Positions 1 through 64,000 of a stretch of DNA of 64,000 nt are shown in pieces. The DNA comes from Cellulomonas sp. APG4 (lineage in GTDB: Bacteria > Actinomycetota > Actinomycetes > Actinomycetales > Cellulomonadaceae): assembly GCF_009996735.1 (NCBI RefSeq), contig NZ_JAACYI010000002.1, forward strand, positions 62,001 to 126,000. The letters are read 5' to 3'. How positions within the stretch are numbered: position 1 is the first letter of the stretch; every line of letters starts with the position of its first letter. The position numbers and the translations under genes were made by a program. The notes under the pieces were generated by a model that had not been told where the DNA came from, did no database searches, and worked only from the letters and a program-made list of their open reading frames with translations.

Positions 1-43
1 GACACGTCGCGCGACTCGCGCGAGACGGACGGAGGCCCCACAG

Positions 44-1498
44 GTGCGGAACCGACCTGCAGCGATCCCCCGGACGCGCACGAGCGCGTTCCGCCCACCG
101 CCGCGCCGGGGCCTGCGCGGCCTCGTGCTGGCCGCCGTCGGGCTGCTCACGGTCCTCGTGACGGCGGCCCCCGCGGGCGCGACCACGCAGGAGTGCACGC
201 CGGGGGCGGAGAACGGCTGCATCGGAGGGACCCTGCGCACGTCGGCGGGTGAGCCCGCGGTCGGCGTGGCCCTCGAGGCGACCGGCCCGGGCGAGACGGC
301 CGAGACGACGTCGGGCGACGACGGCCGCTGGTCGATCTCCGTGAGCGAGCCGGGCGACTGGACGGTCACGCTCGACGAGGCGACCCTCCCCGACGGAGAG
401 ACGCTGCGGGACCCGGCCGCCAACCCGCGCACGGTGACGGTGACCCTCGGCTCCACGTCGGCGGCGCTGTTCCCGCTCGGCGAGCCCGCGCCCGCGGCAC
501 CGGCGGACGAGCCGACGTCGGACGTCGACGCCGGAGGGGACGCCGCACCGGGTGCGGGTGGGGACGAGCCCGGGCTGGACACCGCGGTGCCCGGGAGCGC
601 GAGCGGGGGCGGCTTCACATGGGCGCGGTTCGCGCAGCAGGCGACGGCCGGCCTCGTCTTCGGGACGCTGCTCGCCCTCGCGTCGGTCGGTCTCTCCCTG
701 ATCTTCGGCACCACGGGGCTGAGCAACTTCTCGCACGGCGAGCTCGTGACCCTCGGTGGGATCAGCGCGTACGTCTTCACCCAGGTCGTGGGACTCCCGC
801 TGGTCGTCTCGGCGGTGCTCGCCGTCGTCGTCGGCGGTGCGGCGGGACTGCTCCAGGACGTCGGCATCTGGCGGCCGCTGCGCCGTCGTCGCATCGGCCT
901 GACGCAGCAGCTCATCGTGACCATCGGCCTCGCGATCACGATGCAGTACCTCTACCAGTTCTTCCTCGGCGGGAACTCGCTGCGGATCGTCCGCACCAAC
1001 CCGTCCACGGTGAACCTCGGGTCCGTGTTCATCACCCAGCAGTCCCTGTGGTCGCTCCTCATCGGCGTGGTCGTGCTGGGCGGCGTCTCGTACTTCCTCA
1101 TCGCGACCCGCACGGGCCGCGCCACGCGCGCGGTCTCGGACAACCCCGCGCTGGCCGCGGCCTCGGGCATCGACGTCGACAGGATCATCCGGCTCGTGTG
1201 GGTCGCGGGAGCCGCGCTCGCGGCGCTCGGCGGCGTGCTCATGGGCCTCTACCTCAACGCGACCGCGTGGAACATGGGCACGACGCTGCTCCTGCTCATG
1301 TTCGCCGCCGTCACGCTCGGGGGCCTCGGGACGGCCTTCGGAGCGCTCGCCGGTTCGATCGTGATCGGCCTCGTCGTCGAGCTCTCGAACCTCGTCATCC
1401 CGTCGGACATGCGTTACGCAGGCGCGCTGGTGATCCTCATCCTCGTGCTGCTGCTGCGCCCCCAAGGCATCCTCGGCCGCGCCGAGCGGGTCGGGTAA
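44..1498 (+). CDS. livH: Branched-chain amino acid ABC transporter permease (LivH type) with an exported N-terminal domain
   Basis: The C-terminal half (from about residue 195) is a LivH permease with about eight hydrophobic segments and the family-like stretch beginning LIFGTTGLSNFSHGEL; it would form the membrane channel with LivM. Unlike classic LivH (about 300 aa), this 484-aa protein starts with an apparent signal peptide (residues 1-46), a domain of about 90 residues resembling a carboxypeptidase-regulatory or Ig-like fold with two cysteines (about residues 50 and 58), and an Ala/Pro/Asp-rich linker (about 145-190). The GTG start at 44 has GGAGG 8 nt upstream (31-35). It is the first gene of livHMGF, and livM begins 10 nt after its stop. 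Permease function is known from the family; the role of the extra domain is unknown. Confidence 0.9.
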   Translation: MRNRPAAIPRTRTSAFRPPPRRGLRGLVLAAVGLLTVLVTAAPAGATTQECTPGAENGCIGGTLRTSAGEPAVGVALEATGPGETAETTSGDDGRWSISVSEPGDWTVTLDEATLPDGETLRDPAANPRTVTVTLGSTSAALFPLGEPAPAAPADEPTSDVDAGGDAAPGAGGDEPGLDTAVPGSASGGGFTWARFAQQATAGLVFGTLLALASVGLSLIFGTTGLSNFSHGELVTLGGISAYVFTQVVGLPLVVSAVLAVVVGGAAGLLQDVGIWRPLRRRRIGLTQQLIVTIGLAITMQYLYQFFLGGNSLRIVRTNPSTVNLGSVFITQQSLWSLLIGVVVLGGVSYFLIATRTGRATRAVSDNPALAAASGIDVDRIIRLVWVAGAALAALGGVLMGLYLNATAWNMGTTLLLLMFAAVTLGGLGTAFGALAGSIVIGLVVELSNLVIPSDMRYAGALVILILVLLLRPQGILGRAERVG

Positions 1499-1508
1499 CG
1501 GAGGAACC

Positions 1509-2495
1509 ATGGACTGGGAACGCATCCTGACCAACGTCGCGGGCGAGGTCTTCGCCCCCACGACGGCCGCCTACGCGCTCGCCGCCATCGGCCTCAACAT
1601 CCACTTCGGGCTCACGGGGCTGCTCAACTTCGGCCAGGCCGGCTTCATGCTCCTGGGCGCCTACGGTTTCGCGATCTCGACGATCGCCGGGTACCCCGTG
1701 TGGGCCGCGGTGCTCGTGGCACTCGCCTGCTCGGCGATCTTCGCGCTCATCCTCGGCATCCCGACGCTCAAGCTGCGCGGCGACTACCTGGCGATCGTGA
1801 CGATCGCGGCCGCCGAGATCGTCCGCATCATCGGTCGTTCGACCGCCCTGACCGACGTCACGGGCGCCTCGTCGGGTCTCCGTGGCGACAGCTACAAGGA
1901 GACCTTCACGGCGCTCTCGCCGTTCGGTGACGGGTCCACGACGCTCGGCCCGTTCACCTACTCCAACAGCTCGTCGAACAGCTGGTGGATCCGCGTGGTC
2001 GGCTGGGTGCTCGTCGCGATCGCGTGCGTGCTGGTGTGGCGCCTGCTCAACAGCCCGTGGGGCCGCGTGCTGAAGGGGATCCGCGAGGACGAGGACGCGG
2101 TGCGCTCGCTCGGCAAGAACGTCTACAGCTACAAGATGCAGGCCCTCGTGCTCGGCGGGGCGATCGGCTCGCTCGCCGGCATCGTCTACGTGCTGCCACG
2201 AGCCGTCCAGCCCGACTCGATGGGACGCCCGATGACGTTCTGGGTCTGGACCATCCTGCTGCTCGGCGGAGCTGCGACGGTCTTCGGGCCCGTCCTCGGC
2301 TCGATGGTCTTCTGGGCCGCGCTCATGCTCATCAAGACGGTCGGCCGCGAGGTCATCCCGACGACCGTGATGTCGAGCGCCCAGATCGAGCAGTTCGGTC
2401 AGATCGTCGTCGGTGTCACGCTGATGCTGCTGGTGATCTTCCGACCACAGGGGATGCTCGGCGACAAGAAGGAGCTGGCGATCAATGTCCGCTGA
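1509..2495 (+). CDS. livM: Branched-chain amino acid ABC transporter permease LivM
   Basis: A 328-aa polytopic membrane protein of the LivM family, the second permease subunit of the branched-chain amino acid (or related amide) importer. The N-terminal part contains the family-like GLNIHFGLTGLLNFGQAGF stretch, followed by repeated hydrophobic segments and a cytoplasmic loop near residue 195 (GIREDEDAVRSLGKN) that normally contacts the ATPases. GGAGG (1500-1504) lies 4 nt before the ATG and overlaps the end of livH. The last 11 nt overlap livG, so translation is probably coupled. The exact substrate cannot be read from sequence; urea or short amides are possible alternatives for some LivM proteins. 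Confidence 0.92.
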   Translation: MDWERILTNVAGEVFAPTTAAYALAAIGLNIHFGLTGLLNFGQAGFMLLGAYGFAISTIAGYPVWAAVLVALACSAIFALILGIPTLKLRGDYLAIVTIAAAEIVRIIGRSTALTDVTGASSGLRGDSYKETFTALSPFGDGSTTLGPFTYSNSSSNSWWIRVVGWVLVAIACVLVWRLLNSPWGRVLKGIREDEDAVRSLGKNVYSYKMQALVLGGAIGSLAGIVYVLPRAVQPDSMGRPMTFWVWTILLLGGAATVFGPVLGSMVFWAALMLIKTVGREVIPTTVMSSAQIEQFGQIVVGVTLMLLVIFRPQGMLGDKKELAINVR

Positions 2496-3399
2496 GACGA
2501 CGGCTCTCGCCGGGGTCGAGCACCGGCCCGGGGCGCCCAAGCCCGACCCGATCCTCGTGGCCGACGGCGTGGTGCGAAGGTTCGGCGGGATGACCGCCGT
2601 GGACGTCGACCACCTCGAGGTCCAGCGCGGCGCGATCACCGCGCTCATCGGCCCCAACGGCGCGGGCAAGACGACGCTCTTCAACCTGCTCACGGGCTTC
2701 GACCAGCCCCAGGAGGGCCGCTGGTCCTTCGAGGGACGCTCGCTCGGGGGTGTGTCTGCCGCCCGGGTGTCGCGGAGCGGCATGGTGCGCACCTTCCAGC
2801 TCACCAAGGCGCTCAGCCGCATGACGGTGATGGAGAACATGCGCCTGGGCGCGCGCGACCAGCCCGGCGAGAACATCCTCGCCGCGCTCGTCCCCCCGGT
2901 GTGGCGCTCGCGCGAGCGCGCGATCACCGGGAAGGCGGAGCACCTGCTCGAGCGCTTCAAGCTGCTCGACAAGAAGGACGACTTCGCCGGGAGCCTCTCG
3001 GGCGGCCAGCGCAAGCTCCTCGAGATGGCGAGGGCGCTCATGAGCGACCCGACGATGGTGATGCTCGACGAGCCGATGGCGGGGGTGAACCCCGCGCTCA
3101 CCCAGTCGCTCCTCGGCCACATCCAGTCGCTGCGCGACGAGGGCACGACCGTCCTGTTCGTCGAGCACGACATGCACATGGTGCGTCACATCTCCGACTG
3201 GGTGGCGGTCATGGCGGAGGGACGCCTCGTGGCGGAGGGGCCGCCGACGACGGTCATGGCCGACCCGGCCGTGGTCGACGCCTACCTGGGTGCGCACCAC
3301 GACACGGACCTCGGCGACGACAGCCTCCTCGACGACGAGTACACGCATCAGCTCGAGGCCGAGGAACGCGCCGAGGACGAGCGGAAGGACCACCGATGA
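2485..3399 (+). CDS. livG: Branched-chain amino acid ABC transporter ATPase LivG
   Basis: A 304-aa ABC ATPase with Walker A GPNGAGKTT, signature LSGGQ, Walker B VMLDEPMAG and the LivG-type switch region FVEHDM. It energises the LivH/LivM channel from the cytoplasm as a heterodimer with LivF. LivG proteins are usually about 255 aa; this one has a charged, acidic C-terminal tail of roughly 35 residues (DDSLLDDEY onward) and an N-terminal extension of about 20 residues. The ATG lies inside the end of livM (11-nt overlap), and the stop overlaps the livF start as ATGA. Confidence 0.93.
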   Translation: MSAETTALAGVEHRPGAPKPDPILVADGVVRRFGGMTAVDVDHLEVQRGAITALIGPNGAGKTTLFNLLTGFDQPQEGRWSFEGRSLGGVSAARVSRSGMVRTFQLTKALSRMTVMENMRLGARDQPGENILAALVPPVWRSRERAITGKAEHLLERFKLLDKKDDFAGSLSGGQRKLLEMARALMSDPTMVMLDEPMAGVNPALTQSLLGHIQSLRDEGTTVLFVEHDMHMVRHISDWVAVMAEGRLVAEGPPTTVMADPAVVDAYLGAHHDTDLGDDSLLDDEYTHQLEAEERAEDERKDHR

Positions 3400-4220
3400 G
3401 CACGAGTCCCGCCACCGCCACGAGGCCCACACCCACCGGCGAACCGCTGCTCCGCGCGAGCGAGCTCGTCGCGGGCTACCTGCCCGGGGTCAACATCCTC
3501 AACGGCTGCGACCTCGACCTGTACCCGGGCGAGCTCATCGGCATCATCGGCCCCAACGGAGCCGGGAAGTCGACGCTCCTCAAGGCGCTCTTCGGCCTCG
3601 TCACGGTGCGCTCGGGCTCCGTGACGCTCGAGGGCCGGGACATCACGAACGAGCGGGCCGACTCCCTCGTCCACCGTGGCGTCGGCTTCGTCCCGCAGAA
3701 CAACAACGTGTTCCCCTCCCTCACCATCGAGGAGAACCTGCAGATGGGCAGCTTCCAGGCGCCCAGGACGTTCGCAGAACGCTTCGAGGAGATCGTCGAC
3801 CTCTTCCCGACGCTCGGCGACCGACGCCGTCAGCGCGCCGGCTCGCTCTCGGGCGGGGAACGTCAGATGGTGGCCATGGCGCGCGCCCTGATGATGAAGC
3901 CGTCGGTGCTGCTGCTCGACGAGCCTTCGGCGGGCCTGTCCCCCGTGCGCCAGGACGAGACCTTCCTGCGCACCCGCCGGATCAACCGGACCGGCGTGTC
4001 GATCATCATGGTCGAGCAGAACGCGCGGCGGTGCCTGCAGATCTGCGACCGGGGCTACGTGCTCGACCAGGGCCGCAACGCCTACACCGCGTCCGGGCGC
4101 GAGCTGATGAACGACCCGAAGGTCATCGAGCTCTACCTCGGCACGCTCGCCGCCGACCAGGAGAAGGCCGCAGCGCAGGAGAAGGGCTCCGGGGACGGCG
4201 TGGCACCGGCCGCTCCCTGA
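3396..4220 (+). CDS. livF: Branched-chain amino acid ABC transporter ATPase LivF
   Basis: A 274-aa ABC ATPase with Walker A GPNGAGKST, signature LSGGE, Walker B VLLLDEPSAG and the LivF-type switch IIMVEQNA. It pairs with LivG on the liv permeases. The ATG overlaps the livG stop (ATGA), which fixes the start; longer upstream open frame is only the shadow of livG. The tail after about residue 250 is rich in Ala, Glu and Lys and probably disordered. It is the last gene of the plus-strand operon and is followed by a strong bidirectional hairpin shared with the convergent livK. Confidence 0.93.
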   Translation: MSTSPATATRPTPTGEPLLRASELVAGYLPGVNILNGCDLDLYPGELIGIIGPNGAGKSTLLKALFGLVTVRSGSVTLEGRDITNERADSLVHRGVGFVPQNNNVFPSLTIEENLQMGSFQAPRTFAERFEEIVDLFPTLGDRRRQRAGSLSGGERQMVAMARALMMKPSVLLLDEPSAGLSPVRQDETFLRTRRINRTGVSIIMVEQNARRCLQICDRGYVLDQGRNAYTASGRELMNDPKVIELYLGTLAADQEKAAAQEKGSGDGVAPAAP

Positions 4221-4238
4221 GGTGCCCCCTCGACGCGA

Positions 4239-4275
4239 CGAGGGCCCGGCCGGACGTCGTCCGGCCGGGCCCTCG
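4239..4275. terminator. Bidirectional hairpin terminator between livF and livK
   Basis: Two perfect 16-nt inverted arms (4239-4254 and 4260-4275) enclose a 5-nt loop, CGTCG. There is no long T-run, as is common in GC-rich actinobacteria. It lies in the 69-bp gap between two convergent genes and can serve both. Confidence 0.85.
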
Positions 4276-4289
4276 TTCGTCAGGCAGGG

Positions 4290-5561
4290 TCAGCCGACCT
4301 CGCCGAACTCCTCCTTGACCCACGTGTACGTGTTGTCGGCGTTGAACTGGTAGATGCCGACGTACGCGGACGACGGGTCGTTGTCCTCGTTGAACGGACC
4401 GGCGCCCGAGACCGTCTGGTAGTTGATCTCCTCACCGCTCTCGAGCAGCTCGACGCACTCGGCGAAGCCCGAGCACTCCGTGCCGCCCTCGGCGCCCGAG
4501 ACCGCCGCCAGGTTCTCCTGGATGGTCGGCCCGTCGACGCCCTCGCCACGCACGGCCGCCAGGGCCGCCAGCATGACGGCGTCGTACGACTCCGCCGCGT
4601 ACGCGAAGTCGGTCAGGTCGGGGTCGATCTCGAGCAGGCGGTCACGGAACTCGCCCTCGGCGTTCGCGCCGGGCAGCGTGCCCTGCGCGCCCTCGAGGGT
4701 GCCGGGCTCGAAGTCGGCGCTGTAGTCCGCGAGGTTGCCGTCGACGAAGTACAGCTTGGACGTGTCGAAGCCCGCCGCGGCGAGCTGCGGGACGATCAGC
4801 TTCGTCTGGTCGAACGCGATGAGGACGATCGCGTCGGGGTTGGTCGCGACCGCGGCGGTCACGGCCGACGGGATCACGTCGTCCGACGCCGGGTCGAACT
4901 CCTCACCCGGGTTGCCGTAGGTGATCGTGCCGCCCGCGTCCTCGATGGTCTGCTTCGCGACGTCGCGCAGCGTCGTCCCGTAGTCGTCGTTGAAGACGAG
5001 GAACGCGACGTTCGCGTGGCCGTCGTTGAGGATGAGGTTGCCGAGCGCCGAGCCCTGGACCAGGTCCGACGGCGCCGTGCGGAAGTAGTAGTCGCTGTAC
5101 CCGCTCAGCTTCGTCGAGGTGTTGGCCGGCGAGATCTGCACGACCTCGGCCCCCGTGATGTCGTCGACCACGTTGAGGGTCACGGACGACGACGCCGCAC
5201 CCACGACGACCTGGGCGCCCTGGCTCAGCAGGTCCGTGACGGACTGCGTCGCAACCTCGGCGTTGTCCGCGTCGGAGGAGTCGGTGTGGACGATCTTGAC
5301 GTCCTGACCGAGCACGCCACCGTTCTCGTTGATCTCCTCACCCGCGAGGTCGACCCCCGCGATCTCGGGCGGGCCGAGGAACGCGAGCGAACCGGTCTGT
5401 GGCAGGAGCGAGCCGACGATCAGCTGCTCGCCGCCTCCCCCGTCACCGTCGGCGTCGCCACCTGCGTCACCGTTGTCCGCGTCGCCGCTGCACGCGGTGA
5501 GGACGAGTGCGACGGCACCGGCGAGCGCTGCTGCCCGGGCCGCGTGGGTCGATCTCTTCAT
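4290..5561 (-). CDS. livK: Branched-chain amino acid ABC transporter substrate-binding lipoprotein
   Basis: A 423-aa periplasmic-binding-type lipoprotein. The signal peptide ends in the lipobox LTAC with the lipidated Cys at residue 24, followed by a Ser/Gly/Asp-rich spacer and a type I binding fold (Peripla_BP_6-like: LIVGSLLPQTG, then ALAAVRGEG near the C-terminus). It should capture the substrate outside the membrane and deliver it to LivHMGF. It is encoded on the opposite strand, convergent with livHMGF, so binding protein and transporter are separately promoted. AAGGAG (5575-5570) lies 8 nt before the ATG. A DevR-like dyad is found 40 nt upstream. Confidence 0.92.
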   Translation of the reverse strand: MKRSTHAARAAALAGAVALVLTACSGDADNGDAGGDADGDGGGGEQLIVGSLLPQTGSLAFLGPPEIAGVDLAGEEINENGGVLGQDVKIVHTDSSDADNAEVATQSVTDLLSQGAQVVVGAASSSVTLNVVDDITGAEVVQISPANTSTKLSGYSDYYFRTAPSDLVQGSALGNLILNDGHANVAFLVFNDDYGTTLRDVAKQTIEDAGGTITYGNPGEEFDPASDDVIPSAVTAAVATNPDAIVLIAFDQTKLIVPQLAAAGFDTSKLYFVDGNLADYSADFEPGTLEGAQGTLPGANAEGEFRDRLLEIDPDLTDFAYAAESYDAVMLAALAAVRGEGVDGPTIQENLAAVSGAEGGTECSGFAECVELLESGEEINYQTVSGAGPFNEDNDPSSAYVGIYQFNADNTYTWVKEEFGEVG

Positions 5562-5598
5562 GCGGGGTACTCCTTAGCTGAGCACGCTGATCTCCCGC

Positions 5599-5618
5599 AC
5601 CGGGACCTTTGTCCCGGT
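5599..5618. promoter_or_regulatory. Dyad in livK 5' region resembling a DevR/DosR box
   Basis: The sequence ACCGGGACCTTTGTCCCGGT is a perfect inverted repeat (8-nt arms, CTTT centre). Its core GGGAC-N4-GTCCC matches the spacing and half-sites of the mycobacterial DevR/DosR dormancy box (GGGACTWWAGTCCC). It lies 38 nt upstream of the livK ATG. An RNA hairpin in the leader is an alternative reading. I could not place the livK -10 with confidence, so activator versus repressor position is open. Confidence 0.5.
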
Positions 5619-5802
5619 CAGGGACTGTGCGCAGCAACGTACCCCGCCCGTGTGTCCGGAGTGTGACATAAGCGGTCTCACGCCCGGTCGTTGCCGAGTT
5701 GTGACCAAACGCGGCCTCCGTCGACCGGATCACGACGGGAACGGCAGCATCCGGGCGGATCAGCGCGGTATCCGTCGCGAGAACGCGTCGCGACGACGGC
5801 CG

Positions 5803-6480
5803 TCAGGACCCGCCGACCTGCTCGATGACGGCGTCGGCGACCTCGCGCATGGTCAGACGTCGGTCCATGGACGTCTTCTGGATCCAGCGGAACGACTCGG
5901 GCTCCGTGAGCCCCATCTTGGTCATCAGGAGCCCCTTGGCGCGGTCCACGCGCTTGCGGGTCTCGAACCGGTCCGCGAGATCGGCCACCTCGGCCTCGAG
6001 CGCGGTGATCTGGCTGTAGCGCGACATCGCGATCTCGACCGCGGGAAGCAGGTCGGCCGGCGTGAAGGGCTTGACGACGTAGGCCATCGCACCCGCGTCG
6101 CGCGCACGCTCGACGAGCTCGGTCTGCGAGAAGGCCGTCAGCAGCACCACGGGCGCCGCGTGCTCCTTGACGATCTTCTCCGCCGCCGAGATGCCGTCCA
6201 TCACCGGCATCTTCACGTCCATGACGACGACGTCGGGCGTGAGCTCGACCGCGAGCTGCACGGCCGTCTCACCGTCCCCGGCCTCACCGACGACGTCGAA
6301 GCCGGCCTCGCGCAGGGTCTCGACGACGTCCATGCGGATGAGCGCCTCGTCCTCGGCCACGACCGCACGTCGCGCCGGACGCGCCGCCTTGGGCTCCTCC
6401 GGCGCCTCGGTGGGGGTCTCGCTGAGCCCACCGAGGGGCAGGTCGAGCTCGGGGCTCTTCGGGGCGTCGCTCTCGGTCAC
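5803..6480 (-). CDS. pdtaR: ANTAR-domain response regulator, PdtaR-like
   Basis: A 225-aa response regulator: a disordered acidic N-terminus (1-38), a receiver domain (about 39-155) with acidic pocket VAEDEA and phosphoacceptor D88 in VVMDVKMP, and a C-terminal ANTAR domain (about 160-222) with the typical VDRAKGLLM and SFRWIQKTSM segments. ANTAR proteins bind paired RNA hairpins and prevent transcription termination; in mycobacteria PdtaR is the partner of the kinase PdtaS. No kinase gene is adjacent. The GTG start at 6480 is preferred because a -10-like TAGGCT (6493-6488) ends 7 nt upstream, implying a leaderless transcript; longer in-frame extensions run over the tRNA and are unlikely. Confidence 0.9.
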   Translation of the reverse strand: MTESDAPKSPELDLPLGGLSETPTEAPEEPKAARPARRAVVAEDEALIRMDVVETLREAGFDVVGEAGDGETAVQLAVELTPDVVVMDVKMPVMDGISAAEKIVKEHAAPVVLLTAFSQTELVERARDAGAMAYVVKPFTPADLLPAVEIAMSRYSQITALEAEVADLADRFETRKRVDRAKGLLMTKMGLTEPESFRWIQKTSMDRRLTMREVADAVIEQVGGS

Positions 6481-6487
6481 GGGCGTT

Positions 6488-6493
6488 AGCCTA
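6488..6493 (-). promoter_or_regulatory. -10 hexamer TAGGCT of a leaderless pdtaR promoter
   Basis: TAGGCT is followed by 7 nt and then the GTG start of the ANTAR regulator. No Shine-Dalgarno sequence is present, so transcription probably starts at the start codon. Confidence 0.55.
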
Positions 6494-6607
6494 GTGCCGA
6501 CGTCGGCCCGCCTGGAACCGCGTCCACCCGCGCGTCGTGCGTGTCGGTGGTCACGTCCGGCTCCGCGCGGCCCGGCGTCGGACGGCGTCGCAGGAGTGCG
6601 CCGTCCG

Positions 6608-6681
6608 GCCCCGATAGCCCAACCGGCAGAGGCGTTCGGCTCAAACCCGATCCAGTGTGGGTTCGAATCCCACTCGGGGCA
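6608..6681 (+). tRNA. tRNA-Leu-like gene, anticodon CAA, short variable loop
   Basis: A full cloverleaf can be folded. The acceptor stem is GCCCCGA (6608-6614) with TCGGGGC (6674-6680), the discriminator is A6681, and no CCA is encoded. U8/A9 are present. The D-arm has a 3-bp stem and the loop AACCGGCAGA with the A20a-G20b-A21 pattern typical of leucine tRNAs. The anticodon loop is CTCAAAC (6640-6646) with anticodon CAA. The T-arm is GTGGG-TTCGAAT-CCCAC (6657-6673). The variable loop is only 5 nt (6652-6656), whereas normal tRNA-Leu is class II with a long variable arm, and the top anticodon-stem pair is U-U. Leucine identity is likely but unusual. Confidence 0.8.
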
Positions 6682-6739
6682 CGTTCCCTTTCCGCTCGAC
6701 GCACTGCGGTGCGCACACCGAAGGTGAGACCTCTCCCCG

Positions 6740-7933
6740 ATGGACGTTCCCTCCTGGGTCTGGGGCCTGACGATCGCCGCGATCGGCGCACTGCTGGCCT
6801 TCGACTTCTTCTTCCACGTCCGCAAGGCCCACGTCCCGACCCTCGGCGAGGCGGCGCGATGGTCGGCCTTCTACGTGGGCGTCGCGATCCTGTTCGGCCT
6901 CGGCGTGCTCGTCCTCGGCGGTGGCGACGCGGGCCAGGAGTACTTCGCCGGCTACATCACCGAGAAGGCGCTGTCGGTCGACAACCTCTTCGTCTTCCTC
7001 ATCATCATGGCGAGCTTCCGCGTGCCGCGTGAGGACCAGCAGAAGGTGCTGCTGTTCGGCATCGTCTTCGCACTCATCGCCCGCTCGGGCTTCATCTTCC
7101 TCGGCGCGGCGCTCATCAACTCGTTCGCGTGGGTGTTCTACCTGTTCGGGCTCGTGCTGCTGATGACCGCGGGCAGCATGCTGCGCAAGGAGAACGAGGA
7201 GGAGCACTCGGCGGACAACTTCGTGATCCGCATCGCACGGCGCGTGTTCCACACCTCCGAGCACTACGACGGCGACAAGCTCTTCACGGTGGTCGACGGC
7301 CGGCGGGTGCTCACCCCGATGCTGCTCGTGATGGTCGCCATCGGCGGCACTGACATCCTCTTTGCCCTCGACTCGATCCCGGCCATCTTCGGCCTCACGC
7401 AGGACGTCTTCATCGTCTTCACGGCCACCGCGTTCTCGCTCATGGGCCTGCGTCAGCTCTTCTTCCTCATCGACGGCCTGCTCGACCGGCTCATCTACCT
7501 CTCCTACGGCCTCGCGGCGATCCTCGGGTTCATCGGCGTCAAGCTCGTCCTCCACGCGCTGCACGAGAACAACGTGCCGTTCATCAACGGTGGCGAGCAC
7601 GTGGACGTCGTCGAGGTCAGCACGCCAGTCTCGCTCTCGGTGATCGTGGGGGTTCTGACGGTCACCGTGATCGCCTCGCTCGTGAGCCCCGCGGGCAAGA
7701 TCCAGAACGCCGTGATGAGCGCACGTCGCCACGCGGGCCTGTACCTCGACCTCGAGTACACCGCCGACCTCTCGGAGCGCGAGCGCGTGTACGCCGAGCT
7801 CGTCGAGGAGGAGCGCGACATCCGCGCCCTCGCCGCGCGCTACCCCGACAAGGTCGTCGTCGACGAGGGCCTCGAGGAGCTCATCGCCTCGGCGCACTCG
7901 GCCCACCGCGAGCACCCCGCGACCTCGACCTGA
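6740..7933 (+). CDS. TerC/Alx-family integral membrane protein
   Basis: A 397-aa membrane protein with about nine hydrophobic segments. The conserved TerC core is visible: EKALSVDNLFVFLIIM (about residues 74-90) and GGTDILFALDSIPAIFGLTQD (about 204-224), with buried acidic residues. A soluble C-terminal region (about 325-397) is rich in Glu/Arg and probably helical. TerC/Alx proteins are linked to manganese export and to metal loading of secreted enzymes; tellurite resistance is the historical name. The short 58-bp gap after the tRNA leaves no room for a yybP-ykoY manganese riboswitch. The start ATG has AAGGTGAG about 12 nt upstream. It converges with prpC with a 24-bp gap. Confidence 0.88.
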   Translation: MDVPSWVWGLTIAAIGALLAFDFFFHVRKAHVPTLGEAARWSAFYVGVAILFGLGVLVLGGGDAGQEYFAGYITEKALSVDNLFVFLIIMASFRVPREDQQKVLLFGIVFALIARSGFIFLGAALINSFAWVFYLFGLVLLMTAGSMLRKENEEEHSADNFVIRIARRVFHTSEHYDGDKLFTVVDGRRVLTPMLLVMVAIGGTDILFALDSIPAIFGLTQDVFIVFTATAFSLMGLRQLFFLIDGLLDRLIYLSYGLAAILGFIGVKLVLHALHENNVPFINGGEHVDVVEVSTPVSLSVIVGVLTVTVIASLVSPAGKIQNAVMSARRHAGLYLDLEYTADLSERERVYAELVEEERDIRALAARYPDKVVVDEGLEELIASAHSAHREHPATST

Positions 7934-7957
7934 GCGGTCGCGGCACGGCGTGCGCGG

Positions 7958-9061
7958 TCAGCCGGCCAGGTGCCTCTCGGCAGGGCCGTCGTAGGCGCTG
8001 AGCGGCCGGATCAGGCTGTTCGCCGCGCGCTGCTCGATGACGTGCGCCGTCCACCCCACGACGCGGCTCGCCGCGAAGAGCGGCGTGAAGGTCGCGGTGT
8101 CGAAGCCCATCAGGTGGTACGCGGGGCCCGAGGGGAAGTCGAGGTTCGGGAGTATCCCGGTGCGTTCGACCATGCCCCGCTCCAGCGCGTCGTAGAGCTG
8201 TGCGAGGTCGTCGCGCCCGGACCACCGCACGAGGTCGTCGAGCGCGGCCTTCATGGTCGGCACGCGCGAGTCGCCCCGGCGGTACACCCGGTGGCCGAAG
8301 CCCATCACCTTGCGGCGGGCACCGAGCGTCTCGTCCAGCCACGCGTCGACGCGCGCCGCCGTGCCGATCTGCTCGAGGGTCGCCATGACCGCCTCGTTCG
8401 CGCCGCCGTGCAGCGGACCCTTGAGGGCGCCGATCGCCCCCACGACCGCGGAGTGGAGGTCCGACAACGTCGAGGTGATCACGCGCGCGGTGAAGGTCGA
8501 GGCGTTGAACGAGTGCTCGGCGTAGAGCACCATCGACACCCGGAAGGCGTCGACCACCTCGGGCGGCGGTACCTGGCCGAAGGTCAGGTGCAGGAAGCTC
8601 TCCGCGTAGTCGAGGTCCGCCCGCGCGGCGACCGGGGCGAGCCCGCGACGACGGCGCTGGTCACGCGCGACCACGGCGGGCAGCGCGCCGAGCAGCCGCA
8701 CCGAGCGCTCCAGGTCGGCCCCGGGCGCGTCGCCCAGGTCGTCGAGAGCGCCGAGCACGCTCACCGCGGTCCGGATCACGTCCATCGGGTGAGCCGTCAG
8801 AGGCAGGGCGTCGACGACGGCGCAGACGTCCTGCGGCAGCGCGCGCGCGGCGCGCTCGGCCGCCCGGAGCCGGTCGAGCTCGTCGGGCGTGGGCAGCTCG
8901 CCGTGCCAGAGCAGCCACGCGACCTCCTCGAACGAGCACGCGCGTGCGAGCTCCTGCACCGGGTAGCCCCGGTACAGGAGCGAGTTGCTCTCGGGGTCCA
9001 CCTTGGAGATCGCCGTCGTGTCGACCACGACCCCTGCCAGTCCCTTGCGGATCTCGTCCAC
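7958..9061 (-). CDS. prpC: 2-methylcitrate synthase / citrate synthase-like protein
   Basis: A 367-aa type II citrate synthase homologue with the catalytic regions GPLHGGANEAV (first His), GFGHRVYRRGD (second His) and LDFPSGPAYHLMGF. In the prp context it should condense propionyl-CoA with oxaloacetate to 2-methylcitrate. The GTG at 9061 (MDEIRKGLAG) is chosen because AAAGGAG (9076-9070) sits 8 nt upstream; the longer open frame above it is the shadow of prpB. It is the last gene of GntR-prpD-prpB-prpC, separated from prpB by 65 nt. Citrate synthase activity cannot be excluded. Confidence 0.9.
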   Translation of the reverse strand: MDEIRKGLAGVVVDTTAISKVDPESNSLLYRGYPVQELARACSFEEVAWLLWHGELPTPDELDRLRAAERAARALPQDVCAVVDALPLTAHPMDVIRTAVSVLGALDDLGDAPGADLERSVRLLGALPAVVARDQRRRRGLAPVAARADLDYAESFLHLTFGQVPPPEVVDAFRVSMVLYAEHSFNASTFTARVITSTLSDLHSAVVGAIGALKGPLHGGANEAVMATLEQIGTAARVDAWLDETLGARRKVMGFGHRVYRRGDSRVPTMKAALDDLVRWSGRDDLAQLYDALERGMVERTGILPNLDFPSGPAYHLMGFDTATFTPLFAASRVVGWTAHVIEQRAANSLIRPLSAYDGPAERHLAG

Positions 9062-9126
9062 CGTGCTCGCTCCTTTGCGCGTCCGGGGTGCTGCGTGCGG
9101 TGCGGTCGGCGTCGGCCGACCGCGGG

Positions 9127-10053
9127 TCAGTGCGTCACCGAACCGTGCGTGGCGTCGTCGTCGGACCGGTACGTGAAGATCGCGTCGTCGAAGTGGTTGT
9201 AGCCCGCGTAGTCGACGAGCTCGTAGAGCCGCGCGCGGTGCTGCATGCCCGGTACCTCGCCGACCAGCGAGCCCTCGGCCACCAGGGTGTCGAGGGCCCG
9301 CTCGGCGGCACCCATGGCGACGCGGAGCAGCGAGACCGGGTAGATCACGACGTTCACGCCGACGTCCTCGAGCTGCCGGGTGGTCACGAGCTCGGACCTG
9401 CCGAACTCCGTCTGGTTGGCGAGGATCGGGACGTCGACGGCGGCGCGCACCGCCTCGAGCTCGCGCAGGTCGGCCATCGCCTCGGGGAAGATCGCGTCGG
9501 CGCCCGCGTCGACCAGGGCCCGCATCCGGTCGAGCGCGGCGTCGAGGCCCTCGACGCCACGGGCGTCGGTGCGCGCCATCACCACGAGGTCCGGGTCGCG
9601 GCGGGCGTCCACCGCGGCGCGGACGCGGCGCACCGCGGTCGCGGTGTCGACCACGGCCTTGCCCGTGAGGTGGCCGCACCGCTTCGGGTTCACCTGGTCC
9701 TCGACGTGCAGGCCCGCGACCCCGGAGTCCTCGAGCACCTGGACGGTGCGCGCGACGTTCATGGGTTCCCCGAACCCGGTGTCGGCGTCGACCAGCACGG
9801 GCAGGTCCGTCACACGCGCCACCTGCGCGGCGCGTGCCGCCACCTCGGTGAGCGTCGTCAGGCCGACGTCGGGCAGGCCCAGCTCGGCCGACACCACGGC
9901 GCCCGAGACGTACACGCCCTCGAAGCCCTTGTCCTCGATCAGCCGCGCGGTGAGCGGCGTGAACGCCCCGGGAAGGCGCTGGAGACGGCCTGAGGCGAGA
10001 CCCGCACGGAACGCCCCGCGCCGCTGGGCCGCCGTGGTGCGTGTGTGCAGCAT
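9127..10053 (-). CDS. prpB: Methylisocitrate lyase
   Basis: A 308-aa member of the isocitrate lyase/PEP mutase family. The hallmark KRCGHL motif (about residues 122-127) carries the catalytic Cys, and the metal-binding segment is VLVDADTGFGEP. It cleaves 2-methylisocitrate to pyruvate and succinate, the last step of the methylcitrate cycle. The ATG overlaps the prpD stop (ATGA), so the two are coupled. Its length is close to that of E. coli PrpB (296 aa). No odd features seen. Confidence 0.94.
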   Translation of the reverse strand: MLHTRTTAAQRRGAFRAGLASGRLQRLPGAFTPLTARLIEDKGFEGVYVSGAVVSAELGLPDVGLTTLTEVAARAAQVARVTDLPVLVDADTGFGEPMNVARTVQVLEDSGVAGLHVEDQVNPKRCGHLTGKAVVDTATAVRRVRAAVDARRDPDLVVMARTDARGVEGLDAALDRMRALVDAGADAIFPEAMADLRELEAVRAAVDVPILANQTEFGRSELVTTRQLEDVGVNVVIYPVSLLRVAMGAAERALDTLVAEGSLVGEVPGMQHRARLYELVDYAGYNHFDDAIFTYRSDDDATHGSVTH

Positions 10054-11564
10054 CAGAAGATCCCCTCGTCCGTCGGGACGTCCCCGCCGTCGACGGCGAC
10101 CGTGAGCTGGTCGAGCTCGTCCGGACGCAGGTGCGGCAGGCGTGCGACCACCTCGAGGAACCGGTCCACCTCGGCCGGCTCGACGACGCCGTCGGCAAGG
10201 GTGCGCAGCTTCGCCACGTACTGCTCGCGGCCGAAGGGTCGCGCCCCCTGGGGGTGGGCGTCAGCCACCGCGAGCTCGTCGACGATCGTGCGGCCGTCCC
10301 GCAGCCGCACCTCCATGCGGCCGCCGAAGGCGCGTTCGGCCGGGTCCGGGGCGTGGTAGCGGCGCGTCCACTCCGGGTCCTCGACCGTGCGCACCCGGCG
10401 CCACAGGGCCACGGTGTCCGCACGAGCCGCGCGCTCCGGCCGGTAGGACTCGACGTGGTGCCACGCGCCGTCCTGGAGCGCCACGGTCACGATGTACGGG
10501 ATCGAGTGGTCGAGCGTCTCGCGCGTGGCCGTCGGGTCGTACTTCTGCGGGTCGTTCGCGCCCGAGCCGATGACGTGGTGCGTGTGGTGACTCGTGCGGA
10601 TCAGCAGGTCCTCGACCTGCTCCGGGTCACGCAGCTCGGGGTGCTCGCGGCCCATCCGGCGCGCGAGGTCGATCAGCGCCTGGGCCTGGTACTCGGCCGA
10701 GTGCTCCTTGGTGTACGTGTCGAGGATCGCGCGCTTGGCCTCCCCGGGCGCCGGGAGCCCCACCTCGTAGCGCGCGTCCGCCCCGTCGAGCAACCACGCG
10801 ACGACCCCGTCCTCGCCCTCGTAGATGGGCGTGGGCGAGGTCTGGCCGCGCATCGCCCGGTCCACGGCCTCGATCGCGACCTTGCCGGCGAACGCCGGCG
10901 CGTACGCCTTCCACGTGGAGATCTCGCCCTTGCGCGACTGCCGCGTGGACGTCGTGGTGTGCAGCGCCTGGCCGATCGCGTGGAACGTCTGCTCCACGGG
11001 CAGCCGGAGCAGCGTGCCGAGCGCCGCCGCCACGGAGGGGCCCAGGTGGGCCACGTGGTCGATCTTGTGCGCGTGGAGGCTGATCGCACGCACGAGGTCC
11101 ACCTGGACCTCGTAGCCCGTCGCGATCGCACGGACGACGTCGCGCCCGCTCACCCCGCGTCGTGTCGCGACGTGCTGCGCGACCGCGAGCACGGGCGGGA
11201 TGTTGTCGCCCGGGTGCGAGTAGTCGGCCGCGAGGAACGTGTCGTGGTAGTCGAGCTCGCGGACCGCGACGCCGTTCGCCCAGGCGGCCCACGCCGGGTC
11301 CACCCGGGTCCCCGATCCGAGCACGACCGCGCCCGGGCTCGCGGGGTGCGCCACGGCCTGCGCCCGGGCCACGCGGACCGGCTCGCGGTGCACCGAGGCG
11401 ATCGCGACGGCCACGTCGTCGATCACGCGGTTGACGACCATCTCCGCGACGTCGTCGTCGACCTCGACGTCGTCGGCGGCGACCTCGGCGAGGCGCCAGG
11501 CGAGCTGCTCGTGCGGGGGCAGGCGGTCGGCGCTCGGATGGACGCGCAGGGTGTGGACGAGCAT
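10053..11564 (-). CDS. prpD: 2-methylcitrate dehydratase
   Basis: A 503-aa PrpD/MmgE family protein that dehydrates 2-methylcitrate in propionate catabolism. Recognisable blocks are [15 protein letters not shown] (about 89-103), [14 protein letters not shown] and the [13 protein letters not shown] segment near residue 215. The ATG at 11564 overlaps the TGA of the GntR regulator (ATGA), and its own stop overlaps prpB in the same way, so regulator and enzymes form one translationally coupled unit. No dedicated AcnD/PrpF genes are present, consistent with the PrpD-type route. Confidence 0.93.
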
Positions 11565-12259
11565 CAGACTCCCTCGCTCGAAGTGGTGGCTCCGGACGGG
11601 ACGACGAGGGGGCCTGCCCCGCCCTGGGCGGCGAGGCCCTCGAGGACGTTGCGCAGACTCGCGTCCAGGTGAACGGCCGTCGCGTGCGCGGCGAGCGCCT
11701 CGTCCCGCTCGGCGACGGCGCGCGAGATCAGCGCGTGCTCGCGCGCCGCGCGCTCGAGCCGTGCCATGTCGTCGTGCGCCAGGCGGCGTGCGCGCACCAC
11801 GTGGCCGCGCAGGCCCTGGAGCGCCCGCGTGAGGTAGGGGCTCGCCGCGGCGGCGTCGACGGCGACGTCGAGCTCCGACGCGAGGGCGTAGTACGCGCCG
11901 ACGTCGAGGCCCGCTCCGACGCTGCGTGCGGTCGTCTCGAACCGACGGGTGAGCGCCTCGAACACGCCGTCGGTGCGGCGACGCGCGGCGAGTCGCACCG
12001 CCTCGAGCTCGAGCGCCTGGCGCAGCTCGAAGAGGTGCACGACATCGGTCGCGTCGAGTGGGGCGACCACCGTGGTGCGGCCGCGGCCGGGTGCGGCGAG
12101 ACCGTCCGCCTCCAGACGTGCGAGCGCCTCGCGCACCGGTGTGCGGGAGACGCCGAGGCGCGCGGCCAGGTCGACCTCGGAGAGCAGCGAACCGGGGCGC
12201 AGCTCCCACCGCAGGATCTCGTCCCGGAGGGAGGCATAGGCCTGATCGCTCGCGCGCAC
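11564..12259 (-). CDS. GntR-family (FCD) transcriptional regulator of the prp operon
   Basis: A 231-aa FadR-type GntR regulator: an N-terminal winged helix (about 5-70; [20 protein letters not shown] is the recognition region) and a C-terminal all-helical FCD effector domain (about 85-215). Being the first gene of prpDBC, it probably senses a propionate-derived metabolite and controls its own operon; this is inferred from position. The GTG start at 12259 is preceded by TAGCAT (12271-12266) with a 6-nt gap, which suggests a leaderless message. Two TGTATACA-like palindromes upstream are candidate operators. Confidence 0.88.
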
Positions 12260-12265
12260 CTCACG

Positions 12266-12271
12266 ATGCTA
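12266..12271 (-). promoter_or_regulatory. -10 hexamer TAGCAT of a leaderless GntR-prp promoter
   Basis: TAGCAT ends 6 nt before the GTG of the GntR gene. No usable Shine-Dalgarno sequence lies between them. Confidence 0.5.
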
Positions 12272-12289
12272 CGTCGGCCGAGGTTCTGA

Positions 12290-12297
12290 TGTATACA
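12290..12297. promoter_or_regulatory. Palindrome TGTATACA, candidate GntR operator 1
   Basis: A perfect 8-bp palindrome, AT-rich in an otherwise GC-rich region, 18 bp upstream of the putative -10 of the GntR-prp operon. FadR-type regulators commonly bind short palindromes with GTATAC-type cores. A near copy (TGCATACA) lies 64 bp away. Confidence 0.5.
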
Positions 12298-12353
12298 GCG
12301 AATCTCTAGGCGGGCGGTGTTCGCGCCGCTCTGCGGGCGTCGTCGGAACCGCA

Positions 12354-12361
12354 TGCATACA
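12354..12361. promoter_or_regulatory. TGCATACA, candidate GntR operator 2
   Basis: It differs by one base from the palindrome at 12290 and is followed by AA. The distance of 64 bp is about six helical turns, which would place both sites on the same DNA face. Confidence 0.35.
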
Positions 12362-12448
12362 ACGTCGCTGTCCGGTCGCACCGTCGTGTCACCGTGACGC
12401 CGTCGTCCGCCGGATCTGGGAGACTGTCACGAACCTGGAGGAGGCCCC

Positions 12449-12691
12449 ATGAGCGAGACCACGCGCGTCCCTGCGCACGACCACGACGCGGACCACATCG
12501 GCGATCACCGTCTGACCGACCGGCCCGCCTCCGCGGGGCCGCTCGTGTTCGTGCTCTGCTTCGTGCTCATGCTCGCGGGCTTCTGGGCCATGGCCGTCTC
12601 GTTCGACCTCGAGAACGGGCTCGTCTTCTGCGGCGGCCTGCTCCTCGCGGGCCTCGCGTTCCTCATCCCCCTGGCGCGCGCGGAGAGCTGA
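12449..12691 (+). CDS. Small two-helix membrane protein of unknown function
   Basis: An 80-aa protein with a His/Asp-rich hydrophilic N-terminus (about 8-25, several HD pairs) and two transmembrane helices (about 31-51 and 56-76). GGAGGAGG (12437-12444) lies just upstream of the ATG, so translation is plausible. I do not recognise the family. The last 29 bp overlap the 3' end of the convergent alkA-like gene, which is unusual in this otherwise tidy window but possible for convergent genes. Confidence 0.65.
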   Translation: MSETTRVPAHDHDADHIGDHRLTDRPASAGPLVFVLCFVLMLAGFWAMAVSFDLENGLVFCGGLLLAGLAFLIPLARAES

Positions 12692-13535
12692 CCGCGGCCG
12701 CCCAGAGGTGGCCGGCCGCGCGGGCCCTCACCGGGGACCACGCCTCAGCGCGGCGCGCGAGGGCACGTGCGTCGTCGATCCCCGCCGCGCGACGCAGCAC
12801 CAGGTCGCTCGCCGGGAAGACGTCACGCTCCCCCAGCGCACGCAGGCTGAGGTAGTCGACCGTCCACGGCCCGATCCCGGGCACCGCGACCAGCCGCTCC
12901 CGCACCGCGGCGGCGTCCTCGCCCGGCGCGAGCCTCAGGCCGTCCGCGCAGGCGCGGGCGAGGTCGAGCAGCGTGCGGGCGCGTGCCCGGGTCAGCCGCA
13001 CGGCCCCGCGCACGACCTCCTCGCCCGCGTCGAGCAGTGCCTCGGGCGTGGGCGCGGTGCGCAGCCCGCCCTGCCCGTCGCCGCCGAATGCGGCGACGAG
13101 GCGACCGGTGAGCGTCCGGGCCGCAGCGAGGCTCACCTGCTGCCCGATGACCGTCTGCAGCGCCGCCTGCCAACCGTCCGGGTGCACGGCGACACGCAGG
13201 CCGGGACGCGCACGGACCCTGTCGGCGAGCAGCACGTCGCGGCCCAGCGGCTCGTCGAGCACGCGCGGGTCGTCGGCGAGGTCGAACCAGCGACGCACGA
13301 GCTCGTCCAGCCTGCGGCGCTCGGGCGCGGCGAGCTCCTCGACCCGCACGCGCACGCCGTCGGCCTCGAGCCGTGCCGCGACCGCCACCTGACGTCCGAC
13401 GTCGAGCAGGCGCACCGTGGTCGCCGTCTCGCGATCGGTCCGCTCGAGCCCCGGTACCGCGTGGCCGACGATCCAGTCGAGCAGCGAGTCCCGGTCGAAC
13501 GGACCCGTGGCGGGGTACCAGAGGTCCACGCTCAC
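12663..13535 (-). CDS. DNA-3-methyladenine glycosylase II (AlkA-like, HhH-GPD)
   Basis: A 290-aa HhH-GPD superfamily glycosylase that should remove 3-methyladenine and other alkylated bases from DNA. Visible motifs are VIGQQVSLAAART (about 134-146), the helix-hairpin-helix VPGIGPWTVDYLSLRALG and the catalytic Asp in VFPASD near residue 250. The N-terminal 110 residues resemble the AlkA_N domain. The GTG start at 13535 overlaps the ogt stop (GTGA), making it the third gene of a sigma factor-ogt-alkA operon. The C-terminus overlaps 29 bp of a convergent small gene. Confidence 0.86.
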   Translation of the reverse strand: MSVDLWYPATGPFDRDSLLDWIVGHAVPGLERTDRETATTVRLLDVGRQVAVAARLEADGVRVRVEELAAPERRRLDELVRRWFDLADDPRVLDEPLGRDVLLADRVRARPGLRVAVHPDGWQAALQTVIGQQVSLAAARTLTGRLVAAFGGDGQGGLRTAPTPEALLDAGEEVVRGAVRLTRARARTLLDLARACADGLRLAPGEDAAAVRERLVAVPGIGPWTVDYLSLRALGERDVFPASDLVLRRAAGIDDARALARRAEAWSPVRARAAGHLWAAAVSSPRAPGG

Positions 13536-14146
13536 GCGGCCTCGAGGGCGAGCAGCGCGCGCTTCGCGTCCAGCCCACCGACGTAGCCGCCGAGCGTTCC
13601 GTCCGAACGCAGCACGCGGTGGCACGGCACCACGACCGGGAGCGGGTTGGTCGCACACGCCGAGCCGACGGCGCGTACGGCCCGGGGGCTCCCTGCCGCG
13701 ACCGCCACCTGCGCGTAGCTCTCGGTGGCCCCGTAGCCGATCTCGCTCAGGTGGGCGAGCACGCGACGCCGGAAGCCCGACGAGAGCCGGAGGTCCATCG
13801 GGACGTCGAACGTGGTGCGGCGGTGCGCGAAGTACTCCTCGAGCTGGCGCGCGACGGGGTCCAGGCGTCGCGGCGACGCGAGGATGCGCACACCCACGCG
13901 GCGGGCGAGGTCCTCGAGCACACGCTCGTGCCCCTCGACGTCGAACGCGACGCGCACCACACCCAGGGGCGTGGCCGCGACGAGCAGCTCGCCCACGGGT
14001 GAGGCGACGGTGCGGTAGGTGACGTCCACGAGCCGCTCGGCCTCGCCTCGCGCCACGAGGTGCTCGCGCAGGGTGGCGAGGTGCGTCTCACGTGGGACGC
14101 CGCCGAGGTCGTCGCGCGACCAGGTGTCGTTCGTCGGGATGGTCAT
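13532..14146 (-). CDS. ogt: Methylated-DNA--protein-cysteine methyltransferase
   Basis: A 204-aa O6-alkylguanine alkyltransferase. The active site PCHRV (in VVVPCHRVLRSDGTLGGY) holds the acceptor Cys, and an N-terminal ribonuclease-like domain (about 40-110) precedes the DNA-binding winged helix (RRVLAHLSEIGYG). It repairs O6-methylguanine by suicide transfer. No Ada-type N-terminal zinc domain or AraC domain is fused, so regulation must come from elsewhere; the ATG overlaps the stop of an upstream sigma factor gene (ATGA). The first 25 residues are longer than in E. coli Ogt (171 aa). Confidence 0.92.
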   Translation of the reverse strand: MTIPTNDTWSRDDLGGVPRETHLATLREHLVARGEAERLVDVTYRTVASPVGELLVAATPLGVVRVAFDVEGHERVLEDLARRVGVRILASPRRLDPVARQLEEYFAHRRTTFDVPMDLRLSSGFRRRVLAHLSEIGYGATESYAQVAVAAGSPRAVRAVGSACATNPLPVVVPCHRVLRSDGTLGGYVGGLDAKRALLALEAA

Positions 14147-14718
14147 CGGGCACCTCCGGGGACGGGGACGACGGGGCGCGCGGCTGCGGTGGTCCCGAGC
14201 GCTCGCCGCAGGGCGGCCACGCCGTCGGCGGCGGCTCGCCGAGCGGCCTCGGGCGTCCCTCCGACCAGCTCGGCCACCTCGCGGTACGGGAGCCCTGCGA
14301 CGTGGTGGTAGGCGACCGTGAGACGCTGCCGCTCGGGCAGGCGCGCCACCGCGGCGAGCAGCTCGTCGTGCTCGTCCGACGCCGGCTCGACGACACCGTG
14401 GTCGGGCACCTCGGCGACCGGCACGGCGCGCCGGGCGCGCGCGCGATGGATGTCGACCGCCTTGCGGTGAGCGATCGTCACGAGCCACGCACGCACGTCC
14501 GAACCTTCCGGGAGACCGGGGTACGCGCGCAACGCCGCCAGGAACGTCTCGGACCACGCGTCGTCGGCGTCCAGCGGCCCGACGACCGCACGGCAGACGC
14601 GCCAGACGGTCCCGCCGTGGTCCGCGACCACCTGCTCGAAGGGCTTCACACCAGGTAGACGTCCGGGAGCGCCAGGATGTGAGGTCGGGCGCTCGGACAT
14701 CTGCACGTCGGCCGGCAT
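14143..14718 (-). CDS. ECF-like RNA polymerase sigma factor heading an alkylation-repair operon
   Basis: A 191-aa sigma-70 family protein with only regions 2 and 4. Region 2 (about 30-95) contains DADDAWSETFLAALRAYPGL and RAWLVTIAHRKAVDIHR; region 4 (about 120-175) contains LPERQRLTVAYHHVAGLPYREVAEL. It lacks a visible partner anti-sigma gene. Its stop overlaps the ogt ATG, followed by alkA, so its likely regulon includes DNA alkylation repair; this is inferred. The ATG at 14718 has GATGCT 6 nt upstream, a leaderless arrangement; a downstream ATG at 14700 is an alternative start. A divergent lipoprotein gene begins 75 bp away. Confidence 0.82.
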   Translation of the reverse strand: MPADVQMSERPTSHPGAPGRLPGVKPFEQVVADHGGTVWRVCRAVVGPLDADDAWSETFLAALRAYPGLPEGSDVRAWLVTIAHRKAVDIHRARARRAVPVAEVPDHGVVEPASDEHDELLAAVARLPERQRLTVAYHHVAGLPYREVAELVGGTPEAARRAAADGVAALRRALGTTAAARPVVPVPGGAR

Positions 14719-14793
14719 GGCGCCAGCATCGCACCTCGGCCGCGCACCGCTGCGGCGTCGCGCGCTCACCTCCCGGCGGAGCATCATGGCCGG

Positions 14794-15753
14794 ATGGAGG
14801 CCCGGGCCCGTGCGACCGTCGTGGCCGGCCCACGGCCACGTGACGGCAGTCGCGGGGCGGCCGGAACCGCCGCGCGCGGCGTCGCCGCACTGCTCGCGGG
14901 GACGGTCGCGGCTCTGGCCGCCTGCGGACCGCTCGCGACCCCGGCGACACCGCCGCCCTCCGGGACGACGGCGGCGCCGCCCCTGGCGCCCGGCGCCGCG
15001 GAGCAGATCCGTGTCGAGATCCGTCAGAGCCGCTCCGACCAGGCGGCTCGTGTGGTCCAGCTGCGCGTGCACGCACCCCCGTCCACGGAGGTGGTGGTGG
15101 CGTCCGCGGCCCTCGAGGCGGCGGGCTTCGTCGGCGTCGCGGCGCTCGAGAGCTGGGACCGACGGGTCCCGGCCGGCCGCACGCGGGACGCGTCCGTGGC
15201 GCTCGGCGAGGCACGGTGCGCCGAGCCCTCGGGCGACGGCCGCGTGAGGCTCGTGCTCGCCGACGGCGCGCGCACCGAGGTCCGGACCGAGGCGGAGGAT
15301 CCGCAGGGGCACCTCGCGCGCATCCACGCGGAGGACTGCGCGCGTGCCGCCCTGACCGCAGCGCTCGACGTGGAGATCGGCTCCGGGCTCGCGACGTCGC
15401 GCGGGCCGGACGGCCTCGTCGCGACGCTCACGCTGGTGCTCGTCCCGACCCGGGACGCCCCCGAGGTGGTCGTCGAGAGCGTGGAGGGGACCGTGCTCCT
15501 CGGGCCGGCGGGTGGTGGGACGGCCTGGACGGCTCCCCCGCTCGGGGCGGTCGTGGAAGGGCCGACCACGGTGCGGCTGCCGATCGTCCCCACGCGGTGC
15601 GACGCCCACGCGGTCGCCGAGGACAAGCGCGGCACGTACCTCGGGCTGCGCGCGACCGTCGCCGGCCGGAGCCTGCCGACGGTCCCGCTCGATGTGGGCG
15701 ACGAGCTGCGCGGCGAGCTGCGAGCGTTCGTCGCCGACCACTGCGGGTGGTGA
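14794..15753 (+). CDS. Putative lipoprotein of unknown function
   Basis: A 319-aa protein with a long Arg/Ala-rich N-terminus, a hydrophobic stretch (about 27-43) and the lipobox LAAC with Cys at residue 44, so it is probably anchored outside the membrane. A Pro/Thr/Ala spacer (45-68) precedes a mature part that appears to be beta-rich, with two cysteine pairs (about residues 140/180 and 270/317). I do not recognise the family. CATCAT (14782-14787) lies 6 nt before the ATG, suggesting a leaderless transcript divergent from the sigma factor gene. It may respond to that sigma factor, but nothing in the sequence shows it directly. Confidence 0.72.
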   Translation: MEARARATVVAGPRPRDGSRGAAGTAARGVAALLAGTVAALAACGPLATPATPPPSGTTAAPPLAPGAAEQIRVEIRQSRSDQAARVVQLRVHAPPSTEVVVASAALEAAGFVGVAALESWDRRVPAGRTRDASVALGEARCAEPSGDGRVRLVLADGARTEVRTEAEDPQGHLARIHAEDCARAALTAALDVEIGSGLATSRGPDGLVATLTLVLVPTRDAPEVVVESVEGTVLLGPAGGGTAWTAPPLGAVVEGPTTVRLPIVPTRCDAHAVAEDKRGTYLGLRATVAGRSLPTVPLDVGDELRGELRAFVADHCGW

Positions 15754-15833
15754 CCGCGCCCACCGACGCGGTCACGGCGCGCGCGGGCCGCGTCCGCGGT
15801 GGGGGCCGCGACGTGCCGCACCGGCCCCGACGG

Positions 15834-15872
15834 CGACGGCGCCCCGTCCCACGCGGGGACGGGGCGCCGTCG
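15834..15872. terminator. Bidirectional hairpin terminator between lipoprotein gene and pyk
   Basis: Perfect 17-nt arms (15834-15850 and 15856-15872) enclose the loop ACGCG. It sits in the gap between convergent genes and is followed on the plus strand by TCGTGCTT. Confidence 0.85.
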
Positions 15873-15908
15873 TCGTGCTTCGGGCCGCGCCGGGCGGCCC
15901 GAGAGGTG

Positions 15909-17336
15909 TCAGGCCACCGAGCGCTGCTCGCTGCCGATCTTGTGCACGAGGAGCGAGTTCGTGGTGCCCGGGACGCCCACCGGGGCGCCGAAGACGATCA
16001 CCACGAGGTCGCCGTCCTCCGCGAGGCCGTTGGCCCGCAGGGTCTGGTCGACCTGGCGGACCATCGCGTCGGTGTGCTCGACGGTCGGGACCTCGTACGT
16101 CTGCACGCCCCAGCTCAGGGCGAGCGTGTTGCGCACGGCCGGGACCGGCGTGAACGCGAGCAGCGGGATGCCCGAGCGCAGGCGCGACATGCGCCGCGCC
16201 GAGTCCCCGCTCTGGGTGAACGTCACGAGGTACTTCACGCCGAGGGTCTCACCGACCTCGGAGGCCGCGTGGGTGATCGCACCACCGCGCGTCTGCGGGC
16301 TCCAGCCGAGCGGCGCGATGCGGTCCTGCCCGTGCTCCTCGGTGTTCTCGATGATGCGGGCCATCGTCCGCACGGCCTCGATCGGGTAGTCGCCCACGCT
16401 GGTCTCGCCGGAGAGCATGACCGCGTCGGCGCCGTCGAGCACCGCGTTGGCGCAGTCCGACGCCTCGGCCCGCGTGGGGCGAGGGGCCGAGATCATGGAC
16501 TCGAGCACCTGCGTCGCGACGATGACGGGCTTGGCCGACCGACGGCACAGCTCGATCGCACGCTTCTGCACCAGCGGGACCTGCTCGAGCGGGAGCTCGA
16601 CACCCAGGTCACCGCGCGCGACCATGACGCCGTCGAACGCGTCCACGATCTCGGCCAGGTTCTCGACCGCCTGCGGCTTCTCGACCTTGGCGATGACGGG
16701 GACGGTGCGCCCCTCCTCGGTCATGATCCGGGCGACGTCGGCGTAGTCGTCCGCGCTGCGCACGAACGACAGCGCGATCAGGTCAGCGCCCAGGCGCAGG
16801 GCCCAGCGCAGGTCCTGCTCGTCCTTGTCGGACATCGCGGGCACGCTCACCGCGACGCCAGGCAGGTTCAGGCCCTTGTTGTTCGAGACGGGGCCGGCGA
16901 CCTCGACGCGGGTCACGACGCGCGGGCCGTCGACCTCGGTGATCCGCACCGCGACGCGACCGTCGTCGATGAGGATGCGGTCGCCCACCTTGGCGTCGCC
17001 CGGCAGGCCCTTGTAGGTGGTCGAGACGAGCTCCTTGGTGCCCGGCACGTCCTCGGTCGTGATCGTGAAGACGTCGCCCTCGGCGAGCTCGTGCTTGCCC
17101 TCGACGAAGCGACCCAGGCGGATCTTGGGGCCCTGCAGGTCGACCAGGACGGCGACGGCGCGGCCCGAGGCCTTGGCCGCGGCACGCACACGGTCGATCA
17201 CGGCGGCGTGCTCGTCGGCCTCGCCATGGCTGCGGTTGATCCGGGCCACGTCCATGCCGGCGTCCACGAGCGCCTGGATCTGCTCGGGCGACTCGGTCGC
17301 GGGGCCGATGGTGCACACAATCTTGGCTTTACGCAT
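15909..17336 (-). CDS. pyk: Pyruvate kinase
   Basis: A 475-aa pyruvate kinase that converts phosphoenolpyruvate and ADP to pyruvate and ATP. The N-terminus KAKIVCTIGPAT, the segment RINRSHG, the Lys/acidic active site region VIAKVEKPQAVENL and the metal-binding MVARGDLGVELP are present, followed by the C-terminal allosteric domain (about 340-470). The length is typical. TAGGCT (17348-17343) lies 6 nt upstream of the ATG, overlapping GGAG, so the message may be leaderless or carry a minimal leader. A perfect palindrome GGTCCCGGGACC lies just upstream of the -10. Confidence 0.96.
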   Translation of the reverse strand: MRKAKIVCTIGPATESPEQIQALVDAGMDVARINRSHGEADEHAAVIDRVRAAAKASGRAVAVLVDLQGPKIRLGRFVEGKHELAEGDVFTITTEDVPGTKELVSTTYKGLPGDAKVGDRILIDDGRVAVRITEVDGPRVVTRVEVAGPVSNNKGLNLPGVAVSVPAMSDKDEQDLRWALRLGADLIALSFVRSADDYADVARIMTEEGRTVPVIAKVEKPQAVENLAEIVDAFDGVMVARGDLGVELPLEQVPLVQKRAIELCRRSAKPVIVATQVLESMISAPRPTRAEASDCANAVLDGADAVMLSGETSVGDYPIEAVRTMARIIENTEEHGQDRIAPLGWSPQTRGGAITHAASEVGETLGVKYLVTFTQSGDSARRMSRLRSGIPLLAFTPVPAVRNTLALSWGVQTYEVPTVEHTDAMVRQVDQTLRANGLAEDGDLVVIVFGAPVGVPGTTNSLLVHKIGSEQRSVA

Positions 17337-17342
17337 GTCTCC

Positions 17343-17348
17343 AGCCTA
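17343..17348 (-). promoter_or_regulatory. -10 hexamer TAGGCT of the pyk promoter
   Basis: TAGGCT is 6 nt upstream of the pyk ATG. With a 17-nt spacer the -35 region would be 17371-17366 (GAAAGG), inside the dyad-rich stretch described separately. Confidence 0.55.
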
Positions 17349-17355
17349 GTTCCTG

Positions 17356-17375
17356 GGTCCCGGGACCTTTCGACC
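17356..17375. promoter_or_regulatory. Palindrome and DevR-like half-site overlapping pyk -35 region
   Basis: GGTCCCGGGACC (17356-17367) is a perfect 12-bp palindrome. Read on the plus strand, GGGACCTTTCGACC starts at 17362 and shares the 10-mer CGGGACCTTT with the livK dyad at 5601-5610, but the second half-site is degenerate. The position over the -35 is typical for an activator of the DevR class or a repressor. Confidence 0.4.
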
Positions 17376-17393
17376 CGTCCGACCCGTGTCGGT

Positions 17394-17464
17394 CGTGCCG
17401 GTCACGGGGGCGGGACCGGCTCCAGCGGGCGCGACCGTCGGCGGGTCACCCCCGTCCCGGCACG
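17394..17464. terminator. Imperfect hairpin downstream of gltD
   Basis: CGTGCCGG (17394-17401) and CCGGCACG (17457-17464) form an 8-bp inverted repeat around a long GC-rich interior that can extend with further pairs. It lies downstream of the gltD stop, a possible terminator, although the large loop makes this weak. Confidence 0.3.
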
Positions 17465-17473
17465 CCGGAGGTC

Positions 17474-18947
17474 TCAGGGGCGCATCGCCATGGTGCTCGG
17501 CGTCACGGGCACGGGCAGCTCGGTGCTGCCACGCAGGTAGGCGTCGACGGCCGCGGCGGCGCCGCGACCCTCGGCGATGGCCCAGACGATCAGGGACTGG
17601 CCCCGGCCCGCGTCGCCGGCGACGAAGACGCCCGGCACCGAGGTCGCGTAGTCCTCACCGCGGGCGACGAGGCCTCGCCCGGTGACGTCCGCGCCCGTCT
17701 GCTCGCTCAGCGCCTCGGTCTCCGGGCCCGTGAAGCCCATCGCGACGAGCACCAGATCCGCCGGGATGTCCTTCTCGGTCCCCGCGGTCGGGACGCGACG
17801 CCCGTCGGGCAGGTACTCCGTGGTGGCGACGCGCAACGCACGCACGCGGCCGTCGTCGTCCCCGACGAAGCCCACGGTCGAGGCGAGGAACGTGCGCTCA
17901 CCGCCCTCCTCGTGCGAGCTCGACACCTCGAAGAGCAGCGGGTCGGTGGGCCACGGCTGGTTCTCCGGGCGCTCGAGCGGTGGCTGGACGCCGATGGCGA
18001 GCGTCGTCACCGAGGCGGCCTGCTGACGCAGGGCGGTGCCGACGCAGTCGGAGCCGGTGTCGCCGCCGCCGATGACCACGACGTGCTTGCCGGTCGCCGT
18101 GATCTGGTCGGGCACCTCGTCGCCGGCCACGACGGCGTTGGACTGGTGCAGGTACTCCATCGCGAGGTGGATCCCCTCGAGGTCGCCGCCGGGGACGGCG
18201 AGCCTGCGCGCGACCGGGGCCCCCGTCGCGACGACCACGGCGTCGTACCGTGCGCGGAGCTCCTTCCAGGTGATGTCGCGACCGATCTCGACGCCCGGGC
18301 GGAAGCGCGTGCCCTCCTCGGTCATCTGCGCGATACGGCGGTCGATGAGCTGCTTCTCGAGCTTGAAGTCGGGCACGCCGTAGCGCAGCAGCCCGCCGAT
18401 CCGGTCGTCCCGCTCGAAGACCGCGACGGTGTGGCCGGCGCGGGTGAGCTGCTGGGCAGCCGCGAGCCCCGCGGGCCCCGAGCCGACGACCGCGACCGTG
18501 TGGCCGGTGAGGAAGTACGGCACCTGCGGTGTGACGTACCCGCGTGCGAACGCCTCGTCGACGATCGAGACCTCGACGTTCTTGATCGTCACCGGCGGCT
18601 GGCTGATGCCGAGGACGCACGACGTCTCGCACGGCGCGGGGCAGATGCGCCCCGTGAACTCGGGGAAGTTGTTCGTCGCGTGCAGGCGGTCGCTCGCCTC
18701 GGCCCACTGCCCCTTCCACACGAGGTCGTTCCACTCGGGGATGAGGTTCCCGAGCGGGCAGCCCTGGTGGCAGAAGGGGATGCCGCAGTCCATGCAGCGC
18801 CCCGCCTGCTCGTGCAGCATCACGGCGTGCGCCGGGTCGTCCTGCGCCGTGCGGTGCTCGACGACCTCGCGCCAGTCCATGAGACGCACCGGCACGGGCC
18901 GGCTGGGCGGGAGCGCGCGGTCGCGCACCTTCAGGAAGCCGCGGGGG

Positions 18948-18955
<8 letters not shown>
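17474..18955 (-). CDS. gltD: Glutamate synthase small subunit
   Basis: A 493-aa NADPH-dependent flavoprotein subunit of glutamate synthase. The N-terminal iron-sulfur region has [17 protein letters not shown] (about 43-60) and CPAPCETSC (about 99-107); an FAD-binding motif [15 protein letters not shown] follows near residue 148 and an NADPH-binding [13 protein letters not shown] near 285. It passes electrons to GltB. The GTG start overlaps the gltB 3' end by 8 nt, indicating a gltBD operon. Length is typical. Confidence 0.95.
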
Positions 18956-23510
<4,555 letters not shown>

Positions 23511-23527
23511 GTGCACCGTCCTCCGGG

Positions 23528-23546
23528 GGTACCCGGCAGGGGTACC
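23528..23546. promoter_or_regulatory. Hairpin in the gltB leader next to the ribosome binding site
   Basis: GGTACCC (23528-23534) and GGGTACC (23540-23546) form a 7-bp stem with a 5-nt loop, ending 4 nt from the GGAGG of gltB. It could affect ribosome access or be a protein-binding dyad. Confidence 0.3.
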
Positions 23547-23671
23547 GGGCGTGGTCAGGGATCACGGGACGACGTCGGCCCAGGCGACGCGACGATACCC
23601 GCAGGTCCGCACGCCTCAGAAGGGTGTGACGGGTGACATATCTCACGCTTTGCCTGGACGTTGCCGTCAGG

Positions 23672-24706
23672 TTACGCCTGGTCGGTGCCCTTCCGGGAGA
23701 CCGCAGCGGACTCGGTGCCCGGTGCCGCACCGGCGTCGGGCGACTCCGCGTCCACGTGCGCAGGCTCGCTGCCCGCGCCGTCGACGTGCGCAGGGTCCTC
23801 GTGTGCGGCATCGGTGCGCGCCTCGTCCTCGTCCGGGCCACGCGGGACCGCACCCGGGAGCTCGACCCCCGGCTCGCGCCCCGGATGCCGTCGGCCCACG
23901 ACGACGAACGCGACCGCCGCGCCGACGAGCACGACGATCGACGTCCAGATGTTGAGCCGGAGGCCGAGGACCGTCTCGGCCGGGTCGATCCGCAGGGCCT
24001 CGATCCACACGCGCCCGAGCGTGTAGGTCACCACGTAGAGCCAGAAGACCCGACCGTGCCCGAGCCGGTACCGGCGGTCGAGCCAGAGCAGGAGCGCGGC
24101 CGCGGCGAGGTTCCAGAGCATCTCGTACAGGAACGTCGGGTGGAACAGCGTGTCCGGCGGGAGGTCGGACGGGAAGGTCGGGCTCGCAGGATCGATGCGC
24201 AGGCCCCACGGCAGCGTGGTCGGCGCACCGAACAGCTCCTGGTTGAACCAGTTGCCCAGGCGTCCGATCGCCTGGGCCACGAGCAACCCGGGCGCCACGG
24301 CGTCGGCGAAGCTCGAGAACCGCACCCCTTGGCGACGGCAGCCGATCCATGCGCCGACCGCGCCGAGCGCGATCGCACCCCAGATGCCGAGTCCGCCCTC
24401 CCAGATCGCGAAGGCCTTCATCGGGTCGCCGTCGGGGCCGAAGTAGGCGTCCGGGGACGAGATCACGTGGTAGACGCGGCCCCCGAGGATGCCGAACGGC
24501 ACCGCCCAGAACGTGATCTCGAGGACCGTCTCCGGATCACCCCCGCGTTCCTTCCAGCGACGCTGCGTGAGCCACACGGCGGCGACGATCCCGGCCATGA
24601 TCGCGAGGGCGTAGGCCCGCAACGGCAGCGGACCGAGGTACCAGACGGACTGCGACGGGCTCGGGATGCCCGGGGCGAGCGCGACTCCCAGCGCCGCGCC
24701 GCTCAT
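23672..24706 (-). CDS. lgt: Prolipoprotein diacylglyceryl transferase
   Basis: A 344-aa integral membrane enzyme that adds diacylglycerol to the lipobox Cys of prelipoproteins, the first step of lipoprotein maturation. The Lgt signature GRLGNWFNQELFG (about 150-162) is intact and seven hydrophobic segments are seen. The last 60 residues are an Ala/Asp/Glu-rich tail, longer than in E. coli Lgt (291 aa) but common in actinobacteria. Its ATG overlaps the trpA stop (ATGA), so it is translated with the trp genes. At least four lipoproteins in this window are likely substrates. Confidence 0.95.
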   Translation of the reverse strand: MSGAALGVALAPGIPSPSQSVWYLGPLPLRAYALAIMAGIVAAVWLTQRRWKERGGDPETVLEITFWAVPFGILGGRVYHVISSPDAYFGPDGDPMKAFAIWEGGLGIWGAIALGAVGAWIGCRRQGVRFSSFADAVAPGLLVAQAIGRLGNWFNQELFGAPTTLPWGLRIDPASPTFPSDLPPDTLFHPTFLYEMLWNLAAAALLLWLDRRYRLGHGRVFWLYVVTYTLGRVWIEALRIDPAETVLGLRLNIWTSIVVLVGAAVAFVVVGRRHPGREPGVELPGAVPRGPDEDEARTDAAHEDPAHVDGAGSEPAHVDAESPDAGAAPGTESAAVSRKGTDQA

Positions 24707-25557
24707 CGCCGCACCTCGCGCACGCCCTCGGCGAGATCCTCGACCACTCGATGCAGGGCGTGCAGCCCCGCCTGCTGGTCGTCGGCCTCTGCGAGGGCCC
24801 GCACGAACGCGCTGCCCACGATGACGCCGTCGGCGTAGGCACCGACCTCGGCCGCCTGGTCACGCGTGCTCACGCCCAGGCCGACGCAGACGTGCTCCGC
24901 ACCTGCGCGCCGCGTGTCGGCGACGAGGCGCTCCGCGTGGGCACCGACCGTCGCACGGGTGCCCGTGACGCCCATGGTCGAGGCGGCGTAGACGAATCCG
25001 CGCGTGGCCTGAGCCGTGAGGGCGAGTCGCTCGGGGGTCGAGCTCGGGGCGACGAGGAAGACGCGGTCGAGCGCGTGCTCGTCGGACGCCGTGAGCCAGT
25101 CCCCCGCCTCGTCGGGGATGAGGTCCGCGGTGATGAGCCCCGCCCCTCCGGCGGCCGCGAGATCCCGTGCGAACGGCGCGATGCCGTAGCGGACCACGGG
25201 GTTCCAGTAGGTCATGACGAGCACCGGGACACCGGTGCTCGCGACCGCCTCGACGGTCGCGAACGTGTCGCGCACGCGGACGCCACCGCGCAGCGCGTGC
25301 TCGACGGCGCGCTGGATGACCGCGCCGTCCATCACGGGGTCCGAGTACGGCAGGCCGAGCTCGATCACGTCGACACCTGCGTCGACCATCGTCCGTGCGG
25401 CCGCCACGGCGCCGTCGACGTCAGGGAAGCCGACGGGCAGGTAGCCGACGAGCGCAGGGCGGCCCTCGCGTCGGACCGCACGCAGCCGCTCGGCCGTGCG
25501 GCTGGGCGCGTGGAGGTCGCCCGACGGCGTGTCGGTCACGGTGACGCTGCCGTTCAC
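24703..25557 (-). CDS. trpA: Tryptophan synthase alpha subunit
   Basis: A 284-aa TIM-barrel that cleaves indole-3-glycerol phosphate to indole and glyceraldehyde 3-phosphate and channels indole to TrpB. Motifs: the catalytic Glu/Asp region [19 protein letters not shown] (about 65-84), [12 protein letters not shown] for phosphate binding, and [10 protein letters not shown]. The GTG start overlaps the trpB stop (GTGA), with AAGGAG 4 nt upstream. It is followed by lgt with an ATGA overlap. Confidence 0.95.
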
Positions 25558-26843
25558 GAGGCTCCTTCGTCGAGCAGGGAGAACCACCGCGCGGCGGTCT
25601 CGACGTCCTTGTCCCCACGCCCCGAGAGGTTCACGAGGATGATCGGCGGCTCCTGACCCTCGACGGTGAGCTCGCGGCCCAGCTTCATCGCACCCGCGAG
25701 GGCGTGCGACGACTCGATGGCGGGGATGATCCCCTCGGTGCGCGAGAGGAGCCGGAAGGCCTCCATCGCCTCCGCGTCGGTGATGGGCCGGTACTCCGCG
25801 CGGCCGATCGACGCGAGCCAGGCGTGCTCCGGACCTACGCCCGGGTAGTCGAGACCGGCCGAGATGGAGTGGGACTCGATCGTCTGGCCGTCGTCGTCCT
25901 GGAGGAGGAACGAGCGCGCACCGTGCAGCACGCCCGGCGCACCGCCGGTGATGGTCGCCGCGTGGCGCCCGGTGTCCACGCCGTCGCCGCCTGCCTCCAG
26001 CCCGACGAGCCGCACCTGGGGGTCGTCGAGGAACGCGTGGAAGATGCCGATCGCGTTCGACCCGCCGCCGACGCACGCCGCCACGACGTCGGGCAGGCGC
26101 CCCGTGAGCTCGAGCACCTGGGCGCGGGCCTCGACGCCGATGATGCGCTGCAGGTCGCGCACCATGGCGGGGAACGGGTGGGGGCCGCCGACGGTGCCGA
26201 AGACGTAGTTCGTCGTCTCGACGTTGGTCACCCAGTCGCGCAAGGCCTCGTTGATCGCGTCCTTGAGCGTGCGCGAGCCGGTGCTGACGGGGACGACCTC
26301 GGCACCCAGGAGGCGCATCCGTGCGACGTTGAGCGCCTGCCGCTCCGTGTCCTCCTCGCCCATGTAGATGACGCACTCGAGGTCGAAGAGTGCGGCCGCG
26401 GTGGCGGTCGCGACACCGTGCTGCCCGGCCCCGGTCTCGGCGATGACACGCTTCTTGCCCAGACGCTTGGTCAGCAGGGCCTGGCCCAGCACGTTGTTGA
26501 TCTTGTGCGAGCCCGTGTGGTTCAGGTCCTCACGCTTGAGGATCACGCGGGCACCGCCGCAGTGACGCGCGAACCGGGGCACCTCGGTGATGATCGAGGG
26601 CCGCCCCGTGTAGCTGCGGTGCAGGTGAGCGAGCTCTGCCGCGAACTCCGGGTCCGCCTGCGCCTTGGCCCACTCCGTCTCGAGCTCGTCGAGCGCCTCG
26701 ATCAGCGCCTCGGGCACGAAGCGACCGCCGAAGTCACCGAAGTACGGACCGTGGCCGGCTGCGCTCGTCGTGGGGCCCACGGCCTCGGCCGCCGCCTCGT
26801 CGGTCGACACGCCCCGCGTCCCGCCGTCGACCTCGGACCTCAC
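25554..26843 (-). CDS. trpB: Tryptophan synthase beta subunit
   Basis: A 429-aa PLP enzyme that condenses indole with serine to tryptophan. The PLP lysine is Lys114 in HTGSHKINN, the phosphate loop is [10 protein letters not shown], and the ligand-gating [11 protein letters not shown] segment is present. About 30 residues at the N-terminus are Ala/Gly/Thr-rich and precede the usual start of the fold ([13 protein letters not shown]). The GTG at 26843 overlaps the trpC stop (GTGA). TrpB of this length and motif set is the regular TrpB1 type. Confidence 0.95.
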
Positions 26844-27652
26844 TGACGCACCGCCCGCAGCGAGGGGTGGGCGCCTGCCGCGACCAGGTCGGCGACCGCC
26901 GAGCGCGGGTCCCGGCCGGTCACGAGGCTCTCGCCGACCAGCACGGCGTCGGCACCCGAGCGTGCGTAGTCCATGACGTCGTGCGGGCCACGCACACCTG
27001 ACTCGGCGATGCGGACGACGCCCGACGGGATGAGGGGTGCGAGCCGCGCGAACGTCGTGCGGTCCACCTCGAGGTTCTTGAGGTTGCGGGCGTTGACGCC
27101 GACGCAGCGCGCGCCGGCATCGAGGGCGCGGGCGACCTCCTCGCCGTCGTGCACCTCCACCAGCGCGGTCATGCCGAGCGAGTGCACGCGCTCGACGAGC
27201 GACGTGAGCACGGTCTGCTCGAGTGCCGCGACGATCAGCAGCACCAGGTCGGCGCCGTGCGCACGGGCCTCCCACACCTGGTAGGGCGTGACCACGAAGT
27301 CCTTGCGCAGCACCGGCACGTCGACGCGCGCACGAACGGCCTCGAGGTCGGCGAGACTGCCGCCGAACCGGCGCCGCTCGGTCAGCACCGAGATGGCCGC
27401 TGCGCCGCCCGCCTCGTACTCGGCGGCGAGAGCCGCGGGGTCGTCGATCGACGCGAGCGCGCCCTTGCTCGGGCTCGAGCGCTTGACCTCGGCGATCACG
27501 GCGACGGCCTCGTCGTCGTGCAGCCGCCCGACGCACTCGATCGCCGCGGGCACGCGGGACGCGCGCTCCTTGAGCTCCGCGAGGGGCGTCCGCGCCTCAC
27601 GCTCCGCGAGGTCCTCCCGGACCCCGGCGACGATGTCCTCGAGAACGGTCAT
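26840..27652 (-). CDS. trpC: Indole-3-glycerol phosphate synthase
   Basis: A 270-aa IGPS TIM-barrel, the step before tryptophan synthase. Catalytic regions: [13 protein letters not shown] (about 51-63), VLRKDFVV (about 108-115), [10 protein letters not shown] and IAESGVRGP (about 211-219). The ATG at 27652 has GGGAGGTGAG just upstream. A -10-like TACGAT (27707-27702) suggests an additional promoter in the 121-bp gap after the DUF2752 gene. It stands alone, not fused to TrpF; no trpF, trpD or trpG is in the window. Confidence 0.95.
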
Positions 27653-27773
27653 CGCGCTCACCTCCCTCACCGGCCCGCTCCCCCGGCTGACCCACGTGGC
27701 CATCGTACGGGCGCGACGGAGTGGTCCCGGTCACGCCCACGTGCTGGACCACGGCGTGGACGGAGCCAGGGGG

Positions 27774-28268
27774 TCAGCCGAGGAACGGTGGCGGCGCGCC
27801 TCCGGGCGCGAGGAAGGGTGCCAGTGCCGGCACGTTGCGCAGCACCGTGAAGACGAGCGCGCCAGCGAGCAGTGCCCAGGCCACCCACGTGGGCGCCCAC
27901 GCCGGGACGGGACGGCGGCGCAGGGCGGCCACCAACCACATCGCCCAGCCGAGCGCCACGAACGGCAGGAGCGCGACGACGGGGGCGTTCATGCCCCAGG
28001 CCGACACCACGTCGCCCTGGGTCAGGTCGTGGACGGCCCGTAGCCCTCCGCATGCGGGGCACCACGCGCCGGTGACAGCGACGACGGGGCACCAGCCGTA
28101 GCTCCCGTCCTGGTAGGGCGAGCGCACCGCCAGCACTGCTGTTGCTCCGGCGACCAGGGCACCGGACAGTGCCGGCGCGACCCAGCCGCCGCGCGCTCGG
28201 GCAGGTACGTCGACGCCCCGGTCCTCATCGCGCACGAAGAGGGCCGGGGCGTCGACGGACGAGGTCAC
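27774..28268 (-). CDS. DUF2752 family membrane protein
   Basis: A 164-aa membrane protein with the DUF2752 signature CPVVAVTGAWCPACGGLRAVHDL (cysteine pair followed by CxxCG) and three to four hydrophobic segments. The function of the family is unknown. The GTG at 28268 is chosen because it lies 4 nt after the stop of the preceding DUF4190 gene; an upstream start would overlap that gene. It belongs to the block of small membrane proteins between trpE and trpC. Confidence 0.8.
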   Translation of the reverse strand: MTSSVDAPALFVRDEDRGVDVPARARGGWVAPALSGALVAGATAVLAVRSPYQDGSYGWCPVVAVTGAWCPACGGLRAVHDLTQGDVVSAWGMNAPVVALLPFVALGWAMWLVAALRRRPVPAWAPTWVAWALLAGALVFTVLRNVPALAPFLAPGGAPPPFLG

Positions 28269-28272
28269 GGTC

Positions 28273-28685
28273 TCAGTAGCCCGTGTAGGTGCCGTCGGTG
28301 ATAGCCGCGAAGCCACCCATGGCGACGGCCCAGATCACGCCGATGATCCCGAGGACGATGGCGATCCAGCCGAGGACGACACCTGCCTGGCCCATCCCGC
28401 CGTTGTTCGCGAGACCCTGCGCCGCCGCCGCCTTGGACTTGTTGCCGAGGATGATCGCGGGGATGCCTGCGAAGAACCCGCAGCAGACGACGCCGAGGAT
28501 CCCGAGCACGAGGGCCCAGACACCGAGGTTGTTCTTCTCCGTGCCGCCCCGTAGGCGTTGCCGCCACCGTAGGCAGGAGGCGGCGGCGGGGCGTTGTAGC
28601 CACCGCCGGGGGCGCCGTAGCCGCCGCTGGACGAGCCGTCGGCGGGCGGCTGCGGGCTGTACGGGTCCTGGGGTCCGGTGCTCAT
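28273..28685 (-). pseudogene. DUF4190-type membrane protein, interrupted by a single-base frameshift
   Basis: The first part (from ATG 28685, with GGAG upstream) encodes a Pro/Gly/Tyr-rich N-terminus of about 46 residues ending in GGGNAYG. The second part, in another frame, continues as TEKNNLGVWALVLGILGVV and a two-helix DUF4190 domain ending at 28273. Adding one G to the G4 run on the coding strand (28550-28547) gives an uninterrupted 137-aa protein. Without it the first frame runs into Arg/Ser-rich nonsense. Explanations: assembly error in a GC run, a true inactivating mutation or phase variation, or rarely a programmed shift. Confidence 0.8.
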
Positions 28686-28757
28686 GGTGCTCCTCGGGTC
28701 TGCGGTCGACGTCGTCGGTGGTCGGTCGTGCGGGGCGCCGCGCCGGCGGCGCCGTGG

Positions 28758-29033
28758 TCAGGCGTCAGGCGACGGGCTCGCGGACGGCCGTGGCTGGCCG
28801 AAGCCGAGGGTCGCGAGCACGCGGCCCACGACCAGCCCGACGACGATCACACCCAGCCCGGCCCACACGAGCCACAGCAGCGGGGCGATCATCCCGAGCC
28901 CCATGAGAAGGCCACCCAGCACGACGAGCGTGACGGTGACCCACGCGGCGGTCGTGTTGCCGTGGTTGCGGGGAGGCGAGGCCACCGGGAGGTGGGCCCG
29001 CTCGACGAAGCGGTCGGGGGACGTGTCGCCCAT
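28758..29033 (-). CDS. HGxxPAAW-type small membrane protein
   Basis: A 91-aa protein with a short cytoplasmic N-terminus, an HG-x4-AAW stretch (HGNTTAAW, about residues 24-31; the usual Pro is Thr here) and two transmembrane helices (about 32-54 and 56-76). Proteins of this kind are found beside trp genes in Micrococcales; their function is unknown. The ATG at 29033 (MGDTSPDRF) has AAAGG about 11 nt upstream and gives the usual length; an earlier in-frame start would extend into the preceding gene. Confidence 0.75.
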   Translation of the reverse strand: MGDTSPDRFVERAHLPVASPPRNHGNTTAAWVTVTLVVLGGLLMGLGMIAPLLWLVWAGLGVIVVGLVVGRVLATLGFGQPRPSASPSPDA

Positions 29034-29112
29034 GGGTTGTGTGCCTTTCGTGAAACCTTCCGCAGACCCTAGCGGACCCACGGCGTCGCGCATCGCGGAT
29101 GCGGATGTGTCG

Positions 29113-29715
29113 TCAGGTCGGGTCCTCGCCACGGCTGAGGGCGTCCCACGCCTCCTGCTCGTCGTGACCGTCGGCGTCGGCGCGGTCGCCCTGGCGCACA
29201 GCCCCTGGGGACCCCACGCGTGACTCCGACGTCGCGCGGTCGTACCGGTCCGGGGTGGCCGTCCACGCCCTCGCCCGCAGCAGCGCCGCGACGCCGAGCA
29301 CCGCCGTCGCGCCGCCGATCGCTGCGGCGAGCCATGGTGCGGGGGTCAGGGCCGCAGCGCCGGTGAGATCGGCGACGCCGACCGTGGCCCGCGCGGCGGA
29401 CGTCGCGGTACTCGTCGGGTCGACCACCACGGCCACGGCCGAGCCGAGCGCCAGCAGCCCGCCGAGGACCAGGCCCGACGACGCGAGCACCCGACCGACG
29501 CGTCCGCCCAGGCTCAGCGCGAGTGCCGCGGCCACGACGACGAGGCCGCCGGCCGCCGCGCCCGGAGCGGCCTCGCTGCCCGGTACGCGCAGGTCGACCG
29601 TCGTCGCGAGGGCGCTCGTCGTGCTCGCTGTCACCCAGGTGACCGCGGCGACCCCGACGGCGAGACCGCCGAGGAGGAGTCCCGCGACCACGGCCGTGCG
29701 TCGAGTGAACCTCAT
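29113..29715 (-). CDS. Trp biosynthesis-associated membrane protein
   Basis: A 200-aa protein of the actinobacterial family found next to trpE (TIGR02234). It has four hydrophobic segments (about 8-30, 53-73, 79-101 and 128-150) and an acidic cytoplasmic tail. The ATG overlaps the trpE stop (ATGA), supporting a linked function, but no activity is known. Confidence 0.85.
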   Translation of the reverse strand: MRFTRRTAVVAGLLLGGLAVGVAAVTWVTASTTSALATTVDLRVPGSEAAPGAAAGGLVVVAAALALSLGGRVGRVLASSGLVLGGLLALGSAVAVVVDPTSTATSAARATVGVADLTGAAALTPAPWLAAAIGGATAVLGVAALLRARAWTATPDRYDRATSESRVGSPGAVRQGDRADADGHDEQEAWDALSRGEDPT

Positions 29716-31271
29716 GCGGGTGCGCGCAGCCGTGCCGCGACCTGGACCGCTCGTACGGCGGCGGCGGCCTTGTTGCGCGACTCCTCGTACTCGAGCGCCT
29801 CGACCGAGTCGGCGACGATCCCGCCGCCCGCCTGGACGCTGGCCCGACCACCACGGATCAGGGCCGTGCGGATCGCGATGGCCATGTCCATGTCGCCCGC
29901 GAAGTCGAAGTACCCCACCGTTCCGCCGTAGATGCCGCGGCGAGCAGGCTCGAGCTCGTCGATGAGGGCGATCGCGCGGGGCTTGGGCGCGCCTGAGAGC
30001 GTGCCGGCGGGGAAGGTCGCCGTGAACGCCTCGAGGGCCGTCGCGCCCGGGCGCAGGCGGCCGACCACGGTCGAGCAGATGTGCATGATGTGGCTGTAGC
30101 GCTTGACGGCCATGAGCTCCACGACCTCGACGGACGTGGGCTCGCAGACCTTCACGAGGTCGTTGCGCGAGAGGTCCACGAGCATGATGTGCTCGGCCCG
30201 CTCCTTCGGGTCCGCGAGCAGCTCCTCGGCCAGCTCGGCGTCGCGGGCCGGCGTGGCACCGCGCGGGCGCGAACCGGCGATCGGGAAGGTCACGACCTGC
30301 CCGTCAGTCACCTTGACGAGCGTCTCGGGACTCGAGCCCACGACCGCGAAGTCCGCCCCTGCCGCGTCCCGCAGCTGGAAGTAGTACATGTACGGGCTCG
30401 GGTTGATGGTCCGCAGCACGCGGTACACGTCGAGCGGTGACGCCGGGCAGTCGAGGTCGAGCCGTTGCGAGACGACCACCTGGAACACCTCGCCGTCGCG
30501 GATCGCCTCCTTGCCGATCCGCACGGCCTCCTCGAACTCTGGCCGGGTGCTGCGGAACTCGAGCTCGGGCTCGTCTCCACCGCCGAGCACGCTCGCGGCC
30601 GGCGGGGCCGGCGTGGCCAGAGCGGCCTGCATCTCGTCGAGGCGGCGCACCGCGTCCGCGTGCGCCTCGTCGACACGCGCGTCGGTGTCGTCGAAGTTGA
30701 TCGCGTTGGCGACGAGCCACACCGAGCCGTCGACGTGGTCGACGACGGCGAGGTCGGTCGCGAGGCACAACGTGACCTCGGGCACCCCGAGCTCGTCGGG
30801 CGCCTTCGCGGGCAGGGTCGGCTCCCAGTGCCGGACGACGTCCCAGCCGAGCGCACCCGCGAGGCCACCCGTGAACGGTGGCAGACCCGGGATCGCGGGG
30901 GTTCGGAGGGCCTCGAGGGTGGCCCCGAGGACCTCGAGGACGTCGCCCTCCGTCGGCACACCCACCGGGACGTCACCGAGCCACGCCGCCTGCCCGTCGC
31001 CGACCGTCAGGGTCGCGCGCGACCGCACCCCCACGAACGAGTAGCGCGACCAGGTGCCGTCGACCTCGGCGGACTCGAGGACGAACGTGCCCGCTCGCCC
31101 CTGCGCCAGTGTGCGGTACAGGCCGACCGGCGTGGCGTCATCGGCGAGCACACGACGGACCACGGGCACCACGCGACGGTCACGCGCGAGCTCCCGGAAG
31201 GTGTCGAGCCGCGGCCACGTCGCACCCCACGCGAGATCGGTCGCGAGGTCCGGCGTCGTGCGCGCGGTCAT
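29712..31271 (-). CDS. trpE: Anthranilate synthase component I
   Basis: A 519-aa chorismate-using enzyme that forms anthranilate with a glutamine amidotransferase partner (TrpG, not in this window). The N-terminal feedback region contains the LES element ([19 protein letters not shown]), and the C-terminal chorismate-binding domain shows [26 protein letters not shown] and the GGIVADSV end. The ATG at 31271 overlaps the hisI stop (ATGA). No tryptophan leader peptide can precede it because hisI abuts directly. Confidence 0.95.
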
Positions 31272-31657
31272 GCGTCGTCCCCGCGCACCGCGCCGAGGTC
31301 TCCGCCGGCCTCGAAGCAGGTCCGGGCACCGGTGTGGCACGCGGGGCCCACCTGGTCGACGCGGACGAGCAGCGCGTCACCGTCGCAGTCCAGCGCGACC
31401 GAGCGGACGTGCTGGACGTGGCCCGACGTGTCGCCCTTGCGCCAGTACTCCTGCCGCGAGCGCGACCAGAACGTCACCCGGCCGCTGGTCAGGGTCCGGT
31501 GGAGCGCCTCGTCGTCCATCCAGCCGACCATGAGCACCTCGCCCGTGTCGTGCTGCTGGACCACGGCGCAGACCAGGCCGGCGGCGTCGCGGCTCAGGCG
31601 GGAGGCGACGGCCGGGTCGAGGTCGGACGGGCGCACGGCGGCATCGGTCTCAGGCAC
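31268..31657 (-). CDS. hisI: Phosphoribosyl-AMP cyclohydrolase
   Basis: A 129-aa HisI that opens the purine ring of phosphoribosyl-AMP, the third step in histidine synthesis. Conserved elements are [25 protein letters not shown], the metal-binding DCDGDALL and the Cys pair in CHTGARTC. It is the monofunctional type without the HisE domain. A -10-like CAGGAT (31669-31664) ends 6 nt before the GTG. It leads into trpE by a 4-bp overlap, joining His and Trp synthesis, which share PRPP. Confidence 0.95.
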
Positions 31658-31705
31658 GTGCCGATCCTGCCACGTGCCCCGCGCCGCCCGCGTCGCTTGC
31701 TCGCG

Positions 31706-33538
31706 TCAGCGGGTCTGGCTCAGCCACGCCGCGTGCATGCCCGCGTAGACGCCGCCGCGCCCGACGAGCTCGGCGTGCGGACCCACCTCGACCACGCGGC
31801 CGGCCTCGACCACGACCACCAGGTCGGATGCCTCGGCCGTCGAGAGGCGGTGCGCGATCGTGAGCGTGCCGCGGCCCGCGGTGAGCGAGTCGAGTGCCCG
31901 GGCGATGCGCACCTCTGTCGCGGGGTCGACGGCGCTCGTCGCCTCGTCGAGGACCAGGTAGTCGGCTCCCGCGAGGTGCGCGCGCGCGAGCGCGACGAGC
32001 TGCCGCTCCCCCGCCGAGAGCCGCTCCCCACGCTGGCCCACCTGCGTGTGCAGCCCTTCCGGGAGGTCGCTGAGCCAGTCCGCGAGCCCGAGCTCGGCGA
32101 ACGCCGCCGCGACCGCGGCGTCGCGCGCGTCGGTGGCGTCGGGCGACCAGGTGCCGTGCGGACCGTCCAGGTCCCGCGCGCCGTAGGCGACGTTCTCGAC
32201 GAGCGTCCCCTCGAAGAGGAAGCCCTCCTGCGGCACGAGCACGACGCGGCGGCGCAGGCTCGCGAGGGTCACGTCGCGCAGGTCGGTGCCGTCGAGCAGC
32301 ACAGTGCCCTCGGCGGGGTCCACGAGGCGCGTGACGAGCTTCGCGAGGGTCGTCTTGCCCGAGCCCGTGGCCCCGACGACGGCGACCTTGGCTCGCGCCG
32401 GGAGCACGAGGTCGACGTCCTCGAGGACGCGCGGCCCACCGGGGTACGCGAACGCCACGCCCCGCAGCTCGACGCGGGCCGGTCCGCGCGGGCTCACGAC
32501 GCCCTCGAGCGGGTCGACGACGTCGACCTCGGTGTCGATGACGCCGATCACGCGACGCCATCCCGCGAGGGCGTTCTGGAGCTCGTTCAGGATCTCGGTC
32601 GCCATCTGGACGGGGCCGGTGAAGAGCTGGACGAGGAAGAGGAAGGCGAGCACGCGGCCGACCGTGAGCGAGCCGTCGATGCCGAGGAAGGTGCCCACGA
32701 CGACGACGACGCTCAGCACCAGGTTCGCGGTGAGCACACCGCTCGAGAAGACGACCGCGACGCGCACCTGCGCCCGCACCATCGCGTCCCGGGTCGCCTC
32801 GACGGCATGGTCGATGCGGCGCTGCGTCCGTTCGCCCACGCCGTAGGCCTTGATGGTCTCGGCGCCCACCACGGCCTCCGAGATGGCACCGAGCATCGCG
32901 CCGACCCTCTGCCGCACCAGCGCGTAGGCCGCGCTCACCTTCTTCTGCGCCGGCCGGATGACCAGCATGAGCGGGAGGAAGCAGAGCCACACCACCAGGG
33001 TCAGCTGCCACGAGTACACGAGCATGAGCACCGTGGCGACGCCGATCTGCAGCACCGAGACGAGCAGCATGATCCCGCCCCACTGGACGAACAGCGAGAT
33101 CGTGTCGACGTCACTCGTCACGCGCGAGACGAGGCTTCCGCGACGTTCGGTGCTCTGCGTCAGCACCGACAGGTCGTGGACGTGCCGGAACGCGCGTGTG
33201 CGCAGGTTCGCGAGGCCGGCCTCGCTGCTGCGGAACAGCCGCACGTTGACGAGGGCCGAGCACACGCCGGCGGCGACGAGCGCGAGCGCCGCGAGCCCCA
33301 CGAGGAGGAGCACCCGGTCGGTGCGGGGACCGCCCTCGCTGAGGATGCCGGTGTCGATCGTCTGCTGGACGGCGATGGGCACGACCACCCGGCCGGCGGC
33401 CGCCAGGACGGCGAGGAGCACCGTGACGCGCAGCCCGACGAGCAGCTGCGGCGAGAGCTGGACGCCACGGCGCAGGGTCGCGAGGGGCCCGAGGTCGCTC
33501 GTCGTCTCGAGGCGGACCCCGTCCTTCACCGCACTCAC
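31706..33538 (-). CDS. Heterodimeric ABC exporter, subunit with the intact ATPase site
   Basis: A 610-aa ABC half-transporter: a six-helix transmembrane domain (about 30-330) and a nucleotide-binding domain (about 365-605). Walker A is GATGSGKTT, Walker B is YLVLDEATSAVDP with the catalytic Glu, and the H-loop is TIAHRLS. The signature is LSAGE instead of LSGGQ. With its neighbour it forms an asymmetric pair: this subunit supplies an intact Walker/H-loop site and a weakened signature. The GTG start overlaps the stop of the upstream exporter gene (GTGA). Substrate (drug, lipid or peptide) is not evident. Confidence 0.9.
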   Translation of the reverse strand: MSAVKDGVRLETTSDLGPLATLRRGVQLSPQLLVGLRVTVLLAVLAAAGRVVVPIAVQQTIDTGILSEGGPRTDRVLLLVGLAALALVAAGVCSALVNVRLFRSSEAGLANLRTRAFRHVHDLSVLTQSTERRGSLVSRVTSDVDTISLFVQWGGIMLLVSVLQIGVATVLMLVYSWQLTLVVWLCFLPLMLVIRPAQKKVSAAYALVRQRVGAMLGAISEAVVGAETIKAYGVGERTQRRIDHAVEATRDAMVRAQVRVAVVFSSGVLTANLVLSVVVVVGTFLGIDGSLTVGRVLAFLFLVQLFTGPVQMATEILNELQNALAGWRRVIGVIDTEVDVVDPLEGVVSPRGPARVELRGVAFAYPGGPRVLEDVDLVLPARAKVAVVGATGSGKTTLAKLVTRLVDPAEGTVLLDGTDLRDVTLASLRRRVVLVPQEGFLFEGTLVENVAYGARDLDGPHGTWSPDATDARDAAVAAAFAELGLADWLSDLPEGLHTQVGQRGERLSAGERQLVALARAHLAGADYLVLDEATSAVDPATEVRIARALDSLTAGRGTLTIAHRLSTAEASDLVVVVEAGRVVEVGPHAELVGRGGVYAGMHAAWLSQTR

Positions 33539-35448
33539 CCGGCCACCTCGGCGTTCTCGTCCTCGTCCTGCGCGGCGGCGTCCGCTGCACGCCGCTCCGT
33601 CTCCTGCTCGTACGCGGTCGCCAGCTCGCAGTAGCCAGGGTCGCGGGCGAGGAGCTCGGCATGCGTCCCGTGGTCCACCACGCGGCCCGCGTGCAGGTGC
33701 ACGACCTCGTCGGCGAGCAGGATCGACGACATCCGGTACGCGACCATCAGCACCGTCGGCCCCGCGCCGTCGGACGCGCCGTTCGCGGCTCGCAGGCCGG
33801 CCAGGATCTCCTGCTCGATGCGGGGGTCCACCGCCGACGTCGCGTCGTCCAGCACGAGCAGCCGCGGACGGCGGACGAGCGCCCGGGCGATCGCGATCCG
33901 CTGACGCTGGCCGCCCGACAGGTTGGCCCCTCGCTCGCCGAGCGGCGCGTCGAGCCCCTCGGGCAGGCGACGCACGACGTCGTCGACGCGCGCGAGGCGG
34001 AGCGCCTCCCACACCGCGTCGTCGTCGGGCGCTCCCGGGTCGTCGGCGTCGGCCAGGGTCACGTTCGCACGCACCGTGTCCTCGAACAGGAAGGCACTCT
34101 GCGCGACGAGCGCGACGTGACGCGTCAGGTCGTCCAGGTCGACGTCACGCAGGTCCGTACCGTCGATCTGCACGGTGCCGCGGGTCGGGTCCTGCAGACG
34201 CGAGAGCAACGAGACGAGCGTCGTCTTGCCGGCGCCCGTGACGCCGACGAGCGCGACCGTGCGACCGGGCGAGAGGTCGAGGTCGACGTCGGCGAGGATC
34301 CCCTGCTCGCCCAGCTGGCTCGGGACCGTCACGCCGACCCCACGGAGCGCGACCCGAGCGCCGCCCGACGACGTGAGCCGCCGTGCACCGCTGCGCAGCT
34401 CCCCCTCGGCGTCCAGCACGCGAGCGATCCTGTCGTAGCCCACGAGCCCGCGCGGGAGCTCACCGAGCACCCAGCCGAACGCCCGCACGGGCACGGCCAT
34501 GACCGTGAGGAGGTAGGCGGCGGAGACGATCTCACCGGTCTGCACCGCGCCGACCGAGGCTCGCTGGGCGCCGACGAGCAGCACCAGCAGCGTGCCGAGG
34601 CTCGGCAGCAGGTCGATCACGGGGTCGAAGACGGCGCGCACCTGGCCGACGCGGACGTTCGCCGCCCGCAGCTCGTCGGCGCGCTCGGCGAAGCGCGACT
34701 CCTCGCGCGCCTCGGTGCCGAGGGACTTCACCAGCAGGGCCGCCTCGAAGCTCTCGTGAGCGATGTCCGACACCTCCGCACGCAGCTGCTGGGCGCGTGT
34801 GATGGCGGGCGACATGTACCGCTGGAAGACGAAGTTGGCGACGATGGCCAGCGGCAGAACCGCGAGCGCGGTGAGCGCGAGCCACACGTCCACACGCAGC
34901 AGGGCGACCGCCGCGACCGCGATCATCACGACGACGCCCAGCGCGAACGGGAGGGGGTTGAAGACGCCCGTGGCCGCCTCGACGTCCGCGTTGGCGTTGG
35001 ACAGCAGCTGGCCGGTCGGGTGACGCCGGTGCCACGACATGGGCAGTCGTAGGTACTGGCGGGTCACCCCGCGCCGGTGCGTGGCCTGCACGCCCGCGTA
35101 CCCCATGCCCGCCAGGATCCGTCGCCCGGCGACCGAGGCCGCGAGCGCGACCGCGACCCCGAGCAGCACCGCCCCGGCGACCCAGACGGCTGAGCGCGCG
35201 TCCAGGTCACCCTCGAGCGCCGGGACCACGACGTCGTCCGTGACGACGCCCAGCGCGCGGCTCACGCCGACGGTCAGGGCGCCGAACAGCGCCGACGCCC
35301 CGATCGCAGCCGCGTAGACGCGCGGCTGCGTCGCGAGCCCGCGCCACATCAGCAGGACCGACCGCCGCGCCGTGCCGCCTGCGAGCGCCGCCCGCGCGGG
35401 GGTGCGCCGCCCGCGCGCTGCGGGCCCTCCGACTCCGGGCACAGGCAC
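33535..35448 (-). CDS. Heterodimeric ABC exporter, subunit with the degenerate ATPase site
   Basis: A 637-aa ABC half-transporter with a six-helix domain (about 45-340) and a nucleotide-binding domain (about 380-610). Walker A is GVTGAGKTT and the signature is canonical LSGGQRQR. However, Walker B reads VLDDATSAVD (Asp in place of the catalytic Glu) and the H-loop is VAYRMS (Tyr in place of His). Such substitutions mark the non-catalytic half of heterodimeric exporters. The GTG at 35448 is chosen because AAAGGA (35460-35455) is 6 nt upstream. The acidic C-terminal tail is rich in Asp and Glu. Confidence 0.9.
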   Translation of the reverse strand: MPVPGVGGPAARGRRTPARAALAGGTARRSVLLMWRGLATQPRVYAAAIGASALFGALTVGVSRALGVVTDDVVVPALEGDLDARSAVWVAGAVLLGVAVALAASVAGRRILAGMGYAGVQATHRRGVTRQYLRLPMSWHRRHPTGQLLSNANADVEAATGVFNPLPFALGVVVMIAVAAVALLRVDVWLALTALAVLPLAIVANFVFQRYMSPAITRAQQLRAEVSDIAHESFEAALLVKSLGTEAREESRFAERADELRAANVRVGQVRAVFDPVIDLLPSLGTLLVLLVGAQRASVGAVQTGEIVSAAYLLTVMAVPVRAFGWVLGELPRGLVGYDRIARVLDAEGELRSGARRLTSSGGARVALRGVGVTVPSQLGEQGILADVDLDLSPGRTVALVGVTGAGKTTLVSLLSRLQDPTRGTVQIDGTDLRDVDLDDLTRHVALVAQSAFLFEDTVRANVTLADADDPGAPDDDAVWEALRLARVDDVVRRLPEGLDAPLGERGANLSGGQRQRIAIARALVRRPRLLVLDDATSAVDPRIEQEILAGLRAANGASDGAGPTVLMVAYRMSSILLADEVVHLHAGRVVDHGTHAELLARDPGYCELATAYEQETERRAADAAAQDEDENAEVAG

Positions 35449-35567
35449 GTCGGATCCTTTCGATGGGGAGACCTCAAGCCTCTCACGCGCAGGGGACACG
35501 CACTCCCTCCGGGGTGCGGTGCCGCCCCCGGCGCCTCGGACGACCGGCGGGCCGAGGTCGCGCGTGC

Positions 35568-35573
35568 GACGAT
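35568..35573 (+). promoter_or_regulatory. -10-like GACGAT, 6 nt before the TIGR03085 gene start
   Basis: GACGAT followed by 6 nt and ATG at 35580. No Shine-Dalgarno sequence is seen, so a leaderless transcript is likely. Confidence 0.4.
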
Positions 35574-35579
35574 CGGGCC

Positions 35580-36233
35580 ATGCCTCGAGCGCTCTTCCAC
35601 CCCCGTGAACGAACCGCGCTCGCCGACGCCCTCGCCGACGCCGGGCCGGGAGCACCCACGCTCTGCGAGGGCTGGCGCAGCGAGCACCTCGCGGCCCACG
35701 TCGTGCTAAGGGAACGTGCACCCCTCGTCGCGGCCGGCATCGTGGTGCCGCAGCTCGCCGCGCGCACCGAGCGCGCGATCTCCGAGCTCGCGGCAGCCTC
35801 GGGCGCCGAGGCCGGGTACGCCGCGCTCGTGGAGCGCGTGCGTCAGGGGCCGGGCCGGTGGCACCCGCTGGAGTGGAGCGACGCCGCGCAGCTGGTCGAG
35901 CTGTTCGTGCACACCGAGGACGTGCGTCGAGGGGCCGGTCCGCTCCCGCCGCGTCCGAGGACGCCCGAGCACACCGAGGCACTCTGGCGCGGCCTCACCC
36001 GCATGGCGGGGATGCTCTACCGACGCTCGCCCGTCCGTGTCGCCCTGTGCGACGGCGAGGGCCGCGTGCTGCGCGCCGGTCCGCGGGGTGCGTCGACGGT
36101 CGTCGTCACCGGCGACGTCGGCGACCTCGTGCTGCACGCCTACGACCGGTCGGCGGCCGCGCGCGTCACGGTCGAGGGGGCTCTCGAGGACGTCGCGGCC
36201 CTCGACGAGGTGCGTCCTCGCCCGGTGGCCTGA
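35580..36233 (+). CDS. TIGR03085 family (DinB/maleylpyruvate isomerase-like) protein
   Basis: A 217-aa actinobacterial protein of the DinB-like four-helix fold. The typical LCEGWRSEHLAAHVVLRERAP stretch (about 29-49) carries a metal-ligand His, and a second His lies in VELFVHTEDVRRG (about 104-116). Related enzymes use mycothiol as a cofactor, and mshC is in this window, but this subfamily has no assigned reaction. The ATG at 35580 fits the family N-terminus (MPRALFHPRERTALAD); the longer upstream frame lacks support. It converges with hisF, 27 bp apart. Confidence 0.85.
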   Translation: MPRALFHPRERTALADALADAGPGAPTLCEGWRSEHLAAHVVLRERAPLVAAGIVVPQLAARTERAISELAAASGAEAGYAALVERVRQGPGRWHPLEWSDAAQLVELFVHTEDVRRGAGPLPPRPRTPEHTEALWRGLTRMAGMLYRRSPVRVALCDGEGRVLRAGPRGASTVVVTGDVGDLVLHAYDRSAAARVTVEGALEDVAALDEVRPRPVA

Positions 36234-36260
36234 CGGACCGCCGGCGGGCCACGGCGCGGC

Positions 36261-37031
36261 TCAGCGCACGTGCACGCCCGCCTCGCGCAGCGCGCTCTTC
36301 ACCTGACCCACGGTGAGGGTGCCGAAGTGGAAGACGGTGGCGGCGAGCAGGGCGTCGGCACCCGCCCGCGCGGCCTCGACGAAGTGCTCGGGCACACCTG
36401 CACCGCCGCTCGCGATCAGCGGCACGGCGACCTCGCGACGCACGTCGCGCAGCATCTCGAGGTCGAAGCCGTCGGTGGTGCCGTCCGCGTCCATGGAGTT
36501 CAGCAGGACCTCACCGGCGCCGCGCTCGACCGCCTCCCGCGCCCACGCGACGGCGTCGATCCCCGTGCCGCGCCGCCCACCGTGCGTCGTGACCTCGTAG
36601 CCCGAGGGCGTCGGCGGGCCGTCGACCACCCGACGCGCGTCGACCGAGATGACCAGGACCTGGCTGCCGAACCTCTCGGCGATCTCCGAGATCACCTCGG
36701 GGCGCTGGATCGCCGCGGTGTTGACCCCCACCTTGTCCGCGCCCGCGCGCAGCAGCCGGTCGACGTCGTCGGTGGTCCGCACGCCGCCGCCCACGGTGAG
36801 GGGGACGAACACCTCCGAGGCGGTGCGCGTCACGACGTCGAGCGTCGTGCTCCGGTCCGACGACGAGGCCGAGACGTCGAGGAACGTGACCTCGTCCGCA
36901 CCCTCTGCGTCGTAGCGGCGCGCGAGCTCGACCGGGTCGCCCGCATCCCGCAGGTCGGCGAAGTTGACACCCTTGACGACGCGGCCGGCGTCGACGTCCA
37001 GGCACGGGATCACCCGGATCGCTGCAGACAT
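36261..37031 (-). CDS. hisF: Imidazole glycerol phosphate synthase cyclase subunit
   Basis: A 256-aa TIM-barrel that with HisH makes imidazole glycerol phosphate and AICAR. The start [21 protein letters not shown] holds the catalytic Asp (D11), a second Asp is expected in the C-terminal half ([13 protein letters not shown]), and the phosphate loops are VGGGVRT and IASGGAG. It is separated from other his genes (hisI lies 4.6 kb away). It follows the FKBP lipoprotein gene by 8 nt, so both may be cotranscribed. Confidence 0.96.
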
Positions 37032-37039
37032 GTGAGACC

Positions 37040-37924
37040 TCAGGAGGTGGGGCCGCCGCTGGCGGCGAGGATGTCGACGACGAAGACCTGGGTCTCACCG
37101 ACGAGCTCGCTGTCGTCGCCACCGTAGCCGAGGCCCGGCGGGACGACGAGGAGCACCTGGCTGCCGACGGTCTGCTCGACGAGCCCCTGGTCCCATGCCG
37201 CGACGACCGACCCGACCCCGATCGGGAACGGCCAGGGGAGCTCGTCGGGCGCCCAGCTCGAGTCGAAGACCTCGCCGTCGGACCACGTCAGCCCGGTGTA
37301 CTGCACGGTGATCACCTGACCGGCCGTGACCTGCGCACCCGTGCCGCGGATGAGCGGCTGCACGACCAGGTCGCTGGGCGGCTCAGCCTCCGGCACCGTC
37401 ACGAGCGGCTCGCCGTCGGCGGCGAGCTCGACGACCGGAAGCCCCTCACGAGGCTCGACGGCCTCCCCCGACGCCCGCGTGGGCAGCACGTCGAAGACGG
37501 CGACCGTGGTGGTGGGCTGATCGCCCGCCGGCACGACGTTCAGCACGCGCGACCCCACGGTGGTGCCCTGGAGCGCGTCGTAGATGTCCGAGCCGACGGA
37601 GTCCCGGCTCATGACGAAGGCCTTCGGGACTCCGGAGAACGTCTCGCCGACGACGGACCCGTCGCTCGCGTCCTCCGCGTAGTAGTGCAGGAGGATCGGC
37701 TCACCGTCCGTGACCTCGGGGCCCTCGCCCTCCCAGACGACCTCGGCGAACGCCTCGTCGACCTCGAGCGGCTGCGGGTAGGTCAGCTCGGGTACCACCC
37801 CTGCCTCACCGGTGACCTCGACGTCGACCGTCACCTCGGGCTCGTCACCGCAGGCGGCCAAGGTCCCGGCGGCGAGCACGAACGCAGCGGCTGCGACGAC
37901 CGCCCTGCCTCGACGTACGGGCAC
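37040..37924 (-). CDS. FKBP-type peptidyl-prolyl isomerase lipoprotein
   Basis: A 294-aa exported lipoprotein with lipobox LAAC and lipid-anchored Cys25. It has two FKBP-like domains: a degenerate first (about 62-145) and a more canonical second (about 200-290; [21 protein letters not shown] and [12 protein letters not shown]). It should catalyse proline isomerisation of exported proteins. An FKBP gene beside pafA is a conserved actinobacterial arrangement. The GTG start has AAGGAG 4 nt upstream. TACAGT (37999-37994) is a candidate -10. The usual pafB-pafC genes are not downstream here; hisF is. Confidence 0.88.
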
Positions 37925-38048
37925 ACCGCTCCTTCCCGGCACCGGCCTCCGGTGCGACTGCGACGGACCGAGAGCCCCTCGGCCGCCGCGTCCACTGTAC
38001 GGCGACCTCCGACCCTCGTGGCCCGCCGTCCGCCGCGTCGGCCGCACC

Positions 38049-39410
38049 TCACATGGACTCGAGCAGCCTGTCCACACGCTCGTCCACGCTGCGGAACGGA
38101 TCCTTGCAGAGCACCGTGCGCTGCGCCTGGTCGTTGAGCTTGAGGTGCACCCAGTCGACCGTGTAGTCACGGCGCGCCTCCTGCGCGCGGCGCACGAAGT
38201 CGCCACGCAGCTTCGCGCGCGTGGTCTGCGGCGGGACGGCGGTCGCCTCGAAGGTGTCGAGGTCGTCGACGACGCGCTCGACCATGCCGCGCGCCGCCAG
38301 GAGGTTGTACAGCCCCTCGGTCCGTGAGATGTCGTGGTACGCGAGGTCGAGCCGCGCGACCCGCGGGTCGTCGAGCTCGAGCCCGTGCTTCGCGCGGTAG
38401 CGCTCGATCAGGCGCAGCTTGATCACCCAGTCGAGCTCACGCTCCACGGGGCCGAGGTCTCCCGAGCGGACCGCACGGAGCCCCCGCTCCCACAGGTCGA
38501 GCACGTGCTCTACGACGGGAGTCCGCTCGACGTGCTGGCCCACAAGGTCCAGGACCCTCCCGAGGAACTCCTCCTGGAGGTCCAGGGCCGTGGCCGTGCG
38601 ACCGTTGGAGAGCTGCACGGGCGCGGTCCCCGTGACGTCGTGGCTGATCTCGCGGATCGCCCGCATCGGGTTCTCGAGCGTGAGGTCGCGCATCGGGATG
38701 CCCGCCTCGACGAGCCGCAGCACGAGGTCGGTGGCCCCCACCTTGAGCAGCGTCGTCGGCTCGGCCATCGACGAGTCGCCCACGATCACGTGCAGGCGCC
38801 GGTACGACTCCGCGTCGGCGTGCGGCTCGTCGCGCGTGTTGATGATGGGGCGGGAGCGGGTGGTCGCGCTCGAGACCGACTCCCAGATGTGGTCGGCACG
38901 CTGCGAGAGGCAGTACGTCGCACCGCGCGAGCCGGGCAGCACCTTGCCCGCGCCGGTGAGCACCTGGCGTGTGATCAGGAAGGGGACGAGCACGTCGGCC
39001 AGTCGGCCGAAGTCGCCCTGCCGGCGGATCAGGTAGTTCTCGTGGCAGCCGTAGGAGTTGCCCGCCGAGTCGGTGTTGTTCTTGAACAGGTGGATGCGGC
39101 CCGGGATCCCCTCGTGCTCGAGGCGCTGCTGCGCGTCGGCCACGAGCCCCTCGAGAATCCGCTCTCCCCCGCGGTCGTGGGCCACGAGGTGGCGCACGTC
39201 GTCGCACTCGGCCGTCGCGTACTCGGGGTGGGAGCCCACGTCGAGGTACAACCGTGACCCGTTGCGCAGGAAGACGTTCGACGAACGGCCCCAGGCCACG
39301 ACCTTGCGGAACAGGTAGCGAGCGACCTCGTCCGCGGAGAGGCCGCGGCCGGAGTCGACGGCGCAGGTCACGCCGTACTCGGTCTCCAGACCGAAGATGC
39401 GGCGGTCCAC
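38049..39410 (-). CDS. pafA: Proteasome accessory factor PafA, Pup ligase
   Basis: A 453-aa carboxylate-amine ligase that attaches Pup through its C-terminal Glu to lysines of target proteins. The ATP/metal-binding GLETEYG has Glu9, and the catalytic base is Asp57 in [13 protein letters not shown]; downstream blocks include [13 protein letters not shown] and [12 protein letters not shown]. The GTG start lies 2 nt after the prcA stop, so it ends the pup-prcB-prcA-pafA operon. Length and spacing match the mycobacterial protein. Confidence 0.97.
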
Positions 39411-39412
39411 GC

Positions 39413-40105
39413 CTAGGCGCCCAGCAGCTCGGTCAGGGCGGGGGCCGCAAGGCGCCGGAACGCACGGCGTGGCCGGGTGCGGTCGAGGACGGCGACCTCG
39501 AGCGCCGTCGGCTCGATGACGCGGTCCTCGCCCTCGGGCTGCGCTCCGAGGACGCGCACAGCGAGGTGCACGACCTCCTCGAGCGACATCCCCGGCCCCC
39601 AGCTCTCGGCGACCTTCTCGGAGAGGTGCTCGGCCTGCCCGCCCATCGCCACGTGCCCGCGCTCGTCGGCCACCGAGCCGTCGTACGACAGCCGGTAGAT
39701 CTGGTCGAGCTCGGGCGTCGCTCCGACCTCGGCGACCACGAGCTCGACCTCGAGCGGCTTCGACTCCGTGGTGAAGACGGTGCCGAGCGTCTGCGCGTAC
39801 GCGTTCGCGAGGCCGCGGGCGTTCACGTCGGAGCGGTCGTAGGAGTAGCCGCGCAGGTCGGCGTACCGCACGCCTGCCACGCGCAGGTTCTCGAACTCGT
39901 TGTACTTGCCGACGGCCGCGAACGCGATGCGGTCGTAGATCTCGGAGATCTTGTGCAGCGCGCGCGACGGGTTCTCGGTCGCGAACGCGATGCCGTCGTC
40001 GTACTGCAGCACGACGACGGACCGTCCGCGCGCGATGCCCTTGCGTGCGTAGTCGGCCCGGTCCTTCATGAGCTGCTCGGGCGAGACGTAGAACGGCATC
40101 GTCAT
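39413..40105 (-). CDS. prcA: 20S proteasome alpha subunit
   Basis: A 230-aa alpha-type proteasome subunit forming the outer rings of the 20S core. The family N-terminus ([20 protein letters not shown]) forms the gate that the Arc/Mpa C-terminus opens. It lacks a catalytic N-terminal Thr, as expected. The ATG overlaps the prcB stop (ATGA). The C-terminal end, about 15 residues ([18 protein letters not shown]), is variable in the family. Confidence 0.96.
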
Positions 40106-40935
40106 CGCTGCTCACCTCCCTCGCTCGTGCGGCGGAGCGCCTCCACCTCGGCAGCGACGGCCGCGAGGGCCGCGTCGTCCACGCGGCGGTAGCCGTCCGC
40201 GGTCACGGTGGCCACGACGGGCCAGATGCGTCGCACGGTGTCCGGCCCCCCGGTCGCCGCGTCGTCGTCGGCCGCGTCGACGAGGGCGTGGACGGCCGTG
40301 CGCACGGCGTCGGACGCGTTCATCCCCGGCCACCAGAGCTTCTTCAGGGATCCCCGCGCGAAGACCGAGCCCGACCCGACGGCGTGGAAGTCGGTCTCCT
40401 CGTAGCGACCGCCGGTGACGTCGAACGAGAACAGACGCCCGGTGCCGCGGTCGAGGTCGAAGCCGCCGAAGAGGGGGACGACGGCGAGTCCCTGCATGGC
40501 GAGGGCGAGCGAGCCGCGGATCATCGTCGCGAGCCGGTTGGCCTTGCCGTCGAGCGACAGCAGCGTGCCCTCGATCTTCTCGTAGTGCTCGAGCTCGAGC
40601 TGGAAGAGACGCACGAGCTCGAGCGCGAGGCCCGCCGTGCCGGCGATCCCGACCGCGGAGTAGTCGTCCGCCGGGAAGACCTTCTCGATGTGCCGCGAGG
40701 CGATCATGGAGCCCGCGGTCGCGCGCCGGTCCCCTGCCATGACCAGGCCGCCGTCGAACGTGAGCGCGACGATCGTCGTCGCGTGCGGCGCGGCCGGCAC
40801 GTCTCCCGGGGGCAGCGCGCGCCCGGTGGGCAGCAACGACGGCTCGTGCTGGGCGAGGAAGTCCAGGAACGACGACGTCCCGGGCGTCGTGAAGGCGGCC
40901 GGGAGCCGGCCGTCCCCGCCCGCGCTGCGGCTCAC
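40102..40935 (-). CDS. prcB: 20S proteasome beta subunit
   Basis: A 277-aa precursor of the catalytic beta subunit. A propeptide of about 52 residues is removed before Thr53 (HA-TTIVAL), which becomes the nucleophile; the conserved DRRATAG and Lys in the IEKVF region follow, as does the GIAGTAG segment. The GTG start overlaps the pup stop (GTGA), and its stop overlaps prcA (ATGA), so all subunits are coupled. Confidence 0.96.
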
Positions 40936-41123
40936 TGGCCGCCCTTCTGCACGAACCCGCGCACGAACGACTCGGCGTTGGACTCGAGCACCTCGTCGAT
41001 CTCCTCGAGGAGCGAGTCGACCTCCTGGTCACGGCTCTGCGCGGCCGGTGCGGTCGCCGGCTCGGGAGGCTCGACCGGCTCCTCGTCCTCGCGACGTCCG
41101 CGGACCTGGTCCTGACCGGCCAT
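40932..41123 (-). CDS. pup: Prokaryotic ubiquitin-like protein Pup
   Basis: A 63-aa, acidic, largely disordered protein with the Arc-binding helix ([20 protein letters not shown], about 36-55) and C-terminal GGQ. Dop deamidates the final Gln to Glu before PafA ligates it to substrates. GGAGGG lies about 6 nt before the ATG. The 145-bp gap from dop holds its own -10-like TAGGAT, so pup-prcBA-pafA can be expressed apart from arc-dop. Confidence 0.97.
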
Positions 41124-41203
41124 GGTGACCCTCCTGCTGCTCGTCGGGCGCCCGTCGCGACGGCAGGTACCGCACGGGCGGACGCCCTCATCCGACGTCC
41201 TCG

Positions 41204-41209
41204 ATCCTA
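41204..41209 (-). promoter_or_regulatory. -10-like TAGGAT upstream of pup
   Basis: TAGGAT at 41209-41204, about 80 nt before the pup ATG, in the only sizeable gap of the proteasome locus. It would give a leader of about 75 nt with a Shine-Dalgarno sequence. No clear -35 was recognised. Confidence 0.4.
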
Positions 41210-41268
41210 GGCGGCACGGCCGACACCTGCGGGAGGCGGGCGTCCCGTGTCCGCCACGGGCGCAACGG

Positions 41269-42933
41269 TCAGCGTGCGAGGCGCGCGACGAGGGTCTCGG
41301 CGTCAGGGCACGCGTCGAGCAGGGCGCCGACGTGGGCCCGGGTGCCACGCCACGGGTCGCGCAGCGGGATCCGTCGCAACGACGCGGACGACGGCACGTC
41401 CAGGACGACGGAGTCCCAGCTCGCCGCGCGCAGGTGAGGTCCGTACCGGCGCACGACGTTGCCGCGGAACCACGCGCGGGTGTCCTCGGGCGGCTCGTGC
41501 ACGGCGCGCTCGACCTCGTCGTCGCCCGTGAGCCGCTCGACCGCTCCCGCGGCGAGGAGGCGGTGGTAGACCCCGCGTTCCGGACGCAGGTCCGACCACT
41601 GGATGTCGAGGGCCGCGAGCCGCGGGTGGTCCCACGCGAGGCGGTCGCGCGCCCGCATCGCCTCCAGCACCCGCAGCTTGGCGACCCACTCGACCTCGCA
41701 GGCGCAGCTCATCGGGTCCGTGCCGAGCCGGTCGAGCACCGAGGCCCACCGCTCGAGCACCTCGGCAGTCTGCGGGTCGACGTGGTGCCCGGCGAGGCCG
41801 GCACGCACCGCCGCGAGGACCTCGTGCTGCACCTCGAGAGCGGTGAGGTGCCGGCCGTCGACGAGCGCCACGCGCGCCGTCAGCGACGGGTCACGGCTCA
41901 CCTGGTGCACCGCGCCGACGGGGTCGGCGAGCGCGAGGCCCGTGAGCGGCTCGAGCAGCGCGGGGTCACGGTGCCCTCGTTCGACGAGGTCGAGCACCGC
42001 GGCCGTGGTGCCGAGCCGCAGCCACGTGGCGACCTCGAGCAGGGTCGCGTCACCGAGGATCAGGTGCAGGCGGCGCCAGCGACGCCGGTCGGCGTGCGGC
42101 TCGTCACGCGTGTTGACGATCGGTCGACGCAGCGTGGTCTCGAGGCCCACCTCGGCCTCGATGTAGTCGGCACGCTGCCCGAGCTGGAAACCGGGGACCC
42201 GCCCCGTGGGGCCGATGCCCACGCGTCCGGCACCCGCGAACACCTGCCGGGTGACGAGGAACGGCGTGAGGGCGCGCACGAGCAGCTCGAACGGCACGTC
42301 GCGCTCGACGAGGTAGTTCTCGTGGGTGCCGTACGAGGCCCCCTTGCCGTCGACGTTGTTCTTGTAGAGGACGACGTCGGGCATGGCGGGGTTCGCCCCG
42401 AGCGCACGCATCGCACGGAGCGCGACCAGCTCACCCGCCTTGTCCCAGACGACGGCGTCACGCGGCCCGGTCACCTCGGGCGAGGAGTACTCGGGGTGCG
42501 CGTGGTCGACGTACAGGCGGGCGCCGTTCGTGAGGATGGTGGTCGCGGCGCCCGGGTCGTCGTACTCGGCGACCGCAGGGCGTTCGAGCTCGGTCGACGC
42601 GAGGTCCTCGCCCGACGGCGCTGGACGGGCCTCGTCGTCGGTCAGGAGCGACGGGTGCGCCGACGCCCGGTCGAGCCGGAACCCCCGGGCGTCCGCGAGG
42701 GGGTCCTCGTCCTCGTAGTCCCACCGCGCCCGGGAGCCGACGTCGCGCGCCGCGACGGCGGCGTAGGCGGCGACCACATGGCTCGAGAGCGCCATCGGGT
42801 TGGCGTTCGGACGTCCCGGCTCGACCACGCCGTACTCGGTCTCGATGCCCATGACCCGACGCACACCCGACGGTCCACGGGCCTCCCCGTGCGGCTCTGG
42901 CGGCGTGGTGCCGACGGGCGCGCCGGTGCTCAC
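41269..42933 (-). CDS. dop: Deamidase/depupylase Dop
   Basis: A 554-aa PafA homologue that converts Pup-Gln to Pup-Glu and removes Pup from conjugates. The GIETEYGV motif (about 29-36) and nucleophile region [12 protein letters not shown] (Asp143) are present, plus the Dop-specific insertion around residues 65-120 (Dop-loop region) that PafA lacks. The GTG start overlaps the arc stop (GTGA); the family core begins near Met28, which is an alternative start. Confidence 0.95.
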
Positions 42934-44573
42934 AGGTACTGACCCGTGGGGGTCACCGTCTCGATCGTGCGGCCGCTCTCCTTGCCGCCCTTGCCCTGGA
43001 CGATCGTGCGGATGAACACGATCCGCTCACCCTTCTTGCCCGAGATCCGGGCCCAGTCGTCCGGGTTCGTCGTGTTGGGCAGGTCCTCGTTCTCCTTGAA
43101 CTCGTCGACGCACGCCGCGAGCACGTGGTCGACACGGATCCCGCGCCGACCGGTCGCGAGGAAGTCCTTGATCGCGCTCTTCTTGGCCCGGTCCACGACG
43201 TTCTGGATCATCGCGCCCGAGCTGAAGTCCTTGAAGTAGAGGACCTCCTTGTCCCCCGACGCGTAGGTGACCTCGAGGAACTCGTTCTCGGGGCTCTCCG
43301 CGTACATGCGCTCGACCGCGCTCCTGATCATGGCCTCGACGGTCGCCGCGACGTCGCCGTCGTGCTCCGACACGTCGTCGGGGTGCAGGGGCAGGTCGGG
43401 GGTCAGGTACTTGGCGAAGATGTCGCGCGCCGCCTCGGCGTCGGGACGCTCGATCTTGATCTTCACGTCGAGGCGGCCGGGGCGCAGGATCGCCGGGTCG
43501 ATCATGTCCTCGCGGTTCGAGGCGCCGATGACGATGACGTTCTCGAGCCGCTCGACACCGTCGATCTCGCTCAGCAGCTGGGGCACGATGGTCGTCTCGA
43601 CGTCGCTCGACACCCCGGTGCCGCGCGTCCGGAAGAGCGACTCCATCTCGTCGAAGAACACGACGACGGGGTTGCCCTGCGACGCCTTCTCGCGGGCGCG
43701 CGCGAAGATCAGGCGGATGTGCCGCTCGGTCTCGCCCACGTACTTGTTGAGGAGCTCGGGGCCCTTGACGTTGAGGAAGTAGCTCGTCGTCGGCCCGCCG
43801 TCCTCGCGCCGCCCGCGCGTCTCGGCGAGCGAGTGCGCGACGGCCTTCGCGATCAGCGTCTTGCCGCACCCGGGCGGGCCGTACAGGAGCACGCCCTTGG
43901 GCGGCCGGAGCCCGTGCTCGCGGAACAGCTCGGGGTGCGAGAAGGGCAGCTCGACCGCGTCGCGGATCTGCTCGATCTGAGGTCCCAGCCCGCCGATGTC
44001 CGCGTAGTCGATCTGCGGCACCTCCTCGAGCACGAGCTCCTCGACCTCGGACCGAGGGACCCGCTCGAACACGAAGCCGGTGCGGGTCTCGACGGTGAGC
44101 GCGTCACCGACGCGCACGCGCTCGTCGAGCACCGAGCCCGCGAGCCGCACCACGCGCTCCTCGTCCGCGCGCCCCACCACGAGCGCACGGTCGGCCCCGA
44201 GCAGCTCCTTGACCGTGACGATCTCACCGACGTTCTCGTACGCGCCGGCCTCGACGACCGTGAGCGCCTCGTTGAGCTTGACCTCCTGGCCGGGCCTCAG
44301 CGACGGCACGTCGACGCCCGGACCGACGTCGACGTGCATCTTGCGGCCCGACGAGAAGATCTCGACCGTGCCGTCGACGCGTGCGCGCAGGAACGTCGCG
44401 AACGTGCCGGGCGGCCGGCCCAGGTCCTCGATCTGCTGCTGGAGCTCGACGATCCGGTCCCGCGCCTGGCGGAGAGCCTCGGCGAGCCGCTCGTTCTTCG
44501 CGGCGAGCACCGCGGCCTCCCGCTCGGCCTGCGCTCCGCGCCGCGTCGCCTCGGGGTCGGGCGTCTGGCTCAT
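42930..44573 (-). CDS. arc: Proteasome-associated AAA ATPase (ARC/Mpa)
   Basis: A 547-aa hexameric unfoldase that recognises Pup and feeds pupylated proteins into the 20S core. Order: N-terminal coiled coil (about 12-55) that captures Pup, two OB domains (about 60-195), an AAA domain with Walker A GPPGCGKT (about 237-244) and Walker [12 protein letters not shown], and the C-terminal GQYL that docks on the alpha ring. GAGGAGG is upstream of the ATG, and TAGGGT (44630-44625) is a candidate -10 about 50 nt away. It overlaps dop (GTGA). Confidence 0.97.
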
Positions 44574-44691
44574 CGGTGCCTCCTCGGTCGGGGGACGTGC
44601 CGGGCGCGCGGCGCCCTCAGCACGACCCTATGCGTCCTCGCGCGTGGTCCGCAGCAGCGTCGAGCGCCCGTCGCTCGTGTCGAGCGGGCAC

Positions 44692-47910
<3,219 letters not shown>

Positions 47911-47933
<23 letters not shown>

Positions 47934-48597
47934 GGCGGTCGAGCACCTGACCGCGCACGAGACCCTCGAGGTCCGCCAGGGTCACGCCCTCAAGCGTCGC
48001 GACCCGGCTCAGGCCCGGCCGCTGCTCGACGGGGACGATGTGCTGGACGCCGAGGGTGTGCACCCCTGCGGCGAGCGCCGAGCTGATCCCGGGCGGTGAG
48101 TCCTCCACCGCGACGCAGTCCTCGGCGCGCACGCCGAGCAGCTCGGCCGCACGCAGGTAGGGCTCGGGGTGGGGCTTCCCGCGCTCGACCTCGTCGCCCG
48201 TGACCATGACCTGGAAGACGCCGTCGGGCGCCTGGGCCACGACGGCCTCGGCGAGCACACGGTACGACATCGTGACCAGCGCGCACGGGACCCCGGCGTC
48301 TCGCAGCTGCTCGAGGAGCTCGCGCGCCCCGGGCTGCCACACGAGCTCACGCGCGACCGCGGTCACCACGCTGTCGACGAGGCGCCGGGCGATCTCCTCG
48401 TGCGGCAGCGGGACGCCGTGCTCGGCGAGGATGCGTGCCGCCGTCATGAGCGGCAGCCCGATCATCTGGAGCGCGTCCTCGTGGGTCCATCGCCCACCGA
48501 ACTCGGTCACGATCGCGGTCTCGGCGGCCATCCAGCACGGTTCGGTGTCCACGAGCGTGCCGTCCATGTCCCACAGCACCGCAGCGGGGCGTGTCAC
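47911..48597 (-). CDS. HAD-superfamily phosphatase (beta-phosphoglucomutase-like)
   Basis: A 228-aa HAD hydrolase with motif I WDMDGTLVDTEP (Asp nucleophile at residue 10), motif II Thr/Ser region ALVTMS, Lys in GKPHPEPYL (motif III) and motif IV VAVEDSPPGISSA. A helical cap domain spans about residues 18-85. It resembles sugar-phosphate phosphatases; the exact substrate is unknown. The GTG start has GGAGG 8 nt upstream. It overlaps the convergent nuclease gene by 23 bp. Confidence 0.9.
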
Positions 48598-48702
48598 GCG
48601 GCGTACCTCCGCCGGTCTTCGAGGTGGGAGGTGGGTCGGAGGGTCACACCGTGCTCCTGTCGTCGTCCGTCCGCCGGGGCGGCCCCCAGGAGGCTAACCG
48701 CC

Positions 48703-49350
48703 TCACGCGCGCCCCACCCGACGATGTCCGCCGCTGCGAGCCCCCGTGCGACCGGCACGCCGACGCCGCCGCTCGGTGAGCACCCAGGCAGCAGCACCGT
48801 AGAAGAGGAAGAAGAAGCTGAGCTGCGGCCACAGCATCGGCAGCAGCATCAGGTCGTGCCAGCGGCCCGGGACGTGCGACACCGCGTAGCAGCCCAGCAC
48901 GTTCGGTGCCGCGCCGAGCGCGAGCACGGCCCCGACCCAGGACCAGACGGACGTGGACGTCGCGGCGCGCCGCCCGGGGCGGGCGGTGGCCGGTGTGCGC
49001 CACAGCCCGACGAGCGCGACCACGACCGGCAGGCCGGTGACGACCGCGGCGAGCGGAACGAGGTGCCCGGGCGACACGAGTACGTCGAGCACGATCCCGC
49101 CGCTGTGGCGCCCGCCGAGGCCGAGCCCCCAGCGGAGCTCCTCGGTGGGCGCCGACGACGCGAACCACCACGCACCGACGGTCCCGACCGCCAGCCCGGC
49201 CAGAGCCACTCCGAACGCCGTGCGGGCGCGGCGCACCGAGCGCATGGTCACCTGCGGGTCCGCGGCGAAGAGCCGCTCGGCACGACGCTGAGAACGCAGC
49301 TCCCGGCGGCGCGCGCGCTCGGCGTCGCTCAGGCGTCGGGGGCGCGTCAC
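48703..49350 (-). CDS. Membrane protein of unknown function
   Basis: A 215-aa protein with a strongly basic N-terminus (RRLSDAERARRRELRSQRR), four hydrophobic segments (about 45-65, 85-110, 130-152 and 165-188) and a basic Arg-rich tail. The GTG at 49350 (VTRPRRLSDAE) is preferred as the start of the charged region; a start 21 nt upstream adds seven residues. I do not recognise the family. Confidence 0.65.
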   Translation of the reverse strand: MTRPRRLSDAERARRRELRSQRRAERLFAADPQVTMRSVRRARTAFGVALAGLAVGTVGAWWFASSAPTEELRWGLGLGGRHSGGIVLDVLVSPGHLVPLAAVVTGLPVVVALVGLWRTPATARPGRRAATSTSVWSWVGAVLALGAAPNVLGCYAVSHVPGRWHDLMLLPMLWPQLSFFFLFYGAAAWVLTERRRRRAGRTGARSGGHRRVGRA

Positions 49351-49421
49351 GGAGCAGGAGTGTGCCAGCACCGCGGCTCGCGGCGGCTCGCCCGCTCACC
49401 GGCCACCTGGCGGGGAGCGCC

Positions 49422-49427
49422 TAGGCT
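49422..49427 (+). promoter_or_regulatory. -10 hexamer TAGGCT of a leaderless PAC2 gene promoter
   Basis: TAGGCT, 6 nt, then ATG at 49434; no ribosome binding site is seen. Confidence 0.55.
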
Positions 49428-49433
49428 GGCCGC

Positions 49434-50291
49434 ATGAGCGAGGCACTCGGTGCGAGCCCCCTCACGGGACCGGTCATGCTGGCAGCGTTCGAGGGGTGGA
49501 ACGACGCGGGGGGCGCCGCGACCCAGGCCCTGGTGCACCTGCACGAGATGTGGGGCGCCGAGGTCGTCGACGAGCTCGACCCCGAGGACTACCACGACTT
49601 CCAGGTCAACCGACCCACCGTGGCCGTGGGCGAGGACGGAGTCCGGACGATCACCTGGCCGTCGACCTCGATCGCGGTCGCGGACCGGCCGGTCGACGAG
49701 GAACGCGTGGTGCTCGTCCACGGCATCGAGCCCTCGATGCGCTGGCGGCGCTACTGCGCGGAGCTTCTCGACGCGGCCGAGAGGCTCGGCGTGCGCACCG
49801 TGGTCACCGTCGGCGCGCTGCTCGCCGACGTGCCGCACACGCGTCCGATCCCGGTGACGGCCACCGCCGAGGACCCCGCGGTCCAGGCGACGTTACGGCT
49901 GGACGCGAGCACCTACGAGGGGCCCACCGGGATCGTCGGGGTGCTCGGTCACGAGGCCGCCCGTCGCGGGATGCGGGCGCTGTCCGTGTGGGGCGCCGTG
50001 CCGCACTACGTCGCACATCCGCCGTCGCCCAAGGCGACCCTCGCGCTGCTGCAGCGCCTCGAGGAGCTGCTCGGCGAGCCCGTGCCCCTGGGCGAGCTCC
50101 AGGACGACGCCGAGGCGTGGCAGCACGGCGTCGACGAGCTCGCGGCGGAGGACACCGAGATCGCGGAGTACGTCGCGGCGCTCGAGGAGGCCAAGGACAC
50201 GGCCGAGCTGCCCGAGGCGTCGGGCGAGGCGATCGCACGCGAGTTCGAGCGCTACCTGCGGCGACGCGACCCCGGGCCCGGCGCGTCCTGA
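49434..50291 (+). CDS. PAC2 family protein
   Basis: A 285-aa PAC2-fold protein. The segment LAAFEGWNDAGGAATQALVHL (about 16-36) and the VSVWGAVPHYVA-like region (about 180-195) are characteristic. The family includes archaeal and eukaryotic proteasome-assembly chaperones; actinobacterial members are widespread but their role is unproven, so the nearby proteasome locus is suggestive only. The C-terminus (from about 225) is acidic and helical. It converges with mshC, 13 bp apart. Confidence 0.9.
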   Translation: MSEALGASPLTGPVMLAAFEGWNDAGGAATQALVHLHEMWGAEVVDELDPEDYHDFQVNRPTVAVGEDGVRTITWPSTSIAVADRPVDEERVVLVHGIEPSMRWRRYCAELLDAAERLGVRTVVTVGALLADVPHTRPIPVTATAEDPAVQATLRLDASTYEGPTGIVGVLGHEAARRGMRALSVWGAVPHYVAHPPSPKATLALLQRLEELLGEPVPLGELQDDAEAWQHGVDELAAEDTEIAEYVAALEEAKDTAELPEASGEAIAREFERYLRRRDPGPGAS

Positions 50292-50304
50292 GCCGCCCGG
50301 TCGG

Positions 50305-51564
50305 CTAGAGGCGGATCCCGAGCAGCGCGTCGATCGCGCGCGCGACGACACCCGGAGCGCCTTCGACGTGCCCTCCGACGCTCAGGGCCGCGTCGGCCCA
50401 GCTGTCGACGGCACGCAGGGCCGCGGGTGCGTCGAGGTCGGCCGCGAGGGCCGTTCGCACGGCCGCCACGGTCGAGTCGGGGTCGGGGCCGTCGTTGCCC
50501 GACAGCGCTCGCCGCCACCGCTCGAGCCGCGCGGTCGCGGTCGCGAGCACGTCGTCGTCCCAGTCCCAGTCCGTGCGGTAGTGGTGCGCGAGGACGGCGA
50601 GGCGCACCGCCATGGGGTCGACGCCGTCGGCTCGCAGCCGCGAGACGAGCACGAGGTTGCCGAGCGACTTGCTCATCTTCTCGCCGCCCAGCCCCACCAT
50701 CCCGGTGTGCACGTGGACGCGTGCCCCGGCGCCCCCGAGGGCCCGGGCGTGCGCGGTGCTCATCTCGTGGTGCGGGAAGCAGAGGTCACGCCCGCCACCC
50801 TGCACGTCGAACTCCGGACCGAGAGCGGCCTGGGCGATCACCGTGCACTCGATGTGCCAGCCGGGTCGCCCGGTGCCGAGGCCCCCGCCGTCCCAGGCCG
50901 GCTCACCCGGGCGCTCGCGGCGCCACAGGGCGGGGTCCAGCGGGTCACGCTTGCCCGGGCGGTCGGGGTCTCCCCCGCGCTCGGCGAACAGCGCGACCGT
51001 CTGGTCGTGGTCGAGACCCGCGACGGCGCCGAAGTGCGGGTCGGCCGAGATGTCCGCGTAGACGTCACCGAGGTCGGGACGGTCGCCCCCCGCCCCGGCC
51101 TCGACCGGCACGCGGTAGGCCAAGCCTCGCTCGAGCAGGGCGCCCACGGTGGTCGCGATCGTCGGGATCGTCTCGACGGCCCCGAGGTACGTGTGCGGCG
51201 GCAGGACGCCGAGCGCGGTCATGTCCTCGGCGAACAGCTGGGTCTGGTCGGCTGCGAGGCGCTCCCAGTCCTGACCGGTCTGGGTCGCGCGCTCGAGCAG
51301 CGGGTCGTCGACGTCCGTGACGTTCGACACGTAGTGCACCTCGAGCCCCGCGTCGAGCCACGCACGGTGCAGCAGGTCGAATGCGATGTAGGTCGCCGCG
51401 TGGCCCAGGTGGGTCGCGTCGTAGGGCGTGATGCCGCACACGTACAGCCCGGCACGGCCTCCCGTGGCGGCGACGACGAGCTCACCGGTGGTGCTGTCGA
51501 CCACCTTGACGTCTCCCCCCTGCCCGGGGACGGCGGGGACGTGGGGGGCTGGCCAGGTACGCAC
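50305..51564 (-). CDS. mshC: L-cysteine:1D-myo-inositol 2-amino-2-deoxy-alpha-D-glucopyranoside ligase
   Basis: A 419-aa class I aminoacyl-tRNA synthetase-like enzyme that joins cysteine to GlcN-inositol in mycothiol synthesis. The HIGH-type motif is THLGHA (51-56), zinc ligand Cys43 lies in [12 protein letters not shown], and the KMSKS loop is [10 protein letters not shown] (about 293-302). The family length (about 412 aa) and the missing tRNA-binding tail separate it from CysS. TAGGCT lies 6 nt before the GTG start. Confidence 0.95.
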
Positions 51565-51570
51565 GTCGGC

Positions 51571-51576
51571 AGCCTA
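51571..51576 (-). promoter_or_regulatory. -10 hexamer TAGGCT of a leaderless mshC promoter
   Basis: TAGGCT at 51576-51571, then 6 nt to GTG at 51564, with no Shine-Dalgarno sequence. Confidence 0.55.
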
Positions 51577-51667
51577 GGCCACCGTAGGAGCCCGCTCGAA
51601 CCGATCCGGGCGAGGCCGCGGCCGCAGCCGGGCACGCCCGTGCGGGCCGCAGGGCCACACTGAGGGG

Positions 51668-52621
51668 GTGGCACACGACGGGTCGGTCATCTGGCACCTG
51701 GGCGCCGACGGCTGGAGGCCCGGCACCGGGCAGGACGGCGACGTCCGGACGTGGGTCCGCTTCCGGGACGCCGCCGCGTTCGCCGACGCCGCCCTGGGCC
51801 GTGGGGTGGACGCTCGACCTCAGCCGGCCGCGGGACGCGCTGGCACGACGCACCGGGCCCGGCCCCATGTCGAGCACCTGGCGGACGGCGTGCTCCTGCG
51901 CGCCCCGACGCTCACGTACGTCGAGGCCGGGTCCGACGTCCTCACCGGCGAGGTCACCTGCGTCGTCGTGGGGGCCACGACGCTGACGTACGAGACAGGC
52001 CAGGCCGCCGCGCTCGAGGCGCTCGAGGCACGCCTGCGGGCTCCGGGACCCGAGCCGGACGCGCTGACGGGCGGCGTGCTCTCGTCGCTCCTCGCGGTGC
52101 TGGTCGGTGCGGCCGCCGACGTCGAGGACGCGCTGGCGCAGGACGTCGAGGACCTCGAGCGGGCGGTCTTCTCGACGACCGAGGCGAGGCACGTGGGCCG
52201 GGTGTACGCGCTCAAGCGCGAGATCGCGGAGGCGCGTCGCGGCCTGCTGCCCGTGGGCGCCGAGATCGCGGACCTGGTGGCCGACCCGGCGGGAACGCGA
52301 CCCGAGGACGCCTGGGCCCGCCGGCTCGTGGTCGTCGTCGACCGTCTCGACCGCAGGCTCGATGCGCACGACGCCCTCCTCGCGGACCTCCTGCAGGCCC
52401 ACCTGGCCATGGTGTCGGTGCGCCAGAACGACGACGTGCGCCGCATCTCGGCCTGGGCGGCGATCGCCGCGGCGCCCACGCTGGTCGCGAGCGTGTACGG
52501 GATGAACTTCCGGCACATGCCTGAGCTCGCGCAACCCTGGGGCTATCCGGTGGTGCTCCTTGCGATGCTCGGCGTCTCGGTCCTGCTGCACCGGCTCTTC
52601 ACGCGCTCCGGCTGGCTGTGA
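51668..52621 (+). CDS. CorA-family divalent cation transporter
   Basis: A 317-aa CorA-type protein: a cytoplasmic alpha/beta domain (1-225) with a long stalk helix, and two C-terminal transmembrane helices. The pore signature YGMNF is at about residues 276-280, followed by the second helix ending in a short basic tail. It should transport magnesium or cobalt; the usual MPEL-type outer loop is recognisable (HMPEL). CACACT lies 6 nt before the GTG start. It converges with uppP, 10 bp apart. Confidence 0.88.
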   Translation: MAHDGSVIWHLGADGWRPGTGQDGDVRTWVRFRDAAAFADAALGRGVDARPQPAAGRAGTTHRARPHVEHLADGVLLRAPTLTYVEAGSDVLTGEVTCVVVGATTLTYETGQAAALEALEARLRAPGPEPDALTGGVLSSLLAVLVGAAADVEDALAQDVEDLERAVFSTTEARHVGRVYALKREIAEARRGLLPVGAEIADLVADPAGTRPEDAWARRLVVVVDRLDRRLDAHDALLADLLQAHLAMVSVRQNDDVRRISAWAAIAAAPTLVASVYGMNFRHMPELAQPWGYPVVLLAMLGVSVLLHRLFTRSGWL

Positions 52622-52631
52622 GGTAGCGGCC

Positions 52632-53504
52632 TCACCCCGTGGTGGAGCCGAAGGGCTCGAGCACGCCCAGCCAGAGCAGCACGACGACGACGGTCGCGAG
52701 CCCGATGCGGTACAGGACGAACGGCTGGTAGCTGTACGCCGAGACGATCCGCAGGAACGCGATGATCACGAGGTAGCCCACGACGAAAGCGATGGCGGTG
52801 GCCAGGACCGTCGCACCGAGCCCGGGGGTGCCGGGCTCGCCGAAGTCACCGATGCTCGTGACGAGCTGCTGGAGCCCCGAGCCGAGCACCGCCGGGATCG
52901 CGAGGAGGAACGAGTACCGCGCGGCGGCCTCGCGCGTGTAGCCCATGAGGAGGCCTGCGGTGATGGTGCCCCCGGAGCGCGAGACGCCGGGGACGAGCGC
53001 CATCGCCTGGGCGAACCCGAACAGCACCGCGTGGCGCGGGGTGAGCTCGTCGAGCCGGCGCCGCTTGGCGCCCGCCCGGTCCGCGACGCCGAGCGCGACG
53101 GCGAACACGGCGAGGCTCAGGGCGACGAGATACAGGTTGCGGAACGGGCCCTTGATCGAGTCCTCGAACGCGAGCCCGAGCACGACGATCGGCACGCTCC
53201 CGAGCGCGATCCACCACGCCATGCGCGCGTCGGGGTCGGCCTGGCCCATCCGTGCGCGCCAGCCGTCGCCGTGGTCACCGCGCAGGGCCTGCCACCACGC
53301 GACGCAGATCCGCGCGATGTCGCGCCGGAAGTACAGGAGCACGGCGGTCTCGGTACCGATCTGGGTGATCGCCGTGAACGCGGCGCCGGGATCTCCGCCA
53401 CCCAGCAGCTCGCCGACGATCCGCAGGTGCGCGCTCGAGGACACCGGGAGGAACTCGGTGAGGCCCTGGACCAGGCCGAGGACGACCGCTTCCCACCACG
53501 TCAT
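52632..53504 (-). CDS. uppP: Undecaprenyl-diphosphatase (BacA/UppP)
   Basis: A 290-aa membrane enzyme that dephosphorylates undecaprenyl pyrophosphate, recycling the lipid carrier for peptidoglycan; its overproduction gives bacitracin resistance. Signature regions: [17 protein letters not shown] (about 10-26) and [15 protein letters not shown] (about 172-186). Eight hydrophobic segments are seen. The ATG at 53504 fits the family start ([10 protein letters not shown]); TAACCT ends 7 nt upstream, a leaderless arrangement. The longer upstream frame is antisense to the aldo/keto reductase gene. Confidence 0.94.
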
Positions 53505-53604
53505 GCCGCGAAGGTTACCGGCGCACGACGACGTCCGAGGACGCACGTGGCGCGCCGCGCGCGCACCCGGGCCGGGGACGCGCACCCCGGTAGCCTGCAC
53601 AGCC

Positions 53605-54567
53605 ATGGAGCAGCGACGTGTCGGGCGCACCGGCCTGCGGGTGTCGGCCCTCGGGCTCGGGACCCTGACCTGGGGACGGGACACCGACGAGCACGAGGCC
53701 GCAGCCCAGCTCAAGGCGTTCGCCGAGGCGGGCGGGTCGCTCGTCGACACGGCGGGCTCGTACGCCGACGGCGACGCCGAGCGCCTGATCGGCTCGCTCC
53801 TCGGCCCCGTCGTGGACCGCGACGACGTCGTCCTGTGCACCAAGTCGGGAGTCCGGCTCACCGACCGTGGCGGGGTGGTCGACGCGTCGCGGGGGGCCCT
53901 GCTCGACGCCCTCGACGCGTCGCTGACGCGCCTGGGCACCGATCGGGTCGACCTGTGGCTCGTGCAGAGCCCGGACCCGCGCACACCCCTCGACGAGACG
54001 CTCGACGCCCTGCGACGTGCGGTCGACTCCGGGCGCGCGCGCTACGTGGGGCTCTCGAACCACGGCGGCTGGCAGACCGCCTACGCGTCAGCCCGGCTCG
54101 GCCTGCCCGGGCCGGGCCTCGCCGCGGTCGAGGTCGAGTACTCGCTCCTGCAGCGCGGCGTCGAGCGCGAGGTGGTCCCGGCCGTGAGCGAGCTGGGCGC
54201 GGGCCTCCTCGCGTGGTCGCCGCTCGGGCGGGGCGTGCTCACCGGCAAGTACCGGCGCTCGGTCCCCGCGGACTCCCGCGCGGCGTCGGCCCACCTCGCC
54301 GGGTTCGTCGAGCCCTACCTGGGCCGCACGTCGCTGCCGGTGGTCGAGGCGCTCGTCACGGCGGCCGACGGGCTCGGCCGCTCGCCGCTCGAGGTCGCCC
54401 TCGCGTGGGTGCTCGGACGAGAGGCGGTCGCGTCGGCGATCGTCGGCGCGCGCACGGCGCACCAGCTCACGGCCGCCCTCGACCTCGACCTCGCGCTGCC
54501 CGAGGCGATCGTGGCGGCGCTCGACGAGGTGAGCGCACCGCCGTCGGGCTACCCCGAGCGGCGCTGA
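53605..54567 (+). CDS. Aldo/keto reductase family protein lacking the catalytic histidine
   Basis: A 320-aa TIM-barrel of the AKR superfamily. Asp48 and Tyr53 (DTAGSY) and Lys80 (CTKSG) of the catalytic tetrad are present. In the usual L-x-H-x-PDP block, where the fourth residue is His, this protein reads LVQSPDP, so Gln121 replaces His. NADPH-binding regions GLSNHGG and [10 protein letters not shown] are intact. Substrate unknown; the His change may tune activity toward another reaction. TAGCCT (53591-53596) lies 8 nt before the ATG. Confidence 0.85.
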
Positions 54568-54647
54568 CGCCGCACCGCGATCCGGACGCACCACCGCACC
54601 CCCGCCATGTCCGCCGACCCGCACCGCGCCGCACGCGGCGCACGAGG

Positions 54648-54944
54648 TCAGTCGTCGTCGAGCTCGGTGCCGTCCAGCAGGTCGTCGTCGTCCAGGTCGT
54701 CCTCGTCGACGTCGTCGTCCTCGCCCTCGTCGTCGTCCGTCTCGTCGTCCGCGAGGTAGAACGGGAGGGTCTCGCCGTGGACACGCACGAGCGCGTCGTC
54801 GTACACCTCGAACGCGTCGGCGAGCACGTCGTAGGCGTCGTCGACCGCCGGGTCGTCATCGGTACGGCGCGTGCTCACCGCCTGGTGGTGGGCCTCGAGC
54901 GCGGCGAGCAGGCGGTCGAGGGCGGCACGCGGGTCAACGGTCAT
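54648..54944 (-). CDS. Small protein with a very acidic C-terminal tail
   Basis: A 98-aa protein: a helical N-terminal half (about 1-62, including a conserved-looking DALVRVHGETLPFYL) and a tail of about 35 residues made almost only of Asp and Glu. I do not recognise a defined function; similar proteins are sometimes labelled primosomal in actinobacterial genomes without evidence. The ATG at 54944 gives the first plausible residues (MTVDPRAALDRLL). Its -10 may be shared with the divergent DUF5703 gene region. Confidence 0.7.
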   Translation of the reverse strand: MTVDPRAALDRLLAALEAHHQAVSTRRTDDDPAVDDAYDVLADAFEVYDDALVRVHGETLPFYLADDETDDDEGEDDDVDEDDLDDDDLLDGTELDDD

Positions 54945-55019
54945 GACCTGACCGTAGCGCCGGTGCGTGCACAATGGCACTCGATCTGCCGACCGTCGGC
55001 CGTCGAGGAGGTATGCGGG

Positions 55020-55268
55020 TTGGGTGACCGGAGGAACGGCGGGACGACGACGCGCCCCGCCCGTGAGGGATGGCGCAGCGAGGGCGGGCAGTACGAGTAC
55101 CGCATGCTCACGATCGGACGCACGACGAGCCGCTCGGACGCCCGCCGTCTGCTGACCGACGAGGCAGAGTACGGCCGCTGGGAGCTCGCCCGTACCCGCC
55201 TGTACGCGGGTGGCGAGCGACGCGTCTGGTTGCGACGCAAGATCATCCGCGTACGCAGCACGCTCTAG
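55020..55268 (+). CDS. DUF5703 family small basic protein, TTG start
   Basis: An 82-aa protein. The block GGQYEYRMLTIGRTTSRSDA followed by RRLLTDEAEYGRWEL and RVWLRRKIIRV is the full actinobacterial DUF5703 domain; no function is known. No ATG or GTG fits: the in-frame TTG at 55020 has GGAGG (55007-55011) 8 nt upstream and is the best start, while an out-of-frame ATG at 55013 stops after four codons. The next in-frame ATG (55104) would cut into the domain. Confidence 0.75.
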   Translation: MGDRRNGGTTTRPAREGWRSEGGQYEYRMLTIGRTTSRSDARRLLTDEAEYGRWELARTRLYAGGERRVWLRRKIIRVRSTL

Positions 55269-55295
55269 CGTCGCGGCCACCCGCGAGGTGAGGGC

Positions 55296-55310
55296 CCGCG
55301 GTTCCCGCGG
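55296..55310. terminator. Short GC hairpin between DUF5703 gene and chemoreceptor gene
   Basis: CCGCGG-TTC-CCGCGG forms a 6-bp stem with a 3-nt loop in the 44-bp gap between convergent genes. It is short, so its terminator role is uncertain. Confidence 0.3.
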
Positions 55311-55312
55311 CG

Positions 55313-56938
55313 TCAGAAGGTGAAGGCCCGGAGCTTGTCCCCGAGGTCCGTCGTGAGCGTCGACAGGCGGACCACCGAGCCCTGGAGCTCGGTGAGCACG
55401 CGGTTGGCCTCGTTCGACGCGTCCGCGACCCCGGAGATGTTCGCGGCGATCTCTCCCGTGCCCGACGCCGCGTCGGCCACTCCCCTCGACATCTCGTTGG
55501 TCGTCGCGGTCTGCTCCTCCACGGCCGACGCGATCGTGAGCTGGTAGTCGTTGACCTGCGCGATGATCGCGCTGATCCGCTCGATCGCGGCGACGGCCTC
55601 GGTGGTGTCGCCCTGGATGGCCTCCACCCGACGTGCGATGTCCTCGGTGGCCTTCGCGGTCTCCTGCGCCAGCTCCTTGACCTCGCCGGCGACCACCGCG
55701 AAGCCCTTGCCCGCCTCACCGGCACGCGCTGCCTCGATCGTCGCGTTGAGCGCCAGCAGGTTCGTCTGCTCGGCGATCTGCGTGATGACCTTGATCACGT
55801 TGCCGATCTCGGCGGAGCTCGCACCCAGGCGCGCCACCGACGCGGTGGTCTCCTGAGCCACACCGGTCGCCTCGCCGGCGACCTTCGCGGCCTCGTTGGC
55901 GTTCTGGGCGATCTCCCGGATCGACGCCCCCATCTGCTCCGCACCTGCTGCGACCGTCTGGACGTTGCGCGACACCTCACCGGCTGCCGAGGCGACCACG
56001 CCCGCCTGGGCCGAGGTCTGCTCCGAGCTCGCGGCCACGTCGCCCTGGGAGCGGGAGAGGTCCGCAGCAGAGTCCGCCACCTCGCGCAGCACCCCGTCGA
56101 CGCCGGTCAACAGCTCGCGCACACGCGCGACCGCTGCGTCGAGCGCGAGCCCGACCTTCCCGACCTCGTCACGCTGCCGCAGCCCGGAGGCCGCCGTGAG
56201 GTCTCCTGCGGACAGGTGCTGCGCGGTCGAGGCCAGGACGCCGAGCCGGCGGGCCAGCGACTGCGCGAAGGCGAGTGCGAGGGCGACCGACACGAGCACG
56301 CCGAGCACCCCCGCGCCGGCCGAGACCAGCTGGGTGCGCGAGCTCTGGGACGCCACGTCGGCGGCGGCTGCCGCGGAGTCCTCCACCTGCAGCTGGGCGA
56401 TCTGGTCGAGGGCCTCGGCCACCTGGCGCCCCAGCGGCGCGACGGTCGAGCTGACGAGCTCGTCGCGGTCCGCGGCACGCCCCTCGGCCATGAGTCGGTC
56501 GGTCTCGGCGATCGCGTCGGCGTACGCGGCCACGTCGTCGCGGATGGTCTCGAGCACGCCGACCTGCTCGGGCGTCGGCTCGGCCTCGGCGAGGTACTGC
56601 TCGGCGAGCACCCCGATCTGGGCGAGCGCCGCGTCGCGCGCGGCGTTGAACTCCTGGGCGGCGGCCGGGTCGGCCGCGTGGCCACCGCTGACCGCGTTGT
56701 ACCGGGCGAGGACCATCTGGGACTTCATCTCGCCGGCCAGGTAGGTGCCCTGGACGTTGCGCGAGTACAGGTCGCCGGCCGTCGCGGCGGTCTGCCGCAG
56801 GCCCGAGCTCGCCGTCACCAGGGTCATGGCGGTGACCAGCATCATCGCGCCGAGCACGATGAGCACCTGCCACCGCACCGACAGGTCGGACCAGCTGCGG
56901 GGGGATCGACGCGCGTCGGCCTCGTCAGACATGAACAC
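55313..56938 (-). CDS. Methyl-accepting chemotaxis protein
   Basis: A 541-aa chemoreceptor: TM1 (about 27-49), a four-helix-bundle sensor region (about 50-205), TM2 (about 207-230), a HAMP domain (about 230-285) and a long cytoplasmic signalling coiled coil. The hairpin tip [29 protein letters not shown]-type core is present near residues 390-415. It implies chemotaxis or motility in this organism, though no other che or flagellar genes are in the window. AAGGAG lies 9 nt before the ATG. Ligand unknown. Confidence 0.93.
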
Positions 56939-57053
56939 GTGCTCCTTCGCTCTCGCACCGGTGTGCCCACCGCCCCGCTGTCAGTTCGGCAGGCTCACCA
57001 CGTTCGTGAGGAGTTCGCGACGAGGCGTGTGCGAGGGTCCCGTGCGGCCGTGC

Positions 57054-58385
57054 TCAGCAGGAGGCGAGGAGCCTGTCGAGCACCCGGACGCCGAACCGCA
57101 GCGAGTCCACCGGGACGCGCTCGTCGACCCCGTGGAACATCGCGGAGAAGTCGAGGCTCGCGGGCAGGCGCAGTGGCGCGAAGCCGTAGCCGGTGATGCC
57201 GAGCCGCGAGAGGGACTTGTTGTCGGTGCCGCCCGAGAGCGTGTACGGCAGCACCACGGCGTCGGGCTCCTCCGCGTGGAGCGCGGCGACCATCGCGTCC
57301 ACCAGGTCGCCGGTGAAGGGCACCTCGAGGGCGACGTCGCGGTGCACGTCCTCGATCGACACGCGGTCACCCGCGAGCCGCTTGAGGGTCGCGAGGGCGT
57401 CCTCCTCGTAGCCGGGCAGGAAGCGCGTGTCGACCACGGCCTCGGCGGCCCCGGGGATCACGTTCGCCTTGTAGCCGGCGGTGAGCTGCGTGGGGTTGGC
57501 GGTGTTGCGGATGGTCGCGCCGACGAACCGGGCGGCCGGGCCGAGCGCCTCGACCAGCCGATCGACGCCTTCCTCGTCCTCGGGGTCGAAGGGAAGCCCC
57601 GTGAGGTCGGCGACCCCGTCGAGGAGCGCGCGCACGGTCGGCGTCATCTGGAGCGGCCACCGGTGCTCGCCGATGCGGGCGACCGCGGCGGCGAGCTCGG
57701 TCACCGCGTTGTCGGTGTTCACCTGCGACCCGTGCCCGGCACGTCCCTCGGCCACCAGGCGCAGCCAGCCGATCCCCTTCTCGGCGGTCTGGAGCAGGTA
57801 GGCGCGGCGTCCGCCCACGTCGACGGAGAACCCGCCCACCTCGCTGATGGCCTCGGTGGCACCCTCGAAGAGCTCGGGGCGGTGGTCGACGGCCCAGCGC
57901 GCCCCGTACGCGCCGCCCGCCTCCTCGTCGGCGAAGAACGCGACGACGACGTCGCGCGCGGGCCGGCGTCCCTCGCGCGCCATCTGGCGCACGACGGCCA
58001 GGATCATCGCGTCCATGTCCTTCATGTCGACGGCGCCGCGCCCCCAGAGCAGGCCGTCACGCTCCTCACCGCCGAAGGGGTCCACGCTCCAGTCGGCGGC
58101 TGCTGCGGGCACCACGTCGAGGTGCCCGTGGAGCACCAGGGCGTCGCGGGTCGGGTCCTGACCGGGCAGTCGGACGACGACGTTCGCCCGGCCCGGGGCG
58201 CTCTCGAACAGCTCGGGGCTCAGGCCGACCTCCTCGAGGGCGGCCATCACGTACTCGGCGGCCGCCCGCTCCCCCGGTCCGCTGCCGTCGCCGAAGTTGG
58301 AGGTGTCGATCCGCAGGAGGTCCTGGCAGAGGCGGACGACCTCGTCCTCGGCGGTCACGGCGGGCTGGTGAGCAGGAGCAGACAT
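57054..58385 (-). CDS. M20 family zinc peptidase
   Basis: A 443-aa M20/M25/M40 peptidase. Metal-binding His88 and Asp90 are in LVLHGHLDVVP, the bridging Asp in DMKDMDA (about 120) and the catalytic Glu pair in FFADEEAGG (about 154). A dimerisation domain (about 195-320) interrupts the catalytic one. It likely acts on dipeptides or acylated amino acids; the closest subgroup resembles the peptidase-T-like M20 dipeptidases of actinobacteria. TAGCGT lies 6 nt before the ATG. Confidence 0.92.
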   Translation of the reverse strand: MSAPAHQPAVTAEDEVVRLCQDLLRIDTSNFGDGSGPGERAAAEYVMAALEEVGLSPELFESAPGRANVVVRLPGQDPTRDALVLHGHLDVVPAAAADWSVDPFGGEERDGLLWGRGAVDMKDMDAMILAVVRQMAREGRRPARDVVVAFFADEEAGGAYGARWAVDHRPELFEGATEAISEVGGFSVDVGGRRAYLLQTAEKGIGWLRLVAEGRAGHGSQVNTDNAVTELAAAVARIGEHRWPLQMTPTVRALLDGVADLTGLPFDPEDEEGVDRLVEALGPAARFVGATIRNTANPTQLTAGYKANVIPGAAEAVVDTRFLPGYEEDALATLKRLAGDRVSIEDVHRDVALEVPFTGDLVDAMVAALHAEEPDAVVLPYTLSGGTDNKSLSRLGITGYGFAPLRLPASLDFSAMFHGVDERVPVDSLRFGVRVLDRLLASC

Positions 58386-58391
58386 GCGGCC

Positions 58392-58397
58392 ACGCTA
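58392..58397 (-). promoter_or_regulatory. -10 hexamer TAGCGT of a leaderless M20 peptidase promoter
   Basis: TAGCGT at 58397-58392, 6 nt, then ATG at 58385. Confidence 0.5.
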
Positions 58398-58448
58398 CCT
58401 GCCGCCGAGCGTGGGCACGCCCGCAGGACGGGCCCCACGGTCGCGAGC

Positions 58449-60521
58449 TCAGGCGAGCCCGCGCCGGGCGAGCAGGGGCGCGATCTCGGGGTCGCGTCCG
58501 CGCAGGTCGCGGAAGAAGTCGAGGACGTCACGGGTCCCGCCGCGCGAGAGCAGCGCCGTCCGGAAGCGGTCCCCGTTCTCGCGGCGCAGGCCGCCGTTCT
58601 CGGCGAACCACTCGACCGTGTCGGCGTCGAGCACCTCGGACCAGATGTAGGAGTAGTACGCCGCCGCGTACCCGCCGCCGAACACGTGGTTGAAGTAGCT
58701 CGTCCGGTACCGCGGGGCCACGGCGTGCACCGCGATGCCCGCCGCCTCGAGCGCCCGTGCCTCGAACGCCTCGACCTCGGCCACGTCCGTGGGCACCTCC
58801 TCGGGCGTGAGCGTGTGCCACGCCTGGTCGAGGATCGCCGCCGCGAGGTACTCGGTCGTCGCGAAGCCCTCGTTGAACTGGCGCGAGGCGAGCATCGTCT
58901 CGATCCAGGCCCGCGGCATGGGCTCTCCTGTCGCGTGGTGCACCGCGTAGCGCTCGAGCACCGACGGCTCCCACGCCCACATCTCGTTGACCTGCGACGG
59001 GTACTCGACGAAGTCCCGGGGCACCTCGGTGCCCGACTGCGACGGCAGGCGCACGTCCGACAGCAGCCCGTGCAGCGCGTGCCCGAACTCGTGGAACGCG
59101 GTGATCACCTCGTCCCAGGTGAGCAGGGTGGGCTCCCCGGCGGGCGGCTTGGGGATGTTGAGGTTGTTGACCACGACCGGCAGGTCGTCCAGCAGCCGGC
59201 TCTGGTCGACGAGGTTGTTCATCCACGCGCCGCCGCGCTTGGACTCACGCGTGTACCAGTCCGCGAGGAAGAGGCCGAGCGGACCGCCACCTGCATCGCG
59301 CACCTCGAACACGCGCACGTCGGGGTGGTAGCCCACGAGATCGACGCGCTCGGCGAACGTCAGGCCGTAGAGCCGGTTCGCCGCATGGAAGACACCGTCG
59401 TGCACCACGCGCTCGAGCTCGAGGTAGGGCCGCAGCGCGGCGTCGTCGAGGGAGTAGCGCTCGGCGCGCACCCGCTCGGCGTAGTAGGGCCAGTCCCAGG
59501 CCTCGAGCGTCGCGCCTGGCTCGTCGGCCTGCAGCGCACCCTCGAGGTCCGCGGCCTCGCGGCGCGCGTTCGCGGCCGCCGCGGGCGCGAGCCGGGCGAG
59601 CATGCTCGCGACGGCCGCCGTCGTGCGTGCCGTCGCGTCCTCGGCGACGTACGCCGCGTGGTGCTCGTACCCGAGCAGCCGCGCGCGCTCGGCGCGCAGA
59701 CGCGCGAGCTCGAGCAGCGTCGCGCGGGTGTCGTGCTCCCCACCACGCGCCCCACGTCCCACGGACGCCTCGTGCACGCGCCGCCGCACGTCGCGTCGCC
59801 GCAGCGCGCCCAGCACCGGCTGGGAGCTGAAGAGCGTGAGCTCGATCAGCCAGCCGTGCTCGTGCCCGCGGTCGGCGGCCGCCTGACGCGCGGCCGCCAC
59901 CTGCTCGCCGCCCAGGCCCTCGAGCTCGGCCTCGTCCTCGACGAGCACCGCGGAGGCGTTCGACTCGGCGAGCAGCTGACGGCCGAACCGCGACTCGAGC
60001 GTCGTGATCCGCGCGTTGAGGTCGCGCACCTGCGCCTGCGCGACCGGGTCGAGAGCCGCACCCGCCCGCGCGACGTCGCGACGCAACGTGTGCAGCAACC
60101 AGGCCGCGTCGGCCGCGAGCGAGACCTCGCCCGAGTCGACCCGTGCCGCGAGCGCCTCGAGCCGCGCGTGCAGCCGGGGATCCAGGAGGATCGCGTCCTC
60201 GTGGGCCGCGAGCCTGGGTGCCAGCTGCTCCTCGAGCTCGTCGAGCGCGGGACTGCTGTCCGCGCTCGTCCGGTTGAAGAAGACCGTCGCGACGCGGTGC
60301 AGCAACGCGCCCGAACGCTCGAGGGCGACCAGGGTGTTCTCCTCGGTCGGCGGAGCCGGGTCGGCCAGGATCGCGTCGACCTCGGCGAGCTCCTCGACCA
60401 TCCCGGCCTCGAACGCCGGCAGGTAGTGCTCGTCGGCGATGACGGTGAAGTCGGGAAGGCCGTACGGCAGCTCCGAACGTCGGGCGAACGGGTTGGCGGG
60501 GTCCAGGGTGGTCGACGTCAT
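58449..60521 (-). CDS. M3 family oligopeptidase (Dcp/OpdA-like)
   Basis: A 690-aa zinc metallopeptidase that degrades short peptides in the cytoplasm. The zinc-binding HEFGHALH is near residue 476, with the third ligand Glu expected in the NEMWAWE region (about 505) and the substrate-binding YRTSYFNHVFGGGYAAAYYSY near 610-630. The N-terminus NPFARRSELPYGLPDF is typical for peptidyl-dipeptidase Dcp. GGAAGGA lies upstream of the ATG; the gene follows the acetyltransferase stop by 4 nt, so both are likely cotranscribed. It could use peptides left by the proteasome. Confidence 0.94.
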   Translation of the reverse strand: MTSTTLDPANPFARRSELPYGLPDFTVIADEHYLPAFEAGMVEELAEVDAILADPAPPTEENTLVALERSGALLHRVATVFFNRTSADSSPALDELEEQLAPRLAAHEDAILLDPRLHARLEALAARVDSGEVSLAADAAWLLHTLRRDVARAGAALDPVAQAQVRDLNARITTLESRFGRQLLAESNASAVLVEDEAELEGLGGEQVAAARQAAADRGHEHGWLIELTLFSSQPVLGALRRRDVRRRVHEASVGRGARGGEHDTRATLLELARLRAERARLLGYEHHAAYVAEDATARTTAAVASMLARLAPAAAANARREAADLEGALQADEPGATLEAWDWPYYAERVRAERYSLDDAALRPYLELERVVHDGVFHAANRLYGLTFAERVDLVGYHPDVRVFEVRDAGGGPLGLFLADWYTRESKRGGAWMNNLVDQSRLLDDLPVVVNNLNIPKPPAGEPTLLTWDEVITAFHEFGHALHGLLSDVRLPSQSGTEVPRDFVEYPSQVNEMWAWEPSVLERYAVHHATGEPMPRAWIETMLASRQFNEGFATTEYLAAAILDQAWHTLTPEEVPTDVAEVEAFEARALEAAGIAVHAVAPRYRTSYFNHVFGGGYAAAYYSYIWSEVLDADTVEWFAENGGLRRENGDRFRTALLSRGGTRDVLDFFRDLRGRDPEIAPLLARRGLA

Positions 60522-60525
60522 GGCC

Positions 60526-61191
60526 TCATCCTTCCCCGCCCGCCGGTGCGGATGTCGAATCCGCAGGTGGGCTGAGGCGCACGGGCACGGGCATGCCGCG
60601 CACCTGCGGCACCACGGCACGCAGCTCGACCGGTGCCTCGTCGGGCCACGGCGCGCGCGGCGCGCGTGGGTCGTGCCGCAGCAGCGTCCCGCGCCACGAG
60701 TCGCGTCGTACGCCGCGCTGGACGCCGTCGAGACGCGAGACGCCCTCGATCTCGAAGCCCGCGCGCCACGCGACCCGCAAGGACGGCCAGTTCCCCACGT
60801 AGGCGTGCCACGTGACCCGCAGCAGCCCCACCCCGGCCGGGTCGAACGCATGGTCCAGCACCAGGCCCACGGCGCGGCCGAGCAGGCCCTGACGCCTGCC
60901 CCACGGGGCGAGCCAGTAGCCGATCTCGCCCGAGCCCTCGGCGATCCCGTGCAGGCCGATCGCGCCCATGAGCCGTCCGTCGACGCGGACCGCCCAGACC
61001 AGGTCGCTTCCCGTGGCCCAGCCCGGTTCGATCATGTGGGTGACGAACCCGACCGCGTGCTCACGCAGGTACGGGCTGGGCACGGTCGTCCACTCGCGGA
61101 TCTCGGCGTCCTGGCACGCGAGGGTGATGTCGTCGACGTCGTCGAGCGTGGGCGGCGTGAGGACGACGACGTCGTCCCGGAGGGTGTGCAT
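60526..61191 (-). CDS. GNAT family acetyltransferase (RimJ/RimL-like)
   Basis: A 221-aa GNAT protein with the acetyl-CoA loop region WLAPWGRRQGLLGRAVGLVLDHAF (about 92-115) and the RimJ/L-type ending RVAWRAGFEIEGVSR (about 134-148). It may acetylate N-termini or small amines; the substrate is unknown. TAGGGT (61203-61198) lies 6 nt before the ATG. It heads a two-gene unit with the M3 peptidase. Confidence 0.85.
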   Translation of the reverse strand: MHTLRDDVVVLTPPTLDDVDDITLACQDAEIREWTTVPSPYLREHAVGFVTHMIEPGWATGSDLVWAVRVDGRLMGAIGLHGIAEGSGEIGYWLAPWGRRQGLLGRAVGLVLDHAFDPAGVGLLRVTWHAYVGNWPSLRVAWRAGFEIEGVSRLDGVQRGVRRDSWRGTLLRHDPRAPRAPWPDEAPVELRAVVPQVRGMPVPVRLSPPADSTSAPAGGEG

Positions 61192-61197
61192 CCCGGC

Positions 61198-61203
61198 ACC
61201 CTA
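61198..61203 (-). promoter_or_regulatory. -10 hexamer TAGGGT of a leaderless acetyltransferase promoter
   Basis: TAGGGT, 6 nt, then ATG at 61191. The terminator hairpin of ald lies just upstream. Confidence 0.5.
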
Positions 61204-61215
61204 GACGCCGCCGAC

Positions 61216-61252
61216 GACGGCGGACCCGGCCTTTCCGCCCGGGCCCGCCGTC
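61216..61252. terminator. Hairpin terminator after ald
   Basis: Arms of 14 nt (61216-61229 and 61239-61252) pair with one A-C mismatch around a 9-nt loop containing CTTTCC. It begins at the ald stop codon. Confidence 0.7.
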
Positions 61253-62384
61253 ACCGTCGCCCGGCGTCGCCCCGCCCCAGCACGTCGTCGAACCCGGTGA
61301 CCGTCAGGCCGTGCGCGTCGGCGACCCCCGCGTGCAGCAGCGCGCCGTCGTGCGTCGTGAGCCCGCGCGCGAGACCGCGGTCGGCGAGCACCGCGTCCCG
61401 CCACCCGTGCTCCGCGAGCGCGAGGACGTACGGCAGGGTCACCGCGGTGAGCGCGTGCGTCGAGGTCACCGGGACGATCCCGGGCATGTTCGCGACGCAG
61501 TAGAAGATCGCCTCGTGCACGCGGAAGGTCGGCTCGTCGTGCGTCGTCGGTCGGGTGCTCTCGAAGCAGCCTCCCTGGTCCACGGCGATGTCGACCAGCA
61601 CCGCACCCGGGCGCATGCGCGCCACGAGGTCGTCGGGCACGAGCGTGGGCGCACGCCGCCCGGGCACCAGGACCGCGCCCACCACGAGGTCGGCGCCTGC
61701 CACGGCCTCCTCGACCGCCCACGCGCTCGACGCGAGCGTGCGCACGCGCCCTCCGTAGGCCGCGTCGAGCTCGCGCAGGCGGGGCACGTTCACGTCGAGG
61801 ACCGTCACGTCGGCGCGCAGCCCGACGGCGATGTCGGTCGCGTGCCGGCCCGCCACACCACCACCGATCACCACGACCGACGCCGGCGGCACCCCCGGGA
61901 CCCCGCCCGGGAGCACGCCCCGGCCCCCTTCGCTGCGCAGCAGGTGGTATGCGCCCACCTGCGTCGCGAGTCGACCGGCGACCTCGCTCATGGGCGCGAG
62001 CAGCGGGAGCGCGCCGTCGTCGCGCTCGACCGTCTCGTAGGCGATCGCCGTGGTACCCGCGGTCAGGAGCGCGTCGGTGCAGGCCCTGCTCGCGGCCAGG
62101 TGCAGGAAGGTGAACAGCAGCTGGTCGCGCCGCAGGTACGGGTACTCCTCGGCGACGGGCTCCTTGACCTTGCAGACCATCGGTGCGGCCCAGGCGTCGG
62201 CGGCCGTGGCCACCACGTGGGCACCCGCCGCGACGTACGCGTCGTCCCCGATGCCCGAGCCGACCCCGGCCCCGGCCTGCACGAGCACCTCGTGACCAGC
62301 GGCGACGAGCGCATGGACGCCCGCGGGCGTCAGCGCGACGCGGTACTCGTGGTTCTTGACCTCGCTGGGGACCCCGACCCGCAT
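61251..62384 (-). CDS. ald: Alanine dehydrogenase
   Basis: A 377-aa NAD-dependent enzyme interconverting alanine and pyruvate plus ammonia. The substrate-binding N-terminus MRVGVPSEVKNHEYRVALTP and FTFLHLAAS (catalytic His) are present, along with the Rossmann motif GGGVAGRHATDIA (about 168-180) and NMPGIVPVTSTHAL. The ATG has GGAGGAGG 5 nt upstream. The protein fits the 371-aa family norm. A TGCGGAA/TTCCGCA inverted repeat lies in the divergent region, a candidate regulator site. Confidence 0.95.
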   Translation of the reverse strand: MRVGVPSEVKNHEYRVALTPAGVHALVAAGHEVLVQAGAGVGSGIGDDAYVAAGAHVVATAADAWAAPMVCKVKEPVAEEYPYLRRDQLLFTFLHLAASRACTDALLTAGTTAIAYETVERDDGALPLLAPMSEVAGRLATQVGAYHLLRSEGGRGVLPGGVPGVPPASVVVIGGGVAGRHATDIAVGLRADVTVLDVNVPRLRELDAAYGGRVRTLASSAWAVEEAVAGADLVVGAVLVPGRRAPTLVPDDLVARMRPGAVLVDIAVDQGGCFESTRPTTHDEPTFRVHEAIFYCVANMPGIVPVTSTHALTAVTLPYVLALAEHGWRDAVLADRGLARGLTTHDGALLHAGVADAHGLTVTGFDDVLGRGDAGRR

Positions 62385-62470
62385 GCTGCCTCCTCCGTCG
62401 CCGTGCTGCGAGAATCCCACGTCGCAGCGGCGCGCGACAGCCCCTTTCGCGCGTCTGTGCCTACCCCATG

Positions 62471-62514
62471 TGCGGAATCCACGAATCACCCCTCATCAGA
62501 AGGCGTTTTCCGCA
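62471..62514. promoter_or_regulatory. Inverted repeat TGCGGAA-N30-TTCCGCA between ald and the kinase-like gene
   Basis: Two 7-nt arms (62471-62477 and 62508-62514) in the 179-bp divergent region. In mycobacteria the Lrp-type AldR binds upstream of ald; whether these arms match its site is unknown. Confidence 0.3.
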
Positions 62515-62563
62515 GCACCGGCGAAAGCGGCGAACCGGTGCGTCCCGTGATGGACTGGGCTCC

Positions 62564-63325
62564 ATGACCGCCGTGTTCCTGAAGTCCCGGGAGAGCGCTC
62601 CGGCGGGCTTCTTCGCCTGCGAGGCCGCGGGGCTGCGGTGGTTGGCGGACGCACGGGGGCCACGCGTGGTCCGTGTCCTGGACGTGCGGGACGACGCGAT
62701 CGAGCTCGAGCGTCTGGAGCCGGCGCCGCCCACCGTCGCGTCGGCCGAGCAGCTCGGGACGGGGCTCGCGCGCATGCACGCGGCCCCCGCGGGGCACTTC
62801 GGCTCCCCGCCGCCGGGATGGCGGGGTGACGGGTTCTTCGGGCCGCTCTCCGAGCCCTACCCCCTGCTCGCCGGTGAGCACGTGCGCTGGGGTCAGCACT
62901 ACGCCCAGCACCGCGTGCGGCAGGTGCGGGACCTGTTGGCCACCCGTGCGGACACGCAGCTGCTCACGGGGCTCGACCGGCTCACCGAACGACTGCTGGA
63001 CGGCTTGTGGGACGACGACGAGCCACCGGCTCGCGTGCACGGCGACCTGTGGTCGGGCAACGTGGTGTGGACCGAGGCGGGCGCGACGCTCATCGACCCG
63101 GCCGCCCACTCGGGCCACCCGCTCGCCGACCTCGCGATGCTCGAGCTCTTCGGCCTGCCGTTCCTCCGTCACGTCGTCGCGGCGTACGAGGCGGCTCATC
63201 CCCTGCCGGACGGCTGGCGCGACCTCATCGGTCTGCACCAGGTCTACCCCGTGGGGATGCATGCGGTGCTGTTCGGCGGGGCCTACGTGGACCAGCTCAC
63301 CGAGCTGGTGGACCGCTACCGCTGA
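62564..63325 (+). CDS. Fructosamine kinase family protein
   Basis: A 253-aa kinase-like protein of the fructosamine/ketosamine-3-kinase family. The N-terminus FLKSRESAPAGFFACEAAGL holds the ATP-binding Lys, and HGDLWSGNV (about 157-165) is the catalytic loop with metal-binding Asp in LIDPAAHSG (about 175-183). It would phosphorylate ketoamine sugars so that glycated proteins or metabolites can be repaired or recycled. The ATG at 62564 matches the family start; an upstream in-frame ATG (62468) adds 32 basic residues and is unlikely. Three Leu codons are TTG, uncommon here. Confidence 0.88.
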   Translation: MTAVFLKSRESAPAGFFACEAAGLRWLADARGPRVVRVLDVRDDAIELERLEPAPPTVASAEQLGTGLARMHAAPAGHFGSPPPGWRGDGFFGPLSEPYPLLAGEHVRWGQHYAQHRVRQVRDLLATRADTQLLTGLDRLTERLLDGLWDDDEPPARVHGDLWSGNVVWTEAGATLIDPAAHSGHPLADLAMLELFGLPFLRHVVAAYEAAHPLPDGWRDLIGLHQVYPVGMHAVLFGGAYVDQLTELVDRYR

Positions 63326-63363
63326 CGGTCGATCGATCGGCCGGCGCCGGGCGGTGCGGTGCC

Positions 63364-63399
63364 GCTCGCGTGACCCGGCCACGGCCGGGCCACGCGAGC
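63364..63399. terminator. Bidirectional hairpin terminator
   Basis: GCTCGCGTG pairs with CACGCGAGC, and inside it CCCGGCC pairs with GGCCGGG, with one A-C mismatch between the two blocks. It lies between convergent genes. Confidence 0.8.
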
Positions 63400-63421
63400 C
63401 TTGCTGCGGGTCGGGTGCGGC

Positions 63422-63781
63422 TCAGCGCTCGCGGACGGTGAGCGTGACCACCTGACCGGGCTCGACGGTGCCCTCGTCGGGGCTCTGCGTGACGACCTGG
63501 TAGGCGGTCGGGTCCTCGACCTCGAGCGCGGCGCCGGTCTCGTCGACCACCTCGACCTCGAGGCCCAGGGCGGTCAGGTTCGCCTGTGCCGTCTCGAGCA
63601 CCAGGACGGTGACGTCAGGGATCTCGGCGGGGCCAGCCTCGGCACCCTCGTCGGTGGTCTCCTCGGTGGTCGAGGTCTCCTCGGTCTCGGGAGCGTCCTC
63701 GTCGGCCGCGCAACCGGCGGTCAGCAGAAGTGCGGCGGCGGCCAGCGCAGCGGCACCGGTCCGCAGGACGGAGTTCTTCAT
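63422..63781 (-). CDS. PASTA-domain lipoprotein
   Basis: A 119-aa exported lipoprotein: signal peptide with lipobox TAGC and Cys24, a Glu/Thr-rich spacer (25-52) and a single PASTA domain (about 53-118; IPDVTVLVLETAQANLTALG and VVTQSPDEGTVEPGQVVTLTV). PASTA domains bind peptidoglycan or beta-lactams in kinases and PBPs; a free single PASTA lipoprotein is small and its role is unknown. AGGAGGG is upstream of the ATG. TAGCGT (63892-63887) could be its -10, giving a leader of about 100 nt. Confidence 0.85.
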   Translation of the reverse strand: MKNSVLRTGAAALAAAALLLTAGCAADEDAPETEETSTTEETTDEGAEAGPAEIPDVTVLVLETAQANLTALGLEVEVVDETGAALEVEDPTAYQVVTQSPDEGTVEPGQVVTLTVRER

Positions 63782-64000
63782 CGTGTGTGCCCTCCTGAGG
63801 CGTCGTCATGGGCGCGTCGTGTGTGCGCCCTGCCCGGGACGGCTCGACCGAGAGTGCTCGGAGGAGCAGCCCACGGTGGCGCGACCACGCTACGCGCTCG
63901 CAACGACACCGACGCACGGGATTAACACGGGGAAGCCTCCGACGCCCCGGGGACGTGCGCGTGCCGGGGGCCCGACGTGATCATCGACACACCCGGGCGA

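Follow-up and report, generated by a model that had tools for sequence, protein, structure and literature searches.

The window analyzed here, a stretch of 64,000 nucleotides from the genome of Cellulomonas sp. APG4, carries a gene for a tRNA-Leu(CAA) that has a class I body and lacks the long variable arm ascribed by textbooks to every bacterial leucine tRNA. Judging from sequence comparison, it is very probable that the product is a functional elongator tRNA, which reads UUG, is charged with leucine by the single ordinary leucyl-tRNA synthetase (LeuRS) of the genome and belongs to an old class I tRNA-Leu(UUR) family that is widespread in Actinomycetota and their phages. The features of the locus are as follows:

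6608..6681, + strand: tRNA-Leu(CAA), class I, 74 nt to A73 (ARAGORN; Rfam RF00005; kept in relatives with diverged flanks)
6617..6633, + strand: leucine-type D-arm with a 3-bp stem GCC/GGC and the loop CAACCGGCAGA, containing A14, A15, G18G19 and A20a (bracket structures of the 47 tRNAs of the genome)
6634..6652, + strand: anticodon arm with the anticodon CAA at 6642-6644 and a U27-U43 mismatch (6635, 6651), closed by G26-C44 (sequence; bracket structure)
6652..6656, + strand: variable loop CCAGU, 5 nt, with U48 paired with A15 (Levitt pair) (sequence)
5803..6480, - strand: pdtaR-like response regulator (receiver and ANTAR-type), divergent neighbor of the tRNA (homologues in 74 of 78 genomes of the class; alignment)

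Structure of the tRNA and the tRNA set of the genome

The only tRNA that ARAGORN reported for the window is a tRNA-Leu(caa), placed at 6608-6682 on the + strand. The Rfam model RF00005 matched positions 6608-6681 with 54.3 bits (E 6e-9) against a gathering score of 29, which identifies the RNA as a cloverleaf tRNA. As read from the sequence, the acceptor stem is GCCCCGA/UCGGGGC, the discriminator is A73 and the anticodon loop is CUCAAAC; a CCA end is not encoded. The D-stem has 3 bp and the D-loop 11 nt. The U27-U43 mismatch, which is closed in the ARAGORN structure by the outer G26-C44 pair, is retained in the Cellulosimicrobium copies and could weaken the anticodon arm. The complete cloverleaf, the CAA anticodon, A73, the 5-nt variable loop and the U-U pair at the top of the anticodon stem, all named in the original prediction, were confirmed. 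The 3-bp D-stem stood as well, but the A20a-G20b-A21 numbering given with it is one of two, since A20a-G21-A22 with a C13-A22 mismatch fits equally.

The variable region of 5 nt (CCAGU) contrasts with the at least 10 nt that define class II. All members of the leucine identity set, taken from PMC9976931 (A73, A14, the 15-48 pair, G18G19 and A20a), were found in the tRNA, together with the marks of the actinobacterial class I tRNA-Leu(UUR), namely A9, C13, C12-G23, an NNAGU loop and, for CAA, the pdtaR neighbor. The predicted fold is only mildly better than that of shuffled sequences (z -1.9); it is the covariance score and the conservation of the sequence that carry the case for the tRNA. A sigma-70/terminator scan, with a promoter model of the E. 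coli sigma-70 type only, revealed no promoter or terminator near the gene. A perfect 8-bp inverted repeat, GGACGGCG...CGCCGTCC, lies at 6580-6606 and ends one base ahead of the tRNA; it was rejected as a leader feature because it is absent from relatives.

The genome (3.74 Mb, 99.98% complete) gave 47 tRNA matches, with the window gene as the only CAA tRNA. A second, class II tRNA-Leu(CAA), for which the original prediction had proposed a search, was not found in this nearly complete genome. The only UAA tRNA (G000:C1:129665-129738) is also class I and matches the window gene in D-arm type and in the CCAGU loop, and the class II leucine tRNAs are of the CUN type only (CAG, GAG and UAG). There is consequently no long-armed UUR decoder in the genome. 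According to the 47 bracket structures, a 3-bp D-stem with an 11-nt loop is confined to Leu, Ser and Tyr tRNAs, which are all class II except for the CAA and UAA tRNAs. Two further tRNA genes of the genome deserve mention. The class I tRNA at G000:C44:108661-108732 has the anticodon AAG, for Leu CUU. Its acceptor stem, GCCCGUCG/CGACAGGU, is mismatched, and the tRNA is redundant with tRNA-Leu(GAG) and possibly decaying or mobile. A degenerate copy of tRNA-Gly(CCC) at G000:C10:1913-1981 may mark an integration site; the intact tRNA-Gly(CCC) is located on the same contig at 56655-56725.

Switching between class I and class II forms at the pdtaR locus

The start codon of pdtaR (6478-6480) is 127 bp from the divergently oriented tRNA. 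Of the 78 genomes sampled from the class, 74 gave a strong pdtaR match, and in 69 of the 70 loci read, tRNA-Leu(CAA) adjoins pdtaR as in the window; the conserved divergent neighborhood suspected earlier is therefore real. Named genomes have the same arrangement. TerC, located downstream of the tRNA, was considered as a conserved neighbor and rejected on comparison with relatives. The distribution of the two classes was determined by a survey of the pdtaR locus, which replaced a phylum-wide sequence pattern because the pattern misses tRNAs without C25 in the D-stem and many Streptomyces. Of 136 loci with a CAA tRNA, one per genome, 89 carried the class I and 47 the class II form; the named set consists of the 80 best-scoring loci and is not a random sample. 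The missing arm, which the original prediction set against the class II form of bacterial tRNA-Leu, is nothing unusual in this group: of the sampled pdtaR-adjacent actinobacterial CAA tRNAs, two thirds lack it, and so does the UAA tRNA of the window genome.

Class I CAA tRNAs were found at the locus in Cellulosimicrobium, Mycobacterium asiaticum, M. colombiense, Rhodococcus, Gordonia, Amycolatopsis, Kutzneria, Pseudonocardia, most Streptomyces, Kitasatospora, Salinispora, Catellatospora, Planktophila, Geodermatophilus, Blastococcus and Bifidobacterium. The class II form was found in Microbacteriaceae, the Arthrobacter group, Brachybacterium, Propionibacteriaceae, Nocardiopsis, Planotetraspora and two named Streptomyces (NRRL B-24085 and S. 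aculeolatus). On the pdtaR protein tree, the class label requires 21 changes, compared with at least 33 (mean 39) in 200 shuffles. As this tree is built on one short protein and is weak, the number of well-supported clades that hold both classes is the safer measure. Eight separate clades with at least 95% support are mixed: Streptomyces, Nocardiopsis and kin, Planotetraspora and kin, family f85, the Salinispora/Catellatospora group, family f80, Mycobacteriales, and family f74 with f79. One class II Streptomyces and two class I members of the genus share 88-89% identity on the pdtaR side of the locus and differ in the tRNA body. Class I and class II forms have thus replaced each other many times at the pdtaR locus.

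The UAA tRNA was compared in 50 named genomes. It is class I in Microbacteriaceae, the Arthrobacter group, Mycobacterium, Rhodococcus, Amycolatopsis and others, and class II in Streptomyces (bldA), Kitasatospora, Salinispora, Catellatospora and the outgroups Clostridium and Pectinatus. Streptomyces therefore combines a class II UAA tRNA with a class I CAA tRNA, and the Arthrobacter group shows the reverse; in the window genome and in Mycobacterium, both UUR decoders are class I. S. aculeolatus has, beside the class II bldA, a second UAA tRNA of class I size, in which U73 replaces A73 (G383:C93:306485-306529), and a similar second UAA tRNA was seen in genome G380. Class I CUN tRNAs exist but are rare (matches in 14 of 118 genomes of the class); most have the anticodon UAG, and one, in genome G255, is without the leucine D-arm. 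In Bacillota, no class I UUR tRNA was found among the GCAGA-type genes of 149 genomes, where the single match contains N. A GTAGA-type pattern matched 16 of 199 Bacillota genomes, all class II; with so few matches, the statement on Bacillota rests mainly on the 149-genome search, which covered GCAGA-type genes only.

The window tRNA is 97% identical to the genes of Cellulosimicrobium and of a genome named Sphaerisporangium cinnabarinum ATCC 31213 (QAPD01000003.1), with diverged flanks, and differs from both only by the compensatory change of A7-U66 to G7-C66. The pdtaR and tRNA genes of the latter genome are nearly identical to those of Cellulosimicrobium, and its sequence suggests that it is probably misnamed. 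It shares 92% identity with a class I CAA gene from a distant family (L088), 80% with the UAA gene of its own genome, and at most 79% with any class II CAA gene. These values place the window gene in an old CAA family. An origin by recent duplication of the class I UAA gene in the same genome, in which the anticodon changed and the copy replaced the class II gene by gene conversion, was dropped on these identities and is unlikely; the separate CAA family and the closer matches elsewhere (92% and 97%) outweigh the D-arm, CCAGU loop and CGG-loop-CCG anticodon core that the two genes have in common. It concerns the origin only and would be compatible with the functional reading of the gene, as would spread of class I CAA tRNAs from one actinobacterial lineage to another through phages or some other kind of transfer, followed by recombination into the pdtaR locus. 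The latter is a possible route, to which we give somewhat less than even chances. Class I UUR tRNAs occur in actinophages, in Felix-O1-like phages and on many IMG/VR contigs, and the switch within Streptomyces took place while the surrounding locus stayed alignable. However, the best viral match to the window tRNA among the sampled contigs is only 82%, and the same pattern would result if a class I gene had been kept from an ancestor and class II forms had taken its place repeatedly.

Of 80 viral contigs sampled with the pattern, at least 51 encode a class I UUR leucine tRNA that ARAGORN confirmed. A 77-nt class I leucine tRNA for UUG is present in Felix-O1-like phages of Erwinia and Salmonella, and prophages of M. 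abscessus have class I leucine tRNAs in TAG and CAA forms. The gene of Erwinia phage phiEa21-4 (295-371) has the same D-arm type; its host is a gammaproteobacterium, and E. coli-type hosts have class II tRNA-Leu. In family f80, a second type of class I CAA tRNA is present at the pdtaR locus in four loci (L093, L097, L100 and L107), with the acceptor GGCCCGG, the D-arm GGC/GCC and AAA for AGA. It resembles a mycobacteriophage CAA tRNA (74%). Arm loss in the leucine UUR tRNAs might be under selection rather than neutral, one conceivable reason being escape from tRNA-attacking toxins or from phage or host nucleases that grip long variable arms. We regard this idea as doubtful, although it would account for both the many switches at a single locus and the occurrence of the tRNAs in phages, which would be armless for the same reason.

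Leucine recognition, codon meaning and rival explanations

The two classes of CAA tRNA differ in the core. Class II members have G9, G13 and G12-C23, each in 46 of 47, and class I members have A9 (88 of 89), C13 (85 of 89) and C12-G23 (88 of 89), with variable loops ending in AGU or similar. The leucine positions are constant among class I members: A73, which is universal, in all 89, A14 in 88 and A20a in 87. Positions 15 and 48 are never mispaired (80 A-U, 9 G-C). The D-stem pairs 10-25 and 11-24 covary widely among the same 89 homologues. This pattern suggests that, when the arm was lost, the elements of the tertiary core (A9, C13, C12-G23 and the NNAGU loop) changed together to the class I type, the parts that bear leucine identity being kept. 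In E. coli, leucine identity rests on A73, A15-U48, G18G19 and A20a, with A14 named in a mitochondrial comparison, and LeuRS is independent of the variable arm (PMC9976931). Charging of the window tRNA by the one LeuRS encoded in the genome is therefore likely, and would use the kept determinants A73, A14, the 15-48 pair, G18G19, A20a and the 3-bp D-stem, the long arm being no determinant. Of the three options considered in the original prediction, a UUG decoder charged by LeuRS is thus the best supported; the odd recognition assumed there is not required.

UUR codons are scarce in the window, whose 34 gene-like frames contain 1,487 leucine codons, 21 of them UUR, so that little would be lost here if the tRNA were weak or silent; on the other hand, both UUR decoders of mycobacteria are class I. 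We expect the window gene to be expressed. In the methionyl-tRNA synthetase (MetRS) gene, UUG encodes the Leu of the conserved xLPDR[FY] motif, which is also Leu in the E. coli, human and archaeal enzymes. In the pdtaR genes of class I CAA genomes, 110 of 151 UUR codons stand in columns with a Leu majority, and most of the others in V, I and M columns; for class II genomes the number is 39 of 49. By these conserved positions, UUG means leucine in the host.

The remaining two options found no support. A tRNA-like RNA outside translation, for example a regulator of the ANTAR-domain gene pdtaR that is kept for its position, would fit the strict adjacency to pdtaR across the class, and ANTAR proteins are RNA binders. 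Such a role is nevertheless very improbable, as 47 of 136 genomes have an ordinary class II tRNA at this position, the stems of the full cloverleaf covary, and the genome has no other CAA tRNA. Equally improbable is charging by another synthetase (MetRS or another enzyme for class I tRNAs), with another residue at UUG and thus a local change of the code. The class I body speaks for it, as does an armless human Leu-CAA gene that is a mutated tRNA-Met (PMC8450103), but it conflicts with UUG at the invariant Leu of MetRS, with UUR codons in Leu columns, with the leucine-type D-arm and A73 throughout, and with a genome without any other UUR decoder. A UUG-reading tRNA charged with leucine by the ordinary LeuRS remains our preferred explanation.

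Significance and comparison with known systems

A 2023 review states that the long arm is present in tRNA-Leu everywhere but in animal mitochondria (PMC9976931), a rule that our survey of gene sequences contradicts. In our literature search, which covered freely available papers, we found no description of the class I UUR group; the sequences are public, and single cases may be known to specialists. A short-variable-loop tRNA-Leu(TAG) was reported in a mycobacterial tRNA gene cluster (PMC6582537), and long loops were described for tRNA-Leu-2, 3 and 5 of M. tuberculosis (PMC11541572), which implies that its other leucine tRNAs do not have them. A major bacterial phylum, including named Mycobacterium and Streptomyces genomes, thus breaks the long-arm rule, with many switches at one fixed locus. 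These switches are a natural experiment on how LeuRS and SerRS discriminate tRNAs, and bear on the core changes through which a class II tRNA can turn into a class I tRNA. They are also relevant to mycobacterial tRNA-targeting toxins that choose tRNAs by the variable loop. Annotation tools that use the arm as a leucine mark could flag armless tRNA-Leu genes as misassigned or as pseudogenes.

Compared with the bacterial class II tRNA-Leu, exemplified by E. coli tRNA-Leu and Streptomyces bldA, the window tRNA has the same anticodon, A73, A14, A15-U48, G18G19, A20a and 3-bp D-stem, but it is without the long arm and has A9, C13 and C12-G23 in place of G9, G13 and G12-C23. The class II tRNA is also the form with which it alternates at the pdtaR locus. 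Animal mitochondrial tRNA-Leu(UUR) is likewise armless and is read by LeuRS via A73 and A14 (PMC9976931). However, the mitochondrial tRNA is reduced, whereas the window gene is bacterial and chromosomal and has a full conserved core; the two presumably have separate origins. The tRNA-Leu(TAG) of the mycobacterial cluster (PMC6582537) is another armless actinobacterial leucine tRNA, but it is an extra isoacceptor in an accessory cluster, and the window gene is the only CAA decoder and lies in a conserved core locus. The human Leu-CAA gene similarly combines the CAA anticodon with the lack of a long arm; it is a hardly expressed tRNA-Met with a mutated anticodon (PMC8450103), whereas the actinobacterial gene has leucine features throughout.
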